Shown here one piece after another: positions 1-64,000 of a stretch of 64,000 bases of DNA (its first letter is position 1; each line of letters starts with the position of its first letter). The stretch is from Ahniella affigens (GTDB lineage: Bacteria; Pseudomonadota; Gammaproteobacteria; Xanthomonadales; Ahniellaceae). The notes below the pieces were generated by a model, which saw nothing but the letters and a program-made list of their open reading frames with translations, was not told the origin of the DNA and did not search any database. The translations under genes and the position numbers were made by a program. The stretch is from positions 62,001-126,000 of the forward strand of contig NZ_CP027861.1 of NCBI RefSeq assembly GCF_003015185.1, in the 5' to 3' direction.

Positions 1-2
1 CT

Positions 3-1406
3 GTGGCGCAGATGGCGTCAGCCCAAGGCATGGACACTCAGCTGGAGACCACGTTCCAATCGATGTCGAACACGACGAATCCTCAATTCATCAACGAGGG
101 TCGGCCGACAGTCACCATGGGATCGTTCAGCTATCGGACGCCAGTTACCCGGCCGCAGATCCTGAGCTTTGATCCACCCAGGTTCAGTGGTGGATGTGGC
201 GGCATCGATCTGTATGGAGGGTCGTTTTCGTTCATCAGCAAGGAGGAACTGCAAGGCCTCATGCGACAGATCGCGGCGAACGCAAAGTCGTATGCCTTCA
301 ACCTCGCGCTGGGTGCAGTCTGCAACAAGTGCCTGCAAGAAATGCAGGCACTGCAAGACAAAGTCCAAAAGATCAATCAAATGATGAAATCAAGCTGCGA
401 CATCGGCCAGGCGCTCGTCAACTCGGCAGCCGACCCAGCGATCGCGCAGATGACGGGGCGCTTTCGGGAGGGTGCGCAGGCAGCGCGCCAGGGTGGCAGT
501 GTCTCTGATCTTTGGGAGTCCATGAACCAGGGCTGGGGAAAGGAATCGACGGAGGCGGCACTGGCGCGAGAACAACCGGATGAGTTCGCCCGTATCCAGC
601 CTGGAAACGTGATCTGGAGGCTGCTGAAAGAGCGTGGAGTCAGTTCCTGGTTCGAGCAAAGCGATGACCAGTTGGCGATAGACATTCAGTCGTTTCTCGG
701 GACTGTGATCGTCTGCGCGCCGAGCGACGCCAGTGCGTGCATGGTCGGGGAAGTCCCGCCCGAGGACCGACCTAGTGAGGTAACGGTTCGGAAGATAGCC
801 GCCACTCTAGATCTTGACGCGCTGGTGTTCGGATCGAGCAGCAGAGGAGGCGGCGTAGCTGAGATCACATGCGGGAATACGGAAACGTGCTTGGATGCAC
901 GCGTAGAACCGACAACGCGTCCGCGACAGGGGCTCAAGACGAAGATTCTTCGAGCACTGGTAGGCGATCCAGACACAGGTGACGTCGGGTACATAAAGCG
1001 GTACCGCTCGGCGTCAGCATCACTTAGTCCAGTCGATCAAGCACTCCGGAGCAACGCGCCAGGCCAGATGGGCGCATTGGATCGCGCCATTGACCAAGGC
1101 ACCGCGCATGCCGCGATGGCAGGTGCTGACGTGATCGCAGAGCTAATCGCCCTCGAATTGGTTGACCGGTTCTTGAGCGACGTGCTGCAAACAGTGCGCC
1201 AAGGAGGCGCGCAGGTTGGATCGGCCGAAGCTACCCAAATCGGCGAGCTGTTGGAAGAAGCCGACCGGAAGCGCCGGGCTGATGGGGAGCTGATCGCACG
1301 GCGCCAGCACCAGCGCATCCTGGTCTTGCAAGGCCTAGGAGCCATGCAGCAATTGGGTGAGACGCCTGACATGCGCGCCGGCAGCGTTGCGCCGGCAGGG
1401 AACTAA
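3..1406 (+). CDS. traH: TraH-like conjugal transfer pilus assembly protein (5' partial)
   Basis: TraH is a periplasmic/outer-membrane-associated protein needed for F-type pilus assembly and mating. The family signature SNTTNP is followed by GGCGGIDLYGGSFSFI (roughly residues 63-78), matching the NTTNP and AGCGGIDAYLGSFSFI blocks of F-plasmid TraH. A Cys-rich stretch follows (CNKCLQEMQ, SSCDIGQ). The frame starts with a GTG at the window edge and nothing resembling a signal peptide is visible, so the export signal probably lies just outside and the gene is 5' truncated by the window only. The stop is 2 bp before the traG start, so the two are cotranscribed. Family identity is seen directly from motifs; function is by homology. 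Confidence 0.93.
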   Translation: MAQMASAQGMDTQLETTFQSMSNTTNPQFINEGRPTVTMGSFSYRTPVTRPQILSFDPPRFSGGCGGIDLYGGSFSFISKEELQGLMRQIAANAKSYAFNLALGAVCNKCLQEMQALQDKVQKINQMMKSSCDIGQALVNSAADPAIAQMTGRFREGAQAARQGGSVSDLWESMNQGWGKESTEAALAREQPDEFARIQPGNVIWRLLKERGVSSWFEQSDDQLAIDIQSFLGTVIVCAPSDASACMVGEVPPEDRPSEVTVRKIAATLDLDALVFGSSSRGGGVAEITCGNTETCLDARVEPTTRPRQGLKTKILRALVGDPDTGDVGYIKRYRSASASLSPVDQALRSNAPGQMGALDRAIDQGTAHAAMAGADVIAELIALELVDRFLSDVLQTVRQGGAQVGSAEATQIGELLEEADRKRRADGELIARRQHQRILVLQGLGAMQQLGETPDMRAGSVAPAGN

Positions 1407-1408
1407 CC

Positions 1409-4400
1409 ATGCTGCAGAGACTTCTATCCGATGACAACGTCTGGACAATCTACTCGATCGGCGCCCCGAACTTCATGTACAAGGTGTTCAACGCCATCGC
1501 TATGCTGGGGGAGGGCGGTGTTCTGGCCCGCATGGGCCAAATCGGGTTCCTTGTCGGGCTCTTTGTGTTGGTCTACAGAATCGCGACCGCCGCTGGAAGC
1601 CTGAGCGACCTCAAGCAGTCAATGATCGCAGGCGTGATCTTCGCCGCAATGTTCGGGACGACAACGACGGTCAAGATCGTCGGAATGGTCCCGACGCCAG
1701 GTGGAGTATCCGGAGGCGACGTGCGCGTGGTCGACAATGTGCCGTGGGGCATCGCCGCAATCGGTGGCGTGATAAGCGGCACCGGTGTGTACATCACGCG
1801 TCGAATGGAAACAGCCTTTAGAGATCCAAATGCGATTCCTGTAACCCAAGGCGGATTCGGTCGGACAGCCGAAATACTCGCGTCGGTAAGATCGCTGTCC
1901 CTGAGTTCCATACCAAACACGCTTCCCGTGTACGACTACTACCGGCGATCAATGCTGGCGTATCTGCGCGACTGCGCAATGCGCGCTCGGCAGTTCGAGA
2001 TCCTGAGCGACAACACGCTTGAAAACGCGCCCGATCCGCTATCGGCCATCCGGTGGGATAACGAGGTCCAGGAAACACGGAGCTGGCTCGAATCAATGAG
2101 CGGTGAGTCAGTGGCGATGTCGTGCCCGGATGCTCACGCCTTGCTGGTATCGAAGCAAGCCGACATGGCCTCGGGGCTTGACCCGGCTTACAGAGCCCGC
2201 TTTGGCGCAGGCTCGCAGGAATCGATCGGACGGGCACTTGCGTCGGTGGCCAATCGTGGCGCCAAGGACGCACAGACCTACATGGCAGCCAGCATGATCA
2301 ATTCACTCTGGTTGGAGGCGGCCTCTGGAAGCTCGTTCGGGTCAATGGGCAACCAAAACACGCTGATGATTCAGGCGGCCTTGGAGCAACGGCGAACACA
2401 GTGGGCTGCAGAAGAAACCGTTTTCCTGAAGACGATGAGGCCGATGATTGGCTACTTCGAGTCCTTCTTCTATGCGCTCAGCCCCTTCGTCGCGTTTCTG
2501 ATTGGCCTGGGCGCCATGGGGCTCAGAATGATCGTCAAGTACGTCTCGCTCACGCTCGCTGTCGCCCTGTGGATGCCTGTACTGGCTATCACGAACCTAT
2601 ACCAGGTCACGACGCTCCAGGACTTCTTTGCGCTGCAAGAGCGAATGGCGTCAGATGCTGGGTCTGGGATTTGGAGCCTGTCGAATTCAGCAACGATTCT
2701 GGACCAAGCGACTGAGGCTGTGGCATTGGCGTCTATGATTGCTGCAGCAACGCCGATGCTGACCCTCACACTGCTCTTTGGCGGCGCTGTTGCAGCGACC
2801 AGTCTGTTCAGCCGCCTGCAGGGACAGGACCACATCAACGAGAAGATCGCGACGCCCGATCCCGTCTCGGCGCCGCCGACTTTCCAGGCAGCCTCGCAGT
2901 TCACGGGAAGCCCCACAAAAGGTGCGATCGAGACCGGCTCAGAGCAAACGGACTTGACAACCAATGTCGGGCAGGTGCTGGCTGCTGCCACCAAGTCGGC
3001 GCAAACACAAGCGCAACAGTCCGCGGCAAGTGCCAATACAAAACTGGCCTCGACGCTGGCTGCGAGCAAGGAGCGGTCCGAGGTATTCAGCGAGGCCCTC
3101 AAGAACCAATTCTCAGACAGCCAGGCGATGTCAGAGAATCAAGCGCTGCAGACGCTCTTGAACAAGGGATACAGCGTCAACGATGTGATGCAATACCTGT
3201 CATCGAATAGCACTTCTGAAGCATTGAGCGAGTCAGTATCCGGGAACCTCGGGGTGTCAACGAAGCTCCTGTCGACCATTGTCGGCAAGGTCGCGAACCA
3301 GGTTCTCGACAGCGAGTCGAAAGCGACGCCTCAAAAGCAGCCGGACGGCAGCGTCGACACGAAGTCGAGTAGTACCTCGAAAGGCAAAGCCGGCGATCTC
3401 GTCAAGGCGCTGGGCAAGTCACTGAGTGCAGGCCTGGAAGTCGGCGTGTCCGCCCGAGGCGAGGAGCAAGCAGCCACAAGCGGCAGCAATTCGTCTGGTC
3501 TGACGGATACGAAGGGCATGTCGACGGCCGACTCACGCCTGATGCAGCTGGCGCGGCAGGAGGCCATTGAGAGTGCCTGGGACACCTCCCAACAGGACAT
3601 GGCGAGACTTGGTGTGAGCGCCTCGGACTCGCGCGAGATTAGCCGTGGGCTCAGTGAATCGGTCAGCCGGGGCCGAAGCTACGAACAGTCAGCGACGCTG
3701 ACAGAACAAACCGGGACGACGCAGAGCGTCCCCTGGCTCAACTGGTCCAAATCGGTTGCAGACGATTCTTCGGGATTCCTATCCGAGCTCCGGTCGCAGG
3801 CTTCCGAGCTCGGAGGGGAGGGCGCGCTACAAGCGAACCTGGCGCATGTCCGACAGAATTCGGGGATTACCGACGACCGGCAAGCCATGGCGTATGCCAG
3901 TCTCATGACCCTCGAAGGAACGGGACCCGGGGCAGCGGTCACCGAGAATCTACCCGGACTCGCTGGCAGGGAGACCGAACGGTTGCAGGCCCTGGCCGGC
4001 GCGTTCGCGCGCTACTACGCGATGAGTGGGCCTACGGATCGCGGCGCAGCCAGCGTGAATGACGGGGTCGGGCAATCGGCGCCTGAGGCTGGAGCGGTGA
4101 TGGCCGCGACGAGGGGGGCAGGGGCGGGAAGCCCCAGCTCGAAGTCCGAGGTCACGCGCGAGATCGATGGTGTCCAGGAAGCGGTCGGGCGCGGCACAGA
4201 GGCGGTCGCGATCAATCGCTCTGCGCAAGAGCACAACTATAGCGCCCGCACGGCGGAGCACCGATCGGAGTTCAACAGCGACGCAGCGGCTGCCAGAAAC
4301 GAAGATGCTTCGGACGTCGCCAAGCTGATCGACGCATCTGGAATCGATGGTGCCTTGGCTTACAAGGATGAGGGTGTTGCGACCATCGCGCAGTTCAGCC

Positions 4401-4786
4401 TCATGCCCGGCGCACCATCGGGTCTCCAAGACTGGATGAGCCTGCTGGGATCTGAACGCGGGCGCGAACTTGAGTCGTTCAAGGACGAAGCGCGGGAGCT
4501 TGGCTTGCCAGACGAGGAACGCGACGTCTACGCTGCCGCGCGCTACATGCAAGCGAACTCGTTCGACTTGGCGCCATTCACGGATTCGGGGCGCGCACCG
4601 ATCTACGAGAAGATCGATGAGCCGGGGCCAATGAAGTCGGCCATCGATGCGGTGACAGCGTACGTGAAGGAGCACCCTGAATCTGAGACCTCCAAGCTGA
4701 TCCACGCAGCAACCGAGGAGGCGCTGACGCGCGGGGGCAAGTCAATACTCATTTCAGGATCGGGAGGCAGGTTCAACGACAACTGA
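1409..4786 (+). CDS. traG: TraG-like mating-pair stabilization / pilus assembly inner-membrane protein
   Basis: In F-like systems TraG is an inner-membrane protein whose N-terminal half works in pilus assembly and whose periplasmic C-terminal half acts in mating-pair stabilization and entry exclusion. This 1125-residue protein has the expected N-terminal membrane segments (around residues 25-60 and 345-460, with hydrophobic runs such as GYFESFFYALSPFVAFLIG). A long hydrophilic, Ser/Gln/Ala-rich C-terminal region begins near residue 470. It is somewhat longer than F TraG (about 940 residues). It follows traH by 2 bp, the usual traH-traG order. A Shine-Dalgarno-like GGCAGGGA lies at the end of traH. 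The C-terminal domain, which determines exclusion specificity, is the divergent part. Confidence 0.93.
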   Translation: MLQRLLSDDNVWTIYSIGAPNFMYKVFNAIAMLGEGGVLARMGQIGFLVGLFVLVYRIATAAGSLSDLKQSMIAGVIFAAMFGTTTTVKIVGMVPTPGGVSGGDVRVVDNVPWGIAAIGGVISGTGVYITRRMETAFRDPNAIPVTQGGFGRTAEILASVRSLSLSSIPNTLPVYDYYRRSMLAYLRDCAMRARQFEILSDNTLENAPDPLSAIRWDNEVQETRSWLESMSGESVAMSCPDAHALLVSKQADMASGLDPAYRARFGAGSQESIGRALASVANRGAKDAQTYMAASMINSLWLEAASGSSFGSMGNQNTLMIQAALEQRRTQWAAEETVFLKTMRPMIGYFESFFYALSPFVAFLIGLGAMGLRMIVKYVSLTLAVALWMPVLAITNLYQVTTLQDFFALQERMASDAGSGIWSLSNSATILDQATEAVALASMIAAATPMLTLTLLFGGAVAATSLFSRLQGQDHINEKIATPDPVSAPPTFQAASQFTGSPTKGAIETGSEQTDLTTNVGQVLAAATKSAQTQAQQSAASANTKLASTLAASKERSEVFSEALKNQFSDSQAMSENQALQTLLNKGYSVNDVMQYLSSNSTSEALSESVSGNLGVSTKLLSTIVGKVANQVLDSESKATPQKQPDGSVDTKSSSTSKGKAGDLVKALGKSLSAGLEVGVSARGEEQAATSGSNSSGLTDTKGMSTADSRLMQLARQEAIESAWDTSQQDMARLGVSASDSREISRGLSESVSRGRSYEQSATLTEQTGTTQSVPWLNWSKSVADDSSGFLSELRSQASELGGEGALQANLAHVRQNSGITDDRQAMAYASLMTLEGTGPGAAVTENLPGLAGRETERLQALAGAFARYYAMSGPTDRGAASVNDGVGQSAPEAGAVMAATRGAGAGSPSSKSEVTREIDGVQEAVGRGTEAVAINRSAQEHNYSARTAEHRSEFNSDAAAARNEDASDVAKLIDASGIDGALAYKDEGVATIAQFSLMPGAPSGLQDWMSLLGSERGRELESFKDEARELGLPDEERDVYAAARYMQANSFDLAPFTDSGRAPIYEKIDEPGPMKSAIDAVTAYVKEHPESETSKLIHAATEEALTRGGKSILISGSGGRFNDN

Positions 4787-4843
4787 TTACTCGCTGCTCT
4801 GCAGCGCCGTTCGCGCACGGTCTTGCGCTCACTTAGTAACCCG

Positions 4844-4883
4844 GTTGGGACTCCCAACTGGGGTCCTCCGGATTGGAGGATCC
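4844..4883 (+). promoter_or_regulatory. Two stem-loops, the second burying the ribosome binding site of the next gene
   Basis: Directly upstream of the ATG at 4884 lie two back-to-back inverted repeats. The first is GTTGGGA/TCCCAAC (4844-4850 and 4852-4858). The second is a 9-bp stem with one G-U pair, 4861-4869 with 4875-4883, and a 5-nt loop. The right arm contains the Shine-Dalgarno GGAGGA (4875-4880), so folding would occlude it. No U-run follows, so this is more likely translational control than termination. Confidence 0.55.
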
Positions 4884-5666
4884 ATGTTGCAGTACATGTT
4901 GGGTTGGATTGGCGTGTTGGTTGGTCTTGTTCTCGTTGCTGCGCTCTACCGAGAGATTTTCGGAGGCAGGGAGATCAAGAAATTCTATGCAGAGACGGCA
5001 GCAGAGGTCGACCGAAGACTCGCTTCGGCCGAGGCGTCGGCTCATCAACATCGGATGAACAAATTGAAAGAAGCCGAGGACGCTCTTCGCCACAAGGAAG
5101 TGTTGGTGTCGGAAAGTTCTGCGAAGCTGGACTCGGTGAAAGCACGGCTGGATCTGGAGGCGACGCGTACGGACTTGAAGGTGCTCCGCCGCGAACAGGT
5201 GGTCGGCGAGAAGGAAGCGAAGCTCCAGATCGGGGCAGCGCAGCTGAAGTTGGAGAAATCGGCCGCTGACGAAGCGATGAAGTCGCGGGAGCGGGTGCTG
5301 ACTGAGCGCCAGGAACAGGCCACAACGGTCCGCAAGGAGCTGGCCATTCAGTTGGGCACAATCCAGGCCCGGGAGAAGGCAATCGGCGCACTGCACAGGG
5401 CAGTCAACGATCACCTGGACACTGGGCTCAAAGTGGCGCTGTACCAACAGCAGCACTTGATCGACGCTGATCAGCAAGAGGAGACCGCGCGGGTCAATGA
5501 GGACGTGACAGGAGTGCGTTTCGATCCGCAGGACGAAGAAGAGCCGGCTGAAGAGAACCAGCAGCCTGATGAATCGGCTCCAGCTGATTCGAGTCCGATG
5601 GAAGTGTCTTCAGAAGAGGAGGGAGACGTCTTGGCCAGTTTGGCTGGTGACGACGATTTGGACTGA
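4884..5666 (+). CDS. Membrane-anchored coiled-coil protein downstream of traG, unknown function
   Basis: I do not recognise a family. The 260-residue product has one N-terminal membrane helix (about residues 3-22, LGWIGVLVGLVLVAAL), then a long charged Glu/Lys/Arg/Ala-rich stretch that should form a coiled coil to about residue 185, and an acidic tail rich in Glu, Asp and Ser. It would be a single-pass inner-membrane protein with a coiled coil on one face. The start at 4884 was preferred over an ATG 39 bp upstream because GGAGGA sits 4 bp before it; that site is buried in a stem-loop. It lies 97 bp after traG and just before a strong terminator, so it is likely the last gene of the transfer operon. 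Confidence 0.8.
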   Translation: MLQYMLGWIGVLVGLVLVAALYREIFGGREIKKFYAETAAEVDRRLASAEASAHQHRMNKLKEAEDALRHKEVLVSESSAKLDSVKARLDLEATRTDLKVLRREQVVGEKEAKLQIGAAQLKLEKSAADEAMKSRERVLTERQEQATTVRKELAIQLGTIQAREKAIGALHRAVNDHLDTGLKVALYQQQHLIDADQQEETARVNEDVTGVRFDPQDEEEPAEENQQPDESAPADSSPMEVSSEEEGDVLASLAGDDDLD

Positions 5667-5684
5667 CAATTGGAGCGCGTGTTG

Positions 5685-5731
5685 CCCGTGGAACACTCAG
5701 ATCATCGAGTGTTCCACGGGCTTTTGCGTTT
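5685..5731 (+). terminator. Rho-independent terminator of the traH-traG operon
   Basis: Perfect 14-bp inverted repeat (CCCGTGGAACACTC at 5685-5698 and its complement at 5707-5720) with an 8-nt loop, followed by CTTTTGCGTTT. It closes the transfer-gene unit. Confidence 0.88.
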
Positions 5732-5806
5732 ATGGGCATGTGGAATTGTTTGAATTTGCGTCCCACGAGAATTCTGGTACTGCTGGATGCACAACCGGAA
5801 AACGCA

Positions 5807-6739
5807 ATGCCCACCTACTCAAAATCCTATTCTGCCTGGCTTGCTCGGCAGACCGCCAAGGCGAGAACCAAGTACGCTGACCTTGACCAACGCGTCGAGA
5901 ACGATGCTCTCGCGCTGGTCTTCTGTATGGAGAACAACTTTGTCCCGACAGCACGCTCGAAATTCCGCAGCGAAGTTCGGATTCGGTATTTCCGATGGCG
6001 CTTCTTCCGAAGTCTCGCCGACATGATCGGTGCCTTTTCGATCCCGTTTGGTGCGCGGACGCCTTATCAAATTCGACTTGTGCATTTACTGACATTGGAG
6101 CGGAATGGAAAATCGAAACCTCGAGTCATGTCCGATGACCCCTTCATGTCATTTCAACTTATTGCAGAGGCTTTGACGGCCTCGGTGAAGCAGGACGCAG
6201 ACTTGGAATACCGCGAATATGCGCTCCGGATTCTGTCGAAGCGTCCATTTGTGATGACCCGTGCCGAACTCGATGAGAACCAGGCCCGAATCTCGCAGGA
6301 GAACGAATTTTGGGGAAAGGCCAATACGTTGCGGAACATCAAACACGACGAGCACGGGTGCATTCGTCCTGAACGGACAAGTTATGACGACCTTCCTGAG
6401 TCAGGCTCTCCTTTCGAAACCGACAGCGACACAGGGGAGGGTAGTTGGGGTGTTGAGAGTTCAGAATACGTGGGCGACGATGATCGAATGGAGTCTGAAG
6501 AGCCGATCAACGGGACCGAGTCCTATGCGGGAACAAACAGCTTCGACGATGATTCGACGGAGCCATACTCTCCCAGCGCCGATCCTTGGCGGTCCAACAC
6601 CACCGATGGGCCCAGTTCATGCGAGTTCGGCTTAGGTGATTGCCACGATCGCCCATGGATCGAGGGCATGCTTCCGGCCTATGCTGAAGTTGGGCCCGGG
6701 GTCTCAGGCGATAGCTCCGGTAACTGGAGCGAAGCCTGA
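5807..6739 (+). CDS. Hypothetical protein with acidic low-complexity C-terminus
   Basis: Unrecognised protein of about 310 residues. The N-terminal 180 residues are basic and look globular, with Trp/Phe/Arg-rich helices such as RYFRWRFFRSLADMIG. The rest is acidic, rich in Ser, Glu, Asp and Gly and probably disordered. The ATG at 5807 was preferred because the in-frame codons upstream, from 5732, run close to the preceding terminator. A clear Shine-Dalgarno is missing for both candidates. It sits between the transfer operon and the prepilin gene and could belong to an accessory conjugation module, but no function can be assigned. Confidence 0.6.
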   Translation: MPTYSKSYSAWLARQTAKARTKYADLDQRVENDALALVFCMENNFVPTARSKFRSEVRIRYFRWRFFRSLADMIGAFSIPFGARTPYQIRLVHLLTLERNGKSKPRVMSDDPFMSFQLIAEALTASVKQDADLEYREYALRILSKRPFVMTRAELDENQARISQENEFWGKANTLRNIKHDEHGCIRPERTSYDDLPESGSPFETDSDTGEGSWGVESSEYVGDDDRMESEEPINGTESYAGTNSFDDDSTEPYSPSADPWRSNTTDGPSSCEFGLGDCHDRPWIEGMLPAYAEVGPGVSGDSSGNWSEA

Positions 6740-6755
6740 AACCCTGCGCAAAGCA

Positions 6756-6778
6756 CGGAAAAATGCCCGCTTTTTCCG
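6756..6778 (+). terminator. Stem-loop, probable terminator
   Basis: CGGAAAAA (6756-6763) pairs with TTTTTCCG (6771-6778) across a 7-nt loop, 17 bp after the stop codon at 6739. Because the T-run is inside the stem, it could act in either direction. Confidence 0.5.
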
Positions 6779-6832
6779 GGTACGCACACAATCCGGAGCA
6801 ATACAGTAAAATCCCGAACTTGGATCCCTGCT

Positions 6833-7999
6833 ATGAACGCCCAGAAAGGTTTCTCACTCGTCGCTTTCGCCTTGCTGCTCGGACTGGTCACGATCGCCGG
6901 CGTCGCCGGTGTGCAGTTGCAGTTGCGAGAGAGCAGAGCCAAATTGGCTCAATCTTGGATCGACGCACAAGCCCGGGAGCTCGAACAGATCGCTGTCGCC
7001 GTTCGTACCTGGACGTCGGCTCCGACCAATGTCGCCTCCTGGCCCAACGACACGCGCGTGGGCATCGCCTGTACCTCGCTGACATCGGCTGGCCTCCTTC
7101 CGGCCTCCTTTGGGCGGGATACGGTGCCATGCAAAGGCCCGTTCGGGACCACGTACACGATGATTGGCATCAAGAATGCCGCTGATACGACTGTTCCGGT
7201 GGGGCGAGTGCGAATCGTGATCTATCAGACCGGTCAACCAGGTGCTGGCTTGCTGAAGCGAGCGGGCATCACCAATGACACGGCCGGAATGACCGGAATC
7301 GCGATGCGCACAGCGCTTGCGCTTTCGGAGCGAAAGATCCCAGCTGGCTGGGTTGTTCCGGGCAACGCAACCGCCACCGGGGTCGGGCGCGCTTGGACCA
7401 AGCCCCTGGCAAACTGGATCACGCCAGCACCAACCTACGCCGGGGCAGTCGCGCTGGTGGGCTTTCCGGATCTGGGCGGCATCCTCGATACCACGGCCAG
7501 CAGCGCCGATCGGTGCACCGCGGGCGAGATTGTCCGCGGATTCTGTTCGGGCAACCCGCTGTGCCTGAACAATGGGCAAGGGTGGGTGCCGCCCGTATGT
7601 CCATCAGGCAAGAGCAAGGTTGGTGAGTTTCCTCACTGCAAGACCAATGATGTGTTTCAGTACAATTCGGGCCTGGGCTCGTCGTTGATTCTCGGTAACG
7701 TGACCTTCGATCTCGGGCAGGGGCGAGGGGATAGTGAGTGCGCGAGTTACGCCCGTCAGTTCGGCCTTGCCGGTTCAGAGGAATACACTACGGCACGAGA
7801 CGCCTGCAGAGCAGACCACTCCCGGCAATTCGAAACGACCATATACGTTGACGGTCCTCAGCCGAACAACTTTTGCGGAATTGAGATTCCGGGCTTTGCT
7901 CCGAATCCCGTGTACCCAGGCCAGCAAGTGCTCGCAACAAGCACTCAGCTTTGGGGATATCCGGCAGGAAAAGATATCGTGTGCGCGACTTGTAATTAA
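6833..7999 (+). CDS. Type IV prepilin-like secreted protein (PilV-like)
   Basis: The N-terminus MNAQKG|FSLVAFALLLG is a class III prepilin leader: a short basic peptide, a Gly at the cleavage site, a Phe as first mature residue, then a long hydrophobic helix. Unlike major pilins, position +5 is Ala instead of Glu, as in some minor or tip pseudopilins. The roughly 340-residue passenger is Gly/Thr-rich with several Cys in the C-terminal third (PPVCPSG, CKTNDV, CATCN). Length and layout suggest a tip adhesin resembling PilV of IncI1-type plasmids rather than a structural pilin. No peptidase or assembly ATPase is visible in the window. A 38-bp piece of this gene (7267-7304) recurs at 12132-12169. 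Confidence 0.7.
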   Translation: MNAQKGFSLVAFALLLGLVTIAGVAGVQLQLRESRAKLAQSWIDAQARELEQIAVAVRTWTSAPTNVASWPNDTRVGIACTSLTSAGLLPASFGRDTVPCKGPFGTTYTMIGIKNAADTTVPVGRVRIVIYQTGQPGAGLLKRAGITNDTAGMTGIAMRTALALSERKIPAGWVVPGNATATGVGRAWTKPLANWITPAPTYAGAVALVGFPDLGGILDTTASSADRCTAGEIVRGFCSGNPLCLNNGQGWVPPVCPSGKSKVGEFPHCKTNDVFQYNSGLGSSLILGNVTFDLGQGRGDSECASYARQFGLAGSEEYTTARDACRADHSRQFETTIYVDGPQPNNFCGIEIPGFAPNPVYPGQQVLATSTQLWGYPAGKDIVCATCN

Positions 8000-8013
8000 C
8001 TGGGAATCGATAA

Positions 8014-9093
8014 ATGAGAATTCTGTTGATGCTGGTTTTGATCATTGCTGCGTCGGAATCGCTCGCGCAGCAAACTTTGTTCCGGCAGTCCAGTCCAATC
8101 ATCCCAGTACTCCCGGAAAATGGGGGGTACTTCGATCCAACAAAGCCGGGCAACGGCATCATGGTCGAAGTAGCGGACGATGGCTTTGTTTTCGGAGCGT
8201 TCTTCTACTATGACGCCCTGGGAATCGGGAAGTGGAACACCGTTCAGGGGTTCTGCGTGCCGGTATCGGAGCAGGTGCGAATGACCACGGACGTGATCTG
8301 CAAAGTTACGCCCACGGCAATGTTTGAGGCCCGCGACGGTCAATGCTGGGGCTGCCCGTGGCGGCAGAACACGAACTTCGTCAGCACGGACATGAACACG
8401 AACGTGGAAGTCGTGTTCTTCGCGCCGAATCGAGGTGAACTGCGGGCGAACGGCGCGGTGCTGCCGTTGCGCAGACTGTCCGAGGTCTACCCGGGCCAGA
8501 CAGTGCGTGATCGCTTGCTTGGGCAGTGGGACCGGGTTCGATTCCGGAAGGCTCGGGACTGCACGGGATGTGCAGAGTACACGGTTGCTCAGAAGATCGG
8601 CGCTGTCGAAGTGCGGCCCATTACTGCACGAAAGAACTTTGTCAACGTGGCGCGGCCTGCTGGATTCGAGAATCCCACCATCGATTCTCTGCCCGTGTTT
8701 CCAGCGGACAACGTGCCCCAGTACGAGGTCGTTTGCATTGACAATGCCGGTGCGAACGGGGGCACTGGATCTTGCACGAACTTCACTGCCCAAACTGGCC
8801 AAGCCTCCGGATATGAGGTCTTCTACGAAGAGCAGTCGTCGGGTGCAATCCGAGAGGTTAGTTTGTGCCCGAGTCGTAGCTTGCCGGATTGTGAGATTGT
8901 CGATGGGCAGATCGGAGCTATTGTGATTCGCAATGCACTCGACTACAGGCGTGATGTCTATGTAAGCAAAGGGCGAATTGTCGTTCGCGGAACTACACAG
9001 GTGGCCGGCGAATTCGTGATCCAGGAAGAGGAGGTTTGGACCAAGCGTGATAGCACGCGGACTGTGCCGATTGCGACTGCCTGGCCGTTTTGA
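8014..9093 (+). CDS. Secreted protein of unknown function, downstream of prepilin gene
   Basis: A signal peptide is clear (MRILLMLVLIIAASESLAQ, cleavage after residue 19). The mature 340 residues include GGYFDPTKPGNGIMVEV followed by an aromatic stretch. This resembles a motif of the type 'WWNPxESGxGxxIxxQ' that I recall from extracellular proteins of Lysobacter-type bacteria. Cys-containing segments (CWGCPW, CTGC) suggest disulfides. The gene starts 14 bp after the prepilin-like gene stops, with GGGA upstream, so the two are probably cotranscribed and may work together at the cell surface. The function is unknown. Confidence 0.7.
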   Translation: MRILLMLVLIIAASESLAQQTLFRQSSPIIPVLPENGGYFDPTKPGNGIMVEVADDGFVFGAFFYYDALGIGKWNTVQGFCVPVSEQVRMTTDVICKVTPTAMFEARDGQCWGCPWRQNTNFVSTDMNTNVEVVFFAPNRGELRANGAVLPLRRLSEVYPGQTVRDRLLGQWDRVRFRKARDCTGCAEYTVAQKIGAVEVRPITARKNFVNVARPAGFENPTIDSLPVFPADNVPQYEVVCIDNAGANGGTGSCTNFTAQTGQASGYEVFYEEQSSGAIREVSLCPSRSLPDCEIVDGQIGAIVIRNALDYRRDVYVSKGRIVVRGTTQVAGEFVIQEEEVWTKRDSTRTVPIATAWPF

Positions 9094-9120
9094 CCGGCTG
9101 GCATCATTGGGGGTGAGATC

Positions 9121-9250
9121 GGAGTCTCACCCTGACCCCACAGCAACCCGATCCGTTCGGGTCTTGCGGGGTCGGCTCTGGCGCTGCCGCCTGTCGGCTT
9201 TTGCGCCTGAGCCTGCGACGGTGGGTTCACGGTTCGCCGAGGTCGACAGT
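9121..9250 (-). repeat. Palindromic repeat copy 1 (tnpB 3' end, with conserved tail)
   Basis: The core palindrome (9134-9173) is bordered by GGAGTCTCACCCTGACCCC. Inward of it, 9174-9250 is shared with copy 5 and partly with copy 7. It covers the 3' end of tnpB, where the guide RNA scaffold of such elements normally lies. Confidence 0.7.
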
Positions 9251-10551
9251 CCGGCCGGCCCTGTTCTGCCGACTGCTGCCGCGGCCTCTCCCCGCGCGTC
9301 ACTTTCCCCGCTCCTCGGGGTAGCCGGCGACGACGCTGCGATCAGCCGCAGCGCCTCGGTCCGGAGGTTTCTGGCCGCGTTTTCGTCGCGGTCGTGTTCG
9401 GTGCCACAGGCCGGACAGGCCCAGCGGCGTTCCTTCAGTTTCAGGGCGGCGTGAATGGCACCACACGCGCCACAGGTCTTGCTGCTCGGGTAGAACCGAT
9501 TCACCGCGACCAGCGTGCGGCCGCGCCACCCGGCTTTGTAGGTGAGCTGCCGGCGCAGTTCACCGAGTGCAGCGTCGGCGACCGAGCGACGAAAGGCCTT
9601 GCGGCCCATGCCCCGGCTCATCGCCTTCACCGCCAGATCCTCGATGCCGATAACCTGCGCCTCGCGCACGACGGCAGCACTGGCCTGGTGCAGGGCGTCT
9701 CGGCGCAGATCGGCCACCTGCGCGTGCAACCGCCCAATCTGCTGCTGCGTCTTGCGACGGCGATTCGAACTGCCGAGCCGTACACCCTTGGGGCAAGGCT
9801 TCGTGGGATCGAGGCCTTGGGCACGCATCTGCGCAGCGATCTGGCGGCTCTGCTGCCGCTGGTAGCGGCGCAGTCTGGCCTGCTTGCTGGCCAGCGCCTT
9901 GGGTGCCGGAACGCGGCGAGTGCCGTGACCATCGGCGATGACGAGGAGATCCCTCAGTCCGGCATCCAGACCGACGGCATCCAATTCGGGTACATGAATT
10001 GCCGGCCGCGAAATGCCATCAGCGGTGATGGCACCGTGCCATCGCCCGGCACTGTCCCGCGACAGCGTGATACTGCGCAGCCGGCCGTTGAGCGCTTCGG
10101 TGCGGCGTAGCTTCAGACTGCCAAGGCTAGGCAGATCGACGGTCGCCCATCGGCCACCGGTGTCTCGTACCTGCTGGCGGCGCTGATCGAAGGTAAACCG
10201 CATGGATGCGCGTCCACCGCGGCGTTCGAAGCGCGGATAGGCCGCGCGCTTCGCGAAGAAGTTGGCAAACGCCCGCTCCTGATCGCGCAGCACTTGGTTG
10301 AATGGCTCCCGTGGCAAGGTCGCGAGCCAGGGACGCTCCGGGTCGCGCCGGTATTCAGTGAACTCGCGCGAAAGGGAGACCCAGTTCAGGCGCTCGCCCC
10401 GCTCGCGGTACGCGCTGGTTCGCTTGGCCAGCGACCAGTTCCACACGTGCCGCGATGCGCCAACGAGTTGCGCGAGCAAGCGCGCCTGGTCGCGAGTCGG
10501 GTAGACCCGCATGCGGTACGCGCGGGAAAGGGTGGCCAATGCTTCCGTCAT
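9127..10551 (-). CDS. tnpB: TnpB family RNA-guided endonuclease (IS200/IS605-type accessory protein)
   Basis: TnpB proteins are RuvC-fold nucleases guided by an RNA made from the transposon end. The N-terminal AYRMRVYPTRDQARLLAQL block, the central RuvC aspartate in GLDAGLRDLL, the glutamate in VIGIEDLAVK, the four-Cys zinc ribbon (CGACG...CPACG) and the final aspartate in HDRDENAARN are all present, so the catalytic set looks intact. The start at 10551 (MTEALATLSRAYRM) was chosen because residues further upstream are encoded by the terminal repeat. The stop codon lies inside the left repeat, and the last ~15 residues (SRPRKTRTDRVAVGSG) are repeat-encoded. This makes a 475-residue protein with a longer tail than usual. 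No tnpA is adjacent. Confidence 0.9.
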   Translation of the reverse strand: MTEALATLSRAYRMRVYPTRDQARLLAQLVGASRHVWNWSLAKRTSAYRERGERLNWVSLSREFTEYRRDPERPWLATLPREPFNQVLRDQERAFANFFAKRAAYPRFERRGGRASMRFTFDQRRQQVRDTGGRWATVDLPSLGSLKLRRTEALNGRLRSITLSRDSAGRWHGAITADGISRPAIHVPELDAVGLDAGLRDLLVIADGHGTRRVPAPKALASKQARLRRYQRQQSRQIAAQMRAQGLDPTKPCPKGVRLGSSNRRRKTQQQIGRLHAQVADLRRDALHQASAAVVREAQVIGIEDLAVKAMSRGMGRKAFRRSVADAALGELRRQLTYKAGWRGRTLVAVNRFYPSSKTCGACGAIHAALKLKERRWACPACGTEHDRDENAARNLRTEALRLIAASSPATPRSGESDARGEAAAAVGRTGPAGLSTSANREPTVAGSGAKADRRQRQSRPRKTRTDRVAVGSG

Positions 10552-10633
10552 GCCGGAAGCATGAACCTCATCCGTCGCACCGGGTGAGACAGGGCACCAG
10601 CAAGCCGCCGGCCGTCCGGCTTGTCCGCCTGAG

Positions 10634-10690
10634 TCGGCCCCGCAAGACCCGAACGGATCGGGTTGCTGTGGGGTCCGGATGAGACTCCGA
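10634..10690 (+). repeat. Palindromic repeat copy 2 (tnpB 5' end)
   Basis: Inverted relative to copy 1: reads GGCCCCGCAAGACCCGAACG and ends GGATGAGACTCCGA. It lacks the conserved tail of copy 1. Confidence 0.7.
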
Positions 10691-10775
10691 AAAGGTAAAA
10701 CCAATGCAGGAGTTCAGCGGGTCATTACAGAACCTCGGTTTAGGCGCTTGCTCAGACGGGAATATCGGCGGTCGC

Positions 10776-10900
10776 GTGTATTTTACACAATACCTGTTTC
10801 CAACGATTTAAACCCCTATATTCAAGGTAATGTAGTCACTACAAGTGTCGAGATTGGCGTCATTGTGTGGGCAATGATACCATTGAGGTGTAATTTACAC
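10776..10900 (+). promoter_or_regulatory. Cluster of three 13-bp operator-like palindromes upstream of AAA ATPase
   Basis: Within an AT-rich 125-bp stretch lie GTGTATTTTACAC (10776-10788), TGTAGTCACTACA (10831-10843) and GTGTAATTTACAC (10888-10900). The first and third share GTGTA-N3-TACAC. They end 23 bp before the ATPase start and suggest repressor control; the regulator is not identified. The AT-richness contrasts with the surrounding GC-rich DNA. Confidence 0.55.
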
Positions 10901-10922
10901 TTGCCGGCGCAGGAGGAGTTTA

Positions 10923-12071
10923 ATGATGTCTGAGCGAGCCTATTTCCCCCGCCGGGAACTCGCCGAAAGCATTGCCAAACAGTTGCTCAGCCCGAGCCTT
11001 CTTGGCGGAGCCGCACCTGGCCTCTTTCTGGCAGCCCCTCGGCGCAAAGGCAAGTCCACTTTCCTACGCCGAGACCTGAGCCCCGCTCTCGAACAGGAAG
11101 GAACTTTGGTTCTGTACGTCGACTTGTGGGCAAACCTGGACACATCGCCAGCCGAGCTGATCGCTGGCGTCATTGCGCGGGCGCTCGCCAAACACCAGAG
11201 TACTCTTGCAAAGTTGGCGAATGCCTCCGGAATCTCGAAGGTGAAGATTCAAAACGTCGAGTTCACCATCGATCGAATCGGGAAGACCGCTGGCGCCACG
11301 TTGTCTGATGCGTTACAGGAGCTACATAGCCTGGCACGCAAGCCAATCGTCTTCATCATCGATGAAGCGCAGCATGTCGTCACAGCCGACAAGAACATGA
11401 CCGTAATGGCGGCACTGAAGGCCGCCCGCGACGCCCTCAACAGCACTGGTGACAACCTCTATTTAGTGATGTCAGGTTCTGACCGAGACAAACTACTTCG
11501 ACTGGTTCATGGCACTGGGGCACCCTTCTTCGGCGCAACCATCCACACTTTGCCGGATTTGGGCAAGGACTATGTCGCATACGCAGCGGGCGCTGTGGTG
11601 CGCGTACATCCTGCTCTCGAGATCGACAATGCTCGCTTGGCGGCGATTTTCGACCGATACGAGCATCGTCCTGAATTCTTCGAGCAAGACATCGGGGCTG
11701 CAATATCGCCCCTGGCAGGATCGCCCGAGGGATTCATAGAACGACTGGAGCGACTGGCGACGGAACGTGAACTGGTTCGCGACGCCGTCTATGCGGCCAC
11801 CTTCGATGATCTCTCATCCCTTCAGAAGGCGATCGTCGCCGAACTGGCCGTACCGCGAGCCGGTGCCCCCAGGCTATTCACCAAAGAGGCTTTGGCACGT
11901 TATTCGCAAGCTACCAAGAAGAAGATCCAAGCGGGGCAGGCGCGCAGCGCTGTTGAACAGCTCCGCGATCGTGACCCGCCTTTGATCTGGAAATCTGACC
12001 GAGGCGACTACGCTTTCGAAGATACCGGGTTCTCGCGATGGTTCCAGACTACATTTGGAAACTCACCCTAA
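10923..12071 (+). CDS. AAA/STAND-type P-loop ATPase, unknown role
   Basis: A 382-residue P-loop NTPase. Walker A is APRRKGKST (about residues 39-47) and Walker B is VFIIDEAQHV (about 141-150). A sensor-like LVMSGSDRDKL follows, and the C-terminal ~100 residues look like a winged helix ending in EDTGFSRWFQ. This layout resembles single-protein ATPases of the archaeal-type (PF01637-like) and Orc/Cdc6-like AAA groups often found on mobile elements. The substrate is unknown. AGGAGG at 10911-10916 supports the start at 10923 (a second ATG follows at once). The AT-rich upstream region with three palindromes suggests its own regulated promoter. Confidence 0.8.
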   Translation: MMSERAYFPRRELAESIAKQLLSPSLLGGAAPGLFLAAPRRKGKSTFLRRDLSPALEQEGTLVLYVDLWANLDTSPAELIAGVIARALAKHQSTLAKLANASGISKVKIQNVEFTIDRIGKTAGATLSDALQELHSLARKPIVFIIDEAQHVVTADKNMTVMAALKAARDALNSTGDNLYLVMSGSDRDKLLRLVHGTGAPFFGATIHTLPDLGKDYVAYAAGAVVRVHPALEIDNARLAAIFDRYEHRPEFFEQDIGAAISPLAGSPEGFIERLERLATERELVRDAVYAATFDDLSSLQKAIVAELAVPRAGAPRLFTKEALARYSQATKKKIQAGQARSAVEQLRDRDPPLIWKSDRGDYAFEDTGFSRWFQTTFGNSP

Positions 12072-12080
12072 CCACGCTAC

Positions 12081-12120
12081 GACCCTATCCGTTCGGGTCT
12101 TGCGGGGTCAGGGTGAGACT
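12081..12120 (+). repeat. Palindromic repeat copy 3 (left-truncated)
   Basis: Starts at GACCCTATCCGTTCGGGTC and ends GGGTGAGACT. The left half of the palindrome is shortened. It lies 9 bp after the ATPase stop codon and may act as its terminator hairpin. Confidence 0.65.
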
Positions 12121-12131
12121 GCGAGAGCTGG

Positions 12132-12169
12132 AATCACCAATGACACCGCCTGAATGACCGGGATCGCGA
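12132..12169 (+). pseudogene. 38-bp fragment matching the prepilin-like gene
   Basis: AATCACCAATGACACCGCCT and the following 18 bases match 7267-7304 of the prepilin-like gene at 34 of 38 positions. It would encode ITNDTA-stop-MTGIA. It is apparently the relic of a second, lost pilV-like gene or of a partial duplication. Confidence 0.5.
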
Positions 12170-12194
12170 CAGCCGCAAGGCAGCAGGGCCGGAG

Positions 12195-12242
12195 CCGACC
12201 TTGCGAGACCCGGACAGATCAGGTCGCTGCGTGGCCAGGGTG
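12195..12242 (+). repeat. Palindromic repeat copy 4 (degenerate)
   Basis: CCGACCTTGCGAGACCCGG followed by AGATCAGGTCGCTGCGTGG aligns with copies 2 and 5 with several substitutions, so it is an older, decayed copy in the same orientation. Confidence 0.5.
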
Positions 12243-12271
12243 GGGCACGGAAGTCAACCAGAGAGTAGCCC

Positions 12272-12604
12272 ATGAAGCACGACGAGACAGTCAACATATT
12301 GAGCGAGTGGCCGGCAGAGATTTTGGACGCCTTAGTCGCAATGCTGGAGGACAGCGGGATCGTTACGGATGAGGACCGCACCGGGTTATCATCAGTGATG
12401 ATCAAGGGCTGGGAGTCCCGGTGCGATGCCGTTCTTGTGGGGCGCGGGTACTCAGGTGGGCCTCTCGCAAAGATGGGAAAGTACTACCCTTGGGCAGGGG
12501 CGATCTATTGTGTCTACGACTCGACTCGAATGTCGCCGGATGATGCCCTCGAACATCTGGACCAGGCCAGCAAGAAGCACCCTGACTGGCTCGCGGAACC
12601 GTGA
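12272..12604 (+). CDS. Hypothetical 110-residue protein between palindrome copies
   Basis: Unrecognised small acidic protein (MKHDETVNILSEW...). It includes a possible globular core around YSGGPLAKMGKYYPWAGAIYCVYD. Its last codons and stop (GAACCGTGA) fall inside repeat copy 5, so the C-terminus is formed by the repeat. The Shine-Dalgarno is weak. With degenerate repeat copies on its left and copy 5 on its right, it may be cargo of a palindrome-bounded cassette. Coding status is moderately supported by frame length and composition only. Confidence 0.5.
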   Translation: MKHDETVNILSEWPAEILDALVAMLEDSGIVTDEDRTGLSSVMIKGWESRCDAVLVGRGYSGGPLAKMGKYYPWAGAIYCVYDSTRMSPDDALEHLDQASKKHPDWLAEP

Positions 12605-12712
12605 ACGCACCGTCGCAGGCTCAGTAGCAAGGCCCCGAAGGCATCAGCGCGTAAGCCGACCCCGCAAGACCCGAACGGTTCGGGTTGCTGTGGGGTCAGG
12701 GTGAGACTCCGA
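12601..12712 (+). repeat. Palindromic repeat copy 5 with conserved tail
   Basis: The tail (12601-12655, GTGAACGCACCGTCGCAGG...) and palindrome (12658-12712) match the reverse complement of copy 1 plus its tail almost throughout. This is a stand-alone copy of the tnpB 3' end. Confidence 0.7.
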
Positions 12713-12752
12713 GATGACGCAGACTATGCTTCTTATTAGGGGAATGAAAACG

Positions 12753-13862
12753 ATGAGAACAGGGACTATCAATCGAGCAGAACTTGTGGAACTGGTCGAG
12801 ACCTGCGCAATCCGAAGTGCCCGTGTTGTTCGGGTTCAAGAGGGCTGGGTGGCAATGGTTTACGATGGGCATCAAGAGTATGTTTTGACTGCAGCTCAGT
12901 CTCGACAACCCAAGGTGTTCAAAGGATTCGCTACGGCAATCAACCTTCTGCAGCGTATCGGCGTCGCGCGAGCGGAGGTTGATGCTGGCCATAGCGACGA
13001 ACGGGATCGACACGCAATCGATCTTGCCCAATTCGCGGAGCATGATGCGTGGTTCCGCGCCGAGGTCAGGCAGGCACTTGAGGAAGCAGAAGAAGCGAAT
13101 CCCAGGTGGATCAACCACACAACAGTGCGCTCAGATGGCGAACGTCGACAAGGGGAGTGGTGCGAGACGGCCTTAGGCCTGGTCGGTGAAAGGGACGGCA
13201 CGATTCAAATCCAGTACATCGCTGACGCGATCATGCGCCGCGTTCAGCACTTCAAGGATGCAACGAGTGAAGATGAGTCAGGTCGTTTGACGGAACGCGC
13301 AATTAGAATCGATTTGTTCAAGTATGGAGCGGGCCCGGATGATGTGCTGAAGGTGTGCGGAAGCCTGCTACTTGACCTTGCCGAGATGTCCGCCGATCGC
13401 TCCTTGGTTCCCACTGCACTGGCGCTACAACGGATAGCAGTGGCGTACCGGGCGGAGCAAGACGAACTCGAGGAAACACGGCACCTAGTCGATGCAGAGC
13501 ACTTCGCGTACGCGCAACAAGTCAGGAAGCTATGCATCGACTTCTTCTACAAATCGACGCCGCCCAACGTGCGCGTAGACATGTCTGCGCACAGGGAAGC
13601 GGTGGCGGCAGCACGCGATGCTGGTGGTGATCCAAAAATCCTCGATGCTCTGGATCGATACTTGGATGAGAAAAAAGCACTGGCCAAAATCTATCTTTCG
13701 GTTCGAGAACATTTTGGAATCAATCACTACTACGCTACAGCTGCCAGCCTCCCAACCACCAAGGAGATAGCGAGCGCCGCCGAGACGGCCCTCGCTGATG
13801 TCATGGATCGTGCTGGATCCTTTGTGCCCGTCCGAATTGCGCTAGCTCTGAAGAGAACCTGA
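12753..13862 (+). CDS. Putative antitoxin/partition-type N-terminal domain fused to unknown C-terminal domain
   Basis: The first ~120 residues (RSARVVRVQEGWVAMVYDG..., HDAWFRAEVRQALEEAEEANPRWINH) resemble mobile-element proteins annotated as plasmid stabilization or antitoxin. In those, a ~100-residue globular part precedes an 'HDAWFR-x-VQ-ALEEAD-xP' C-terminal helix. Here the protein does not stop there but continues for ~235 residues of helical, unrecognised sequence. That would be a fusion or a divergent long variant. The start at 12753 is preferred because AGGGGAA lies about 10 bp upstream; in-frame starts at 12714 and 12744 are alternatives. The antitoxin reading is inference from recalled motifs. 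Confidence 0.6.
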   Translation: MRTGTINRAELVELVETCAIRSARVVRVQEGWVAMVYDGHQEYVLTAAQSRQPKVFKGFATAINLLQRIGVARAEVDAGHSDERDRHAIDLAQFAEHDAWFRAEVRQALEEAEEANPRWINHTTVRSDGERRQGEWCETALGLVGERDGTIQIQYIADAIMRRVQHFKDATSEDESGRLTERAIRIDLFKYGAGPDDVLKVCGSLLLDLAEMSADRSLVPTALALQRIAVAYRAEQDELEETRHLVDAEHFAYAQQVRKLCIDFFYKSTPPNVRVDMSAHREAVAAARDAGGDPKILDALDRYLDEKKALAKIYLSVREHFGINHYYATAASLPTTKEIASAAETALADVMDRAGSFVPVRIALALKRT

Positions 13863-13891
13863 GCTTTTCAGGTCGTTTGTCCTCTTCAGAG
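13846..13891. terminator. Nested stem-loop between convergent genes
   Basis: CTCTGAAGAG (13846-13855) pairs with CTCTTCAGAG (13882-13891), and inside it ACCTGA pairs with TCAGGT (13856-13861 and 13868-13873). It overlaps the stop codon at 13860-13862 and lies between converging genes, so it may terminate both. Confidence 0.55.
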
Positions 13892-14000
13892 AACTGGGGT
13901 ATGCCGTCGTGAGGGCGCGATGCCTTGGTACGCTGGGGTTCGGACATCTGCTGCACTCGGAGGGCATGGCCGTTGGATGAGACCTTCTAGGGGACCGCCA

Positions 14001-15794
14001 TCACGAGTCTACGCGATAGATGTGTCCTGCAGGCTCGGGTGCATTGGATCCTGCGTCGCGATGCACCAGGAGCGGCATGAGCCAGATAAGTTTTCGCAGA
14101 GAACGTTGCTCACCATAGGCCTGCCTTCGCCAGTGGCCACGCCGCCAGTGTGGTCGCACGTTTCGCTCGCCCGCATCCGTGGCAGGAGAGGATGAGGCGA
14201 CGTCGGCTAGGCGCTTGCCACAGAGATGAACGCGTGTATATCCCATTGACTCCAGCTGAGAGGCTGCTTTGGTTTGTTGCTTCGGGGTGCCGGAGCGGAG
14301 CTTCGCCATCAGCGCGGGTGGCGTGCCTTCTGGCCAGGCCGTTTCCACGTCATCGGGATAGGCGGTGAGATAGCACATGGCACTGGCCGCGAGGTGCATC
14401 GCTCTCGCAACAACGGGGCGTCGCGCGTGCACTTCATCCGTCTCGCGGGATGCACGTGCTTCAGTCGAAACAAAGATGTGGGCAGGAAGTTCCAGTTCAT
14501 CCTTGATCTGATCGATCTCAAATTGCATTTCAGGAGCCCGCTCGCGTTCCTCGCTGAGCGAGTTCAATTTCTCGGCGGTGACAGCATCGATGGCAGTGCC
14601 CAGGTCCAATCCGGCGTGATCAGGTTCGAGCGTGATCGACACGCCTGGTTCGCCGTACCCGTGCCACAGATTTGCGTGCTCAGGAGTGGCCGGAATCGTG
14701 GTGAAACGGAATATCATCAATTTGTGCTCTGGATGGTGTTCGACGTAAACCCCATCGATGACCGCACCATCACCCAAAGCAAGATCGTGCTGTGCACCGA
14801 AGTGGAGGAAGACGATCGGATAGGGCAACCGAAGCAGATCGACGGGAATATCGCTGGCGTCGGTTTTCGTCAACATGTCGCACAGGTGCTGAGGGAACTC
14901 GAAGATCTGACGGCCGGCGTTTTGAAAGTTCACCCATGCGGTCGCAAGCGTCAGCTCGTCGTTGAGGATGCGCATGCCAGAACTGTTGTGGCGCCATGTC
15001 TCTCGTCGATCAACCTCATTGAGTCTCTCGTTATGCTCCTGAACGATGAAGCCAAAAAACGTGTTCGCCGTTGCCTCAGTCAAAAGGGTAGGTCGCGTGT
15101 GAATGCTACGGAGTTGCCGCGCGTAGTGTCGGGTCTGACGAAAGCGTTCCGGGTGGTAACGGAAGAGCGGGCAGGGCCGCCAGGTTGCAGGAAAATCATT
15201 GTCGCAGAGCGCTGCTTGGTATGGGGGCAACGATGCCAACACCAAAAACGTCGGACTGACGCCACGAAAGAAATTCCGTGCCCACGTGGTGTATGCGCCT
15301 GGAGATGATTCAAAGAGCACGCGCAACAAGACTGGGGCGTCCGGCGCCGCACCGGAGATGCTGATGCACATGACGCATGGGGGTGCCGCAAAGGCGCCCG
15401 TCTCGGCGTAGAACGATGCCAAGTCTGCAGCCGCGTCACGAAGCCAATCAACAACTTCGTTGGGAAGCTTCGCACGAACGGTATCCCTGAAGATCTGAAG
15501 TGGTGCGTCCATCGGTCGGACGCTGCCCAGATGGTGGAAGGTTTCAGGTTGCAGCAAAAGCCTCAGTACCGCACCAATGCGCTGGAGGTCTCGAGGTCGG
15601 CGATCAGCGCGACGCGCAAGGTTGGTTAGCGCCTGTTCGTCCTCACCGATCAGAGCCAACGTGTTGGCGATGAGCTGTAAGTATTTGAGCGGCTGATCGT
15701 CATTTCCACGCGAATGTTCCAACTTGGCCAAGCCGTCGATCAGATCGAACAGAACTTCATCGAGTGGTATTGCGCTACGGTCATGATTGGTCAA
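14001..15794 (-). CDS. Large protein with AcrVA2-like C-terminal domain
   Basis: Product of 597 residues. The last ~60 residues contain NVRPHWRRGHWRRQAYG followed by IWLMPLLV. This matches a pattern (PH-x-RRGHW-x5-G...W-x-P-x-V) that I recall from the C-terminus of the anti-CRISPR AcrVA2 and from many plasmid and phage proteins of unknown role. The upstream ~530 residues are unrecognised, so the protein is much longer than AcrVA2 (about 320 residues). The start is TTG at 15794 with GGAAGGAAA upstream; the nearby ATG is out of frame. It is third in a minus-strand operon after an HTH gene (46 bp gap). Function is unknown; AcrVA2 relatedness is motif-based inference. Confidence 0.65.
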   Translation of the reverse strand: MTNHDRSAIPLDEVLFDLIDGLAKLEHSRGNDDQPLKYLQLIANTLALIGEDEQALTNLARRADRRPRDLQRIGAVLRLLLQPETFHHLGSVRPMDAPLQIFRDTVRAKLPNEVVDWLRDAAADLASFYAETGAFAAPPCVMCISISGAAPDAPVLLRVLFESSPGAYTTWARNFFRGVSPTFLVLASLPPYQAALCDNDFPATWRPCPLFRYHPERFRQTRHYARQLRSIHTRPTLLTEATANTFFGFIVQEHNERLNEVDRRETWRHNSSGMRILNDELTLATAWVNFQNAGRQIFEFPQHLCDMLTKTDASDIPVDLLRLPYPIVFLHFGAQHDLALGDGAVIDGVYVEHHPEHKLMIFRFTTIPATPEHANLWHGYGEPGVSITLEPDHAGLDLGTAIDAVTAEKLNSLSEERERAPEMQFEIDQIKDELELPAHIFVSTEARASRETDEVHARRPVVARAMHLAASAMCYLTAYPDDVETAWPEGTPPALMAKLRSGTPKQQTKAASQLESMGYTRVHLCGKRLADVASSSPATDAGERNVRPHWRRGHWRRQAYGEQRSLRKLIWLMPLLVHRDAGSNAPEPAGHIYRVDS

Positions 15795-15840
15795 GATGAA
15801 GTTTCCTTCCTCTGTGATCGGATGTTGTCCGCCAGTCAGG

Positions 15841-16242
15841 TCATTCTGATCCGCGAATCGTCACGGCGATGCCGCGTGCCTCAAGTGCTTCGCGACAGCG
15901 GTCGATTAAGGCATTGTGGACCGCGTTGCCGCCGGGGAAATCGGGATGGACGCGGGCGAGCGCCTGGTCGTCACGATAGCGCACCAGCTCGACGGCTTGA
16001 GGCGCCCCGCGCGTAGCCGCTTGGGCGTTCACGACGCGCGTGGCTTCACGGACACGCTGTTCTACGAAGGCATCGAGCGCGAGTAGGGCTGAGATCGCGT
16101 CAGCCGGGAGGGATACATCACCAGATTCCCAGCGTCGTACGGTGCGATCGGTGACGACATTGCGCAAGCCAGGGATGCGGCCGAGGGCTTGGGCGGTCAG
16201 GCCGAGGCGCGCGCGCAGCGTCTTGAAATGCTCGGGAGTCAA
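15841..16242 (-). CDS. XRE-type helix-turn-helix regulator
   Basis: About 133 residues. The N-terminal MTPEHFKTLRARLGLTAQALGRI...DRTVRRWESGDVSLP is a Cro/C1-type HTH (residues ~3-55). The C-terminal ~80 residues carry VELVRYRDDQALARVHPDFPGGNAVHNALI, a pattern seen in some mobile-element regulators. The start is taken as TTG at 16242: its TTGA overlaps the stop TGA of the preceding gene, implying translational coupling. An in-frame start at 16329 is the alternative. Likely an autoregulator of this three-gene operon, comparable to Aca-type regulators in acr operons, but that comparison is inference. Confidence 0.75.
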   Translation of the reverse strand: MTPEHFKTLRARLGLTAQALGRIPGLRNVVTDRTVRRWESGDVSLPADAISALLALDAFVEQRVREATRVVNAQAATRGAPQAVELVRYRDDQALARVHPDFPGGNAVHNALIDRCREALEARGIAVTIRGSE

Positions 16243-16523
16243 CGCAGCGGACCGAAGGATGGTGGGCTGGGGCCGGTCTCGGTCCAGGCGATGGTTATGC
16301 CGCGGCCTTGGTAGGCCATCACGCGACACGGGCGGGAATGCAGATCGAACCGCTTGTCAGTACGGAGGATCCTGCGCGCCTCGGAGGCGCGTTGCCCCTT
16401 AACGGCGGGGTGCGAGGGCACCTGGGCGTAGGCGCGCCGGGCTACCGAGATCCAGAGCGCAGCTTTGCGGCCAGGGCAGCAGCCGGACTCGGCGTGTCGT
16501 TTGGCGTTCGTGTCTGGAACCAT
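16239..16523 (-). CDS. Small hypothetical protein, first gene of HTH/AcrVA2-like operon
   Basis: About 94 residues starting MVPDTNAKRHAE. It is basic, with a C-terminal ARRILRTDKRFDL...CRVMAYQGRGITIAWTE that has a beta-rich, structured look. Its TGA overlaps the TTG start of the HTH gene (TTGA at 16239-16242), which supports it being real and cotranslated. An in-frame start 60 bp upstream is possible. No family is recognised with certainty. Confidence 0.6.
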   Translation of the reverse strand: MVPDTNAKRHAESGCCPGRKAALWISVARRAYAQVPSHPAVKGQRASEARRILRTDKRFDLHSRPCRVMAYQGRGITIAWTETGPSPPSFGPLR

Positions 16524-16653
16524 GGATATCACTTTTTGTGAGCGGCGGGCCCGACACCCTGAGGATGTCCCAATATAGGACATGGGCCCGGTGTTGCCTA
16601 GTTTGGAGAGACCCTCGCAAAAGTGGATTAGCGGGTGAACTTGTGCTCATCAA

Positions 16654-16719
16654 AGTCTCACCCTGACCCCGCAAAACCCGATCCGTTCGGATTGCTTTGG
16701 GGTCTGGGTGAGACTCCGA
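16654..16719 (+). repeat. Palindromic repeat copy 6 (complete, tail-less)
   Basis: The most symmetrical copy: AGTCTCACCCTGACCCC on the left and GGGGTCTGGGTGAGACT on the right around ACCCGATCCGTTCGGAT. It has no tnpB-type tail. It lies between the divergent operon start (16523) and the gene at 16786, so it may influence transcription of both. Confidence 0.7.
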
Positions 16720-16785
16720 GTATGCTTAGCAGGCGATAAATGAGGGTTGCTCAATTGAGGCGCGGATTGTTGACGGAAGGGTTCA

Positions 16786-17331
16786 ATGGCAGGCATTGAA
16801 TGGGGAGTCGATCTAAGCCATTTGGCGCCGGCGTGCCACGTCTATGAGCTGAAGTTGCAGGACGGGATCGTGCATCTGCCGTTTCGGGTTCGTTACTCAC
16901 CCCACTGCTGGACGCGAACGAAGTCGGCGACGGACAGTGACGATCAGTTCGTTTGGCACGAGCGACGCAGTGATGGCCAAGTGGAGGCGCGAGTGATTTG
17001 CCCGATCAGGTATTCGTTCTCTGCGCAGCTGCCTGGGATTGTCGCGTCATTGCAAAATGCGTCGGTTTATCGCGGTCGTGGGGAAGTGTTCTACCGAACC
17101 AAGGACACTGATCGACAACGCGGACTCTGGGCCGTGTGTCTCAAGTTTGACGTAAATGTGGGTGCGAAGGAGTTGCGATTGACCTGTAAGAGCGCGCATC
17201 ACCGGCACAACCTTCCCCACGACGCCAAACAGCCCGCAGACCGTTTTTTCCGAGTACTGAGAACTTTCTATTTGAGTCATGCTGAACGGCACGACTGGAT
17301 ACCTCGGCCTACAAAGGAAAAGGGCCCCTGA
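16786..17331 (+). CDS. Hypothetical protein
   Basis: Unrecognised protein of 181 residues, basic and Arg/His-rich in its second half (RLTCKSAHHRHNLPH). No membrane segment or signal is seen. GAAGGG about 7 bp upstream supports the ATG at 16786. The stop codon is embedded in the following stem-loop. It lies immediately before a strongly structured non-coding segment. Confidence 0.55.
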   Translation: MAGIEWGVDLSHLAPACHVYELKLQDGIVHLPFRVRYSPHCWTRTKSATDSDDQFVWHERRSDGQVEARVICPIRYSFSAQLPGIVASLQNASVYRGRGEVFYRTKDTDRQRGLWAVCLKFDVNVGAKELRLTCKSAHHRHNLPHDAKQPADRFFRVLRTFYLSHAERHDWIPRPTKEKGP

Positions 17332-17348
17332 CTGGTCAGGAGCCCTTT
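17319..17348. terminator. Bidirectional terminator-like stem-loop
   Basis: AAAGGGC/GCCCTTT (17319-17325 and 17342-17348) encloses CCTGA/TCAGG (17327-17331 and 17336-17340). It has an A-run before and T-run after the stem, so it could work on either strand. It contains the stop of the 181-residue gene. Confidence 0.7.
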
Positions 17349-17355
17349 GAAGAAA

Positions 17356-17500
17356 GGCTGGAGCCCTTGGGTATCCCTGCCCGTGGCGGGGACCATCTTT
17401 CGATGGCGGCATGGGCGCAACCCTTTTGGGGACTCCAGCTGACGCGCTCCACGTGCCAAGAATAGGACAGAGTTGCGCTGAGCGCAACAGGCTTTTTGAC
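17356..17500 (+). ncRNA. Candidate structured non-coding RNA
   Basis: A closing stem GCTGGAG/CTCCAGC (17357-17363 and 17433-17439) encloses at least two local hairpins: GCC-CGT-GGC flanked by TCCC/GGGA (17374-17392) and CCATC-TTTC-GATGG (17393-17406). A terminator follows at about 17473-17498 (GTTGCGCT-G-AGCGCAAC then GGCTTTTT). The whole looks like a multibranched RNA of about 145 nt rather than a coding region. The opposite strand would read into the stem-loop at 17319-17348, so the transcribed strand is uncertain. No known RNA family was recognised. Confidence 0.45.
17473..17498 (+). terminator. Rho-independent terminator
   Basis: Perfect 8-bp stem GTTGCGCT/AGCGCAAC with a 1-nt centre (effective loop 3 nt or more), followed by AGGCTTTTTG. 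No coding sequence precedes it closely, supporting a non-coding transcript upstream. Confidence 0.7.
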
Positions 17501-17848
17501 CTACCCATGGCACAAGCAAAGGATTTTGTTCAGGTTTTTGTGCGATAAGTAGGGCCAGACGGCCCCGGGGTACACACGAATTTGACTTCCCTGTGCAGAG
17601 TCATCGCCTTCTAACCGGTGATTCGTAAGGTACGTACCGTCGTACGAAAACGTCTGGACGACTTCTCAGGTTTCAGCTTGTGCCAGATGTGGGGGACGCC
17701 TACATGGCACGAGAGAACTTTCCGGGCTGACCAGGAACAGAAGGCGTTGTGGTGAGTGCGGCACCAGACACCTGGAACTGGCATTGAGCGCTAAGCAGTG
17801 GCATTTGCAGCCTCGGGCAAGGCCGAGTGCTCAGGAATCCAAAAAGGC
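17501..17848. other. Intergenic region without recognised features
   Basis: Between the structured segment and the gene ending at 17849, I see no convincing reading frame or RNA gene. There is a short palindromic stretch around 17632-17647 (GTACGTACCGTCGTACG) of unknown meaning. Confidence 0.4.
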
Positions 17849-18424
17849 CTATGGGGAAAAGGTGAATACCACGCCAGCGGATGCGGTTAGTGGGTCTGGG
17901 GGTTCCGGGAATGGACCAGCCTTCTTGAAGGCGCGAACAATCGACTTGCTGACGGATCGTGCGTCACATGGGGTGACCCAGCTGAGGTTAGCGAGTTCAC
18001 CGTGACCATTGAACTTTCCCCTAATCTCACATGTTGACTTCCACGTAGGCGCCTCTGGCTTGCGCCAAATTGCCATGACCTTCTGTTGCACTACTACCTT
18101 CCAGGCCTCCATTTCAACGGATCGATCCTGCGGTTCTTTGCACCGATAGATGGCGATCGTGGTTGTATGAATGGGCATACCAACTGCGACATCGCCGCCG
18201 ATGGTTTCGATCTTGTAAGAATCGCCGCCGGCGTCTATGACGTTTTGTACTGCGTAGTAGTGAACCTTCGACGGATGAGAGACCTCGAAGTATGCCGTCT
18301 TCAGGAATTCGCAATGATCTGGGTCGGTAACGGGCCGAATGGTCTTTTCGTACGCGGTCAATTCCTTGGCTGCAACAGCAGACATGCTGAAGATCGCCGA
18401 TAAGCAAATCAGAATCGCTTTCAT
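17849..18424 (-). CDS. Periplasmic protein with TolA/TonB-like C-terminal segment
   Basis: A signal peptide (MKAILICLSAIFSMSAVAA, residues 1-19) indicates export. Residues ~30-80 (HCEFLKTAYFEVSHPSKVHYYAVQNVI) resemble small lipoprotein domains with a Cys-containing strand. The C-terminal ~65 residues, ending VRAFKKAGPFPEPPDP...GVVFTFSP, resemble the end of TolA/TonB-type domains, which carry an 'A-x-x-APFPxPPD...xFxP' signature. No N-terminal membrane anchor beyond the signal is present. It is divergent from the gene at 18574. Function is unknown; the TolA similarity is by eye. Confidence 0.6.
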   Translation of the reverse strand: MKAILICLSAIFSMSAVAAKELTAYEKTIRPVTDPDHCEFLKTAYFEVSHPSKVHYYAVQNVIDAGGDSYKIETIGGDVAVGMPIHTTTIAIYRCKEPQDRSVEMEAWKVVVQQKVMAIWRKPEAPTWKSTCEIRGKFNGHGELANLSWVTPCDARSVSKSIVRAFKKAGPFPEPPDPLTASAGVVFTFSP

Positions 18425-18573
18425 TGGACGCCCCAGTAGAATTTTTCAGGACAACGCGACAGCTGGGCCACAGTCTAGCAGGATGCCCTCCAGGAATGCC
18501 GAGTATGCGAGGTTCCCAGCGGTCTGGGTAGGATTGCAGAGTTGGCAGCATAGACTCGAAGAGGAACACGGAG

Positions 18574-19344
18574 ATGGCAACCCTAGACTTGCTTGGCACA
18601 GTAATGGCGCTAGCCGCACAGTTCATGATCGAACGCGAGAAGCGTGGCGAGGCAGTGAACGAGCAGGACTTTAGAGCATGGCTTCAGGGATCGGCGATAC
18701 CGACCATATTGGATCAGTCAGGCGAGATATTTCGGACGGTGGTTTCCGCAAAGGCGCAAAGCCACGAACAGTTCGCTCGGATAGACGGCAAGCTGGAGGA
18801 GATTCGAGCCCTAGTTGCAGGGTCAGGGCCTTACACCAAGCTTGTCGACCTTGACCGCCTAATCCTAAGGAGAGCCTTTGAACTGGCGCGCGATGCGACC
18901 AGCCTTTCGGTTGACGATGTGGATCTTGCGACCATGGCCAGTGAGAGACGTGTTGATCTCTCAGAGCTGAGGCGGTCTGCGTCATTTCTCAGTGAGGGTG
19001 GCTTTGGCACGCATCGTGACTATAGGTCGGTGCAGAGCTTTGTAGTCTCGCCAAAGGGTCTATTGCGAGCGTGGAATGAGTTCGACCCTGTTGGTCTGAC
19101 TTCGTACAAAGCTAAGCTTCGTGATGAACTGCCGAAGAGTCCATCAACAGCCAGAGTCGCCGAGTTGGCAGCAAGGGTAGGGGCGCCGAAGTCGCTAGTG
19201 CACGGACTTCTGTGTGATTGGCGCGAGCGTGGCCTGCTCTCTTACAAAGAGTACGATGGTGATCAGGATGGCCTTTTGTTCGGTGTTTCCGAAGGTCTCG
19301 TTCGCGAACTAGCTTCGGACGTGATCGCGCTGGTTCGAGAATGA
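18574..19344 (+). CDS. Hypothetical protein with C-terminal winged-helix-like segment
   Basis: A 256-residue protein. The N-terminal 90 residues are helical, followed by a middle segment (LILRRAFELARDATSLSVDDVDLATMASERRVDLSEL) and a C-terminal part (ARVAELAARVGAPKSLVHGLLCDWRERGLLSYKEYDG) that reads like a winged helix-turn-helix. Possible DNA-binding protein. A GGAG just before the ATG at 18574 is close for a ribosome binding site. It is followed 120 bp later by another HTH-like gene on the same strand. No family is recognised. Confidence 0.55.
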   Translation: MATLDLLGTVMALAAQFMIEREKRGEAVNEQDFRAWLQGSAIPTILDQSGEIFRTVVSAKAQSHEQFARIDGKLEEIRALVAGSGPYTKLVDLDRLILRRAFELARDATSLSVDDVDLATMASERRVDLSELRRSASFLSEGGFGTHRDYRSVQSFVVSPKGLLRAWNEFDPVGLTSYKAKLRDELPKSPSTARVAELAARVGAPKSLVHGLLCDWRERGLLSYKEYDGDQDGLLFGVSEGLVRELASDVIALVRE

Positions 19345-19462
19345 CGCAAGGCGGGTGGCGGAATATCAACCGTTGTCTTCATGAGACAGGGGAAGACTCC
19401 TGGGCCTGATAGTTCGTGCTTTGGTACGCTAGCACTTTTTGGGATTGCAGAGCGAAGCAACC

Positions 19463-20320
19463 ATGAAGGTGTCGAAGCCCAAGACGTCATCTGAGGTGCT
19501 GGTAGGCACGTTTGCCCGCAACTACGCGCTGGTCCGGAAGATCATTCCCAACGCGGTGTGGTTCTCGGAGCTCACCGGGATCAACGAACGCGTGGCAGGA
19601 AACGTCTTGAGCGGGACTAGACCGATTTCGATCAGGCACATCATTCGCATAGAGGCTGCATTTGGTTTGCTGCCGGGCTCGCTGGAGTTTCCGCTTGTGG
19701 GGAACTTAGATTACCGTTCATCCGGTAATCTGGCCAGGCGTAGGTGGCTTTCGAAATGCGTTGAGGAGAATGGCGGAATTCGACGGGTGAGCGTCGCCCA
19801 TCCAGGCATTGGAGGAAAGACCGTTTCAAAGATGGTTGGTCGGACCGGCTTTGTTTCGCCAATCATGTGCGAGTTGATTTCCCGGCACACTGGCTGGGTG
19901 GTCGCTGAGAGTCTTCTCGACGATTTGAATTGCGAAGACGACGGACCTCAATTGTCTGCCAATTCGCTGCTCCAACTGATGCGGCTGGCCAACCACCGAG
20001 CCAATGTGCACGTCGGGATGCCACCTAGAATGGTTCGTTCGCGAATTTCGGTTCCGGCCGGGATTCGATACGCTGCACACGATTTCGATCACCTCATTGC
20101 ATTGGTAGTAAAAGGCGAGGTTGACGTACTGGACGATGCCCAGAGGGAATGGTTGAAGCAGGCCGTAACGAGCGGGTTGAGCGAGCGCACGCTGTCGGAA
20201 GCCGAAGCCAAGGAGATCCTGGTTGAAGTCAGGAAGCGCCGACAGGTAGCGAGACGCTGGCCCGACAAGGCACTGAAGCCAGACAGGTCGGCTGTAGCGG
20301 CGATCCGGTTGAGGTCATGA
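19463..20320 (+). CDS. HTH-domain protein, possible regulator
   Basis: About 285 residues. Residues ~25-60 (WFSELTGINERVAGNVLSGTRPISIRHIIRIEAAFGLLPGSLE) look like an XRE-type helix-turn-helix. A second similar segment around 95-145 (VSVAHPGIGGKTVSKMVGRTGFVSPIMCELISRHTG) may be a second copy. The C-terminus is helical and basic. The start at 19463 is preferred over an in-frame start 24 bp upstream, but neither has a strong Shine-Dalgarno. The target is unknown. Confidence 0.6.
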   Translation: MKVSKPKTSSEVLVGTFARNYALVRKIIPNAVWFSELTGINERVAGNVLSGTRPISIRHIIRIEAAFGLLPGSLEFPLVGNLDYRSSGNLARRRWLSKCVEENGGIRRVSVAHPGIGGKTVSKMVGRTGFVSPIMCELISRHTGWVVAESLLDDLNCEDDGPQLSANSLLQLMRLANHRANVHVGMPPRMVRSRISVPAGIRYAAHDFDHLIALVVKGEVDVLDDAQREWLKQAVTSGLSERTLSEAEAKEILVEVRKRRQVARRWPDKALKPDRSAVAAIRLRS

Positions 20321-20529
20321 CACGACGCGATGTCTGCCTGCGCCGCTCCGAAACCTATCCTTGCTGAAGATCGGAGACGAATGCTTGTTGACGAAGAGAC
20401 CCGCCAGGGCTTCCGTATTCGGCATAGAGGCATGTAGCAGGAAGCCGATTGCGATTGAAGGCCGTGATGTTGGCATGGGCTTCTTGACACTCTGCCGGCC
20501 GATTGGAAGGGGCAACGGCCATGGTCTCA

Positions 20530-20976
20530 TCATTCGATCGAATTTCGGAGTTTGGACGCAGCCTGAGTGACAATGTTCTCGAAAAGACCTTCGACGGCAA
20601 GCATCTTGTCGGATAGGGCGCGGATGCGCTTCAGGGTTTCGGGGGCGCCTGGAACGACGTCACCGAGATCTTCGACAGCCAATGCTGCGCGGTTCCAATG
20701 GAGTTGCCACGGCGGCGCTAGTACGCCTCGCTCAAGGAATGGGAGGACGAGTCGATCGTGAACGCCGTCCAGCTTGACGTCGTCCTTCAGGTCTTCAACC
20801 GACCATTCAGTGAGCTCAGCGAGCACCATGCGACGTACCACGTTGACGAGGCGCCCGTGAGCAGCCAAGGAGCGCTCGACCAGGCGAAAGAGTTGTTCAC
20901 GTGACTCCTCAGGCATGCCCATCGGGAAAGTCTGCGGAAGTGAAGGAACATGGGGGATGAGGGGGACAACGTCCAT
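20530..20976 (-). CDS. Hypothetical protein
   Basis: Unrecognised 148-residue, mostly helical protein (LFRLVERSLAAHGRLVNVVRRMVLAELTEW...). No signal peptide or membrane span. It is convergent with the HTH gene at 19463 and divergent from the secreted protein gene at 21129. Coding status rests on frame length and protein-like composition; the start codon has no clear ribosome binding site. Confidence 0.45.
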   Translation of the reverse strand: MDVVPLIPHVPSLPQTFPMGMPEESREQLFRLVERSLAAHGRLVNVVRRMVLAELTEWSVEDLKDDVKLDGVHDRLVLPFLERGVLAPPWQLHWNRAALAVEDLGDVVPGAPETLKRIRALSDKMLAVEGLFENIVTQAASKLRNSIE

Positions 20977-21128
20977 TCTGTTTCATCTTACGCGAGTGGG
21001 TGTCTGATCACCCTAGGGGCGCAAGGCAGGCAAGGGAAATTCACACGCAAAAGCGCGAAAAAACGGTGGGATTCCGCGGGAACGGAGGAGGGCGTCCTGG
21101 GGGATGATGAAATCCCTGGAGGTGAATC

Positions 21129-21515
21129 ATGCGTTTCCGTCTGTTGGTAATGATCGCTTTGCTACACGTCAGTCCCATGAGTCTCGCGGCAGCCATTCTG
21201 GCATCAGATGCATTCGTCATTCGACTCGATGGGCGAGAGTACGCGATGTCCGGAGGATCTGTGTTGCTGAGCTCGACCGGTGTGCTGACGTTACAGAGCC
21301 CAAACGCGCTGGTCGACTGCCGGCGTGCGAACGGTCAAGCGTTGGTCGCTGGGCCAGGAAAAATCGTCTATGACGGCCTTGGCCGATTCCTCTATCTTCA
21401 ATCGCCTGAATTCGTGATCCAGGACGACGCCTTGGTACTGCAATCTACGACCGGCGATATCGCGTGTGCCAATGGTGTCGCTTCGGAACGACTGTTTGAC
21501 AGCAGTTTTGAGTGA
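21129..21515 (+). CDS. Small secreted protein with C-terminal FDSSFE motif
   Basis: A strong Shine-Dalgarno (TGGAGGTG) lies about 8 bp before the ATG. The signal peptide is MRFRLLVMIALLHVSPMSLAAA. The mature ~105 residues are beta-rich with two Cys (VDCRRAN, DIACANG), which could form a disulfide. It ends RLFDSSFE, the short F-x-D-x-FE tail I associate with extracellular proteins of Lysobacterales. Function is unknown. Confidence 0.7.
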   Translation: MRFRLLVMIALLHVSPMSLAAAILASDAFVIRLDGREYAMSGGSVLLSSTGVLTLQSPNALVDCRRANGQALVAGPGKIVYDGLGRFLYLQSPEFVIQDDALVLQSTTGDIACANGVASERLFDSSFE

Positions 21516-21633
21516 GATTTGTAGCGATTGTTACGCTTAGCGCCAGGGAATAGGTCTGGTGCCCCCGACCAGGCGCAGGCCTACGGCTTGGTACTGATAG
21601 GGCAGGGCGCGGAGTTGTGCGAGACTTGGGAAC

Positions 21634-22776
21634 ATGTCAGGAACGCTCTTTCAGCATGATCGAGTTTCACGGGGCAGAGCGCTCGGCACAGCTGTTCGGG
21701 CCGCTCTGATCGCATCGTTTTGTGTGGATGGGACTCCAAGTCCAGAGGCAGCAGCTAAGTCCCAAGAGCTGCTCCGCTTCTTGAGGGACTCTGAGGCATG
21801 GCTGGACTGTGATTGCGTGCCAACCGGCAGCCTGATGAGTCCTCGCCAGCTGGCCAGCGGCGCGCTGACGTTGGTGCGGCACGGTAGAGTGCCACATACT
21901 GAGGACTGCCCGTTTTTTCGGTTGCGGCCAGCCGTGGACATCGCCGGGGACACTCGGAGTCTCCCTGCTTTCGGTGCGGGCGAGATCAGTGGTGGCCAAC
22001 TCCTGGCTGCCATACGAGTATTGCTGGCACGTGCCGGATTTGACCGGATTAAGGGCTCTGGACTTCGGATGCTGGGTCAGAGTGTTGTCGCGGCCGACAC
22101 TGGCATGCACTATGGTCAGATCGATCTGGCGGGTGATGTCACAATCGGCGGCGAGCCCTTGCGAGAGCACTGGGTGACGCATGTCAACGGGCTACGGGCT
22201 GCGCTACGCACAGGATCAGAGCGGCCGGTCTTCATGGGCGTGGTCAACGAGATTGGTGAATCGCTGGTGCGGACCCAACGGGATGGAACAGCCTTCCGCT
22301 TTCCGGTGGCCGACGTTTCGATGCGGGCGCCAATCGAGGGGCCGTTCTGGGTGATTGGAACTCTGGAGCGCGATCGCCAGATCGTGCAGCCAGCTTTGGC
22401 ATGGCCGGTTCTTTCGGGAGGTATTTTGCTGCCGATCGAATCAGAGCTGCATCGTGACACGGCACGCGTGCTTTGCCGGCAGCTGGTGTATTGGCGGGAG
22501 CGGCATAGCCTTGACTTGGAACTTCAAGTGCCCCTCATCGTGGGGTCGGGAACGCCAGATTTCTGGCTGCAGGTAGGAGAAGAGTCGATCGCAGTGGACG
22601 TGGTGCCGAAACCGGGGTATGGCCGTTGGCGAGAGGAGGTGCTTCTGCGGGCGGCTGTGCGAGGCCAGGGCCATGGGTTCGTCATCGATGATTGGGAGCC
22701 TGAGACGTGGCGCCGAAGGCTAACAGGGCTGGTGTTGGGGCTTGCCGGAGGAGGGGATGCTCGGAAAACTCAATAG
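21634..22776 (+). CDS. Unknown protein with a C-C-H-C cluster and possible nuclease-like C-terminus
   Basis: A 380-residue protein. C59 and C61 (LDCDC) with H88 and C92 (HTEDC) form a probable zinc site. The C-terminal TPDFWLQVGEESIAVDVV (around residues 315-335) has the spacing of a PD-(D/E)xK-like strand pair but lacks a clear catalytic Lys, so nuclease activity is doubtful. The N-terminal Cys/His part recalls DUF1173-type proteins of mobile elements, without certainty. It stands alone on the plus strand before the dnaB gene. Confidence 0.5.
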   Translation: MSGTLFQHDRVSRGRALGTAVRAALIASFCVDGTPSPEAAAKSQELLRFLRDSEAWLDCDCVPTGSLMSPRQLASGALTLVRHGRVPHTEDCPFFRLRPAVDIAGDTRSLPAFGAGEISGGQLLAAIRVLLARAGFDRIKGSGLRMLGQSVVAADTGMHYGQIDLAGDVTIGGEPLREHWVTHVNGLRAALRTGSERPVFMGVVNEIGESLVRTQRDGTAFRFPVADVSMRAPIEGPFWVIGTLERDRQIVQPALAWPVLSGGILLPIESELHRDTARVLCRQLVYWRERHSLDLELQVPLIVGSGTPDFWLQVGEESIAVDVVPKPGYGRWREEVLLRAAVRGQGHGFVIDDWEPETWRRRLTGLVLGLAGGGDARKTQ

Positions 22777-22850
22777 CTCAGGAAAGGTGCCTGTCGGGAT
22801 ACGTTTGGTTGGCGCTCTTGTTGAGCAGCGCCTGAACAGATCGAAGATGG

Positions 22851-24227
22851 TCAGAAGTTGCTCGAATTTGGCCCATAGTTTTCGAATCTAGTGTAGTGGG
22901 GCAGAAAAGTCGTCTTGACTGTTCCGGTTGGGCCGTTTCGTTGCTTGCCGACGATGATCTCTGCGATGCCTTTGTCGGGAGAATCCGTGTTGTAGTACTC
23001 GTCGCGATAGATGAAAAGGATCAAGTCAGCGTCTTGCTCAATTGCGCCTGATTCACGAAGGTCCGCCATGATGGGGCGCTTGTCGGCTCGCTGTTCCAGT
23101 GACCGATTGAGCTGAGACAGCGCGATCACAGGTACTTTGAGTTCGCCGGCCAGTGCCTTCAGGCTTCGCGAGATCTCCGATATTTCGGTTGCCCGATTCT
23201 CCTGGTTGCCTGGCACGCTCATGAGCTGAAGATAGTCAACGACAAGCAGGCCCAGGTCGTGTTCTCTTGCGGCTCGCCGCGCCTTCGCACGAATCTCCAA
23301 GGGAGAAAGGGCCTTTGCATCATGGAAGAGGATATTGATCGAAGACATCACCGTAATGGCAGCGGTGACTCTCGGCCAATCTTCATCGAGCAGTTCGCCT
23401 GACTTGAGATGTTGAGCGTTTACGCGCCCGATTGACGAGATAAGGCGCATCGCAAGCTGACTAGCCGACATTTCCAAGGTGAAGAAGGCAACTGCCTTCT
23501 TCGTGCGGGTTGCGCAGTACTCAGCGATGTTGAGGGCGAGTGCGGTCTTCCCCATGGATGGGCGGGCGGCAATGACGACGAAATCCTCAGCTTGGAAACC
23601 CGTCGTCAGGCGATCAAGGTCTATGAGCCCTGAAGGCACCCCAAATACACTGTTTTGGTTATGGTACCGGAAGTCGATTTCTCGGAAGGCCTCTCGGGCT
23701 GCGTCCTTGGTCGTAACGTAAGGTTTTCGACCGCGCGCTCCGCTCTCAGCGATTCGAAAGACCCTCTGTTCCGCTTCTTCGAGGATGGTCTGAACAGACT
23801 GCCCAGCTGGTTGCCAGGCGGAATTGGCGGTCTCAGTTGATGCGTCAATCAATTGTCGCAAGATCGCCTTATCGCGAACGAGGGTTACGTACGCCTCAAT
23901 GTTCGCGGCGCTTGGCGTGTTGTTCGCAAGCGAAAGGATGTATCCGGAACCACCCACTAGATCCGCGATTCCCTGGGTTTCGAACCACTCTCCAAGCGTC
24001 ACCGCGTCCGGAGCCATCTTCCGACCTTGCAGTTCGGCAATGGCGCGGAAGATGAGCTGGTGATCGTGACGGTAAAAGTCGGTCTCGACCAATTGGTCAG
24101 CGACCCGGTCCCATGCATCGGGTTGAAGCAACAGGCCTCCCAGAACAGCCTGCTCCGCCTCCACCGCTGCGGGAAGGGAGCGCATGCTCTCCAATGGGGA
24201 TGACGGCGACTTCTTCCTGGGCGGCAT
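22851..24227 (-). CDS. dnaB: Replicative DNA helicase DnaB
   Basis: Hexameric 5'-3' helicase that unwinds DNA at replication forks. The N-terminal domain (residues ~15-120, SLPAAVEAEQAVLGGLLLQPDAWDRV) and RecA-like C-terminal domain are complete. Walker A is ARPSMGKTA (~221-229), Walker B is LLVVDYLQLM, followed by the DnaB motif LSQLNRSLEQRADKRPIMADLRESG. The length, 458 residues, is normal. On a mobile element this is a second, element-encoded copy and suggests autonomous replication. It is divergent from the gene at 24262 with 34 bp between them. Confidence 0.95.
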   Translation of the reverse strand: MPPRKKSPSSPLESMRSLPAAVEAEQAVLGGLLLQPDAWDRVADQLVETDFYRHDHQLIFRAIAELQGRKMAPDAVTLGEWFETQGIADLVGGSGYILSLANNTPSAANIEAYVTLVRDKAILRQLIDASTETANSAWQPAGQSVQTILEEAEQRVFRIAESGARGRKPYVTTKDAAREAFREIDFRYHNQNSVFGVPSGLIDLDRLTTGFQAEDFVVIAARPSMGKTALALNIAEYCATRTKKAVAFFTLEMSASQLAMRLISSIGRVNAQHLKSGELLDEDWPRVTAAITVMSSINILFHDAKALSPLEIRAKARRAAREHDLGLLVVDYLQLMSVPGNQENRATEISEISRSLKALAGELKVPVIALSQLNRSLEQRADKRPIMADLRESGAIEQDADLILFIYRDEYYNTDSPDKGIAEIIVGKQRNGPTGTVKTTFLPHYTRFENYGPNSSNF

Positions 24228-24261
24228 ATCGGATCAGGGTTTGAGACACTGGTGAGCAACT

Positions 24262-24723
24262 ATGAGCGTACCAGGAGTCCGAATGAACCGCCCCTCCAAC
24301 CCCTACCTGCATTTGAGCCTTGTAGAGCTGAGCGATTCGGCCGAACATCTTGCCGGGGAGCTGCTGAGACCGCGGACGCGGACTGCGGAGGAGCGGGCTG
24401 CCTTGGCGCAGCGCTGCGCTCATCTGCTGATCGCCCTGGGACGAACGATCCGACCGGGCTATTACCAGGAGCTGGCGCCAGAGTACCGGTGCGAGCAGAG
24501 TAGGGCGGGGCAGTCGTTCGCGGATTGGTTTGGTCGGGAGCAGGTAGCGCTGCGTGCCAGGGTTCTCAGGAGGGCCTTGGACTTCCGAAGGTTGCCCCTG
24601 GACACGCCCCTTCCTCCCGAGGCCTATTCATCCGACGTCGGCATGCTTGGTGTTCTGAATTCAGTCCTGGAGCGCGAAGAGGAAGAGCGCAGAACAGAGA
24701 GCCCGTCCGAACGTGAGCAATAA
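24262..24723 (+). CDS. Hypothetical protein
   Basis: An Arg/Glu/Leu-rich, highly helical product of 146-153 residues (LSDSAEHLAGELLRPRTRTAEERAALAQR...) with an acidic end. An alternative start lies at 24283 (MNRPSNPYLHLSL). It is divergent from dnaB. Similar helical proteins occur in ICE backbones between dnaB and partition genes, but no family is recognised. Confidence 0.55.
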   Translation: MSVPGVRMNRPSNPYLHLSLVELSDSAEHLAGELLRPRTRTAEERAALAQRCAHLLIALGRTIRPGYYQELAPEYRCEQSRAGQSFADWFGREQVALRARVLRRALDFRRLPLDTPLPPEAYSSDVGMLGVLNSVLEREEEERRTESPSEREQ

Positions 24724-24886
24724 TTGATCGATGGCTTGGATTGCGGTGCCTGCGTGGATTTCCGGCGCCAATGATGCTGTTTATCCACAAGCCATCAACA
24801 TGCTGCGGAGGCAGAGCACCCCGGTGCTTGATCGCGATGCGAAGGTTGGTACGATTCAGCGATCGTAAACCTTGGGAGGGTGTCGC

Positions 24887-25246
24887 TTGCAATCGGATCG
24901 ACTCTCGGAAGATCCATACCGACCGCCGGCAGGACGCCTACTGCTCGATAGACCCACTAAGGTTGGTGTGAAGGAGTTATTCGCGCCTAGTCTTGTTCTG
25001 CTTGCTTGCTCGACGCTGGTTTTGCTTGGCGCCAGGTATGGACTGCGCGGATTTTGGTCATCAAGCATGCTAGGTCCAGCAGCACTGTTTTTCCTGAGCT
25101 CTTTCTTGGGATTCGGTCTGACAGTAGCAATCCTTCAGACTGGCAGAATTGGCAGTGCCGATTCGAACAGACTCTGGGCGGCGCAGGCGGCACTTGTGTT
25201 GGGAGTGGCCAATGTTCTTGGTCTTGCTGTGAGCATGATCACTTGA
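24887..25246 (+). CDS. Small integral membrane protein
   Basis: About 119 residues with three hydrophobic segments (LFAPSLVLLACSTLVLLGARY, LGPAALFFLSSFLGFGLTVAIL, LWAAQAALVLGVANVLGLAVSMI). The start is taken as TTG at 24887 because GGGAGGG lies 7 bp upstream. Its 3' end overlaps the 3' end of the convergent helicase gene by 8 bp. Function is unknown. Confidence 0.55.
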   Translation: MQSDRLSEDPYRPPAGRLLLDRPTKVGVKELFAPSLVLLACSTLVLLGARYGLRGFWSSSMLGPAALFFLSSFLGFGLTVAILQTGRIGSADSNRLWAAQAALVLGVANVLGLAVSMIT

Positions 25247-27515
25247 GCGGCGTGACTAAGCCAAGTTTGAGCGAAATGGTTCGACTCGGGCCGATGTCAA
25301 AAGCAATCTTCGCGACATCATCACCGAACATTTCGACGATGCGACCGGGGCCAAATTTGGAGTGCATGACCCGAGATCCGACAGAGAAAGCGCTGTCGCG
25401 TTTGCTCGGGACTCGTGATGAGTTGGCGCGTTCCGTACTCTGTTCGTATTGAGTGTAGGCCCATGCCTGACTAGGGGCAAAGACCCGAAGGTACGCGTTC
25501 GGAATCGTGGGATCCATCAGTGCATAAGAGGTGAATCGACCCGTCTCAAGCGCTGTTGCCGTGTGTTGCGAGATTGCGAGCTGCATCTCCCACAAGAATG
25601 GGGAGACCGGCCCGCTTTGTTCGATGGCTGGGTCGATGGTCTGTACCGACTCACTAAAAGTGGGATCGTTCGGATGCACGAGATACAACTGTTCAACTGC
25701 CCGAGTGATGGCCACATAGCATAAGCGGCGCTCTGCTTCGATGTCCTCTTGCATGATGGAGGAACGAGGGAAATAGCCATCGACCAGCCCGGGAACAAAC
25801 ACGACTGGCCACTGTTCTCCCTTGGAGCGATGAATGGAACCGATCCAAACATGATCCTCGTCGGGCGGCTTGGCTGCCCGGGAGTCGAACAGGGGATCAA
25901 GCATCTCAAGAAACTCAGATACATTGCCGGCGAAATTGGCGGCAGCTTGCCGAACCGCTTGGACGTTCTGCAGCCGTTCCTCCGCTTGCTCTGGGGTGGA
26001 TGCCTGGGCTCTGAGAGATTCTTCGAACTTGGTACCGGAGAGGTAAAGATCGATCACCTTGACCGGCGCTTCATCGGGGTCAATGGTTGTAGCAATGATC
26101 TCAAGCAGGTCGGCTCGGTCTGCAATTTGGTCCGCGGTTCGCTGCGGCATTCCGGGCACGATGAGGGCTCGAAGAATCGACGAAATCTCGTTCGGGTTCC
26201 TGATCGCCTGGCTTGAAACGCGCTCAATCTTCTCTTTGGTTAGGTACAAGCTTGGGACCAGCAGTAGGCTTTGGAACATGAAGAGCGAATCTGCTTCCGG
26301 CAAGCGTTTCCAACTGCCCACAGAGAGCTGGAGGACTGCAACAAGGGCCGTGACTTCCGGTATTTTCAGAAGGGGTGGTCGGCCATACACGAAATAGGGG
26401 ATTCCGAGTTGATGGAGCTCCAGTTCGAGCGAAAACGCAATCGAATAGGTGCGAACGAGAACAGCAATAGCAGCTGGGCTGAGTCCTTCATCAATGAGCG
26501 TGCGGATGTGGGTCCCAAACAGCGGGGATTTCGGTGGTAGCGCAATCGTCCGAATGATCGTACGAGGGGTTCCCGGCGCCGAGAGGCTGACTTTGGGCAC
26601 ACGGTTCTGATTGTGGCTGACGAGTTGGCTGGCTGCGAGTGAGAGGCAATGGCCGAATCGAAAAGTATGCGGAAGCGTGTAGCGCGTGGCGCCTGGGAAG
26701 TCTTGCTCGAAGCCGCGGGTGATGTAGTCCGGCTTGGCACCTCGCCACTCATAGATCGCCTGGTCTTCATCACCGACGATCATCACAGCAGCACGCGTCC
26801 CGGCCAGAACCTTCATGAGCTCGATCTGAATCCCATTCATGTCCTGAGCTTCGTCCACAATCAAATGGTCGATACGATTGGTGACCAGCTGCTTTGTCTC
26901 AGGGTGGCGAAGAAAGCACTGCACCGGATCGTACAGCTGGTCTTCGAAGAATCTCAGCTTATGGTCACGACGGATGGCTTCATATCGTTCAAACGCTTCT
27001 GGAAAGACGATGGCTGCGGCCTGGTAACGCCCGCGCCTGAATGTCTCTTCTGAACCCAGTGTGTCTGCCTTGACGTGAGCGATAAACGCGACGAAATCGT
27101 CAATCAGGTCCCGATCTGGTTCGCTATCGCCGCCAAACTGACCCTGGAAGGCCGAAAAGAGGGCCTGCTTTGCGAATTTGGCGCGTTGAAAGTCCTTGTC
27201 GGAGATCGTCGCGGCCGGTAGGTGTCCGAGCTGGACCAGCCGGTTGGTGATCTTGTGGCCCATCGAATTGAAGGTGCGTATTTCTGGAATGCTACCTTGG
27301 GCCGCTGCTTGATACCGCTTCCGGAAAGAAGCGGCGGCTTCTCGATTGAACATCACAACCGCGAGGCGATCCAGAGAGACGGAGCGGGTTAGATAGTTCA
27401 ACCGGGCGACGAGCGTCTGCGTCTTGCCAGATCCGGCAACTGCAGATACGACAGCATGTCTACCAGTGTGGGTGATGACCTTCTGCTGGTCGGGTGTGTA
27501 GCGAACGGTACTCAT
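25239..27515 (-). CDS. UvrD/Rep/PcrA-type superfamily 1 DNA helicase
   Basis: A 758-residue 3'-5' helicase. Motif I is SAVAGSGKTQTL (~24-35), motif II LIVDEAQDMNG, motif III GDEDQAIYEWRGA, motif IV LPHTFRFG, motif V IGSIHRSKGEQWPVVFVPG, motif VI VAITRAVEQLYLV. The C-terminal HSKFGPGRIVEMFGDDVAKIAFD is the Tudor-like tail of UvrD/PcrA. The start at 27515 (MSTVRYTPDQQ) fits the family; the in-frame extension upstream is unrelated. It could act in element replication, repair or defence. No partner nuclease is adjacent. Confidence 0.92.
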   Translation of the reverse strand: MSTVRYTPDQQKVITHTGRHAVVSAVAGSGKTQTLVARLNYLTRSVSLDRLAVVMFNREAAASFRKRYQAAAQGSIPEIRTFNSMGHKITNRLVQLGHLPAATISDKDFQRAKFAKQALFSAFQGQFGGDSEPDRDLIDDFVAFIAHVKADTLGSEETFRRGRYQAAAIVFPEAFERYEAIRRDHKLRFFEDQLYDPVQCFLRHPETKQLVTNRIDHLIVDEAQDMNGIQIELMKVLAGTRAAVMIVGDEDQAIYEWRGAKPDYITRGFEQDFPGATRYTLPHTFRFGHCLSLAASQLVSHNQNRVPKVSLSAPGTPRTIIRTIALPPKSPLFGTHIRTLIDEGLSPAAIAVLVRTYSIAFSLELELHQLGIPYFVYGRPPLLKIPEVTALVAVLQLSVGSWKRLPEADSLFMFQSLLLVPSLYLTKEKIERVSSQAIRNPNEISSILRALIVPGMPQRTADQIADRADLLEIIATTIDPDEAPVKVIDLYLSGTKFEESLRAQASTPEQAEERLQNVQAVRQAAANFAGNVSEFLEMLDPLFDSRAAKPPDEDHVWIGSIHRSKGEQWPVVFVPGLVDGYFPRSSIMQEDIEAERRLCYVAITRAVEQLYLVHPNDPTFSESVQTIDPAIEQSGPVSPFLWEMQLAISQHTATALETGRFTSYALMDPTIPNAYLRVFAPSQAWAYTQYEQSTERANSSRVPSKRDSAFSVGSRVMHSKFGPGRIVEMFGDDVAKIAFDIGPSRTISLKLGLVTPLK

Positions 27516-27576
27516 GCAGGGAGTATCCCAGTGCAAATTGGTGAGGACAACGTGCTTCGTAGCCGTGGGCCGTCGG

Positions 27577-28122
27577 TCAGGAGTAGTCGATGAGCCAGCG
27601 GTCCTTCGCAGCCTGGGCGGCATCCGGCGGAATTCCGAATACCTGAGCAAGGCAATCCACGGCAGCATTTAGGCTCGCAGCGACGGCAGCATGCTGCGCT
27701 GGTTCTATCGATGCGGCCGTGCGGCCGGCGATAGATGCCACTACTTTGGTATCTGCCAGCAGAGCGATGATCGTGCGCGCCTGTTGTATCCCCTTGACGC
27801 AGAACCATGCCCAGTGCGGCCATTCTGCATTGAGGCGTCGGAAATACGCTGTGACCTCCGGGATGGCATAAATCTCGCGCGGATCGTGGTCGTAGCCCTC
27901 AAATGCCAGTATGAGCCGATCGCGGCAGGCGAACACTGCTTCCCTTGAAGCCGTCAGTTGTTTAAGAAAGCCAAGCACGTCAGTTAGATCAGCTTCTTCA
28001 ACGAATCGTCGGCTGATCGAGAGGACCAGTAAGGTGTCGTACGGTATGGCAGTAACTTTCCCGGGGTATGGAAGGGGTACGGTGATCATCGGTGCCGGTG
28101 TTGAGGTAGGAGAATCATGCAT
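27577..28122 (-). CDS. CRR6-domain-like protein, unknown role
   Basis: About 181 residues. The central ILAFEGYDHDPREIYAIPEVTAYFRRLNAEWPHWAWF matches a pattern I recall for proteins annotated with a 'chlororespiratory reduction 6' domain ('GYDDDPR...IPEVR...WPxWxxF') found on bacterial mobile elements. The start could be 28122 or 28089; neither has a good ribosome binding site. It lies upstream of the helicase gene on the same strand and may share a transcript. No biochemical role is known to me in bacteria. Confidence 0.55.
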   Translation of the reverse strand: MHDSPTSTPAPMITVPLPYPGKVTAIPYDTLLVLSISRRFVEEADLTDVLGFLKQLTASREAVFACRDRLILAFEGYDHDPREIYAIPEVTAYFRRLNAEWPHWAWFCVKGIQQARTIIALLADTKVVASIAGRTAASIEPAQHAAVAASLNAAVDCLAQVFGIPPDAAQAAKDRWLIDYS

Positions 28123-28775
28123 GACAGCAGGTTGGCTCGGTCGCAAATTCAGATCATTCGTTGGCGTCAGGATGAGACTTTGGCGAGCCATAGACAAAGG
28201 CCGGATGAGAGGATGCACTTGTTGGTGGTGATGAGCGCAGATGCGATCGAGGCGCTCAGGGTTTGTGGGGCAGTGTGGGCGCTGGCAGGGTATATGTGCC
28301 GTATCATTTGTGTATCGGCATGATTAACGGCAAATCCAGAAGGAAACGAGCTCACAGATGGTCACTGGAAAGCGTGGTCATCACCTCATCTATCGGCGAT
28401 GGCGATTCTGCTGGAGGCTTTTGCGAACAGCACAGAGCCGAAGATCGGTGGCTGCAGCAACGATGCAGCGGCTGGCGCTATTTCTGGCTGGGCAGAACCG
28501 GAGGTGTATGCGACCTCGGCACGCGTCGGCGCTTCCTTGGACCAGTATCCCTCGCGTTGACCGGATCCTCGGAGCGAGGGTATGGATTCTGTTCAGTTAG
28601 ATAGTTTTATCCAACACACAAAGTTCGCAAAGTAGCTGTGTCGTCAACCTCTACTCTGCGTTGCACGCGTAAACGAAGGCCAAATCGGGCCAGAAGGCTC
28701 TGCAGGCAACCTGCCAGTAGAGCGCCAGTATCGTACTTGGGCGCCTTCCGGGCTGTGGAATGTGCGCAGGTTGCT
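28123..28775. other. Gene-poor region
   Basis: About 650 bp between the CRR6-like gene and the ABC ATPase gene, both on the minus strand. Several short frames exist but none has a convincing start or protein-like composition. No terminator with a U-run or RNA gene was recognised. Confidence 0.4.
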
Positions 28776-30602
28776 CTACAAGAGGCCGTAGCGACCGTTG
28801 GCGGGGTTGCCCGTGAACACCGTCATTGCAAGGAGGTGCTCCAAGGCCGGCGCCGGGTGTTGGTTCTCGATGATGACGATTTGGCTATCTCTCCCGTGGT
28901 GCTGAGCAAGATACTCGTAGAACCGTTCCTTCAGATCAGTTCCCTGGAGTTGGTAGTCATCGTCGCCCTCCGGCTTGAAGTATGCGAGCAAGGGGGAGTC
29001 AAGAAGGACGAATCCAGGATGAGGCAGCCCCCTCTCCTGACAGAATTCCAACAGTGCAATGTTGACTGCGGCATGCGTGATCGCGCGAAGACCCTTGCCT
29101 CGATTAACGCGATGCTTGCCATCAATGACAAAGTCAATTGTGGTCTTGTCAAAGTGAACATGACACGCGCCGGGGAAATTCCATGATTTGAGTACTGAGG
29201 ATAGCTTCATCGACAGGGCGTGTGCGACAGTGTCTGGGATCCATGACCTCACGCGCTCGCCACGTGAGGCGGATTCAGCTACATCCTGCAATGAAGCTTT
29301 TCGCTCTTGGAGCTTCTCATGCCGTTCGAACAGATCGGCGCGCTTCTGGATGCTGGCTCGCGCCTCGACTAGCTCGGCAAATGACGACTGCTGACTCCGA
29401 ACGTCTATCGTCATTGTCTTTTGAATCTCGGCGTCCCATTGCTGGCAATCGGTGTCTTTCTGGGCAATCGCGACTCCCAGTCCTTCGGCCTCTGCGCGGA
29501 GGTCCGAGACAGTGTCCTCAAGCTCGCGCATGAGCTTCTCAATCTTTTGGATCTCCGAAGCAGCAGCAGAAACTATTGAGTCGACGTTGCCGTCACACTC
29601 ACTGTCAAGATGCTGAGCGTCTGGCTTAGCGCCGCAAAGTGGACAAGGGATTACATCCACGTGGACAAACAGCGAACCGCTCTCCCGAATTGCACGAAGG
29701 CGGTCAATGTCGACTGCGTAGTGCTGTCGAAGCAGGTCAAAACGCGCGAGCAACTCGTGTATCTCTCGAAGGCGGTCCTGCTTCTCGTTGCGGTCTTCGT
29801 ATGCGAGGCGCCGTTGCGCCAATGCGTTGTCGAGCTGCCGCTGCGCTAGATCGAGACTATGGCGTCGCTCCGCGATCAAAGTATCCAGGCGCTCGATTTG
29901 GTCAAGTAGCTCAGTGCGATCGGCCCCGGAACTCTCAAGTTCTCTCGCCAAATCAGCCAACAGTTCGTCGATGATAGTGATCGAGTTCCCATTCACCGGC
30001 AGGTCAGGAAGAGCAGACACCACAGAAGCATCGTCGATTCCAGTGAGCAATAGCTTGACCGTAGCGAGGTTGACTGTCTTGGTTGTGAACTGCCCTGTCC
30101 AGAACGGTGAGATGCGCTTGTGAATCTCGTCTTCTTGCACGATGGCAAGCCGCGCTAGATCTCGAAAGCTGAGGCTTCGGGTTGTCGCATTCGAACTGCT
30201 CGTCAGAACGGTCTTACCTAGGAGACCAATTTTCTCGAGCAAGAACCCCGAGAGGTTGTCAGTTTCATCGCGCGTGTGCTTCTGATTGAGGATTGATTCA
30301 TTCTGATCTGTGGACGCGAGGGATGCGAGCGAAAAATTGCCGCCTGAAGTTGAACGCCGAATCCGCCAGAGTTCGTCGTATCCGGCGCTCAGATGTAGCT
30401 CAATCTCTCCGTAAGAGGCAAGCTCGTTGATTTGGCGAAGCTTGGAGCCACCGAGCATGAAGTCAATCGTCTCGGCAAGGAAAGACTTTCCAGTATCAGA
30501 AGCACCGCAGATGACGTTTACGCCGGATCCGAGCTGCAGGTGCGATTCACGGTTAACGCCTCTGAAGACGACCCGGCGAAGCTGGAGATGACCATGAATC
30601 AT
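28776..30602 (-). CDS. ABC-3C system ATPase (SMC-like with zinc hook)
   Basis: A 608-residue SMC/Rad50-type ATPase. N-terminal Walker A GASDTGKS is at ~33-40, followed by two coiled-coil arms (about 210-300 and 345-440) around a zinc-hook-like CPLCG (320-324). The C-terminal FVLLDSPLL (Walker B) precedes IVIIENQHP (H-loop region). The start is ATG at 30602, overlapping the stop of the middle-component gene (ATGA). This is the ATPase of ABC three-component conflict systems, where it is thought to sense invading nucleic acid or its effects and license the effector. Completeness of the operon supports the call. Confidence 0.88.
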   Translation of the reverse strand: MIHGHLQLRRVVFRGVNRESHLQLGSGVNVICGASDTGKSFLAETIDFMLGGSKLRQINELASYGEIELHLSAGYDELWRIRRSTSGGNFSLASLASTDQNESILNQKHTRDETDNLSGFLLEKIGLLGKTVLTSSSNATTRSLSFRDLARLAIVQEDEIHKRISPFWTGQFTTKTVNLATVKLLLTGIDDASVVSALPDLPVNGNSITIIDELLADLARELESSGADRTELLDQIERLDTLIAERRHSLDLAQRQLDNALAQRRLAYEDRNEKQDRLREIHELLARFDLLRQHYAVDIDRLRAIRESGSLFVHVDVIPCPLCGAKPDAQHLDSECDGNVDSIVSAAASEIQKIEKLMRELEDTVSDLRAEAEGLGVAIAQKDTDCQQWDAEIQKTMTIDVRSQQSSFAELVEARASIQKRADLFERHEKLQERKASLQDVAESASRGERVRSWIPDTVAHALSMKLSSVLKSWNFPGACHVHFDKTTIDFVIDGKHRVNRGKGLRAITHAAVNIALLEFCQERGLPHPGFVLLDSPLLAYFKPEGDDDYQLQGTDLKERFYEYLAQHHGRDSQIVIIENQHPAPALEHLLAMTVFTGNPANGRYGLL

Positions 30603-31090
30603 GCTGTGCCTCCCGGCAGCTTGGTAGTCTGGAACTCGCTTGACCACCTCTCAAAGAGCCGGTGTGTGATACGGCGAATATCGTCGGTCGGGACCCCATC
30701 GAATCGGTTGACCGCCCAGTTTGCGCGTGCTCGTAGCTGGCGGGCATAGCGTGTAGTAAGAGCGGAAATGAAGGGTCCAGCGCTATCGTCAGCGTAGTAG
30801 CGAAAACCTTCGCCGGTTAAGTTGCGTCGAATTAGGCCTCGACTCATCATTAGAGCGAGTCCCTTTTCAATCAGGCCGCGCCTGACAAGGAGCTCGCCAG
30901 CGCGTAACGGCAGGGGAGCGTGTAGACTTGCCGGGCCTCCGGCATCGCCAGAGTGAACTACGAGGTAATCCAGTTCGACTAGCCGCTGCAGGTCGTACTC
31001 AGCCGGGTGCGCCTCAACTAGGATGGTGAGAGCGCGAACTCCTGTTTCAAGGGGACTGTTGAATGGGTTCTTGACTTGGGGACTAGGCAT
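30599..31090 (-). CDS. ABC-3C system middle component
   Basis: About 163 residues. FNSPLETGVRALTILVEAHPAEYDLQRLVELDYLVVHSGDAGGPASLHAPLP and the following helical part match the characteristic middle-component family of ABC-3C systems ('SPLExGxRALxIL...DLxRLVxLDYLxVHS.D.GGPxSLHP'). It is thought to bridge ATPase and effector. The start at 31090 gives an 8-bp overlap with the stop of the nuclease gene upstream; the 3' end overlaps the ATPase start by ATGA. The strict overlaps imply stoichiometric cotranslation. Confidence 0.88.
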   Translation of the reverse strand: MPSPQVKNPFNSPLETGVRALTILVEAHPAEYDLQRLVELDYLVVHSGDAGGPASLHAPLPLRAGELLVRRGLIEKGLALMMSRGLIRRNLTGEGFRYYADDSAGPFISALTTRYARQLRARANWAVNRFDGVPTDDIRRITHRLFERWSSEFQTTKLPGGTA

Positions 31091-32180
31091 CTCCAGGCAC
31101 CCATAGCAATCGATCTTCGTTGGCGAGGTGATGGCAGATGCCTTGTCGATCTTGAGTCTTGAGCGCAGGGAAAAGGGGGTTAGAAGCCGCATGTATTGCG
31201 GCGGCCTGAGTCATCGTCGCCTTCATGCGGGCTAGTCCATCCGTGTGAGCTGTCTCGCATATATCGACAACGCCCTGATAGATTTCCTCCTGCAGGGCAT
31301 CAAAGGTCCCTTCAGGGACGTTATCGCGTGCAAAATTTTTCAGGGACTCGGCGTGATAGAATCTCTCGCGTTGTCGCAGGTAGTCGCGTTTAAGAGTGAC
31401 GTGCGGGTCAAGTGCAGCGACGTCGGACAGAGTGACTCCCAAGTGGTCGCCGTACGCGTCAAGGATTTGGCGGAGGTATCGACTTTCGTTCGAGCGAGGA
31501 CTGTCGGGCGGTAGTTCTGGAGCGAATCGGGGCGGTAGGCCGCCACCGAATCGTACCGCGTGAAATGGGGTTGCGCTGTGTTGCTCGATGATTTCGACTG
31601 TTGACCGGGAAGAAAAGATCGAGAAGTTGAACGCGTCGAAGTATGTCTTGAGGTCTCCGTCGAGAGTGACTTGGCGCGTGTTGGTGAGTCCAAGCAAGCA
31701 ATGGTCATCCCAGTTCTCGGCAGCCTTCGTCTTCAGCGCATCTGGCCTGTTAAGTAGTTTCTCTAATGTTGTGCCTACGCCCTTTGGGCAGATGAAGTAG
31801 TGGAACCGAGGGGGCTTGTACTCACCAACAAACGAGTAGTAGATGATCTTGCCGATCTCGATCCAGATGTCGCTGGGGCGCAACGGGTGGTCATACCGCT
31901 TGCATTGGAAGTTGTCCCAGGCGCCCGAGAACCCGAGCGTGGTGCAGAATCCTGCAATGTCTACTCCTAAATCGCCCGCGCCGCCAAAGCGCCGCACCTT
32001 GAGGTAGTGCTGCTGGAGCGAACTGGCCCACTCTTCGATGAATGCTTCCCACTCATCGGGGCTGAAAATTGTGACGCGCTTGGCCTTGGGAATCGGGATT
32101 CCGCTGTGGACCTGGGTGGCCAAGGGCGCGGTGATCGGCGATGGGGGTAGGATTTCCTTCAGGTCTGAATCGGGAATCAC
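31083..32180 (-). CDS. ABC-3C system effector with Mrr-like restriction endonuclease domain
   Basis: A 365-residue protein. The N-terminal ~200 residues contain FGGAGDLGVDIAGF...WDNFQCKRY, a PD-(D/E)xK-type site with D74 and Q92-x-K94 as candidate catalytic residues, as in Mrr-like DNases. The C-terminal ~150 residues (NESRYLRQILDAYGDHLGV..., ERFYHAESLKNFARDNVPEGTFDALQEEIYQGVVD) match the C-terminal domain that couples effectors to ABC-3C systems. The start is GTG at 32180 after GGGGGC. First gene of the three-gene operon. Predicted to cut DNA upon activation. Confidence 0.85.
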   Translation of the reverse strand: MIPDSDLKEILPPSPITAPLATQVHSGIPIPKAKRVTIFSPDEWEAFIEEWASSLQQHYLKVRRFGGAGDLGVDIAGFCTTLGFSGAWDNFQCKRYDHPLRPSDIWIEIGKIIYYSFVGEYKPPRFHYFICPKGVGTTLEKLLNRPDALKTKAAENWDDHCLLGLTNTRQVTLDGDLKTYFDAFNFSIFSSRSTVEIIEQHSATPFHAVRFGGGLPPRFAPELPPDSPRSNESRYLRQILDAYGDHLGVTLSDVAALDPHVTLKRDYLRQRERFYHAESLKNFARDNVPEGTFDALQEEIYQGVVDICETAHTDGLARMKATMTQAAAIHAASNPLFPALKTQDRQGICHHLANEDRLLWVPGDA

Positions 32181-32409
32181 GGTGCCCCCAAAAGCGACGA
32201 AACGTTCGGAGCGTGCCCGATTCCTAGGCTACATGTCAACGGCACTTCTTCTGACCCACTGGCCGAGTCAATGTGGGCGCTCTGAATAGCGCGAGCGTGC
32301 AATTGTCCCTGGCTTGCGTCTCGGCCTTGGTCGCCTGTTTTCGCTGGATGACGTGTGATCGTTGAAAAGTTCTCGCTATGATTAATCGCACCGTACTGAC
32401 CGTGGATCC

Positions 32410-32901
32410 ATGCTAACTCGCCTGAATCACATTACGCTTACGACTGGCCACGCCCGCTGGTCTCCGCGCTCGGAGGTTTCGGAATCGTTTCTGCGCGAGC
32501 TGGTGCCGATGATCCGGGAATGCGAGAAACATGGTGTCGTGGATTTGCCGACTCCGTCGGGCTTGATGCAACTGAGTCGACTGGAAGGGCCAGGCCCGGC
32601 CGATCAAACGGCGTGTTGGGCAATCCGGCCGCCTGGAGGACCTGCGCTGGTGACGATTGCGCTGGCTATTTCGCGGGACGCCGGGGTGGATATGTGGGCG
32701 ATGTTACATATGATCGAAGAGCCCGGTAACCCGCGCAGCACGCGAGCCGGAGAGCCCGCTGAGGCCCCCTGGTTGGCAGTTATTCCGCATGTTGCGCTCG
32801 CGTTGTACCCGGATGCGTCAGCTTGGCTGGGCGATGCAGAGCGTTGCATTGCTTGGGCATGGATCCAGATGCAATCAGAACTTGGCAGCGGCTGCGGCTA
32901 G
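32410..32901 (+). CDS. Hypothetical protein
   Basis: A 163-residue protein with no signal or membrane span (LNHITLTTGHARWSPRSEVSESFLRELVPMI...). It has a central beta-rich part (GPALVTIALAISRDAGVDMWAMLHMI) and a Trp-rich end. Similar proteins occur in ICE accessory regions, but I cannot name the family. The start at 32410 has GGATCC upstream, only a weak ribosome binding site. Confidence 0.55.
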   Translation: MLTRLNHITLTTGHARWSPRSEVSESFLRELVPMIRECEKHGVVDLPTPSGLMQLSRLEGPGPADQTACWAIRPPGGPALVTIALAISRDAGVDMWAMLHMIEEPGNPRSTRAGEPAEAPWLAVIPHVALALYPDASAWLGDAERCIAWAWIQMQSELGSGCG

Positions 32902-32939
32902 ATGCAGCCCGCCGGCCTCAGTACAGGTAGTGCGCCCGG

Positions 32940-33428
32940 ATGACTGCATTGCCCTCAATGACGGAAGGAGGCAGTTTGGGGATTGGCCTGTCTACGTGCT
33001 CACTGGGTCAAACAGATCCCCTACACGGTTTCAGTCAGATCCTACCTTTCATCGAGGAACTAGCTGCCGCAAGTCCGGATCTCAGGTCGGTCTGGCTCAT
33101 TGGTTCGCGCGCGAACGGAACGTCAACTGAGCATTCGGACTGGGACTTTATTGCCATTGGCTCAGCAGAGACCCTGTTGTTCCTTCGAGGGGCAAAGCAC
33201 CTACACAGGGAGAAGACGGACTTCTTGGTCGTAACGAACGGCGACGACTTCGAGGCGGCTTGGGGCGGACGTGAAAAAACAGGCTCACTGACCAAATGGC
33301 AATGGACTCAGCGCACCGAATCCGAGGCTGAGTACATGCAAAGTAAGTGGGTAGATGCAGAAGACGGCTCAGGGGGCCGGGTCACCCGCGCACGTGGGAT
33401 TAGAGTTTGGCCTCGCAGCGCGTCCTAA
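32940..33428 (+). CDS. Nucleotidyltransferase-fold protein (MNT-like)
   Basis: Residues ~50-75 contain SVWLIGSRANGTSTEHSDWDFIAIG, the GS-x(n)-D-x-D signature of the polymerase-beta nucleotidyltransferase superfamily with both aspartates (SDWDF). The product is 150-162 residues, like stand-alone minimal nucleotidyltransferases, several of which are antitoxins that modify HEPN partners. No HEPN gene is recognised next to it. A TTG at 32976 preceded by GGAGG is an alternative start. Substrate is unknown. Confidence 0.75.
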   Translation: MTALPSMTEGGSLGIGLSTCSLGQTDPLHGFSQILPFIEELAAASPDLRSVWLIGSRANGTSTEHSDWDFIAIGSAETLLFLRGAKHLHREKTDFLVVTNGDDFEAAWGGREKTGSLTKWQWTQRTESEAEYMQSKWVDAEDGSGGRVTRARGIRVWPRSAS

Positions 33429-33629
33429 CCCCTCGTTCAAGCACGCAAGCGTGGGCGGCCGCTGCTGGGACGAAACACGACCAGAACCTGAACAGCCTGT
33501 CGGACCGCAGAGCCATTCGGAGGATTTCGGACCGCTTGGCTCGAATGCTTCGTCTGCATAGGCTGTCTTTCAGTGGCGATCTTCGGGAGTTGGGCAGAAA
33601 AGTGACTGCGCCAGAAGAGTCAAAGTCTC

Positions 33630-33716
33630 GGAGTCTCGCCCGGACCCCACGGCGACCCGATCCGTTCGGGTCTTGCGGGGTCGGCTCGTGCGCTGCAGCC
33701 TGATAGCTTTCGCGCC
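33630..33716 (-). repeat. Palindromic repeat copy 7 with tail
   Basis: GGAGTCTCGCCCGGACCCC leads into ACCCGATCCGTTCGGGTC and GGGGTC, followed by a tail (33683-33716) partly matching the inner tail of copy 1. Same orientation as the left end of the tnpB element. Confidence 0.65.
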
Positions 33717-33729
33717 GGCGGGGTCTTCG

Positions 33730-33969
33730 TCATCCGTGACTCATTCGAAGCGACTGCGTTGACTCTGCGCTGAGTCTGTATTTCGAGATCAGCTCGCTGG
33801 CCTGTTGCAGGGCCTGCCTGGCGGTCGACGCACGAGTGCCGGCGATCAACATGCCCGCCCAGTAGCCGACAAGCGCGTCGTGGGTTGGGATACCCTCGGG
33901 GATGGGGACAAGAACAAGATCACAGTCAGGTGCGTCCAATATATGTGGGGAAACCCATCCGTCACACAT
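33730..33969 (-). CDS. Possible small hypothetical protein
   Basis: A 79-residue frame (MCDGWVSPHILDAPDCDLVLVPIPEGIPTHDALVGYWAGM...) with a plausible alpha/beta start and helical end. It lies between palindrome copies 7 and 8. No ribosome binding site is evident, and an opposite-strand frame of 140 codons also spans it. Possibly a fragment of a larger lost gene. Confidence 0.3.
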   Translation of the reverse strand: MCDGWVSPHILDAPDCDLVLVPIPEGIPTHDALVGYWAGMLIAGTRASTARQALQQASELISKYRLSAESTQSLRMSHG

Positions 33970-34062
33970 CGCAATCCAGACACCATTAAGGTGCGGTACC
34001 TGTTTGATGGTTTGCCCTCAGTCCGCGTTGTCACACCCTATGCAATGGCATTCCTCCCGACT

Positions 34063-34170
34063 ATCGTGTCGTTTCCGCTTATCGTGGCGCGAGCCAGCAA
34101 CTTACCCGTAAATCGTGTCGTTTCCGCTTATCGTGGCGCGACCCAGCAACTCACCCGTGAATCGTGTCGC
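34063..34170. repeat. 49-bp tandem repeat, about 2.2 copies
   Basis: ATCGTGTCGTTTCCGCTTAT starts at 34063 and again at 34112; a third partial copy starts at 34161. The two full units differ at a few positions. Multiple short direct repeats of this kind occur at the ends of some insertion sequences (IS21-type ends have them), but no transposase is nearby. Confidence 0.75.
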
Positions 34171-34264
34171 AAGTGCGCATTCGGCGGGTTCGTAAAGCTA
34201 CAGAGAGTTGGCCAAGCCCTCGTTTGAACATGCTTTGCATGCTGGCGACAAAATTAGCGGGTTG

Positions 34265-34318
34265 CCGACCGGGCAAGTCCCGAATCGGTTGTGTTGCTGC
34301 GCGGTCAGGGTGAGACTG
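34265..34318 (+). repeat. Palindromic repeat copy 8 (degenerate)
   Basis: CCGACCGGGCAAGTCCCGAAT through GGTCAGGGTGAGACT aligns with copies 2 and 5 with many substitutions. Inverted relative to copy 7, so the pair 7/8 bounds a ~690-bp segment as copies 1/2 bound tnpB. Confidence 0.5.
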
Positions 34319-34432
34319 CCTGTATTTCAGTACTTTTCCAACGCCTTCGGGTGATCGAAGCGGTTAGGACGCGATATTTGTCCATTTCTGGTTGTACTGT
34401 ATTGATTCGATTGCGGCCCCAGCAAGGAGAGG

Positions 34433-35629
34433 TCAGCCGCTCCTCTGGTCGCTGTTGTTGGACGTTGCGAGGAGTATCTGCCGGAGCACGGCCTCCATTG
34501 CCTCGATGCGCGCAAGTAGGACGGGAGGATTGCGTAGCAACGAGTCACGATCCTGGATGACGCTCCTGAGCTCTTCCCGCGCGCCCTTCAGTTCAACCTC
34601 GATCCGCTCAGCGACACGAGCATTTGCACTGAGCTGCGCGATCGTCGCCTGGTGCGTAATGAGGTCGCGTCCGCGGCAGTCATAGGAGGTGCGAAGCTCG
34701 GAGTGCTCGGTGCGAAGGAGCTTGAGTTCTTGGTCGAGTTGCTCCGCGCGCTTGACCGCCTGACCTGCAATGGCGAGCTCGGATCGAGTGCCGGCAAGTT
34801 CGACGTCGAGTTGCGCGCGCTCGAGGACGAGGCGATCCGCGCGCTGTGTTGCTGCAGTGGCCTCAGTTCTTGCTTCGTTGGCCAGCACCTTGGCGTCGTC
34901 GGCGCGGCGCGTCTCGGAGGCTAGCTGAACCCGGAGAGCGCCGAGTTCTCCTTCTCGGATGGCTAGGCGCTCGCGGACGGCGGCCGCGTTAGCTTCGGCG
35001 ACATCCAGTCTTTCCCGTAGCTGACCGACCTCAACGACATGAACATCGCGGGCGGACAGCAGTTGTGCTTGGAGCGCGTCACGTTCCTGGGTGCGTTGAG
35101 AGAGCGCGGCGCGAAGCTCAGAGGCCGAGGCTTCGGCCGTGCCGAGCTGGGCAACCAACCCGGCTACTCGCTCGTCGATCACCCGCTCCTTGTGCATCAG
35201 GGCTTCCTCTCGCCCGTCCAGGCCGGCGCGGCGCTCGTCGAGCTCCCGCGTCTGGCGGTAGAGAAGTTCCTTCGCTTTGGCGGTGGCGTCGGTGAGCAGC
35301 AGATCCCAGAACTGCAGGAGCCGGTCCGGAACGGCTTGGCCGCGCTCCAACGTGGCTAGGCGCTGCGGCAGCTCCTTGCGGATCCACGCTGCGCGAACCA
35401 TCGGGGTCAAGGCGCTGAGACTGCCGGCGCCGACCACGTCGCGCACGGCGCGTACGGTGGGCGGCACACCATGCTTGGCGAGCAGAAGCAGAATCTCGGA
35501 AACGTCAGTTTCGGTGACCGGGCTCATGGGCACGAGGCCGTGCTGTTGGCGCCATTCCTCGCGCACTTCCTGCAGGCGGTCTTCGAGGAGCGCCTCGATC
35601 TCGGCGTCGTGGTCGTGAGTGCTGGCCAT
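34433..35629 (-). CDS. kfrA: KfrA-like DNA-binding coiled-coil protein
   Basis: A 398-residue protein. The N-terminal ~110 residues (VSEILLLLAKHGVPPTVRAVRDVVGAGSLSALTPMVRAAW) are the KfrA N-terminal DNA-binding domain with its helix-turn-helix. Residues ~115-360 are an uninterrupted, heptad-rich coiled coil (Glu/Arg/Ala/Leu). KfrA proteins of broad-host-range plasmids bind their own promoter and aid plasmid maintenance by forming filaments or scaffolds. GAGGAGC before the ATG at 35629 supports the start. It is divergent from the antitoxin-toxin-recombinase operon; the shared 209-bp intergenic region holds an inverted repeat. Confidence 0.85.
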   Translation of the reverse strand: MASTHDHDAEIEALLEDRLQEVREEWRQQHGLVPMSPVTETDVSEILLLLAKHGVPPTVRAVRDVVGAGSLSALTPMVRAAWIRKELPQRLATLERGQAVPDRLLQFWDLLLTDATAKAKELLYRQTRELDERRAGLDGREEALMHKERVIDERVAGLVAQLGTAEASASELRAALSQRTQERDALQAQLLSARDVHVVEVGQLRERLDVAEANAAAVRERLAIREGELGALRVQLASETRRADDAKVLANEARTEATAATQRADRLVLERAQLDVELAGTRSELAIAGQAVKRAEQLDQELKLLRTEHSELRTSYDCRGRDLITHQATIAQLSANARVAERIEVELKGAREELRSVIQDRDSLLRNPPVLLARIEAMEAVLRQILLATSNNSDQRSG

Positions 35630-35751
35630 CGGTGAGCTCCTCTCAAGGTTAGCTGATCGTAAAGCGGTTGCCCTCGCGCGCGCAAGTGTTACTGCGTTCG
35701 ATGTTACGTACTGCGTTACACAAGGCGCCAGACAATACCAAATAATTGACG

Positions 35752-35777
35752 GTTATCCGCCAACTTGACAGGATAAC
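35752..35777. promoter_or_regulatory. Inverted repeat operator overlapping promoter
   Basis: GTTATCC (35752-35758) and GGATAAC (35771-35777) flank a 12-bp spacer; the right arm abuts the -35 box. It lies between the divergent kfrA and antitoxin genes, so either product could bind it. Confidence 0.55.
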
Positions 35778-35793
35778 GAGAATATTCTAGGAT
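35765..35793 (+). promoter_or_regulatory. Sigma-70-type promoter of antitoxin-toxin-recombinase operon
   Basis: Perfect -35 TTGACA (35765-35770), 17-bp spacer, -10 TAGGAT (35788-35793), 45 bp before the antitoxin start. AGAATATTCT palindrome (35780-35789) lies in the spacer. Confidence 0.6.
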
Positions 35794-35838
35794 TGGGAAA
35801 TCCGCGGCCGTTCGCCGCGATCAACAGGAGCAAGCGCG

Positions 35839-36786
35839 ATGGCGCAGCCGCAGCAGCTCGAATTCGTCGCCGTCGGCGTGGACAACGCCGTACGGCTGAC
35901 CGACAGCGGCGTGGTCGACGCGGACCAGGTCGAAAGCCTGCCGAAACTCGGCGCCCACGAGGTGCGCGTGTTCCGCCGCGCCCTACAGTACGCCCCTGCC
36001 AAGGGAAAACAAGCGCTGCCCGTGATCCAGGTCATGGAGCTGATGATGCGGCTCCCGCGGGCGTTGCGCTTTGTGATCGCGCGCGACGTGGCCAAGGCCC
36101 CGGTCGTGAACGTCAAGGTGCAAGGCTACATTCGAGTGCAGGGCAAGGGGCGATGGGAGCGTGTCGAGCCGCCGCCGAAGACGACGCTGGTCGAGTTGCT
36201 CGGCAGCTGGGTGCGCGGCTCCGAAGAGGACGAGGTCCTGCTCGAGGTCGCGGCCGCGGCCGACGAGCTGCGCGTCATCGTGGATCAGATCCCCGCGGAG
36301 CGCTCCGGAGCGGAGACTGCGGCCGCCGCCCTTCCGCAGGAGATCGACGGCAGCGCGGCGCGACGCACCGAGCTGGCAAAGGCCTGGCTGAACTCCGCCG
36401 GCGTCGCCGAGCTGCTCGGCCGTGGCACGGCGCGGGACCTGGCTTCCGGCTCACCTGAGCAGGAAAAGAAGCTCGAAAACCCGGCACAAGCCGCAGCGGT
36501 GCTGCGCAAGGCGAAGCGCCTGCTCGGCGTGTGGGTGCCGGCCGAGCGCGGTTACCGCCATCCGACGTGCCAGTTCGACCGAGGCGCCCTCCTCCCAGTC
36601 ATCGAGGCGCTGCTGAAGATCCTGCCGCCCGGCAACGGTACGGGGTGGAGCCAGGCCGAATGGCTCTACAGCCCGCACGCACTGCTCGACAAGCGCCGGC
36701 CGGCCGATGTGCTGGCCACCGACCCGGATCGCGTTCTGGCGGCCGCGCAGCGCGAATACGGTGAGGAAACGCATGCCGGCTGGTAA
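35839..36786 (+). CDS. RES-associated antitoxin (Xre/MbcA/ParS-type toxin-binding C-terminus)
   Basis: A 315-residue protein. The C-terminal ~90 residues (GYRHPTCQFDRGALLPVIEALLKILPPGNGTGWSQAEWLYSPHALLDKRRPADVLATDPDRVLAAAQREYGEE) carry the 'W...P...L...P.dvL..d...v...A' pattern of antitoxin toxin-binding domains paired with RES toxins. The N-terminal ~200 residues are longer than in typical 150-residue antitoxins and are unrecognised. It overlaps the downstream RES gene by 14 bp. A promoter and operator lie just upstream, consistent with autoregulation. Confidence 0.75.
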   Translation: MAQPQQLEFVAVGVDNAVRLTDSGVVDADQVESLPKLGAHEVRVFRRALQYAPAKGKQALPVIQVMELMMRLPRALRFVIARDVAKAPVVNVKVQGYIRVQGKGRWERVEPPPKTTLVELLGSWVRGSEEDEVLLEVAAAADELRVIVDQIPAERSGAETAAAALPQEIDGSAARRTELAKAWLNSAGVAELLGRGTARDLASGSPEQEKKLENPAQAAAVLRKAKRLLGVWVPAERGYRHPTCQFDRGALLPVIEALLKILPPGNGTGWSQAEWLYSPHALLDKRRPADVLATDPDRVLAAAQREYGEETHAGW

Positions 36787-37477
36787 GCCCTGGGTGTCCA
36801 AGCCGCCGGCGATGCGGCCGCTCGCCGTAGGACCGATCTACTGGCATGTCTACCACGCCGACTACCCGCCGTTGAGCGCCAACCCGTTCTCCAAGGCGCG
36901 CCTCGCCCTGGTCGATCCCGAAGGCGGCAAAAAGAGCCCGTTCGGCATGTTCTACCTGGCCAGCGACTTCGCCGGCGCACTATGGGAGGTGGTGCTGCGC
37001 TACGTCGAACCCGATGACGCGCGGAACGTACGCGTCGACATCGCGACGCTTGCCGGCATGCGGGCCGTGCGGTTGCGCCTGCGGCGTGACGGTGCGCCAG
37101 TGCTGGAGCTGGGCCAGCCGGGGCTGCGCATGCTGTTCGCCGCTGATAGTCCCGAGAGCGTTGCGGTGGCCAGCTTGATCGCCGAGCCCGACCACCACAA
37201 GACGCACACCGAAGCGGCACGGCTGCGCGAGGACCTGATCCGCGTCGGCGTCGGCGACATGCCGGTGCTGGCCTGGCCGTCACGACAGCACAACCCCTCG
37301 ACCGTGTACCTCGCCTACGCACCGCCGATGGCCGCGGATTGGTGGGAGCTCGTCGACGAACCGCAACCGCTCGACACGCCGGCTGGTCATGCGCTCATTC
37401 GCGCCGAACTCGAACGCTGCGGATTCCACTGGGTACCGCTCGAAACGAACGCGACGCCACCGCCGGAGGAACCATGA
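36773..37477 (+). CDS. RES-domain toxin (NAD+ phosphorylase/glycohydrolase family)
   Basis: About 234 residues. Motifs of the RES fold are present: the N-terminal GPIYWHVYHADYPPLSANPF, the glutamate in FAGALWEVVLRYV, and the serine in LAWPSRQHNPSTVYLAY. RES toxins deplete NAD+ in the cell unless held by the cognate antitoxin. The start at 36773 overlaps the antitoxin stop; its TGA overlaps the recombinase ATG (ATGA at 37474-37477). The N-terminal Arg usual in the family appears replaced in the YWHVYHAD segment, so activity is not certain. Confidence 0.82.
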   Translation: MPAGKPWVSKPPAMRPLAVGPIYWHVYHADYPPLSANPFSKARLALVDPEGGKKSPFGMFYLASDFAGALWEVVLRYVEPDDARNVRVDIATLAGMRAVRLRLRRDGAPVLELGQPGLRMLFAADSPESVAVASLIAEPDHHKTHTEAARLREDLIRVGVGDMPVLAWPSRQHNPSTVYLAYAPPMAADWWELVDEPQPLDTPAGHALIRAELERCGFHWVPLETNATPPPEEP

Positions 37478-38616
37478 TGCCCGACGTCGACCTGCTGGTG
37501 GCAGACAGCCTGATCGGCGTGGATTGGTCTGACGCGCCCATCGAGGTGCGGCAGGCAACGCGCTTTGACGTCAGCACGGATGAACTGCGCAAGCGAATCC
37601 GGCGCTGGGAGACCAAGTTCGCCGCCGGGAATGCTTCCGCGACGGTCAAAGCCGTTCGCAGCGACTGGCAGACCTTTTTCGCGTGGTGTGATCGCACGGG
37701 CGTGCGCGCCGTGCCGGTGTCTGGGCCGGACCTGATGCGATTCCTCAACGACCAGGTGACGCTCGGGCGGCGCTTCAGCACGATCACGCGGTACGTGTAT
37801 TCGGTGCGCGCAGTTCATACCGGTGCCAAGGCGCCCGATCCGACGCAGCACGAGGACTGGGCGCAGGACTGGAAAGTACTGAAGGCACGGCTACGCAAGG
37901 GGAAAAAGCTCGCGCCGCGCCAGACCGAGCCATTGTCGTCGGCGGACGTGCACGCCGTCCTCGGCGTCATTGAGGGGACCCCCGAGGGCACGGGCGCACG
38001 GCGGCGATCGAAAGAGGACGAGCGCCGCGACTTGCGCGACGCTGCGCTCTTGCGACTGGCCTCCGACACGCTCTGCCGAGAGTCGGAGCTCGCCGCGGTG
38101 CAACTCGAAGACTTCGAGCGCAAGGGCGATGGAAGCGGCTGGACGCTCTTCGTCGGCCGTTCGAAAACTGACCAAGACGGCGTTGGTGCTTACCGATTCG
38201 TGAGCAATGAAACGCACAACGCGATCTCCGAATGGTGTGCGAAGTCCGGCATTGAGGGTGGCTACGTTTTTCTGCCAATTGGTGGTCGTCCCAAGCGAGA
38301 ACCGACGAACCAAGGCGCCGGCGGAGGAGAGATCGAGCCGCCGGCGCCGCACATCACGCCTGACCAGATTGCACGCATCATGCGTCGCCGGGCACTCCGC
38401 GCAGATATCAATCGGAGGATTACAGGTCACTCGGCGCGCGTTGGGTCGGCGATCGACCTGATCGAAGCTGGATTCTCGATGTCCGACGCGGCCTACGCAG
38501 GTGGGTGGGAATCCGAGCGCATGGTGAGGCACTACGCGAAAAAGGCGAAGGCCGGAAGCAATGCCATGGCGAAGCTGCGGGCAAAAACCGCAAATGGCAT
38601 GGAGCCGCAGAACTAG
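37474..38616 (+). CDS. Tyrosine recombinase (phage integrase family)
   Basis: A 380-residue site-specific recombinase. A SAM-like N-terminal core-binding domain lies at ~45-155 (TVKAVRSDWQTFFAWCDRTG). In the catalytic domain, the first Arg is in TLCRESELAAVQ, the Lys in VGRSKTDQDG, HxxR in GHSARVG, the Trp/His in GGWESERMVRHY, and the nucleophile Tyr in VRHYAKKAK, so the set is complete. GGAGGA precedes the ATG at 37474. It is the third gene of the antitoxin-toxin operon, which points to element maintenance such as multimer resolution or excision rather than a boundary integrase. No attachment site was recognised next to it. Confidence 0.88.
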   Translation: MMPDVDLLVADSLIGVDWSDAPIEVRQATRFDVSTDELRKRIRRWETKFAAGNASATVKAVRSDWQTFFAWCDRTGVRAVPVSGPDLMRFLNDQVTLGRRFSTITRYVYSVRAVHTGAKAPDPTQHEDWAQDWKVLKARLRKGKKLAPRQTEPLSSADVHAVLGVIEGTPEGTGARRRSKEDERRDLRDAALLRLASDTLCRESELAAVQLEDFERKGDGSGWTLFVGRSKTDQDGVGAYRFVSNETHNAISEWCAKSGIEGGYVFLPIGGRPKREPTNQGAGGGEIEPPAPHITPDQIARIMRRRALRADINRRITGHSARVGSAIDLIEAGFSMSDAAYAGGWESERMVRHYAKKAKAGSNAMAKLRAKTANGMEPQN

Positions 38617-38760
38617 TCGGACCTACGGACGGGACCGCGTGGCCGTCGATCGATCGCCCGGGTACGGTTAACCAGCTTAAGCAGAGAGAGAATGGTACCT
38701 ATACCTCTGACCGCTTCGAGGCAGGCAACAAGTCTCGCTGCGCGAGGTTGCCATGCTGAA

Positions 38761-39108
38761 TCAAACGGAAGGAAACGCACACGATATCAACGAACGCACC
38801 TCACCAGTCATCGCCTGCGAAATCTCGATCTTCAACACTTTCGCTCCTTGGACGGCTGGCTGCGAACAGGCCAACTTCGCGTCTATGGCATCCGAGCCGA
38901 CATTCTTGTTCGTCTTGACCTTGAGGACTTGGGCTTCGAAAGCAACAAAGATCCACCCGAGTCTATCGGCCTCAAACGACAGTGCAGCCTCATTGACATA
39001 ACCGAGGTAAGTGTCGAGCTCATGGTCAGTTGCTCGCTTGCCCAAGAGCAGGTACCCCAAATAGCAAGCGAACAACAAGCCTGCGATAGACAAAGGAATC
39101 CGCTTCAT
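38761..39108 (-). CDS. Small membrane-anchored hypothetical protein
   Basis: About 115 residues beginning MKRIPLSIAGLLFACYLGYLLLG, a single N-terminal membrane helix or uncleaved signal. The remaining ~90 residues are soluble and contain two Cys (LACSQ, ISCAF). The start at 39108 was chosen because it places the hydrophobic helix at the N-terminus. Function is unknown. Confidence 0.5.
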   Translation of the reverse strand: MKRIPLSIAGLLFACYLGYLLLGKRATDHELDTYLGYVNEAALSFEADRLGWIFVAFEAQVLKVKTNKNVGSDAIDAKLACSQPAVQGAKVLKIEISQAMTGEVRSLISCAFPSV

Positions 39109-39527
39109 AGCCGTCAACTCGAGCCACCTATTCGGTACCCAATTCTTGCATAGGGACAGCAAACCAGCAAACGACCAGACGTCTTCTTGGCGATCCATGA
39201 TGTGCAAGCCGAAGCAGCGGCTAGACCGTGCGAGCCAGGCGCTCCGAGAAGGTGCTTACATGGGTTAATCACGGACGGGCCGTTTTGGACCTTATTGGCG
39301 AAACCGTGACTGGTAGCAGCTGGCATGGTCGCGGTCTGATTTCCTCGACTATCGTTTGGCGGCATCGGATTTCGCGGATTTCGCGAACCGACAGGAGGCT
39401 CGCCAGTTGTCGGTTTGAGAGTGACTGTGCTCCGGTATCTCGGACACGTCGCTAAGAGGCTCTGGAGAGCTTTATCAATGTCGCGGCTCGCTATAGGGTG
39501 AACTCCACGCGAGCACACATCGCAGGA
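39109..39527. other. Intergenic region without recognised features
   Basis: About 420 bp between two minus-strand genes. A 134-codon minus-strand frame crosses it but is Pro/Ser/Thr/Arg-rich without protein-like hydrophobic patterning and overlaps the start of the downstream gene. No hairpin terminator or RNA gene was recognised. Confidence 0.4.
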
Positions 39528-40046
39528 TCAGCTCGAATCGCCGTAGTGACGCACGCGCACCCAGCCGCCATGACTCTCGATTCGACGGATAAGGGCGTCT
39601 TTGTCGACAAACTGAGGAACGTGGACCCCGGTCAGTTCATGTACTGCCTCTCGAAGGGCGTCAAGGCACTGGTTTTCGCTCGTATCGCTCGGTCGGATTA
39701 CAATCTGCCTGAATTGATTAGGGCCAGAACAGATCTGGACGATCATGAATGGGTCGGAGTTAGGATTGGCCCTGGCCGATGCGTCGACCTTTTCTTTGAT
39801 TTTCCAAAGAGCCTGGCCGAGGGCGAGTAGATCGGCGCTCAATCCTACAATTGCCATCCAGTTGAATACACTAGCGAAGACGACACCGGGCGCCGGTTGG
39901 CGACGGTATATGGCAACCTCAGGTACAAGTTCACTCACTTCACGCGCTATGGATGCATCTCGCGTGTCGACACTGCAGTTTGCAAGGCTTGCCGAAATCC
40001 AAACAACACCATTCATACCGAGCTCTGATCTGACATAGGAATTCAC
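39528..40046 (-). CDS. Hypothetical protein with one internal hydrophobic segment
   Basis: A protein of 162-172 residues. It starts with GTG at 40046 or ATG at 40016; neither has a strong ribosome binding site. Residues ~55-80 (GVVFASVFNWMAIVGLSADLLALGQALW) may span the membrane. The C-terminal half (FRQIVIRPSDTSENQCLDALREAVHEL) is alpha/beta-like. It lies just left of the IS66 insertion, whose left end is about 150 bp upstream of its start; the insertion may have separated it from its promoter. Confidence 0.45.
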   Translation of the reverse strand: MNSYVRSELGMNGVVWISASLANCSVDTRDASIAREVSELVPEVAIYRRQPAPGVVFASVFNWMAIVGLSADLLALGQALWKIKEKVDASARANPNSDPFMIVQICSGPNQFRQIVIRPSDTSENQCLDALREAVHELTGVHVPQFVDKDALIRRIESHGGWVRVRHYGDSS

Positions 40047-40186
40047 GTACCGTTCTTCATCGATGATGCGTTCTCCTTACTTCAGAATGACAAATCGCGC
40101 AACTCGCGAAGTCTATCGCTGCGGCACTATCGACACTTTTCCGATCTAGCAGAATAGATCAGCGCTTGAATTGCGCCATGGGCACC

Positions 40187-40194
40187 GCGCCACC
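40187..40194. repeat. 8-bp target site duplication (left) of IS66 element
   Basis: GCGCCACC directly abuts the left inverted repeat; the identical octamer follows the right end at 42598-42605. An 8-bp duplication is typical for IS66. Confidence 0.92.
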
Positions 40195-40270
40195 GTAAGC
40201 GTCCGGCCAAGCCACCTTCCATCATCTGACTCGACCGCGCACGCTTGCGCATTTCTGCGGGGAGCTGGCG

Positions 40271-40549
40271 ATGTCGAAAGAGAAGCTGTGGGCGAAGCGG
40301 ATTCGGGCGTTTGAGCGGAGCGGGCTGAGTCGGCGCGCTTGGTGCGTTCAGGAAAAGGTACAGCTGTCGACGCTGGACTACTGGCGGTCTCGGCTGCGTC
40401 GGGCTACGGAGCCGGCGCTGGTTCCGGTGGTGGTGGACTCGACGTCGGCCGCGAAGGAGATTGAGATCAGGCTGGGCGATGTGCAGATGCGCTTGCCTGT
40501 GGACGTCGATGCGGATTGGCTGTGCCGCGTGCTGCGGGGCCTGCGCTGA
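40271..40549 (+). CDS. IS66 accessory protein (orf1, TnpA-like)
   Basis: A 92-residue basic protein with LWAKRIRAFERSGLSRRAWCVQEKVQLSTLDYWRSRLR, the helix-turn-helix-like start seen in IS66 orf1 proteins. It is required with the other two frames for efficient transposition in studied IS66 members. Its TGA overlaps the tnpB ATG (TGATG). Confidence 0.88.
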   Translation: MSKEKLWAKRIRAFERSGLSRRAWCVQEKVQLSTLDYWRSRLRRATEPALVPVVVDSTSAAKEIEIRLGDVQMRLPVDVDADWLCRVLRGLR

Positions 40550-40890
40550 TGCTGCGCCCTACTGGCTGGTGGCTGGCAGTGAAGCCGATCGACCTGCGCT
40601 GTGGCATGGATCGGTTGTTGGTCCTGGTGCAGACGCAATTTGGACGCGACGGCTTTGATGGCGCGGCCTACGCGTTTCGCAACCGTTCCGGGACTCGCCT
40701 GAAAGTGCTGTGCGCGGACGCGCAGGGCGTGTGGCTGTGCACCCGCCGATTGCATCGCGGTCAGTTCGTGTGGCCACGAGCCGGCGCAGAGCTGTTTACG
40801 GTGAGTACCGAGCAATTCGAGTGGTTGATCGCAGGGGTCGACTGGCAGCGTTTGTCGGCGCGCATTGAGGATGTGCCGCGACTGGTGTGA
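40549..40890 (+). CDS. IS66 family accessory protein TnpB (orf2)
   Basis: A 113-residue protein with the family signature WLAVKPIDLRCGMDRLLVLVQ...AYAFRNRSGTRLKVLCADAQGVWLCTRRLHRGQFVWP. Unrelated to the RuvC TnpB at 9.1-10.6 kb despite the name. The start overlaps the orf1 stop by one base. Confidence 0.93.
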   Translation: MLRPTGWWLAVKPIDLRCGMDRLLVLVQTQFGRDGFDGAAYAFRNRSGTRLKVLCADAQGVWLCTRRLHRGQFVWPRAGAELFTVSTEQFEWLIAGVDWQRLSARIEDVPRLV

Positions 40891-40962
40891 TGCCGCTGAA
40901 AAGCCCCTGGTCTGACGTCATCTGGCCATCGCGCGCACGCGTGCGCGAGGTAAATTGTGCTG

Positions 40963-42552
40963 ATGAATAAGGCGGCGCTTGATCACCTCACCGAAGTTGA
41001 AAAACTGCGCGCCGAGCTCGCGCAGCGTGATGCGGTGATCGCCAGTCGCGATGCGGCAATCGCCAGTCTTGATGCGGTGATTGCCAGCCGGGAACAGGTG
41101 ATCGCCAAGCGCGACGCCGAGATCCGCTTCAAGTCGGCGAAGATCGAGCAGCTGACGCACACCATTGCCGTGCCGCAGCGACTGCAGTTTGCGGCGCGTT
41201 CCGAGAAGTTTGATCCTGCGCAGCAGTCCATGTTCGACGCCGCAATCGGTGCCGATCTCGCGATGGTCGAGACCGAGTTGGAACAACTGTCGCCACCGCG
41301 CGAACGGGCGCAACCGAAGCGCCAGCCCTTGCCGCCGGAACTGCCGCGTGTCGAAGAACGCATCGAGCCGACGTCGTGCAGCTGCGGTGTCTGTGGCGGT
41401 GAACTGCACTGCATCGGCGAAGAGATCAGTGAGAAGCTCGACGTGAAGCCGGTCGAGTTCTTCGTGCGCAAGATCATCCGCCCGAAACTCGCCTGCCGCG
41501 GCTGCGAAACGATCCACACGCCGCCGACGCTGCCGGCGATCATCGAACGCGGCATCGCCGCACCCGGCCTGCTCGCGCATGTATTGATCAGCAAGTATGC
41601 CGACCACCTGCCGCTGACCCGCCAACGCGAGATGCTCGCGCGCAGCGGCGTCACCCTGCCAGTCTCGACCTTGGCCGAATGGGTCGGTGCCACCGGCTTC
41701 GCGCTGCAGCCGCTGGTCGATGCGTTGCGCAGCGAGCTGCACCGGGCGAGCGTGCTGCACGCTGATGAAACCCCGGTCCAGGTGCTGGCTCCGGGCAAGG
41801 GCAAGACCCAGAACGCATATCTGTTCGCGTATCGACGCGGAGAGATCGCCGAACCGCCGATCATTGTCTACGACTTCGCCGAAAACCGAAGCGGTGCCAA
41901 CGCGCGACGATTCCTTGCCGACTACGGCGGGGCGCTCGTGGTCGATGACTACGCGGGCTACAAATCCCTGTTCCAGTCCACGCCGATGCGCGAACTCGGC
42001 TGTTGGGCACATGCGCGCCGCAAGTTCTTTGAGCTGCACGAGGCCAACCAGAGCACGCTGGCCGCAGAAGCTCTGACGCGTATCGCCTCGATCTATGCGG
42101 TCGAGCGCGAGGCCGAGGCAATGACCGCCGAGCAACGCCACGTGCATCGCGAGCAGTACGCGCGGCCAAAGGTTGAGGCCTTGATCGCCTGGCTCGCGGC
42201 TTTGCGCCCGAGTATCAACGGCGGATCCGCTACCGCGAAAGCGGCTGACTATCTGCTGCGAAGAACCTCGGCGTTCACGGCCTACCTCGACGATGGACGC
42301 TTCCCCATCGATAACAACCCGGTCGAGAATGCGATCCGGCCCGTGGCAGTCGGAAGGAAGAACTGGTTGTTCGCGGGCTCGCTGCTTGCCGGCCAGCGCG
42401 CCGCAAACGTCATGAGCCTGATCCAAACCGCCAAAGCCAACGGCCACGACCCACACGCCTACCTGCGCGACGTACTCACCCGACTGCCGACGCAGCTGAA
42501 CAGCCGCATCGGCGAATTGCTGCCACACACCTGGCAGCCGGCTAGTTCCTAA
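40963..42552 (+). CDS. IS66 family transposase (TnpC)
   Basis: DDE-type transposase of about 529 residues. The N-terminal leucine-zipper-like coiled coil has heptad repeats of the form DAVIASR (residues ~18-45). A zinc-binding segment has CSCGVCGG...CRGCETI. The catalytic acidic residues are in HADETPVQVL, VVDDYAGYKSL and IDNNPVENAIR. The frame is uninterrupted. An in-frame GTG 6 bp upstream is an alternative start. A perfect 16-bp palindrome (CGCGCACG/CGTGCGCG) lies just upstream. Confidence 0.95.
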   Translation: MNKAALDHLTEVEKLRAELAQRDAVIASRDAAIASLDAVIASREQVIAKRDAEIRFKSAKIEQLTHTIAVPQRLQFAARSEKFDPAQQSMFDAAIGADLAMVETELEQLSPPRERAQPKRQPLPPELPRVEERIEPTSCSCGVCGGELHCIGEEISEKLDVKPVEFFVRKIIRPKLACRGCETIHTPPTLPAIIERGIAAPGLLAHVLISKYADHLPLTRQREMLARSGVTLPVSTLAEWVGATGFALQPLVDALRSELHRASVLHADETPVQVLAPGKGKTQNAYLFAYRRGEIAEPPIIVYDFAENRSGANARRFLADYGGALVVDDYAGYKSLFQSTPMRELGCWAHARRKFFELHEANQSTLAAEALTRIASIYAVEREAEAMTAEQRHVHREQYARPKVEALIAWLAALRPSINGGSATAKAADYLLRRTSAFTAYLDDGRFPIDNNPVENAIRPVAVGRKNWLFAGSLLAGQRAANVMSLIQTAKANGHDPHAYLRDVLTRLPTQLNSRIGELLPHTWQPASS

Positions 42553-42597
42553 GCACCGTCGCCGCCGAAGTGGAAGGTGGGCTGGCCGGACGCTTAC

Positions 42598-42605
42598 GCG
42601 CCACC
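42598..42605. repeat. 8-bp target site duplication (right) of IS66 element
   Basis: GCGCCACC, identical to 40187-40194. Confidence 0.92.
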
Positions 42606-42641
42606 TTGGCGCAGCTCTTGACATTCGCCCTTGTCACCCAG

Positions 42642-43052
42642 CTACTGGCGAGTGTTCTTGGCCAAGTGTCTTGCCAGCTCCCTCTTCCCCTGTGACCTAA
42701 TCCATGCGAGCCGATGCAACTGGTCGTCACTCGGCCTGGCCGTGCCCGCAAGCCATTTGAGCAGAGTAGGAACACTGGTTTCGACCAGGTCCGCCATTTG
42801 CGCCATCGTGAGGCCCTTCTTTGAACGAAGAATCGCTAGCCGCGATGGAGAAAAACGGCGCTGTTTGTTCGCATCGACGGGCGTCTTACTGCTGACTGTA
42901 ACCTGGTGCCGGAGCGATCTAATGAGGTCCCTCGTGTTGGCAATCTGACGACGTTGGTAGCCGATCGCAGTCCTCAGAGGTTGAATCGACCGGTTCAGCT
43001 CGATTCGCGTGATGCGACGAATCTCTTGCTTCAACAGTGTGCCTAGGTTCAC
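42642..43052 (-). CDS. HTH-domain regulator with N-terminal helical region
   Basis: A 136-residue protein. The N-terminal ~60 residues are basic and helical. Residues ~68-115 (SRLAILRSKKGLTMAQMADLVETSVPTLLKWLAGTARPSDDQL) form a Cro/C1-type HTH. Proteins of this layout occur as small regulators near toxin or restriction genes; no such partner is adjacent here. The IS66 right end lies 45 bp beyond its stop codon, so the gene is intact. Confidence 0.7.
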   Translation of the reverse strand: MNLGTLLKQEIRRITRIELNRSIQPLRTAIGYQRRQIANTRDLIRSLRHQVTVSSKTPVDANKQRRFSPSRLAILRSKKGLTMAQMADLVETSVPTLLKWLAGTARPSDDQLHRLAWIRSQGKRELARHLAKNTRQ

Positions 43053-43203
43053 TGTATAGGCTCCCGCTCTGAGGTGACTGTGAGCCTAGCTGACCGGCGC
43101 CGAAGGTTCAATGCGCTAAGCGTTTTGCCGGAACGGTCAATGTCTCAGCAATTCGCCGGAGGCTCGGTGTAGAGCCTCTCGGTGACTGAACACTTGCGGT
43201 GCG

Positions 43204-45762
43204 TTACCGTGGCCAACGACCGGAAATTGGAATGTCCTGCGCAGCTTCTGCTGGTGGCACAAAGTCCTCGAAGCTATCGCTGAAAACAACACCGGGTTGA
43301 GCTGGGGCCAACGAGATCTGGACTATTCCGGATTGACTGTCAAGAAAGAACGACTTCGTCACCGGATCGAAGACCCCAACGCGATCTTGTCCAGAGCCAT
43401 CCCAATCGCCGGCGAGGGGACGACTGTTGGCAGGTCCAATGGCGCTGGTCCCATCCAAGGAAACGGAACCCTGTGCAAGCTGATTCGTGAACCTGAACAA
43501 GCCAGTTGTGGGAACATATCGGGCTTCCGTGATCAAGCCATCGGAATTCCAGTCGCCAAACACTGCTTCCCCTGCAGGCGAACCGAAAACATACAAGTAC
43601 TGAGCCCGGGTGGCGAAAATCTCGTCGTAAAAGCGCGTTTCACCGATGATACTTTCGTGACTGGTGATGTCCGACAGCCCGTCAATGTTCCAGTCAGCCG
43701 TTGCATACCTTTCGCCAAAAACGCCGCCTGTTTGTCGCACCGAGTTCGCAATCGAGATGTTGTCCCATCGATCCCATATGTAGACCACACTCTCTCGCTG
43801 TAGGCCCGGCGTGTCGACTCCATCACCGTTCCAGTCGCCTATGACCGGCAGATCGCCGGGCTCCGCATCGGGTACCGTGAATGAAAGATCTGGCGTGCCA
43901 GTGGTAGCGGTCCTGCGCAGCAAGAACGTCTTGGTACTCGGGCGGTAGACACCGATGCCATCAATGCCGCCGCGAAGCGCACCATAGACGTTCACGACGC
44001 CGGAGTTTAGGAAGCTAACGTAAACTCGGCCAACAGCATCGATCGCAACGCCTTCGGGATTTGCGGGCGTACTGAATTCCGACAAGAAATCGCCCTGGGC
44101 GCTGAATTGCACGATGCGATGGTTTCCGCTGTCCGCTACGAACACGCTTCCGCGTTGGTCAACTGCAATCCCTCTAGGGTTGTTTAGGGATGCAGTCCCA
44201 ACAATGCCGGCGCCGAAGTTAGATAGGAAATCAGTTCCGTCAAATTCCACAATGCGGTTGTTGCCAGAGTCTGAGATAAACGTCCGGCCGCTCCTGAGGT
44301 CGAGACTACTCGCTGCGGGTTGGCTAAGCTCTCCATCCCCGCTTCCTTGAGAGCCGATGGGCTGGAAGAAACTGCCTGGAGTCCAGGAGACAATTCGGCC
44401 GTTTCCGGAATCAGCAACGACAAAAGTCCCAAACCTTGCCGTGAGCATCATTGGCATGTTGAGCTCCCCAATGCCAGCGCCTTGCACTCCAAACTGATTT
44501 TGATAGGTACCAACTGAATCGAACTGCTGCACGCGGTGGTTGAGAGTGTCGGAAACAAACACCCTATCATCGGTGGTGACGGCAATCCCGTAGGGCGTAT
44601 TGAACTGCCCGGGGGCGCTGCCTTGTGAACCCCACGAAGCGATCAGTGCGCCGTTGCTATCGTACTTGTGCACGCGAGCCTGAAGTGGGCTCGTGACATA
44701 GAGGTTGTCAAAGCGATCGAGTGCTATTTGCCCGGCTGATGTAAGAGTGGTTTGGAATGTCTTGATCAGCCGGTACTCGCGAGCTGCGTTCCCGATCTGA
44801 AATCCAACAATGAAACTCTGGTCGTTGTCAGCAACCATTACGAGCGGGCGACCCTTGGTATAGCCCGGACTCCGCGGATTCAAGATTGCAATGCCCCGAG
44901 CTTCACGGAGATTGTTGGCGTGGTTCCCAGGGTGTCGAGAGGCTGCGTAGGCGACCACGGTATCGCCGGCCCTATTGATCGCAAGCAGCTGGCTAGTGGT
45001 CGGCGATACCGTCCAAATCAAGTCGGACTCGTCTACTGCGACGCCTTTGGGACTCGCAACGCCGGAACGAACGACTCGCAGAAAGACGCCATCAGCTGAG
45101 AAGGCCACAATTCGGTTGTTGTTGGTGTCCGCAACGTAGAGATTTCCGAACGAGTCTAGTGCCAGGGCCGTTGGATCATCCAGTTGACCATCGCCAGAAC
45201 CTGGTGAGCCAAACGTAGCGAGGGGAGTTCCATCAAGGCCGAACATCTGAATTCGATCGTTCCCAAGCTCGCTCACGTAGATGCGGCCGTTGCCCGGGTT
45301 GTAAGCCAGCCCAGTCGGCGCGCTCAGTTGGCCAAGCCCGGCGCCCCCGGTGCCGAATTCTGACTGATAAGCGCCATTGACGAGGCTCAGTCGCTGAATT
45401 CGATTGTTTCCTTGGTCGGCGACGAAGAGGTCAGTGCCCACGACCACTGTTTGTTGAGGCGACTGAAACTGGCCGCCTCCTGTTCCACCGCCGGCGATGC
45501 CGATAGTCCGAGGACATCCGCCTCCGATAAGGTCAACCTCACATTCGCGAATAGCATTCGTCGCCTGCTCGGACACATAGAGGAATCGATCACTGGATGT
45601 GACGTGGGTCGGTCGATCAACGAAAGCCGGGCCGTTAGCAGGTAGCAGTGTTGGCAGCGGAGCAGCAATGCCTACAGTGCCGGCGATTACGGCTGAACAA
45701 TTCAGAGCCCCGACGATAGTGAGCGCTGCAAAAGTGGCAACTCGGACAGGTAGTTTTCGCAC
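43204..45762 (-). CDS. Large secreted NHL-repeat protein with FG-GAP-like C-terminus
   Basis: About 852 residues. The start is taken as GTG at 45762, giving a signal peptide (KLPVRVATFAALTIVGALNCSAVIAG); an in-frame TTG 54 bp upstream is less likely. From ~35 to ~600 run about ten NHL beta-propeller repeats ('FxxPxGIAVDxxGxVFVADSGNHRIxxF'). Four VCBS/FG-GAP-like units (GDWNGDGVDTPG, ADWNIDGLSDIT, GDWNSDGLITEA, GDWDGSGQDRVG) follow. The end includes VVFSDSFEDF, the F-x-D-x-FE motif often near the C-terminus of Lysobacterales exoproteins. Likely an extracellular or outer-surface protein; its ligand is unknown. Confidence 0.85.
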   Translation of the reverse strand: MRKLPVRVATFAALTIVGALNCSAVIAGTVGIAAPLPTLLPANGPAFVDRPTHVTSSDRFLYVSEQATNAIRECEVDLIGGGCPRTIGIAGGGTGGGQFQSPQQTVVVGTDLFVADQGNNRIQRLSLVNGAYQSEFGTGGAGLGQLSAPTGLAYNPGNGRIYVSELGNDRIQMFGLDGTPLATFGSPGSGDGQLDDPTALALDSFGNLYVADTNNNRIVAFSADGVFLRVVRSGVASPKGVAVDESDLIWTVSPTTSQLLAINRAGDTVVAYAASRHPGNHANNLREARGIAILNPRSPGYTKGRPLVMVADNDQSFIVGFQIGNAAREYRLIKTFQTTLTSAGQIALDRFDNLYVTSPLQARVHKYDSNGALIASWGSQGSAPGQFNTPYGIAVTTDDRVFVSDTLNHRVQQFDSVGTYQNQFGVQGAGIGELNMPMMLTARFGTFVVADSGNGRIVSWTPGSFFQPIGSQGSGDGELSQPAASSLDLRSGRTFISDSGNNRIVEFDGTDFLSNFGAGIVGTASLNNPRGIAVDQRGSVFVADSGNHRIVQFSAQGDFLSEFSTPANPEGVAIDAVGRVYVSFLNSGVVNVYGALRGGIDGIGVYRPSTKTFLLRRTATTGTPDLSFTVPDAEPGDLPVIGDWNGDGVDTPGLQRESVVYIWDRWDNISIANSVRQTGGVFGERYATADWNIDGLSDITSHESIIGETRFYDEIFATRAQYLYVFGSPAGEAVFGDWNSDGLITEARYVPTTGLFRFTNQLAQGSVSLDGTSAIGPANSRPLAGDWDGSGQDRVGVFDPVTKSFFLDSQSGIVQISLAPAQPGVVFSDSFEDFVPPAEAAQDIPISGRWPR

Positions 45763-46044
45763 TGGTAATTGACCCCAAGGAGGTTGGCAACAAATTGTAA
45801 CCGCGGACTCTAGCAACGCGGGTTTGAATAAAGCCTAACCGTCGCCGAGTAGTTTCCTCCCGCACAAACCTAGGGAATTTCCGGGCTTTTCAAGGGAATG
45901 AGTTCATCTGTGCGCGATGGCAGAGTGGTCTTCGCTCTCCCTCGAAGGTTGTATGGCGAAGTTGGCTGCCTCGGGATGGCTCTCTGGCAAACACCGCGAC
46001 GAGTGCTTGAAATTGTTTGTTGCCGAGAGGACCGCAGAAAAGCG
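45763..46044. other. Intergenic region
   Basis: Upstream region of the NHL-repeat gene. No convincing coding frame or RNA gene was seen; the terminator of the operon to the right follows at 46045. Confidence 0.4.
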
Positions 46045-46072
46045 AAACCCCGCCGGTCGCCCGGCAGGGTTT
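46045..46072 (-). terminator. Rho-independent terminator of four-gene operon
   Basis: AAACCC(C)GCCGG pairs with CCGGC(A)GGGTTT around a TCGC loop; on the minus strand CGCTTTTCTG follows. It lies 50 bp after the stop codon at 46123. Confidence 0.75.
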
Positions 46073-46122
46073 GGTTGACGTGTTGGAATCAGCACTAGGG
46101 TATTGCGCCTATCGCCCAACCC

Positions 46123-47025
46123 CTAGGCCGGAGCGGTGGAATTCTGAAAGAACTGTTTCAAATCAGGCCGCCATTGCGACCATCTGTCGCGAAGCGCAGC
46201 TTGAAACTCCTCGTGAGCAAAGGTAGTCAGGTACTCATTGAGCTTTTCGCAGACTGGGGTTGGGACACGCACGTCAAGGTGTTCGCTGAAAAGAGTCAGC
46301 AACACAGGGCCGACTCTTGCTTTGAGACGCGACGAGAAACCGCTGGTTGCAGAGGCAAGCATTTCGATCGCCCCAGTAACCTGGCTGTGTTGATCACCCT
46401 CGAGCCATGCGCCGAAAAACGCCAAGGCGTTCACCAGTTTCAAGACACGATCGTGACTTCCATGGGGGAGCCATCTTGTGGTCTTGTCGGAGTACACCTG
46501 TGAATTCACTGGAACTTTGAAGCTGGTTGCACCAGGCCGAACCGTGACGAGAGATTTCGCATTGCCTCGGCGCAAAGATGGCGCTAGAGCCCCAAACGGT
46601 AGTGATTGGACAATTTGAACTGCAGCCTGTCGATGTGCGGCTGTTTGGGCATGTTCTGGTCGATAGGTTACGCAGAGCATCTCCCAATGGGCGGCGGCAT
46701 CGAAAGGCTGGGCGAAGTTCACCTCAATGGCCACACGACCAAAAGCGAGGGCATCGATTGCGAGCTCTTCAAGCTTGGCTCGGAAGACGTCGTCTATGGA
46801 TCTCCTCCGGTAGCCCTCGTGCGCTACTGCTGGCTCAAACGGATAGCCGTATTCTCTATGCTTCTTGGCGTAGTTTGTTGTGAGGCTGTCCCAGGTAGAT
46901 GCTATGCATTTGGCATCCCGCCAAGCATCAATGATGCTGCTGGCGCGCTGATGGACTTGATCTCGGTCGGCAGAACCTGGCCCATCTCCATCTGACAACT
47001 GCAGAGATGATTCGTCAAGGCTCAT
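46123..47025 (-). CDS. Hypothetical protein, last gene of four-gene operon
   Basis: A 300-residue protein without signal or membrane span. It is helical, with a central VTVRPGATSFKVPVNSQVYSDKTTRWLP segment that looks beta-rich. Unrecognised. Its ATG overlaps the TGA of the preceding gene (ATGA at 47022-47025), so translation is coupled. A terminator follows. Confidence 0.7.
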   Translation of the reverse strand: MSLDESSLQLSDGDGPGSADRDQVHQRASSIIDAWRDAKCIASTWDSLTTNYAKKHREYGYPFEPAVAHEGYRRRSIDDVFRAKLEELAIDALAFGRVAIEVNFAQPFDAAAHWEMLCVTYRPEHAQTAAHRQAAVQIVQSLPFGALAPSLRRGNAKSLVTVRPGATSFKVPVNSQVYSDKTTRWLPHGSHDRVLKLVNALAFFGAWLEGDQHSQVTGAIEMLASATSGFSSRLKARVGPVLLTLFSEHLDVRVPTPVCEKLNEYLTTFAHEEFQAALRDRWSQWRPDLKQFFQNSTAPA

Positions 47026-47600
47026 ACGGTTGGTTCAGTCCGAGTGACACGGAGTGTCGGATGGTCACGTGATTCAAGGTCCTCCAGGAGATCGGCCAGA
47101 TCCGGGGAGTCAATGTTGGTTGGACGAGAGGCGAGCCCTTGATCGTCCGATGGACGCGGAATATCAAAGGCATCACCCAAGTGCTCGCGGGACAGCCATG
47201 AGATTGCCTGAGTGAGTGGGCCGAGATCGGTGATCGCGATTCCGAGCCTTTGAGCCAAACAGGCTTCACGGGCTGAAGTCTCGTCCATTTCGGGATTCTC
47301 TCCCTGCAGAGCCAATGCTAGCGCTTCGGTCTCGGCGTCAAGAGATGATCCGTCGAAGTACACTGCATCCTCATCGGGCACAAAGACACTGGAGTGGCGA
47401 CAAAGAAGTTTGGCACCTCTATAGAGCGGATACTGCAAGCCGGCGTCGTCAAACTCTGTGTGCATGTCAGGCTCAATGGTGGCTACATTTGGCACGAGAC
47501 TCTGAACGACAGCAAAGGCTGCTGCGCGCAGCTGAGCGTGAGCATAGTCAAAGGCAGCGAATGCGGTCTGAAGACGCGTACAACAATTGTCGGTGGTCAT
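47022..47600 (-). CDS. Hypothetical protein, paralogue of 48026-48559 product
   Basis: A 192-residue protein. Residues ~30-65 (VVQSLVPNVATIEPDMHTEFDDAGLQYPLYRGAKL) align with VPNVFAVSPEVEADFDDSG of the product encoded at 48026-48559. The C-terminal part is acidic. Both ends overlap neighbouring genes by ATGA. Unknown function; probable complex partner of its operon neighbours. Confidence 0.7.
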   Translation of the reverse strand: MTTDNCCTRLQTAFAAFDYAHAQLRAAAFAVVQSLVPNVATIEPDMHTEFDDAGLQYPLYRGAKLLCRHSSVFVPDEDAVYFDGSSLDAETEALALALQGENPEMDETSAREACLAQRLGIAITDLGPLTQAISWLSREHLGDAFDIPRPSDDQGLASRPTNIDSPDLADLLEDLESRDHPTLRVTRTEPTV

Positions 47601-48019
47601 GAGCGTTGTGACTCCTGACCTGAATGGTGATCGCCGATCGCATCAGCGTGGTCGAGCGCCCAGACAACTTCGACCTGGGAAGCCCACTTCATAAATGCCT
47701 CGTTTCCACCAGATGCACGCTCTTGCAATTCAGCGTAGCTGACCGTGCGCATCTCATCGGACCAGCAATCCACATAGAAGCGTTTCAGATTGGCAGAATT
47801 CGGCCGCGCAAGCCGCTCCATCGCTGCCACAGCGTCATCATCGTTGAATCCCATGTCAACGGCAGTTCGAATTGCGTCGCCTAGCGTGAGGCGCTTTGTA
47901 TGCGCAAACAAACTGAGTAATGCCGCGCCGAGACGGTCGCGCGCGTCGGTGGACTCAGCGAGTCGGTCGACAAGTAGTCGGCGGAACTCGCCTTCTGTAC
48001 GTGTTGTTTGGATGGTCAT
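47597..48019 (-). CDS. Hypothetical protein, second gene of four-gene operon
   Basis: A 140-residue helical protein (FRRLLVDRLAESTDARDRLGAALLSLFAHTKRLTLGDAIRTAVDMGFNDDDAVAAMERL). It has a HTH-like middle and a C-terminal part with several aromatic residues. It sits between two paralogous genes: 6 bp after the first and overlapping the second by ATGA. No family is recognised. Confidence 0.7.
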   Translation of the reverse strand: MTIQTTRTEGEFRRLLVDRLAESTDARDRLGAALLSLFAHTKRLTLGDAIRTAVDMGFNDDDAVAAMERLARPNSANLKRFYVDCWSDEMRTVSYAELQERASGGNEAFMKWASQVEVVWALDHADAIGDHHSGQESQRS

Positions 48020-48025
48020 GTTGCA

Positions 48026-48559
48026 TCACGAGGTCTGTGTGGGAGCATCGTTGCCGGTGTCACGAGCCGTATCGCGCGCCAAGGATCCAATCTCATGTCG
48101 GCAAGTAATCAACTGAACTAAGAAGTCTGCTGTTGCCATGAGAGACCGGGCTTGCACGTCATTGATGCCGAGGTCATTGCCGACTCTCCGGATGACGGCA
48201 TCGACCAGCCGCTCCCCAGGTTGGGGCGACGCGCCATAGAAATCTCTGGTCTGCCGATCACCGACTATGAGTGCTTGTCGTGAGACAACAGCGAGGCCTG
48301 GGACATCGTAACCAGCGCACGTATTGGATTCGAGCCAGATTCCGCGGAGCCGTTCGGCACGATTGCCGGAGTCGTCGAAGTCTGCTTCCACTTCTGGCGA
48401 CACCGCGAATACGTTCGGGACGATCGCCTTGAGAATGCAGAACGACACGCAGATGGCTTGGGCATAAGCCTCATATCGTTGCTGCGTGAGCTGCTGAAGT
48501 CTGTCTAGTGAGGACTTGAGATCCTGGGCACTCGCGTGCCCGACTGATGAAGGGTTCAT
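48026..48559 (-). CDS. Hypothetical protein, first gene of four-gene operon
   Basis: A 177-residue protein. The N-terminal helix (LKSSLDRLQQLTQQRYEAYAQAICVSFCILKAI) is followed by VPNVFAVSPEVEADFDDSGNRAERLRG, shared with the product of 47022-47600, and a helical end. Probable gene duplication product. A stem-loop at 48575-48606 lies in its upstream region. Confidence 0.7.
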   Translation of the reverse strand: MNPSSVGHASAQDLKSSLDRLQQLTQQRYEAYAQAICVSFCILKAIVPNVFAVSPEVEADFDDSGNRAERLRGIWLESNTCAGYDVPGLAVVSRQALIVGDRQTRDFYGASPQPGERLVDAVIRRVGNDLGINDVQARSLMATADFLVQLITCRHEIGSLARDTARDTGNDAPTQTS

Positions 48560-48574
48560 ATCGGTTCCTCTGGG

Positions 48575-48606
48575 AGCCCGACCGCGCCAGCGGCGCAGTT
48601 CGGGCT
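48575..48606. other. Stem-loop upstream of four-gene operon
   Basis: AGCCCGA...GCGCC pairs with GGCGC...TTCGGGCT around AGC. It is 16 bp upstream of the ATG at 48559 and 32 bp after the stop at 48638, so it is either a terminator without U-run or a 5' leader element. Confidence 0.5.
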
Positions 48607-48637
48607 TTGATTGAAGTGAGGGTGACTGAGTGCGCCC

Positions 48638-48976
48638 TCAGGGCGCGACGAGCGTCTTTGGTTTGCCGATTTGATCAATCGCGAAGCGTGGGCTGTCGGT
48701 GACCGTAATCGTTCCTTGGCATGCCTCAAAGCGGTCTGACTCCACCCGAATGATGTGCTTCAGCACGGTTCCGAATGGTCTGGGACGGCCTTTGAAGCGG
48801 ACGAGCGGCAGTTCGCTGGGGCAAATATCGGTAATCTCGACAGTGTCATTGCGTTTCGTGAAGCATGCAATGACTTCCGAGATCTCCGTTGGCTGAAGTG
48901 CGGCTGCGAGCGCGAGGCGTGCTTCGGCACTTGAACAGGAGGTGGCTGGTTTGTATTCGAGCTGACTCGATTCCAT
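48638..48976 (-). CDS. Hypothetical protein
   Basis: A 112-residue product. Helical N-terminus (EARLALAAALQPTEISEVIACFTKR) followed by a beta-rich part (NDTVEITDICPSELPLVRFKGRPRPFGTVLKHIIRV). Unrecognised. Single gene between two stem-loop-separated units on the minus strand. Confidence 0.6.
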   Translation of the reverse strand: MESSQLEYKPATSCSSAEARLALAAALQPTEISEVIACFTKRNDTVEITDICPSELPLVRFKGRPRPFGTVLKHIIRVESDRFEACQGTITVTDSPRFAIDQIGKPKTLVAP

Positions 48977-49048
48977 TTGGGTTTCTCAAAGGTTGAACGA
49001 GATGCTTCTCTGACGCTGAGTGCGTCCAGAAGGCGTCACGTGCTTTGG

Positions 49049-49789
49049 TTAGGGGAGCAAATGCGCGGCCTTGGCTCCAGCAAGCGCGCCATAGGCATCT
49101 GAGAAGTCGAGACCTTCTGTTCCGTGCCACTGGCCCTCTGTACAGCCTGGCAGAGCGATACCGACGCCTTCGAGCTGCTCGATCAGATCGGATAGGGAGT
49201 GGGCTAGAACCCTGGTGATATCCATCGGAAGCGCGTTTTGGGGTGACTGACTGGGCTGAGACTGGGACACTGTCGACGCCGATGCTGTAAGCGGGGCGTC
49301 AGCGTTAGCGACGTGGACACTTTCGCCCCGATCTGCCGAAAGCGATATTTCATCGTGAGTTGAGTAACTGTCCGTGAAATAGTCGCGGTGGTCGAGAACA
49401 AGCTCTCCTGCAGCAAATACCGATATCGACCCTGATCCACCATCATTGTCCTCGTAGCAGTCACAATTATTCTTGCGTAGTACGAGATCTTGGAGGTGCT
49501 TGCACATCTCGTAGAACGTTCCCTGTCTGATTGCGTCGGAGGACGGTTGACCATCACTCCACTTGAACACGCCTGGGAATTCGGGGTCTACATTGAATTC
49601 GTCCTGCGAGTCTCCGCTGCCCGCGTAGTCCATTTCGATCATTTCCACACCGTTCGTGCGCATTGTGTCTACGATCAATTCGAGGAGGACCCGAATCTGT
49701 GCTGTGAGGCTGATCGAACGGGAGGCTTCGGTCAAAGCTGCCTCTTCGGGCGTGCTTTGGTCGCACCGGGTTTCCGTAAGTGTTTCCAT
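49049..49789 (-). CDS. DUF6878-like protein
   Basis: A 246-residue protein. EMIEMDYAGSGDSQDEFNV (~50-68) and CDCYEDNDGGSGSISVFAAGELVLDHRDYFTDSYSTHDEI (~107-147) match the 'YdGSGDSG...GGSG...L-x-H' pattern that I recall for DUF6878 proteins on plasmids and phages. The C-terminal ~90 residues are Ser/Pro/Gln-rich, then helical. The role of the family is unknown to me. Confidence 0.65.
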   Translation of the reverse strand: METLTETRCDQSTPEEAALTEASRSISLTAQIRVLLELIVDTMRTNGVEMIEMDYAGSGDSQDEFNVDPEFPGVFKWSDGQPSSDAIRQGTFYEMCKHLQDLVLRKNNCDCYEDNDGGSGSISVFAAGELVLDHRDYFTDSYSTHDEISLSADRGESVHVANADAPLTASASTVSQSQPSQSPQNALPMDITRVLAHSLSDLIEQLEGVGIALPGCTEGQWHGTEGLDFSDAYGALAGAKAAHLLP

Positions 49790-50044
49790 GTGAGTTCCTG
49801 ATGACTGCTGAAGCAGTTGCTGCCTTTTTGGGGTGTGAGAACGGCGCTATTGAGCCGTGTACTTATTGCGTCGATGTCGCTCGACGAACGTTCGGGCTGT
49901 TGCCCAGATGCTGATCTCAGCCGTCTACGGCCGACTCAGATGAGGATCCGGGGTGGGTTCGCAGCAACGATTCAGTAGCAGCGACTCTGGATCACGCAGG
50001 GGCACTTGGCCCCTGCTGATTCGGAATCGCTCCCTGGCGGGCGT
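49790..50044. other. Intergenic region with a strong stem-loop
   Basis: About 255 bp between two minus-strand genes. It contains GCAGGGGC/GCCCCTGC around 50000-50020 (5-nt loop), which may terminate the gene ending at 50045. No coding frame is convincing. Confidence 0.45.
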
Positions 50045-50857
50045 TCACCCTGAGATGCACTGTGCCGCTGAGTAGAGGGCTTCCGCGGTGGTGTCATCCA
50101 CTCGCAGGAAGCTCGGTTCTCGGTTGCCTTCATACTGCGCTTGACACAGCCATGTAAGAATCACGTGGGACTCAAGCGAGCCATCAAATGCGACCGTCAG
50201 TGCCGGTGATGCGTTGGCATCCCAACGTACTCGGCTACGTCCAAGCTTGGAGCTGATGAGGCTACTATCAGTGAGAGGATGTGCGCCGCGAGCTCGGCGG
50301 CATAAAGGCAATCCTGCCTTACTGTTCCATTCGTCTGGCAGCTCAATCGTGAGTGAGTAACCGAGTGAAAGTGAATCGAATGGTGCTGCGTGTTTCAACA
50401 AGCCGCGGTACAGCGAGATGTAGCGTTCGGGAGTCACGTCGCGACCACGAAGTTTTGTGAGTCCGGAGTGGGCTCCCTGTGCGCTGTAAACGGCTTGGGC
50501 TACCACGTTGTATTGCGTACCTGCAGCGGTCAGGAACCACTTCCTAACAATTTGACCTGAGTTGGTTCTGGTGCTGGTGCTTCCGACTTCGGCAAACACA
50601 AGGTATAGCTCGTCAGGTAGGCGCAAAGCGAAGTCCAAATTGTCGGGACAGCGCTTTCTGATTTCCTCACCACCGATGGTGCCAAGGGATATTGCGAAGT
50701 GGCGATACTCGACGGCTGCGCTCACCGGCACGCTCCTCGAAGGCGAGACGAAAGTGGGAGCGTCGGGGCCAACCAGGTAGCCAGTGCAGGAGCGTGCCTT
50801 GCCGGGCGGATCCAGAGAGGATGAGTCATGGGGGTCTCCAAAAGACAAGGAGGACAC
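50045..50857 (-). CDS. Hypothetical protein
   Basis: A 270-residue protein (from GTG at 50857, inside a stem-loop; a GTG near residue 45 after GAGGAG is an alternative start). It is beta-rich, with VEYRHFAISLGTIGGEEIRKRCPDNLDFALRLPDELYLVFAEVG and LGYSLTIELPDEW. No signal peptide. Unrecognised. The 15-bp sequence GAGTTGCGCGGATAG lies upstream and recurs at 58353-58367. Confidence 0.6.
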   Translation of the reverse strand: MSSLSFGDPHDSSSLDPPGKARSCTGYLVGPDAPTFVSPSRSVPVSAAVEYRHFAISLGTIGGEEIRKRCPDNLDFALRLPDELYLVFAEVGSTSTRTNSGQIVRKWFLTAAGTQYNVVAQAVYSAQGAHSGLTKLRGRDVTPERYISLYRGLLKHAAPFDSLSLGYSLTIELPDEWNSKAGLPLCRRARGAHPLTDSSLISSKLGRSRVRWDANASPALTVAFDGSLESHVILTWLCQAQYEGNREPSFLRVDDTTAEALYSAAQCISG

Positions 50858-50982
50858 CCTGCCCGAGGCAACGTGTCCTCGGGAAATACTTCGTGATGGC
50901 AGCTACCCGCTGCAGGGAATTGCCGGTAAAGGCTATCAGGAGTGGATTTGGTAAAATTCTGGCGAGTTGCGCGGATAGTAAA

Positions 50983-51007
50983 GGTCCCCCCTTTCGGGGG
51001 GGGGACC
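50983..51007 (-). terminator. Rho-independent terminator
   Basis: GGTCCCCCC/GGGGGGGACC with a TTTC loop, just beyond the stop of the 74-residue gene; on the minus strand TTTACTAT follows the stem. Confidence 0.75.
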
Positions 51008-51009
51008 GG

Positions 51010-51234
51010 TCAGCTTGAGCGACGTGTCAGAATGGTCGTGACAGCACCGGTATCGGTCCATCCGTCTGGCAGAAGGGCAGTTCCGGCAATAGTCCGATCC
51101 AAGAAGACGCGTTCGCGTCCATCTTTCTCGTCCCGACCAAGGATCACCGCAATCTGCGGTTGAGACTGGGCGGACGATCTAAAAACGGCGTGGGTATCTG
51201 TGAGGGTCAACTGCCCTCCTCGACTATGCGACAT
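51010..51234 (-). CDS. Small hypothetical protein coupled to MTase-helicase gene
   Basis: A 74-residue product (MSHSRGGQLTLTDTHAVFRSS...PQIAVILGRDEKDGRERVFLDRTIAG). It starts inside the end of the methyltransferase-helicase gene (11-bp overlap) and ends just before a terminator. This supports it as a real, translationally coupled gene. Function is unknown; it may be a subunit or regulator of the large protein. Confidence 0.65.
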   Translation of the reverse strand: MSHSRGGQLTLTDTHAVFRSSAQSQPQIAVILGRDEKDGRERVFLDRTIAGTALLPDGWTDTGAVTTILTRRSS

Positions 51235-54200
51235 ATTTCATCAGCCTCCTTGCTTGATGTGGGTCCAACCCGCGTCGTGTGGCAAGATCGCGGACGTATC
51301 GTTCGACGAGTTCGTCCATATGCACGAAGGAGCCGCTCTGGCTTTCGCCCCAGTCAAGGCCCGCGTGGGCTGCCTGGCGTTTGGCGGAAACGGTCTGATC
51401 CATGTACAGATCGAGACTGCCCTGAACATGGATACAGTCGACTGTGACCTGCTTCGATTGATCTGGCCTCAACACCCGGGCGATTGCCTGGTCTTCGGTC
51501 TTAGCAGTCCAGTCACGGTCATAGAGCACGACCCGGTTCGCCTGGGCAATATTGAGTCCATTCTTGTTTGCTTGGTAGCTCAACAAGATTCCGTGAGCAC
51601 TTCCGTTCCGGAACATCGAGTCGAGGCGATCCATGCGCCGCCGCGGTGGCAGTTTGCCATGAAGTGCAGGAGCGACGGTTCCTTGCTTGGCCAGCTCTTG
51701 TTCCAGAAGATCCAACAAGCCGGGCGAGTGACCGAACACTATGAATCGCTCGCCTTGATCTCGAAGTGCATTGCAATGCTGGATCACCCAGCGCTGCTTC
51801 GACGTTAGGCCGCCTCGGTAACAAGATGGAGTATCACGACGCTGCTGGGGGAAGTTCAGTGCGAACGTGAGTTCTTGGATTCGCCGAATCAGAAGCATCA
51901 AATTGAGGACCTTGCCATCGCGCTGACACCGCGCCTTTTCCGCCCGGTACCACTCTGCAAAATCGTCTGCCACTGCGAGGTAATGCGACAAATGGGCATC
52001 ATCGAATACCACTTCGTGGATTACGGTCTGAAAGGCGGGGATTCGGACGTGCTTGGCTACCTGTGGCTCTTGTCGAACCCGTCGCTTCAAAATGCAGCGA
52101 ATCCATTCGCGATAGCCTGGGACGTCGCGAATCCTTGGCAGCTCCCGCTTGGCTCCTGTTTGCATCGACTCAGCAAACTCGTTGGTGACCCAATCCAGTG
52201 TGACAAAACGCTCGCGGAACGCGTCGACACCTCGTGGCACGAAGTCCATCGAGACGGCATTGCGTTCGCTACACAGTGGACCATGGCCATAGGGCTGAAG
52301 CGGATTGTTCGCGCCGACGACGCATGTCGCGACTGGCAAGAGGTCGCGTGGGTAGTTAGGAATCGGTGTTCCAGTCATCCCAAATCGGCAGCGCGCTCCA
52401 ACGATCGCGAGTGCCCTGCTCTGCTGCGACTCTGGATGAGCGGCTACGTGGACCTCGTCGGCAACAATGGTGTGGATCTGCCGCCTGAGCGCGTGAGCAA
52501 ACGTCAGCTTCGGTTTCGTATTGGACACCGGCAACCGGAGTCGCGAGTACGAGATGAGATTGATCTTCCGGAGAGTCTGAAGCTCGCGCTCGGACTCGAT
52601 GACCTGCCAGCTATCTTTGGACAATCCGATCTTTCGGATCTCGGCTAGCATCTCGAACACTAGGTGGGCTTCCGTGACGATCAAGGCGTGCCGGCCAACA
52701 GACATCAATGCCAGTGCCAGGGCTAATCGCGATTTTCCAAGCCCCATTTCATGGCCGAGCAAGGCACCAGTCGTGCCCAGCATCACTTCGATCACGTCGT
52801 CAGCTTGAAAGTCCCAAAGCCAGTCGCGAATTCCCAGTCGCTCCATACGCTTGCGCAAGAATGACTCGAAGCTCGGGAACTTGCCGAGGCGACCCTCTTC
52901 GACCTGAATCCAGCCGCTTTGTCTCACCTCGGGCAAGGCGAAGCGCTTGAGCAATTCTTCGCCGGTGAGCGTTGCGCTTGCTCCGTTCCACGAAACCGAG
53001 TATCCACGCCCTTTGGGCGTGTCGACAGCCTTCACAGGCAGTGTTGCCGACTCAGGGACGATGGGCGAACCCCAGATCAAAGGAGCTAAGAGCTGCTTCT
53101 TGGGAGACACGACCTCGAAGTGCTCTGTCAAGGGGAGTTGCCCCAACGAATTGCTGTTTATCCAGGCAAATCTGGCGAACGGCGTCAACTGACGAATCAG
53201 CCGACGCTTTGCCTTCCGGACAAATGGCATCAGTCCTGGGTCGACTTCCACATGCAGTCCTTCGCTTTGAAGCGCGCCGATGACCGTTCGCTCAATAGAC
53301 TGAACTGGATCGGCCGAACACAGGTGGTGGTCAAGGTACAGTGCGCCCTGGCCGGTGTACCTGACGCCTGTCGGATACCGATGTTCCGCCGGGTGCGGCG
53401 GATGCGGCACGTGGCTTCTCATGATCGCGTTGAGGCCTTTGGCTTCTGCAAGTCCGCATCGAAATTGGACCTTCAACATGCGTCTCTTCCGTGTGAGCCG
53501 AACGGTAACATCGCTGGTGACAGGCCTCGTAATGACAGGGGTTCCCTGATCGTGCGCGTGGACTTGGAGTCGTGCCTTCCGATCAGCCAGGGAAGTCGCC
53601 CGCATGTCGGGAATCGTCGGAATCGGATCGCCCGGCTCCCATAACACCGAAACAGGCGTCGTGGGACGCTTGTTGGGGCCGAAGACGAGGATTCGTGTTG
53701 ATACTGATGCATTCTCAGAACGGAACGCATTCGCTGGCAGCTGGATTGAAGCACGGAGCCTGCAACTAAGGTGCGGGTCCGCCTCCACTTGGACAGCCGT
53801 GGTCGACGGCAACAATACAATGACCACCTGAGCTGCACTGAGTGCTTGGTGCAGCGCATAGTCTTGCGAAAGACTGGATGTGTTCGGGCCAAACTTGCCA
53901 TGCGATGTACAAGGGTAGGCTGTCATGTTTGGACTAGACAAAGTCAAACTGAACGGCGGGTTCGCAAGGCAGACATCAAACTCCCTTGGAACGACATTCT
54001 CCATGCCGACGTGACTCAACTGGAATGTGAATCCGCCCTCCTGGAGTGCTTCTCCAAGGGTTTCTAGGAGCGGCGTGTCGACGTCGATTCCGAAAATGCT
54101 GTGGATGGACGGATCAGCGAATTGGATCAAGCGACCGCTTCCGATGCTGTTGTCGAGAATTGAGACCTTCCGACTGTCAGGATTGACGAGGTGATCCACT

Positions 54201-54361
54201 GCCTGCTTTGCAATTGCGAACATCAACGCAGCAATTGCATCGGGTGTGAAATACTGACCGAGCGTTTGACGCCGGGCTTCGGCGAGTCCGCCCAATCGAG
54301 CTGGCTTTGCTGTGGTTTGGCCACGGCTCTGCTGGGAACGCATGCGTTCATACCAGGACAT
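51224..54361 (-). CDS. Fused N6-adenine DNA methyltransferase / SNF2-type helicase
   Basis: About 1045 residues. The methyltransferase part has GQYFTP (35-40), a glycine-rich motif LDNSIGSGRL (69-78) and the N6-adenine motif NPPF (134-137). From ~570 a SNF2-like helicase follows: Walker A GHEMGLGKSRLALA, DEVH box IVADEVHVAAHP, GMTGTPI, and a C-terminal helicase half with FIVFGHSPGLLDLLEQ and QAIARVLRPDQ. GGAG 9 bp before the ATG at 54361 supports that start. Such fusions occur on plasmids and ICEs and may act in anti-restriction or replication; no restriction subunit is recognised nearby. Confidence 0.88.
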   Translation of the reverse strand: MSWYERMRSQQSRGQTTAKPARLGGLAEARRQTLGQYFTPDAIAALMFAIAKQAVDHLVNPDSRKVSILDNSIGSGRLIQFADPSIHSIFGIDVDTPLLETLGEALQEGGFTFQLSHVGMENVVPREFDVCLANPPFSLTLSSPNMTAYPCTSHGKFGPNTSSLSQDYALHQALSAAQVVIVLLPSTTAVQVEADPHLSCRLRASIQLPANAFRSENASVSTRILVFGPNKRPTTPVSVLWEPGDPIPTIPDMRATSLADRKARLQVHAHDQGTPVITRPVTSDVTVRLTRKRRMLKVQFRCGLAEAKGLNAIMRSHVPHPPHPAEHRYPTGVRYTGQGALYLDHHLCSADPVQSIERTVIGALQSEGLHVEVDPGLMPFVRKAKRRLIRQLTPFARFAWINSNSLGQLPLTEHFEVVSPKKQLLAPLIWGSPIVPESATLPVKAVDTPKGRGYSVSWNGASATLTGEELLKRFALPEVRQSGWIQVEEGRLGKFPSFESFLRKRMERLGIRDWLWDFQADDVIEVMLGTTGALLGHEMGLGKSRLALALALMSVGRHALIVTEAHLVFEMLAEIRKIGLSKDSWQVIESERELQTLRKINLISYSRLRLPVSNTKPKLTFAHALRRQIHTIVADEVHVAAHPESQQSRALAIVGARCRFGMTGTPIPNYPRDLLPVATCVVGANNPLQPYGHGPLCSERNAVSMDFVPRGVDAFRERFVTLDWVTNEFAESMQTGAKRELPRIRDVPGYREWIRCILKRRVRQEPQVAKHVRIPAFQTVIHEVVFDDAHLSHYLAVADDFAEWYRAEKARCQRDGKVLNLMLLIRRIQELTFALNFPQQRRDTPSCYRGGLTSKQRWVIQHCNALRDQGERFIVFGHSPGLLDLLEQELAKQGTVAPALHGKLPPRRRMDRLDSMFRNGSAHGILLSYQANKNGLNIAQANRVVLYDRDWTAKTEDQAIARVLRPDQSKQVTVDCIHVQGSLDLYMDQTVSAKRQAAHAGLDWGESQSGSFVHMDELVERYVRDLATRRGLDPHQARRLMKYVA

Positions 54362-54513
54362 GATGGGTACTCCAGTGGTTACAGGATGAGGGGAAGGCGC
54401 TCCCCAATGCGAGGTGCTCATGGCACCAAATCCTGTCGAAAGCCCCTTGGCTTTTGACAACACTCGGGCCTGGGGTGCTCGCCGGCATGAAGCCGACGAG
54501 CACATTCATGGAG

Positions 54514-55587
54514 TCAATCTCTCGGTTGAGAGCAATACTCATTCAGTGCTTCGGCGCGGCGAACCGACATTTCCAGCGTCACCTTGTTTGCGAAGATCAC
54601 AACGGTCATGTCTTCAGCAAGGCGAAAGCGGCGGCCGGTCTCGAAATTCCGATCATGCCGATCCCATAGCCAAAGTTCTTCAATATCGAGCGGACTGAGG
54701 CCGCAGTGATCGGTAGCCCACTCACTAAAGGCCGATAGGCCGGTCAGTAAGGCGATTTGAGATTCAGACTTGTATCCTTGCTGCGTCTTGACTGCAGAGG
54801 CGCTGACGTCGACGAGTACCGTAGATCCTTTCACCCTTGGCGGTTTAGGCGTCTGACTGTATTTGAATCCAAGCCACCATCTCATGCTGCGGAGCCCGGA
54901 GCTCGCAATGCTCGTTCGAAGGTTTTCGACTACCTCGTCAGATGTCGCCTGCTTCCACAGCGACAACGCGCGATCGGAAGCGATCCGCTCGTCATAGCGG
55001 AATCGATGTTGATCGACGACCCTGGACACATGCTCATGCGCCAGTTTGATTTCAGGCCCAACGGGATTCTTCGGAGCGATGGCAGTGGCCATAAGCCCCT
55101 TCAAGAGTGTGGACTCGGTCGTCCACCCATGGAAAGAGAATCCAGCGGTGATCTTCCCAATTCGGGCCGAGACCAGTGCTTTTGTCGACTCACTTTCGCG
55201 CGTTACAGCTTCGAGATGCGCCTTCAGGACAAAAAGGACAGTTGGATCGGGTACAAGCTGATTCAAACGTTCCTGCAGGACGTCGATTTCCGCCCAGAAC
55301 TCCCGCCAGTTTTCTCCAGTCAGGGCTTCCTCTCGCCTGGCGATTGCAACCAGCACGGTCGCTCTGAGATTTGACAGCGGTAGCGGAGCGAGGTGGAGAC
55401 GCTCTGGCAGAGAGTGACTCCATCGATCGCATGCGGCCTTCCAGAGGGCTTCCCATTCATGAAGTGCCTGTATTGCGGGGGTTGCTCGGATATCGGCGCA
55501 CATTCGTTCCAGTCTATCGATCTGCAGCGCCAAGCGTTCGAATAGAACGCGATTCGTTTCGCGGCTCTGATCAGGCGTGTCGTTCAT
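54514..55587 (-). CDS. Hypothetical protein
   Basis: A 357-residue protein. Helical N-terminal half (ERLALQIDRLERMCADIRATPAIQALHEWEALWKAAC) and alpha/beta C-terminal half (RVKGSTVLVDVSASAVKTQQGYKS, FRLAEDMTVVIFANKVTLEMSVRRAEAL). The segment VLVDVSASA resembles the start of a VWA-type domain but lacks the full DxSxS, so this is not claimed. It lies 152 bp upstream of the methyltransferase-helicase gene on the same strand. Confidence 0.6.
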   Translation of the reverse strand: MNDTPDQSRETNRVLFERLALQIDRLERMCADIRATPAIQALHEWEALWKAACDRWSHSLPERLHLAPLPLSNLRATVLVAIARREEALTGENWREFWAEIDVLQERLNQLVPDPTVLFVLKAHLEAVTRESESTKALVSARIGKITAGFSFHGWTTESTLLKGLMATAIAPKNPVGPEIKLAHEHVSRVVDQHRFRYDERIASDRALSLWKQATSDEVVENLRTSIASSGLRSMRWWLGFKYSQTPKPPRVKGSTVLVDVSASAVKTQQGYKSESQIALLTGLSAFSEWATDHCGLSPLDIEELWLWDRHDRNFETGRRFRLAEDMTVVIFANKVTLEMSVRRAEALNEYCSQPRD

Positions 55588-55609
55588 TGGTGTTTCCTAG
55601 ATAGAGTAA

Positions 55610-55632
55610 GACCGCCCCCAAGTGGGGCGGTC
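55610..55632 (-). terminator. Rho-independent terminator
   Basis: GACCGCCCC/GGGGCGGTC around a short loop, followed on the minus strand by TTACTCTAT. It separates the TIM-barrel gene from the gene at 54514. Confidence 0.75.
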
Positions 55633-55656
55633 TCGTGGTGAGATCAGTGGATCAAA

Positions 55657-56433
55657 CTAAGAAAGGCGTCGGAGCACCTGCCGCTCTCGAATCTCTTCGG
55701 TAAAGAGTGTCGCGTCCTGATGGGCCGCGTTGACAAGCTCAAGCCACCACTCGCCGCCATCGATCGCCACGTGCTGGTCACGTGTACCATCGTTGCCAGA
55801 GAGATGGACTTCGATGCAGTGCTCTGAGGCCAGTAGCTCTGAAACAAGTCCTCGCTCTTGTTTGCCTGATGCAGTGGCAACAATGTGGAGATGACTGAGG
55901 TCGATCGCGTAGTCGACGCGAGCACTGAGCAGCAACGCATATTCGCCCCAACTTGAGAGCAAAAACTGATCGCCATTGGTGGGATAGTGCCCCTCAATGC
56001 CGACACGGCACTGAAACAAGTCAGCCGCGGCTCGGGTCGCATTCATAGCCTCGCTGAGTGAGGAACGACACCGAAGCCCTGCATGAGCGGTATACGCTGC
56101 CGCATGCAGGGCTTGGCTGATAGTTGCCAGCTCGACGAAGTACTGTCGATCGGCGTTCCAGTCAGCAAGGTCGCGGATCACTCGCCGTTCGCGTACCCAC
56201 ACATTGGCGTGGAGTCGCCAGCGCAAGTCTGGAAACTGCGACCGCAGCGAGTGCGCCAGTTCCTCGGTCATCCTCGTCGAGACCTGAGGACAGATCTGAA
56301 CGTCCTGCGCCGAGAGCGGCTTGATTGACTCGTGGCCTGAGGCCGCTGCCAGCGTGGCCTTGGCCAAGCTGGCGTCCAGGGACTGCCCCGGGAAGGCTGC
56401 CAAGGATACGTTTATTGGCCTGGAGACTGTCAC
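55657..56433 (-). CDS. TIM-barrel (xylose isomerase-like) protein
   Basis: A 258-residue protein. Strand-end motifs with likely metal ligands: LRWRLHANVWV, AYTAHAG, CRVGIEGHYP, YAIDLSHLHIVA, CIEVHLSGNDGTRDQH. His, Glu and Asp residues at barrel strand ends recall sugar-isomerase-like and DUF692-type multinuclear metal enzymes. The substrate is unknown, and no peptide precursor gene typical of DUF692 partners is seen. The ATG overlaps the stop of the upstream gene (ATGA). Unusual gene for an element backbone. Confidence 0.65.
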   Translation of the reverse strand: MTVSRPINVSLAAFPGQSLDASLAKATLAAASGHESIKPLSAQDVQICPQVSTRMTEELAHSLRSQFPDLRWRLHANVWVRERRVIRDLADWNADRQYFVELATISQALHAAAYTAHAGLRCRSSLSEAMNATRAAADLFQCRVGIEGHYPTNGDQFLLSSWGEYALLLSARVDYAIDLSHLHIVATASGKQERGLVSELLASEHCIEVHLSGNDGTRDQHVAIDGGEWWLELVNAAHQDATLFTEEIRERQVLRRLS

Positions 56434-56879
56434 GCTGCGCTCCGGTGACGAGGGGTACGCTCCCGAATCTCGTTCGAGTCGAGGAGTACCCGAATATCGT
56501 TCATCGCAAACTGGCGGCGTGTCGATTCACTGATGTTTGGAGAGAACTCCAAGACTGTCTGCAGCGGGAATCGAACTGTGCAGCGCGACGGGCCGAAGTA
56601 CAGCACCTGGGTACATCCCGTTGAGGCGCGGCCATCTGCGCAGATGAACCCCATGCCGGGTTGGTGTTCCCGAACAATGCCATGAATCCAAAAGCTGTGT
56701 TCTCGGATGCGCGAGGTGATGACGATGAGCGTCGACGCGGAGCGACCAAGAGTGAATCGAAACCAATTTTGATTGACGCTGCGCGAAACCGGTGATCGAT
56801 CGACTAAGTCGCCCAAGACATAGGGCAATTCGTGGTGGGACAAGGCGCGGTTTGCACCCTGAAGAACGTATTGATGCAT
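56430..56879 (-). CDS. Hypothetical protein, cotranscribed with TIM-barrel gene
   Basis: About 149 residues starting MHQYVLQGANRALSHHELPYVLGDLVDRSP. Beta-rich middle (WFRFTLGRSASTLIVITSRI, GMGFICADGRASTGC). Its stop overlaps the TIM-barrel start and its start lies 11 bp after the preceding gene. An in-frame start 45 bp upstream would run into that gene. Unrecognised. Confidence 0.6.
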   Translation of the reverse strand: MHQYVLQGANRALSHHELPYVLGDLVDRSPVSRSVNQNWFRFTLGRSASTLIVITSRIREHSFWIHGIVREHQPGMGFICADGRASTGCTQVLYFGPSRCTVRFPLQTVLEFSPNISESTRRQFAMNDIRVLLDSNEIRERTPRHRSAA

Positions 56880-56890
56880 ATCGATTCCTT

Positions 56891-57208
56891 TTAGGCAGCG
56901 GCCGTAGCAACGGCGGCGCGCCAAGAGGGGTTGGTGACCGGCGCTTGCTCCAGCAAACGCGGCGGACAGTCAAGAAGGCTGCGGGCATGAGCTTCCGAAA
57001 TCGTTCGGTAGGCCCACCCAGCTCTTCGTTGAATCAGGACATGGCAGTACAGAACAGGTCCCTTCGCGGGATGTTGCTGCACTACCCACAAGTGGTTCCC
57101 GATCAATGCGTGATCGAGCACCGTGAGAAAGTCCGACGAACACAAGACGGAAACGAGCTGCTCCTGCGTTTCGCAGGGCGTCGTTACGAGCGGAAACTGT
57201 GTTCGCAT
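56891..57208 (-). CDS. Small conserved-type mobile-element protein
   Basis: A 105-residue protein. The C-terminus (WAYRTISEAHARSLLDCPPRLLEQAP...WRAAV) resembles the 'YK-x-M-x-E...CP-x-x-(I/L)L...WR' end of short plasmid-encoded DUF6927-type proteins. Function unknown. It lies in one transcription unit with the two following genes. Confidence 0.55.
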   Translation of the reverse strand: MRTQFPLVTTPCETQEQLVSVLCSSDFLTVLDHALIGNHLWVVQQHPAKGPVLYCHVLIQRRAGWAYRTISEAHARSLLDCPPRLLEQAPVTNPSWRAAVATAAA

Positions 57209-57300
57209 CGGTTCTCCTTTCGCTGAAACTCTGGATCAGAAGACATAGGAATCCCTGAGCACCCGAGCGATCGGGCACCTTTTTCAGAAGGACAAACGGA

Positions 57301-57765
57301 TTAGCCGAAGAGACGGCTGTCGATGGCGAGCGAACGGCTGGATACCCGCCTGATGCGCCCAAATTCGGGATGCAAGGGGTTTACCAGAATGTTGCGCTCA
57401 GTACGGAGAATTGCGCTTGGGACTGACAAGGCGAGAGTGGCGTTCCCGACGCCGCCGCGAGCGGCCCAGCGGTCGCCGTATCGCTGGGCGTAGGGAGCGT
57501 GCGGAGTGGCGTTCCACCGCTTTGGAAGCGTGGTGCACTCTCCGACGAACTCGTCGGGAATTTCAAACATCAGGAGCATCAGATCATTTGGGATGCTATT
57601 CCGATCAACATGCACCAAAAGCTCAAGGAGCGCCAGGCTCGCCGTGCTTGCGGTGTACGCGATGGGTGTTCCCTTGGAGTGCCAACGACCGGAGTACAGC
57701 ATGGCGCCCCGGCCCGACAAAGATTGATCTGCAAATGCCCGCTTGGTGATGCGGGCGACGATCAT
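57301..57765 (-). CDS. RES-domain toxin
   Basis: About 154 residues, the standard RES size. ARITKRAFADQSLSGRGAMLYSGRWHSKGTPIAYTASTASLALLELLVHV includes the conserved Arg (GRW) and Glu (LLELL). The third motif region has ILVNPLHPEFGRI, with Asn where many members have Ser. It would degrade NAD+ unless neutralised. The ATG at 57765 overlaps the stop of the antitoxin gene. Second RES system in the window and unlike the first in sequence. Confidence 0.88.
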   Translation of the reverse strand: MIVARITKRAFADQSLSGRGAMLYSGRWHSKGTPIAYTASTASLALLELLVHVDRNSIPNDLMLLMFEIPDEFVGECTTLPKRWNATPHAPYAQRYGDRWAARGGVGNATLALSVPSAILRTERNILVNPLHPEFGRIRRVSSRSLAIDSRLFG

Positions 57766-58154
57766 GCAAGATCGCCCCACGCAATCCTTGCCATCTCTTC
57801 ACTGACGGCGGTTGCGCCGGCATCAGTCCCAAGAAGGGAGATTGGCTGTGCATCAAGGAACTGGTTGTGCGTCTGCAACCATGAACGAGCCTTCTCGGGC
57901 GACCCGAAGACACGCACGGCCTCTGCCCATACGCGCTTCACGCGAGACACGCGGTCGGCTTCAAGATCAGTGAGGGAGCCACGAGCCCGACGGACAAACG
58001 TGCGACCTGGGATGCCCACAAGATCCAGGAACGTCGGCAGCTCGATGCCAAGCGTTGTGGCAACAGTTTTTACAACGGCTGACTTCATGATGTGTGCGCC
58101 AAATGGCGCCCGGTTCTCGCCAGATGGCGGGAGCATAGCACTACTCAACATTGG
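57762..58154 (-). CDS. Xre/MbcA/ParS-type antitoxin of RES toxin
   Basis: About 108-130 residues depending on the start (58088 or 58154; the latter is given, as the N-terminal HTH-like part needs the extra residues). DLVGIPGRTFVRRARGSLTDLEADRVSRVKRVWAEAVRVFGSPEKARSWL...PISLLGTDAGATAVSEEMARIAWGDLA is the canonical toxin-binding C-terminus. Its TGA overlaps the RES ATG. Probably autoregulates the pair. Confidence 0.85.
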   Translation of the reverse strand, partial: PMLSSAMLPPSGENRAPFGAHIMKSAVVKTVATTLGIELPTFLDLVGIPGRTFVRRARGSLTDLEADRVSRVKRVWAEAVRVFGSPEKARSWLQTHNQFLDAQPISLLGTDAGATAVSEEMARIAWGDLA

Positions 58155-58465
58155 ATACCTACCTTGGGCTGAACGCCTGGGTTGGAGAACGAGTGTCAGA
58201 CCTAGGACCGTCAATGAACCGAGGGAAACCGGCTTGGACCAGGGTACTGAGGCGGCAGCCGTGCTGCCATGACTTGGGTGAGGGATAAGCGTCCCGAACG
58301 CGCTTTTGAGCGTTCGGGAGCATAGACGATTGCGTGAGACCGATTTGATCCAGAGTTGCGCGGATAGCACTTGTGCCGTGACCACGAACATCCCCTCAGC
58401 GCAGTGAAGCCCTCAAAAAAGAGGGCTTCAGAGCAAAACGCAACAGATAATCAGATGCTAGAAAC
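58155..58465. other. Intergenic region with two hairpins
   Basis: Holds the antitoxin upstream region, a perfect 10-bp stem (TCCCGAACGC/GCGTTCGGGA, 58292-58301 and 58310-58319), the 15-bp motif GAGTTGCGCGGATAG (58353-58367) and the ssb terminator. No gene was seen. Confidence 0.5.
58406..58429 (-). terminator. Terminator stem-loop after ssb
   Basis: GAAGCCCTC/GAGGGCTTC with an A6 loop (T6 on the minus strand), 37 bp after the ssb stop. No U-run follows, so efficiency is uncertain. Confidence 0.6.
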
Positions 58466-59041
58466 TTAGAACGGAATCTCATCATCCTCAAACGGCGCAC
58501 TGGACGGCTGCGGGGCTGGGGTGCCACGCGGGGCATCGTTGTTGCGGTTGCCATAGCCACCACCGCCGCCGCGACCTTCATTGCCACCGCGGCGGATTTC
58601 GTAGCCACCACCACTGCTGCGTTCATTGCCGCAGCGACCACCGCCGCCTTCGCGGCTGCCACCTTCACGACCACCACCTTCGCGACCGCCGCCTTCAGCG
58701 CCGCCCATGCCACCCAACATCTGCATTTCGTTGGCAATGATGTCGGTCGTGTAGCGTTCGATGCCTTCTTTGTCGGTGTACTTGTCGGTGCGTAAAGAGC
58801 CTTCGACATAAACCTGGCGACCCTTCTTCAGATATTCGCCAGCGATCTCAGCCAGGCGGCCGAAGAACTTGACGCGATGCCACTCGGTGCGCTCTTGGTT
58901 TTCACCGGTCTGCTTGTCTTTCCACGACTCCGAGGTCGCGACTTTGATGGTGGTGATTGCGCCACCATTCTGGGTGTACCGGGTCTCTGGATCAGCACCC
59001 AAATTGCCAACCAAAATGACTTTGTTGATGCCTCTTGCCAT
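58466..59041 (-). CDS. ssb: Single-stranded DNA-binding protein
   Basis: A 191-residue SSB: OB fold in residues 1-110 ([48 protein letters not shown]), a Gly/Arg-rich linker (~115-170) and the acidic tip DDEIPF that binds replication partners. Length and motifs are typical; the linker is unusually Gly-rich (GGGREGGG repeats). Element-encoded ssb genes support transfer and replication of single strands. A short terminator hairpin follows. Confidence 0.96.
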
Positions 59042-59217
59042 GGTTCTCGTCCTCTTAAATGACCACCGAGGATTCGGATGCGCTCGGTGAATCGCAATTG
59101 GTCATCGCACGCGCAGCCAATCAGGGCTGCTTGATTACGTTGACCTTCCTAGACTCAATCATGCTGCTGTGTCGATTGGAAATTGTTGAAACGTCGGCGG
59201 GCGTTTTGGTTTCCGCT

Positions 59218-60402
59218 TCAATTGGCGTTCCGAGTTCGATTCATCGCCTCTCCATACTGCGCCGCAACCGCGTGAATCGTCGGCAGTACCAGTGCTGCCT
59301 GACTTTCCAGTCCAAGCTGATGGCAGCATACGCGCAAGAACATGCTCAGTATCCGTCCCACGTCGTTGTGGGTGATGCGAACATTGATCTTTGGGCTGCC
59401 TCTGCCCTCGCAGAAGGTAGCCATGTGGCTGCCTTTGAATTTCTGATCGCTAATCTGGGAGAATTCGAACCACTTTTCATTAGTGTGCCCATGGCCCGCA
59501 AATCGTGCAGACGGGATTCGATTCAACAGCACGGCGGCAATCAGCTGAACCTCATGTGGGCCGAGATTGACCACGACTGCGGTATTCCAGGCAACGCCCT
59601 TCTTGCAATCCTGCCCATCCTTCGCCTGCGCTGCCTTGATCAGAATCGATCGCAGGTAGCCCGTACGTTCCTGCTGGTGGGGCTGAAGGTCAGTTTCCGT
59701 AAAGGCGATCGCGGCCTTTGCCCCGTATGCGATGACCTGGCGCCGGTCAGACTGGTTCTGAGAGTCGACTGGCGCGGGTGCCGCCCGTCGCGGTAGAGCA
59801 GGCTGGTCCCGCTGCTGGGCTGTCCGAGAGGTCGTGCGATTGGTCGGGTCATGTTGCCGATTGGCAGGTTGGGCAGGTTCTTGGGGTGAGACTTTCGTGA
59901 CTGCGTTCCTGAGCCACTCTGCTGCCTTGGCACTACTTTGGGCAGCGGCAATAGCGCGTTTGAGGTGCTCGGTTGAGACCTTGGTTGCCAGGGTCTGGGC
60001 CTGGATTGTCGTGAGCGGGCGACAGCCAATTGATACCAGCACACGGTTGATCTCAGCGAGCCGGCTCTCTTTCGCTTGGCAGTTGCTAGGGACAGGGACT
60101 GCCGGGGTTTGCGCGGCCGCCAAGGCAGGCTGGAGCTTCGCCTCCCGCCGAGACGGTGGTGGCATCTGCGGTTGCGACGTCGGTGCAGACGAAGAGCGCA
60201 CGAATTCGACGAGTTCCCGGAGCCATGTGCGCCAAGAAGCGTTGGTTGGCGCCTCCTTCAAGGCAGCCTTGATGTCATCGTGCTTGTATCGAGAGCCGGC
60301 GAGCCGGCACTGGTCCGCGGTCAACTGGGAGAGACCAATCTGGGCGAGTACCCGATTGATGTCGTTGAGGTAGAGAGGTTGTTGGTCAATGGCCAAGGAC
60401 AC
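59218..60402 (-). CDS. Hypothetical protein with duplicated N-terminal helical module
   Basis: A 394-residue protein. LNDINRVLAQIGLSQLTADQC (~11-31) and LAEINRVLVSIGCRPLTTIQA (~113-134) are copies of one module, separated by a Pro/Ser/Gln-rich linker. A second Arg/Gln/Pro linker follows. The C-terminal ~180 residues (TGYLRSILIKAAQAKDGQDCKKGVAWNTAVVVNLGPHEVQLIAAVLL...) form an alpha/beta domain. Located between primase and ssb genes; likely in replication or transfer, but unrecognised. Confidence 0.65.
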   Translation of the reverse strand: MSLAIDQQPLYLNDINRVLAQIGLSQLTADQCRLAGSRYKHDDIKAALKEAPTNASWRTWLRELVEFVRSSSAPTSQPQMPPPSRREAKLQPALAAAQTPAVPVPSNCQAKESRLAEINRVLVSIGCRPLTTIQAQTLATKVSTEHLKRAIAAAQSSAKAAEWLRNAVTKVSPQEPAQPANRQHDPTNRTTSRTAQQRDQPALPRRAAPAPVDSQNQSDRRQVIAYGAKAAIAFTETDLQPHQQERTGYLRSILIKAAQAKDGQDCKKGVAWNTAVVVNLGPHEVQLIAAVLLNRIPSARFAGHGHTNEKWFEFSQISDQKFKGSHMATFCEGRGSPKINVRITHNDVGRILSMFLRVCCHQLGLESQAALVLPTIHAVAAQYGEAMNRTRNAN

Positions 60403-60489
60403 GTTGCGTTCTCCTTTGCTTGTTGTGGCACCTGTCTATTTCTACGCACAGCAGCTGCTTTCGCAAATTCACGAGATCAGAAACAGTAA

Positions 60490-60516
60490 GGCCCCCGCGA
60501 CGTTGTCGCGGGGGCC
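60490..60516 (-). terminator. Strong terminator stem-loop after primase gene
   Basis: GGCCCCCGCGAC (60490-60501) pairs perfectly with GTCGCGGGGGCC (60505-60516) around GTT; on the minus strand TTACTGTTTCTG follows. Confidence 0.8.
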
Positions 60517-60529
60517 CTATTTCCATTGA

Positions 60530-61687
60530 TCAGACTTGTTGGCCTTTCAGCACATTTGCGATTGCTGCATCGAGTCTCGTCGCGAAGTCGCCATGCTCTC
60601 TGATTCGGGTCACCCCGAAATGCAAGAGCATGTCGTTCCAATCGAGGCTCTTGCTCGACTTTGGAATCGCGTCGGGCGGCACAATCATCAGGGCGGTCAG
60701 CCCGTTTGCGACAACCCGAGAATACAGCTCGCGCGCCGACTCCAAACCAGCACCTCCGAGGATCGTGTCATTGCCACGCACTTGATCGCGGTCGCGATCT
60801 GCCCAGATACACACGAGTTTCGTTGACGCTGGAATATCGACATTCGCGAGGCCGCCGGCCGTCCGACAGGACCAAACAGAATTCCGGCCAAGCGTAATGA
60901 CGTCAACCGATGCGGTGGTCTCAAGGCCTTCAGCCACATGCAGCACGACGTCATCAGCCACTGAGCGAAGCGGCGTGGCCGCGCCCATAACTCGACAGTC
61001 AGTCGGGATCGGAAGTGACTTTCTGGTATCGCCAGGCAAATCAGGCTTTTCTCCCTTGTTTGTGATCCAACCACGGTGGAGCGTCACGAGACGGCCATCA
61101 CGATCGAGCACTCTTGATACGAGGCAGGGGTACTTCCCGATCTCCTCTTCTTTGTGCCGATAGGGCAATGCGCGGTGGAATCGGACCGAATCAACAGCAG
61201 GAACCCAGCCCGGCAGTCCCCTGTTCCGGAACCAGAGTCTGGCTGGCCCGGCATCAGGATGCGAGAGCGGAATGCTCTCGTTCCAAACCCGACCCAGATA
61301 GTTCCGCAGCTGCTGGTCCTCAGCAGGTGTTCGCAGCGGTGTTGGCGCTACTGGCGTACGATTGACGACCGGTACAACTACGCGGCCGCCGAGGGCCTCA
61401 TAGATTGCCTCAAGCACCTGCGGGAAGGAGTAGCAGTTCACCGCTCGAATCAATTCCAGGCCATCCATCGGGCCGCATGAGTGACAAAGGGTTGTTCCAT
61501 TGACTTGAAACTGCTTGCCAACTCGGAACGCTTTCCCCGAATTCCCGCCATGAATGGGGCAGGAAGTCTCGTTTCGATCAGGCCGTGCGCAGAGGTGCGC
61601 CCAGTCGACCGAGGGTACGAGTGCCGCCATCACTGACGACCAATGTCCCTCTGCCATTCGCAAGATGTCTTCCTTTTCGAGTTTCAT
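60530..61687 (-). CDS. Zinc-finger/TOPRIM primase-like protein
   Basis: A 385-residue product. N-terminal zinc-binding part: CPIHGG...CHSCGPMDGLELI (~43-78), like bacterial and phage primases. C-terminal TOPRIM-like domain: VLHVAEGLETTASV (the conserved Glu), then LVCIWADRDRDQV (DxD) and ...DWNDMLLHFG at the end, typical of plasmid/phage TOPRIM primases. Presumably makes primers for element replication. It starts 9 bp after the VWA gene and ends before a strong terminator: last gene of the DUF3150-VWA-primase unit. Confidence 0.88.
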   Translation of the reverse strand: MKLEKEDILRMAEGHWSSVMAALVPSVDWAHLCARPDRNETSCPIHGGNSGKAFRVGKQFQVNGTTLCHSCGPMDGLELIRAVNCYSFPQVLEAIYEALGGRVVVPVVNRTPVAPTPLRTPAEDQQLRNYLGRVWNESIPLSHPDAGPARLWFRNRGLPGWVPAVDSVRFHRALPYRHKEEEIGKYPCLVSRVLDRDGRLVTLHRGWITNKGEKPDLPGDTRKSLPIPTDCRVMGAATPLRSVADDVVLHVAEGLETTASVDVITLGRNSVWSCRTAGGLANVDIPASTKLVCIWADRDRDQVRGNDTILGGAGLESARELYSRVVANGLTALMIVPPDAIPKSSKSLDWNDMLLHFGVTRIREHGDFATRLDAAIANVLKGQQV

Positions 61688-61696
61688 GGATATCCC

Positions 61697-63478
61697 TCAC
61701 GCTGCTGCAAGGATTTGGTTTTTGAGGGTGGCCATCAGAGCCTGCGGTAATTGGTCAACTGATTGAATGACTCGGGAGCAAGGGAAGATCCCCGTGATGG
61801 CCGGAAGTTGAATACCGATCCCGACGCATTCGACTTGGGCAGCTTGCATCCCTCGGACGACAGCACGAGTTGCCGGAGCGTTATCGGGTTCGCCGTCCGT
61901 GATGACGACGAGAATCCTGCGCGCTTCGTCACGCTTGACCAGCTCACCGGTCGCGATGAGGATGGCCTCCGCCATTGGCGTTGAGCCCCAAGTCGACAGC
62001 GCGAACTTGGGCAAGGCGCTTCGAATAGACTCATCGAAGTGCTTCAAGCACCCATTTCCCGGGAACGAATAGATCGCCAGCGAGGCCTCATCGAATGGCT
62101 GCAGAGCCATCGCTGCTGCCAGGGCAGCCTCAACAGCAATCTCTAGCCGCCCGTGATCCTTCATAGATCCAGAGACGTCGAGCAGGATCGATATGGCGGT
62201 ACTCAGAGACACGCCGTCAGTACGTCGGGAAAAGACCCGTGGATCCCCCAGCAACGCACGACGAGGCCCTGAGGGAGCCAGTTTGCGACCAGAAGCTGCT
62301 CGCACGGTGTCTGCATCTGACTCAGCCTCGAGGAGCACCGCCATACGGCTGCGTAGAAGTGCAGTCGATGCACGGATACGGTCCAGGTTCGGCATCGGCC
62401 CTTTGGGCGGAAGACACCGCTGGGCTGTGCCGTCCATCTGAAGCTCACGAGGATTGAAAGTGACCGTCTCGACATCACCAGACGAGACCGCGGACTCGAT
62501 GCTCTTACCAAGCTCCTCGTTTTCGGCCTCCCGCTGAAGTTCCGCCACATCGGGTACGTTCTTGTCCTCTAGAACAGCACGGAGCGCCTTTCGGAACTCG
62601 GTGGCTTTGGAATCTGCCCCCTGCTCGCCCTCCGCCCCGCACTCATCTTCTTCGTCCAAATTGCCAGTGACGCGTTGATCGGCTGCGGATTGCGATGCCC
62701 CGCTCTCGCTTGCCAATGCTTCTGCCTGTGCCTCTGTTTCGTCTGCATCGGGAGGCAAATCAGCGTCATCTGTGTCATTCCCACGTTCGGGTTCTGACTC
62801 CTCTGGTTCTTGCGCAGCTGTCTTCAACAGTGCGACCAACTCTGCTGCGGCTTGGAATGATTCCTCGGTCGAGCGCAGCATTGGAGCCAGCTTTGCGTGA
62901 GTATCGAGCATCATTCGGACATTGGCACCGAACCGCCGGTCCACCTCCATCGCAGCCAGTTCAGCAAAGCCGAGACAGTCGTCATGACCAAGCTGATCGG
63001 CAACAGAGCGAAGAAGCAAGTAGTTCAGCATAGTCGTGGCGTCTGTGTCTGAGGGTGTCGGCACGAGACTTTGCGCGATCCGAAGCTTGACAGTTGCCTT
63101 TCGATAGAAGGTGGCCTTGAATCCTGGCCACCGCTTGAACTGCAATGCATCGACGCGACGGTCCTCCAGGATATTGGCAATGACTCTCTCTAGGGACGGG
63201 ACCTGAAACGGAGCGAAATCGGTGTGCTCCAGATGCCCAACCTCATGAACAGCAAGAGCGACATAGGTATCGACGATTGCAGCCAATTCCGCATCCGCCG
63301 TGCCGGTAGGCACGGGGATGCTCTGGAAATTGATCTGGCCGTCGCCCGACGAAGACGTCCGGTCACCACCGAAGGTGACAGAGAGCGCCTTCCCCGATTG
63401 CTCCAGCCACTCGCGAGCGTCTTCGAGCAGCATTCCTACCAGTATCGGTAGGCTTGACTTAATGGATCTCAGATTCAT
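61697..63478 (-). CDS. VWA-domain protein with HExxH motif (CobT-like)
   Basis: About 593 residues. The N-terminal part has AVHEVGHLEH (HEVGH at 78-82) followed by NILEDRRVD (102-110), the arrangement of CobT-like proteins with a zinc-peptidase-like fold. An acidic linker follows (~225-290). From ~425 there is a VWA domain with MIDAS DVSGSMKD (434-441) and a later TDGEPDN. Related proteins work with MoxR/CobS-like AAA ATPases as chaperone-like pairs; the ATPase would be expected beyond the right edge. The start at 63478 lies 7 bp after the DUF3150 gene. Confidence 0.85.
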   Translation of the reverse strand: MNLRSIKSSLPILVGMLLEDAREWLEQSGKALSVTFGGDRTSSSGDGQINFQSIPVPTGTADAELAAIVDTYVALAVHEVGHLEHTDFAPFQVPSLERVIANILEDRRVDALQFKRWPGFKATFYRKATVKLRIAQSLVPTPSDTDATTMLNYLLLRSVADQLGHDDCLGFAELAAMEVDRRFGANVRMMLDTHAKLAPMLRSTEESFQAAAELVALLKTAAQEPEESEPERGNDTDDADLPPDADETEAQAEALASESGASQSAADQRVTGNLDEEDECGAEGEQGADSKATEFRKALRAVLEDKNVPDVAELQREAENEELGKSIESAVSSGDVETVTFNPRELQMDGTAQRCLPPKGPMPNLDRIRASTALLRSRMAVLLEAESDADTVRAASGRKLAPSGPRRALLGDPRVFSRRTDGVSLSTAISILLDVSGSMKDHGRLEIAVEAALAAAMALQPFDEASLAIYSFPGNGCLKHFDESIRSALPKFALSTWGSTPMAEAILIATGELVKRDEARRILVVITDGEPDNAPATRAVVRGMQAAQVECVGIGIQLPAITGIFPCSRVIQSVDQLPQALMATLKNQILAAA

Positions 63479-63485
63479 GTTTTCC

Positions 63486-64000
63486 TCAGAAGTTGAGGGG
63501 AAGCATCCCGCCTGCGAGCTGCAAAGCCTTTTGCGGCGGGGCCGCTTCGGGTAGCGATGCATAGCTCCACAACTGGTCGGGATCACGCAGCGCGCTCAGA
63601 ACGGCTCGCAACGCAAACGTGCTGGTGGGGTCGAGTCGACCGTCGGGAATCCCAATGAGCGTCCCGTTAATTGCGTCCACAGCGGGGCCGATCTTCGGGT
63701 CGAGAAACGCGAAATTGCTGAGCTTGCTAACAAGCCGTCGCGTTGCATTCAGTGTCGCTTGGGTCACCTGGTCTTTCCTTGAAGCAGTGACGAGCAACCG
63801 CGCAGCCGGAGTTGCGATGTCCTTGAGCAGGCTTTCAAATGCCTGAGCACCGAGAGACGCATACCCCTCACCAAGCGCTGGCGCGTGATTGCGGGGAGCC
63901 GCAATCTCAAGCCACGTCCAGGAGAAGCTAAACGACGAACGGACCTGGGCGGGCGACATTTGGGCGTCCTTCAGCATGCTTGCCCACGTTGGATAGGCGG
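63486..64000 (-). CDS. DUF3150-like protein (5' partial)
   Basis: The frame is open to the right edge (residues AYPTWAS precede an internal Met at 63977), so the start lies outside the window. Visible part: MLKDAQMSPAQVRSSFSFSWTWLEIAAPRNHAPALGEGYASLG...LLKDIATPAARL, ending in LPLNF. It resembles the DUF3150 family, commonly found directly upstream of the VWA gene and downstream of a CobS/MoxR-like ATPase in plasmid backbones. Function is unknown. Confidence 0.7.
   Translation of the reverse strand, partial: AYPTWASMLKDAQMSPAQVRSSFSFSWTWLEIAAPRNHAPALGEGYASLGAQAFESLLKDIATPAARLLVTASRKDQVTQATLNATRRLVSKLSNFAFLDPKIGPAVDAINGTLIGIPDGRLDPTSTFALRAVLSALRDPDQLWSYASLPEAAPPQKALQLAGGMLPLNF

What the first reader, a model, noticed from the sequence alone, without database searches (positions are those of the whole stretch)
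9121..10690. tnpB-only element with long palindromic inverted ends
A catalytically intact RuvC TnpB lies between inverted copies of a ~55-bp palindrome, and translation stops inside the repeat. IS200/IS605-type elements usually have subterminal hairpins, not long inverted repeats. The element may be trapped or mobilised by an unknown transposase that recognises the palindrome. The 3' end (9121-9250) is the expected site of a guide RNA scaffold, with the adjacent outside sequence as guide.
Basis: partly seen in the sequence, partly recalled or inferred. Interest (0 to 1): 0.75.

Follow-up and report, generated by a model that had tools for sequence, protein, structure and literature searches.

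The report
Plasmid TnpB element missing left end
This is an RNA-guided DNA-cutting enzyme gene from an ordinary family of jumping genes, with its guide-RNA end intact and its other end lost; the striking mirror-image repeats are copies of that guide-RNA end, not the ends of a new kind of transposon.

Summary
In detail: an intact tnpB gene (window 9127-10551, minus strand) lies between inverted arms of 80 nt, 85% complementary. They are not a pair of transposon ends. The copy at 9119-9241 is the right end (RE) of a tnpB-only, IS200/IS605-type element. The copy at 10626-10690 is a second RE fragment facing the other way, sitting where the true left end (LE) should be. Of 9 other tnpB sites with 500 nt upstream (the second copy on this 149-kb plasmid, and MAG copies, some broken), 0 have the inverted RE and 7 have a different, shared LE. 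The plasmid has ten RE-like places, two of them the 3' end of a tnpB. Others include a 117-bp LE+RE element, two full palindromes and one complete 123-nt scaffold; they resemble known PATEs. None was found on the chromosome. No convincing guide target was found; one flank has a 45-bp, 89% match to a nearby gene. Verdict: truncated member of a known kind. Whether the stand-alone copies guide TnpB in trans stays open.

The parts
9127..10551 (-). tnpB-1, intact RNA-guided endonuclease gene (ATG start; frame open to TTG at 10704)
   Evidence: ORF; Pfam; NCBIfam guided_TnpB; alignment to TnpB of 8bf8/8exa; dN 0.053, dS 0.299 against copy 2 over the first 410 codons
9119..9241 (-). RE of the element = predicted omegaRNA scaffold: hairpin 1, hairpin 2 (the palindrome, about 9134-9173) and a 15-nt 3' tail ending at 9119
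   Evidence: End shared with copy 2 and stand-alone copies; same terminus in six relatives examined; folds
9099..9118 (-). predicted guide segment (flanking DNA); first 8 nt complement the end of the scaffold
   Evidence: Flank differs at each of 8 copies compared; inference from ISDra2 anatomy, PMC8612924 passages
10552..10621 (-). 5' part of the element still shared with copy 2; the outer 93 bp with the LE are missing
   Evidence: Homology to C2:16016 ends at 10621; LE motif of copy 2 starts at C2:16109, none upstream of tnpB-1
10626..10690 (+). second, oppositely facing RE fragment: the 'inverted end' of the finding
   Evidence: 65 bp, 92% to the RE of copy 1; model R1 hit 82.8 bits (this copy is in the model)
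12055..12124 (+). stand-alone palindrome (RE-like on both arms, divergent)
12125..12169 (+). 45-bp fragment, 89% identical to window 7260-7304 (gene 6833-7999), lying between two RE copies
12165..12251 (+). stand-alone degenerate RE
   Evidence: 78% over 78 bp; R1 83.9 bits (in the model)
12590..12712 (+). stand-alone RE with complete 123-nt scaffold, no tnpB, no LE found
   Evidence: 86% over 123 bp; R1 100.6 bits (in the model)
16652..16719 (+). stand-alone palindrome (predicted 62-nt hairpin)
33628..33744 (-). 117-bp LE+RE element without tnpB (PATE-like)
   Evidence: RE 88% over 89 bp; LE 97% over 35 bp
34250..34321 (+). stand-alone degenerate RE
   Evidence: R1 52.2 bits (in the model)

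Best explanation
A left-end-truncated, tnpB-only element of the IS200/IS605 superfamily (IS1341-like layout) on a 149-kb plasmid with F-type transfer genes. Shown by sequence: the palindrome at 9119-9241 is the element's RE, whose outer boundary is fixed at 9119 by copy 2 and fits the relatives; the mirror copy at 10626-10690 is another RE fragment lying where the LE should be. Inferred: the RE is transcribed as omegaRNA through the end of tnpB. TnpB-1 would then use about 16-20 nt of flanking DNA (from 9118 down) as guide and cleave plasmid copies that lack the insertion. Without its LE the element is probably no longer movable by a Y1 TnpA. The other RE copies are non-autonomous, PATE-like derivatives or debris of the same family.
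For: Copy 2 (C2:14514-16109) has the same RE, a different LE and no inverted RE. Six relatives examined, from three MAGs (the five top rows and L060 of the 80 loci), have GG[TG]TGAGA[CT]TCCGA at the matching place, followed by unrelated flanks. The LE motif is shared by copy 2, the 117-bp element and 7 sites in two of the three MAGs; a divergent one, seen by eye, is in L160. Homology of copies 1 and 2 stops at 10621, next to the inverted RE. Between copies, dN/dS is about 0.18 over 410 codons; in the last 65 codons dS falls from 0.30 to 0.17 and dN rises to 0.15, as expected if RNA rather than protein is constrained there (few codons). A gene-drive role for TnpB in plasmids has been reported (preprint PMC11870625, abstract and passages).
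Against: No transcript or cleavage data. No empty site was found, so the border between target motif and LE is inferred. In G102 (L048) and at L175 no LE motif was found. Covariation is weak: 1 of 18 pairs in A2 and 1 of 21 in A3 show a two-sided change. Rfam has no relevant match in 8500-17500. The end of the scaffold can pair with the first 8 guide nt at copy 1, which might disturb the guide.
Confidence: 0.86

Rival explanations
1. The two inverted palindromes are true terminal inverted repeats of an element moved by an unknown transposase.
For: Arms of 80 nt, 85% complementary, flank tnpB-1.
Against: Copy 2 and 8 further sites with 500 nt upstream have no inverted RE. Single RE copies occur elsewhere on the plasmid. 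The LE of the family is a different sequence. tnpB-1 lacks 93 bp that copy 2 keeps.
Confidence: 0.05
2. The dispersed palindromes are REP-like repeats moved by chromosomal RAYT-type Y1 proteins, and tnpB merely lies among them.
For: Y1 proteins exist on the chromosome (3 places); two copies are palindromes on both arms.
Against: No convincing RE-like copy on the 5.97-Mb chromosome (best E 0.12 and 4.2; only 150 of 1455 candidates scored). The repeat continues into tnpB or tnpB-derived sequence at copies 1, 2 and 12590-12712. The same 3' terminus abuts tnpB in six relatives examined. In the loci of the three Y1 genes, no LE motif and only one 14-mer with 2 mismatches to the RE end.
Confidence: 0.06
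3. The stand-alone copies are working omegaRNAs that guide TnpB-1 or TnpB-2 in trans to several sites, for example against competing plasmids.
For: 12590-12712 and 33628-33744 keep the palindrome hairpin and the exact 3' terminus, with different guides; both TnpB copies are intact.
Against: No convincing guide target. Of 8 flanks compared with the plasmid, one guide matched (45 bp, 89%), without a fitting motif before it. Four guides against the chromosome and 5 as exact 18-mers in viral contigs gave none better than chance. Several copies are degenerate.
Confidence: 0.12

Closest known systems
IS200/IS605 superfamily, tnpB-only (IS1341-type) elements; ISDra2 TnpB-omegaRNA
   Same: TnpB with aligned RuvC residues, omegaRNA region overlapping the 3' end of tnpB, RE hairpin near the end, flank as guide (predicted here)
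   Different: No Y1 tnpA on this plasmid, LE lost in copy 1, target motif inferred as WYGN or WYGG rather than TTGAT
PATEs, palindrome-associated transposable elements (Haloquadratum walsbyi, PMC3119063; Halanaerobium hydrogeniformans, PMC7290912; passages read)
   Same: Short tnpB-less elements made of the ends of IS605-type elements, some carrying the 3' end of tnpB
   Different: Described there in a haloarchaeon and a haloalkaliphilic bacterium; here on a plasmid that also holds two intact tnpB copies. Mobility is not shown here
[quoted passage not shown]
   Same: TnpB element on a plasmid, guide made of plasmid flank
   Different: There TnpA/TnpB elements were tested; here the element is truncated and extra RE copies are present
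RAYT/REP systems (recalled)
   Same: Dispersed palindromes; Y1 genes present in the genome
   Different: Palindromes found only on the plasmid and joined to tnpB

Membership tests
TnpB (OMEGA) RNA-guided endonuclease | TnpB domain set with RuvC D-E-D residues and zinc ribbon | tested here: met
TnpB (OMEGA) RNA-guided endonuclease | RNA scaffold from the 3' end of tnpB/RE with flank-derived guide | tested here: inconclusive
   Conserved terminus, hairpins and variable flanks; weak covariation; no RNA data
TnpB (OMEGA) RNA-guided endonuclease | RNA-guided cleavage with a target-adjacent motif | not testable with these tools
   Indirect only: WYGG lies before the LE at 8 of 8 MAG sites inspected (7 by motif, L160 by eye); YGG background 4 of 154. 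Noticed after the fact; no assay
IS200/IS605 element | Distinct LE and RE with subterminal hairpins, no long terminal inverted repeats | tested here: met
   Met for copy 2 and MAG copies as to distinct LE and RE and the RE hairpin; a hairpin in the LE was not tested; copy 1 itself has lost its LE
IS200/IS605 element | Y1 TnpA in the element (absent in IS1341-type) | tested here: not met
   No Y1_Tnp match on C2; three on C1, unlinked. So filed as tnpB-only, IS1341-like
IS607 element | Serine recombinase TnpA; IS607-type TnpB | tested here: inconclusive
   IS200_TnpB profile scores 272.8 bits against 221.3 for IS607_TnpB, both below their cut-offs; serine TnpA was not searched for
PATE | Short transposase-free element with palindromes like those of IS605-type ends | tested here: met
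   33628-33744: LE+RE, 117 bp; L160 in a MAG looks similar
PATE | Shown mobile by strain-specific insertions | not tested
   No close relative of this stretch was found for comparison

The most novel reading that the evidence does not exclude
The plasmid uses its two intact TnpB proteins with a set of stand-alone, PATE-borne omegaRNAs as a multi-guide system: each short element programs the shared nuclease in trans against its own empty site. Tiny elements without any gene, and the plasmid carrying them, would then be driven against rival plasmids. TnpB-1, having lost its LE, would be kept as an immobile nuclease for this role.
Probability: 0.1. Interest if true: 0.72.

Novelty: new member of a known kind. 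Interest (0 to 1): 0.3.

Why it matters
It removes a false lead (a new palindrome-recognising transposase) and gives likely element ends for a proteobacterial TnpB family: the predicted omegaRNA terminus TGAGACTCCGA and the LE. It also leaves a testable point. A plasmid with transfer genes has two intact TnpBs and several scaffold copies with different guides, so whether tnpB-less elements are protected by guides in trans can be asked directly.

Tried and rejected
Integron-like cassette array: considered because RE copies follow small genes in one orientation (10923-12071, 12272-12604). Rejected because the repeats end like the tnpB RE and the 117-bp copy has the element's LE. No attC test was run.

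CRISPR-like repeat-spacer-repeat at 12055-12251, with a 45-bp spacer 89% identical to a gene 5 kb away. Rejected as the main reading: only one case, no fitting motif before the match (AAGC, where the family has WYGN), and the second repeat is degenerate. A rearrangement junction is more likely.

Guide targets. Eight 150-bp flanks (copies 1 and 2 and six other RE copies; the flanks after 12251 and at C2:34044 were not examined) were compared with C2. One match covers a guide (12125-12169). Weaker hits, the best at E 0.005, lie further out in the flanks. Against the chromosome: 4 guides; copy 1 gave one 20-mer with 3 mismatches, searches gave hits at E 0.6 or worse, none. Against plasmids: 3; two hits at E 0.3 and 0.9 for copy 1. 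Against phages: 1; three records at E 0.3 to 1. In viral contigs as exact 18-mers: 5, none. Empty sites through neighbouring genes in plasmids: the product of 12714-13862 has only partial matches under 60% identity in 88 records, not examined further; the product of 8014-9093 has none.

TnpB at E up to 1e-30 was found in 1 of 101 genomes searched, the own one. No DNA match to the element in plasmids. Of the 80 loci, only L047-L051 and L060 were examined for their ends; 74 were not. Rfam over 8500-17500: only an unrelated sub-threshold match. The host was not identified.

Literature. Stand-alone TnpB omegaRNAs were looked for in seven searches, read as listings. No listed title or abstract start reports trans-guiding by PATE-borne RNAs; this is not proof that none exists. 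Passages of PMC8730458 did not treat it, and in PMC12558985 six search terms had no occurrence. Trans-acting omegaRNAs for IscB are recalled (Altae-Tran et al. 2021), not read here.

Full report
Setting. The window is G000:C2:62001-126000. C2 is a 149,386-bp contig beside a chromosome of about 5.97 Mb. The window carries TraH, TraG_N, KfrA_N and DnaB-like genes, so C2 is taken to be a plasmid with F-type transfer genes.

Observation. Arms 9119-9198 and 10611-10690 are inverted, 80 nt, 85% complementary. The 34-nt core occurs four times in the window at up to 3 mismatches, with 0 expected in 100 shuffles. The TnpB frame ends at 9127 inside the repeat. TnpB passes Pfam cut-offs for three domains and the NCBIfam guided_TnpB cut-off. 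Residues 10-408 align with TnpB of 8bf8/8exa (ISDra2, as named for 8EXA), E = 3.8e-57, with D, E and D in register at the RuvC motifs.

What the palindrome is. A second tnpB (88% protein; 89% DNA) lies at C2:14514-16016. Both copies end at the same base...TGAGACTCCGA, after which the flanks differ. Six relatives were examined out of the 80 loci kept: its five top rows and L060, from three MAGs, 52-59% identical over the best segment. L051 is cut by a contig end, and L060 is a partial copy with a stop. All six have GG[TG]TGAGA[CT]TCCGA at the corresponding point and unrelated flanks after it. This is the anatomy of the RE and omegaRNA 3' end described for ISDra2, where the RNA covers the end of tnpB plus RE and its last 16 or so nt come from the flank (PMC8612924, passages). 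In copy 1 the boundary is 9119 and the guide would run from 9118 downwards. The palindrome is the last scaffold hairpin. Covariation is weak, with one two-sided pair in each alignment, so the structure rests mainly on folding and on the relatives' similar hairpins. Between copies 1 and 2, dN is 0.053 and dS 0.299 over 410 codons, against 0.147 and 0.170 over the last 65. That fits protein constraint first and RNA constraint at the tail, but the tail is short.

What the other arm is. Copy 2 has its LE start 93 bp beyond the point (10621 in copy 1, C2:16016) where the two copies stop matching. The LE motif, ATGAGTCAGGGACGACGAAGACCCCGCCGGC with up to 7 substitutions, occurs before copy 2, at the outer end of the 117-bp element 33628-33744, and at 7 sites in two of the three MAGs. 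A divergent one in L160 was seen by eye. One search looked upstream of 14 rows. Nine are distinct tnpB sites other than copy 1 with 500 nt upstream; several of the MAG ones are broken or partial tnpB copies. Of these 9, 0 have an inverted RE (14-base motif, up to 2 substitutions) and 7 have the LE motif; L048 and L175 show neither. The other five rows are copy 1 itself, L049 and L148 (under 200 nt upstream; L148 has the LE), and L145 and L153, which repeat L047 and L050. Only copy 1 has an inverted RE, and it has no LE. So the mirror arm is a second RE fragment in the LE's place. How the junction arose (deletion, recombination or insertion next door) is not known.

The family on the plasmid. 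Model R1, built from eight of these copies, finds ten places on C2 at E up to 0.02, counting the two palindromes once each. Two are the REs of the tnpB copies. One is the mirror arm. One is LE+RE of 117 bp. One (12590-12712) has the full 123-nt scaffold and no LE. Two (12055-12124 and 16652-16719) are palindromes on both arms. Three are degenerate (12165-12251, 34250-34321, C2:34044-34125). On the chromosome BLAST gave nothing below E 0.1 and R1 nothing below 1, though only 150 of 1455 candidates were scored. Transposase-free elements with IS605-like ends are known as PATEs, including forms shortened to the fused ends and forms with the 3' end of tnpB (PMC3119063 passages; PMC7290912 passages). 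In the three MAGs, 17 omegaRNA-like places were found, the six model sequences among them. Thirteen have tnpB sequence in the fetched locus, L160 does not and has an LE-like start, and three (L151, L154, L155) lie at contig ends and cannot be judged.

Likely working. With RE and TnpB intact, TnpB-1 should still form its RNP and cut a plasmid copy that has the guide sequence next to the right motif without the insertion. Gene drive of this kind in plasmids has been reported for IS200/IS605 elements (preprint PMC11870625, abstract and passages). The motif is inferred after the fact: WYGG lies directly before the LE at 8 of 8 MAG sites inspected, and YGG occurs at 4 of 154 positions in the 25 nt upstream of the seven motif-found sites. 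On the plasmid it is ATGC and TCGA (2 sites). No empty site confirms this. Mobility of copy 1 is unlikely: LE lost, no Y1 match on C2, three unlinked Y1 genes on C1, in whose loci no LE motif and only one 14-mer with 2 mismatches to the RE end was found.

Family assignment. The RNA region overlaps the tnpB reading frame, as in IS200/IS605; for RAGATH-18-type IS607 TnpBs it is reported as separate (PMC11061315 passages). The IS200_TnpB profile scores above the IS607 one, 272.8 and 221.3 bits, both under their strict cut-offs. So IS200/IS605-type, tnpB-only is most likely, but IS607 kinship is not excluded, the more so as the inferred motif contains GG and the IS607 motifs in that paper do too. 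Serine recombinases were not searched for.

Stand-alone copies as guides. This is the open, more novel reading. For it: two well-kept stand-alone copies with different guides, and two intact TnpBs. Against it: no convincing targets. The one plasmid match, 45 bp at 89% to gene 6833-7999, has AAGC before it and lies between two RE copies, so it looks like a rearranged fragment. Searches against chromosome, plasmids, phages and viral contigs, each with only part of the guides, gave nothing beyond chance.

Verdict. A real, correctly seen repeat; an intact TnpB; the guide-RNA guess well supported by anatomy; the new-transposase idea not supported. New member of a known kind.

Noticed in passing
window 9111-9132: The first 8 guide nt of copy 1 (TCTCACCC) complement the scaffold end GGGTGAGA, making a second hairpin across the element border. 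Copy 2 lacks it. Chance or selected is unknown.
   Followed up: partly
window 12055-12251: Palindrome, then a 45-bp 89% copy of gene 6833-7999, then a degenerate RE: a repeat-fragment-repeat arrangement.
   Followed up: partly
window 12590-12714: A stand-alone scaffold overlaps the end of ORF 12272-12604 and ends at 12712, one base before the first ATG of ORF 12714-13862 (weak ParC-like hit, below cut-off), so the guide would cover that ATG if it is the real start.
   Followed up: no
window 10923-12071: AAA ATPase gene (PF13401 above cut-off) between two RE copies; no PADLOC match.
   Followed up: no
window 17312-17376: Sub-threshold Rfam match to BjrC68, 27.4 bits against a gathering score of 39.
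   Followed up: no
G103 (L146, L149, L151, L152, L154-L161): One Rhodanobacter MAG holds 12 omegaRNA-like places and 15 tnpB matches of this family, most of them partial, some cut by contig ends.
   Followed up: partly
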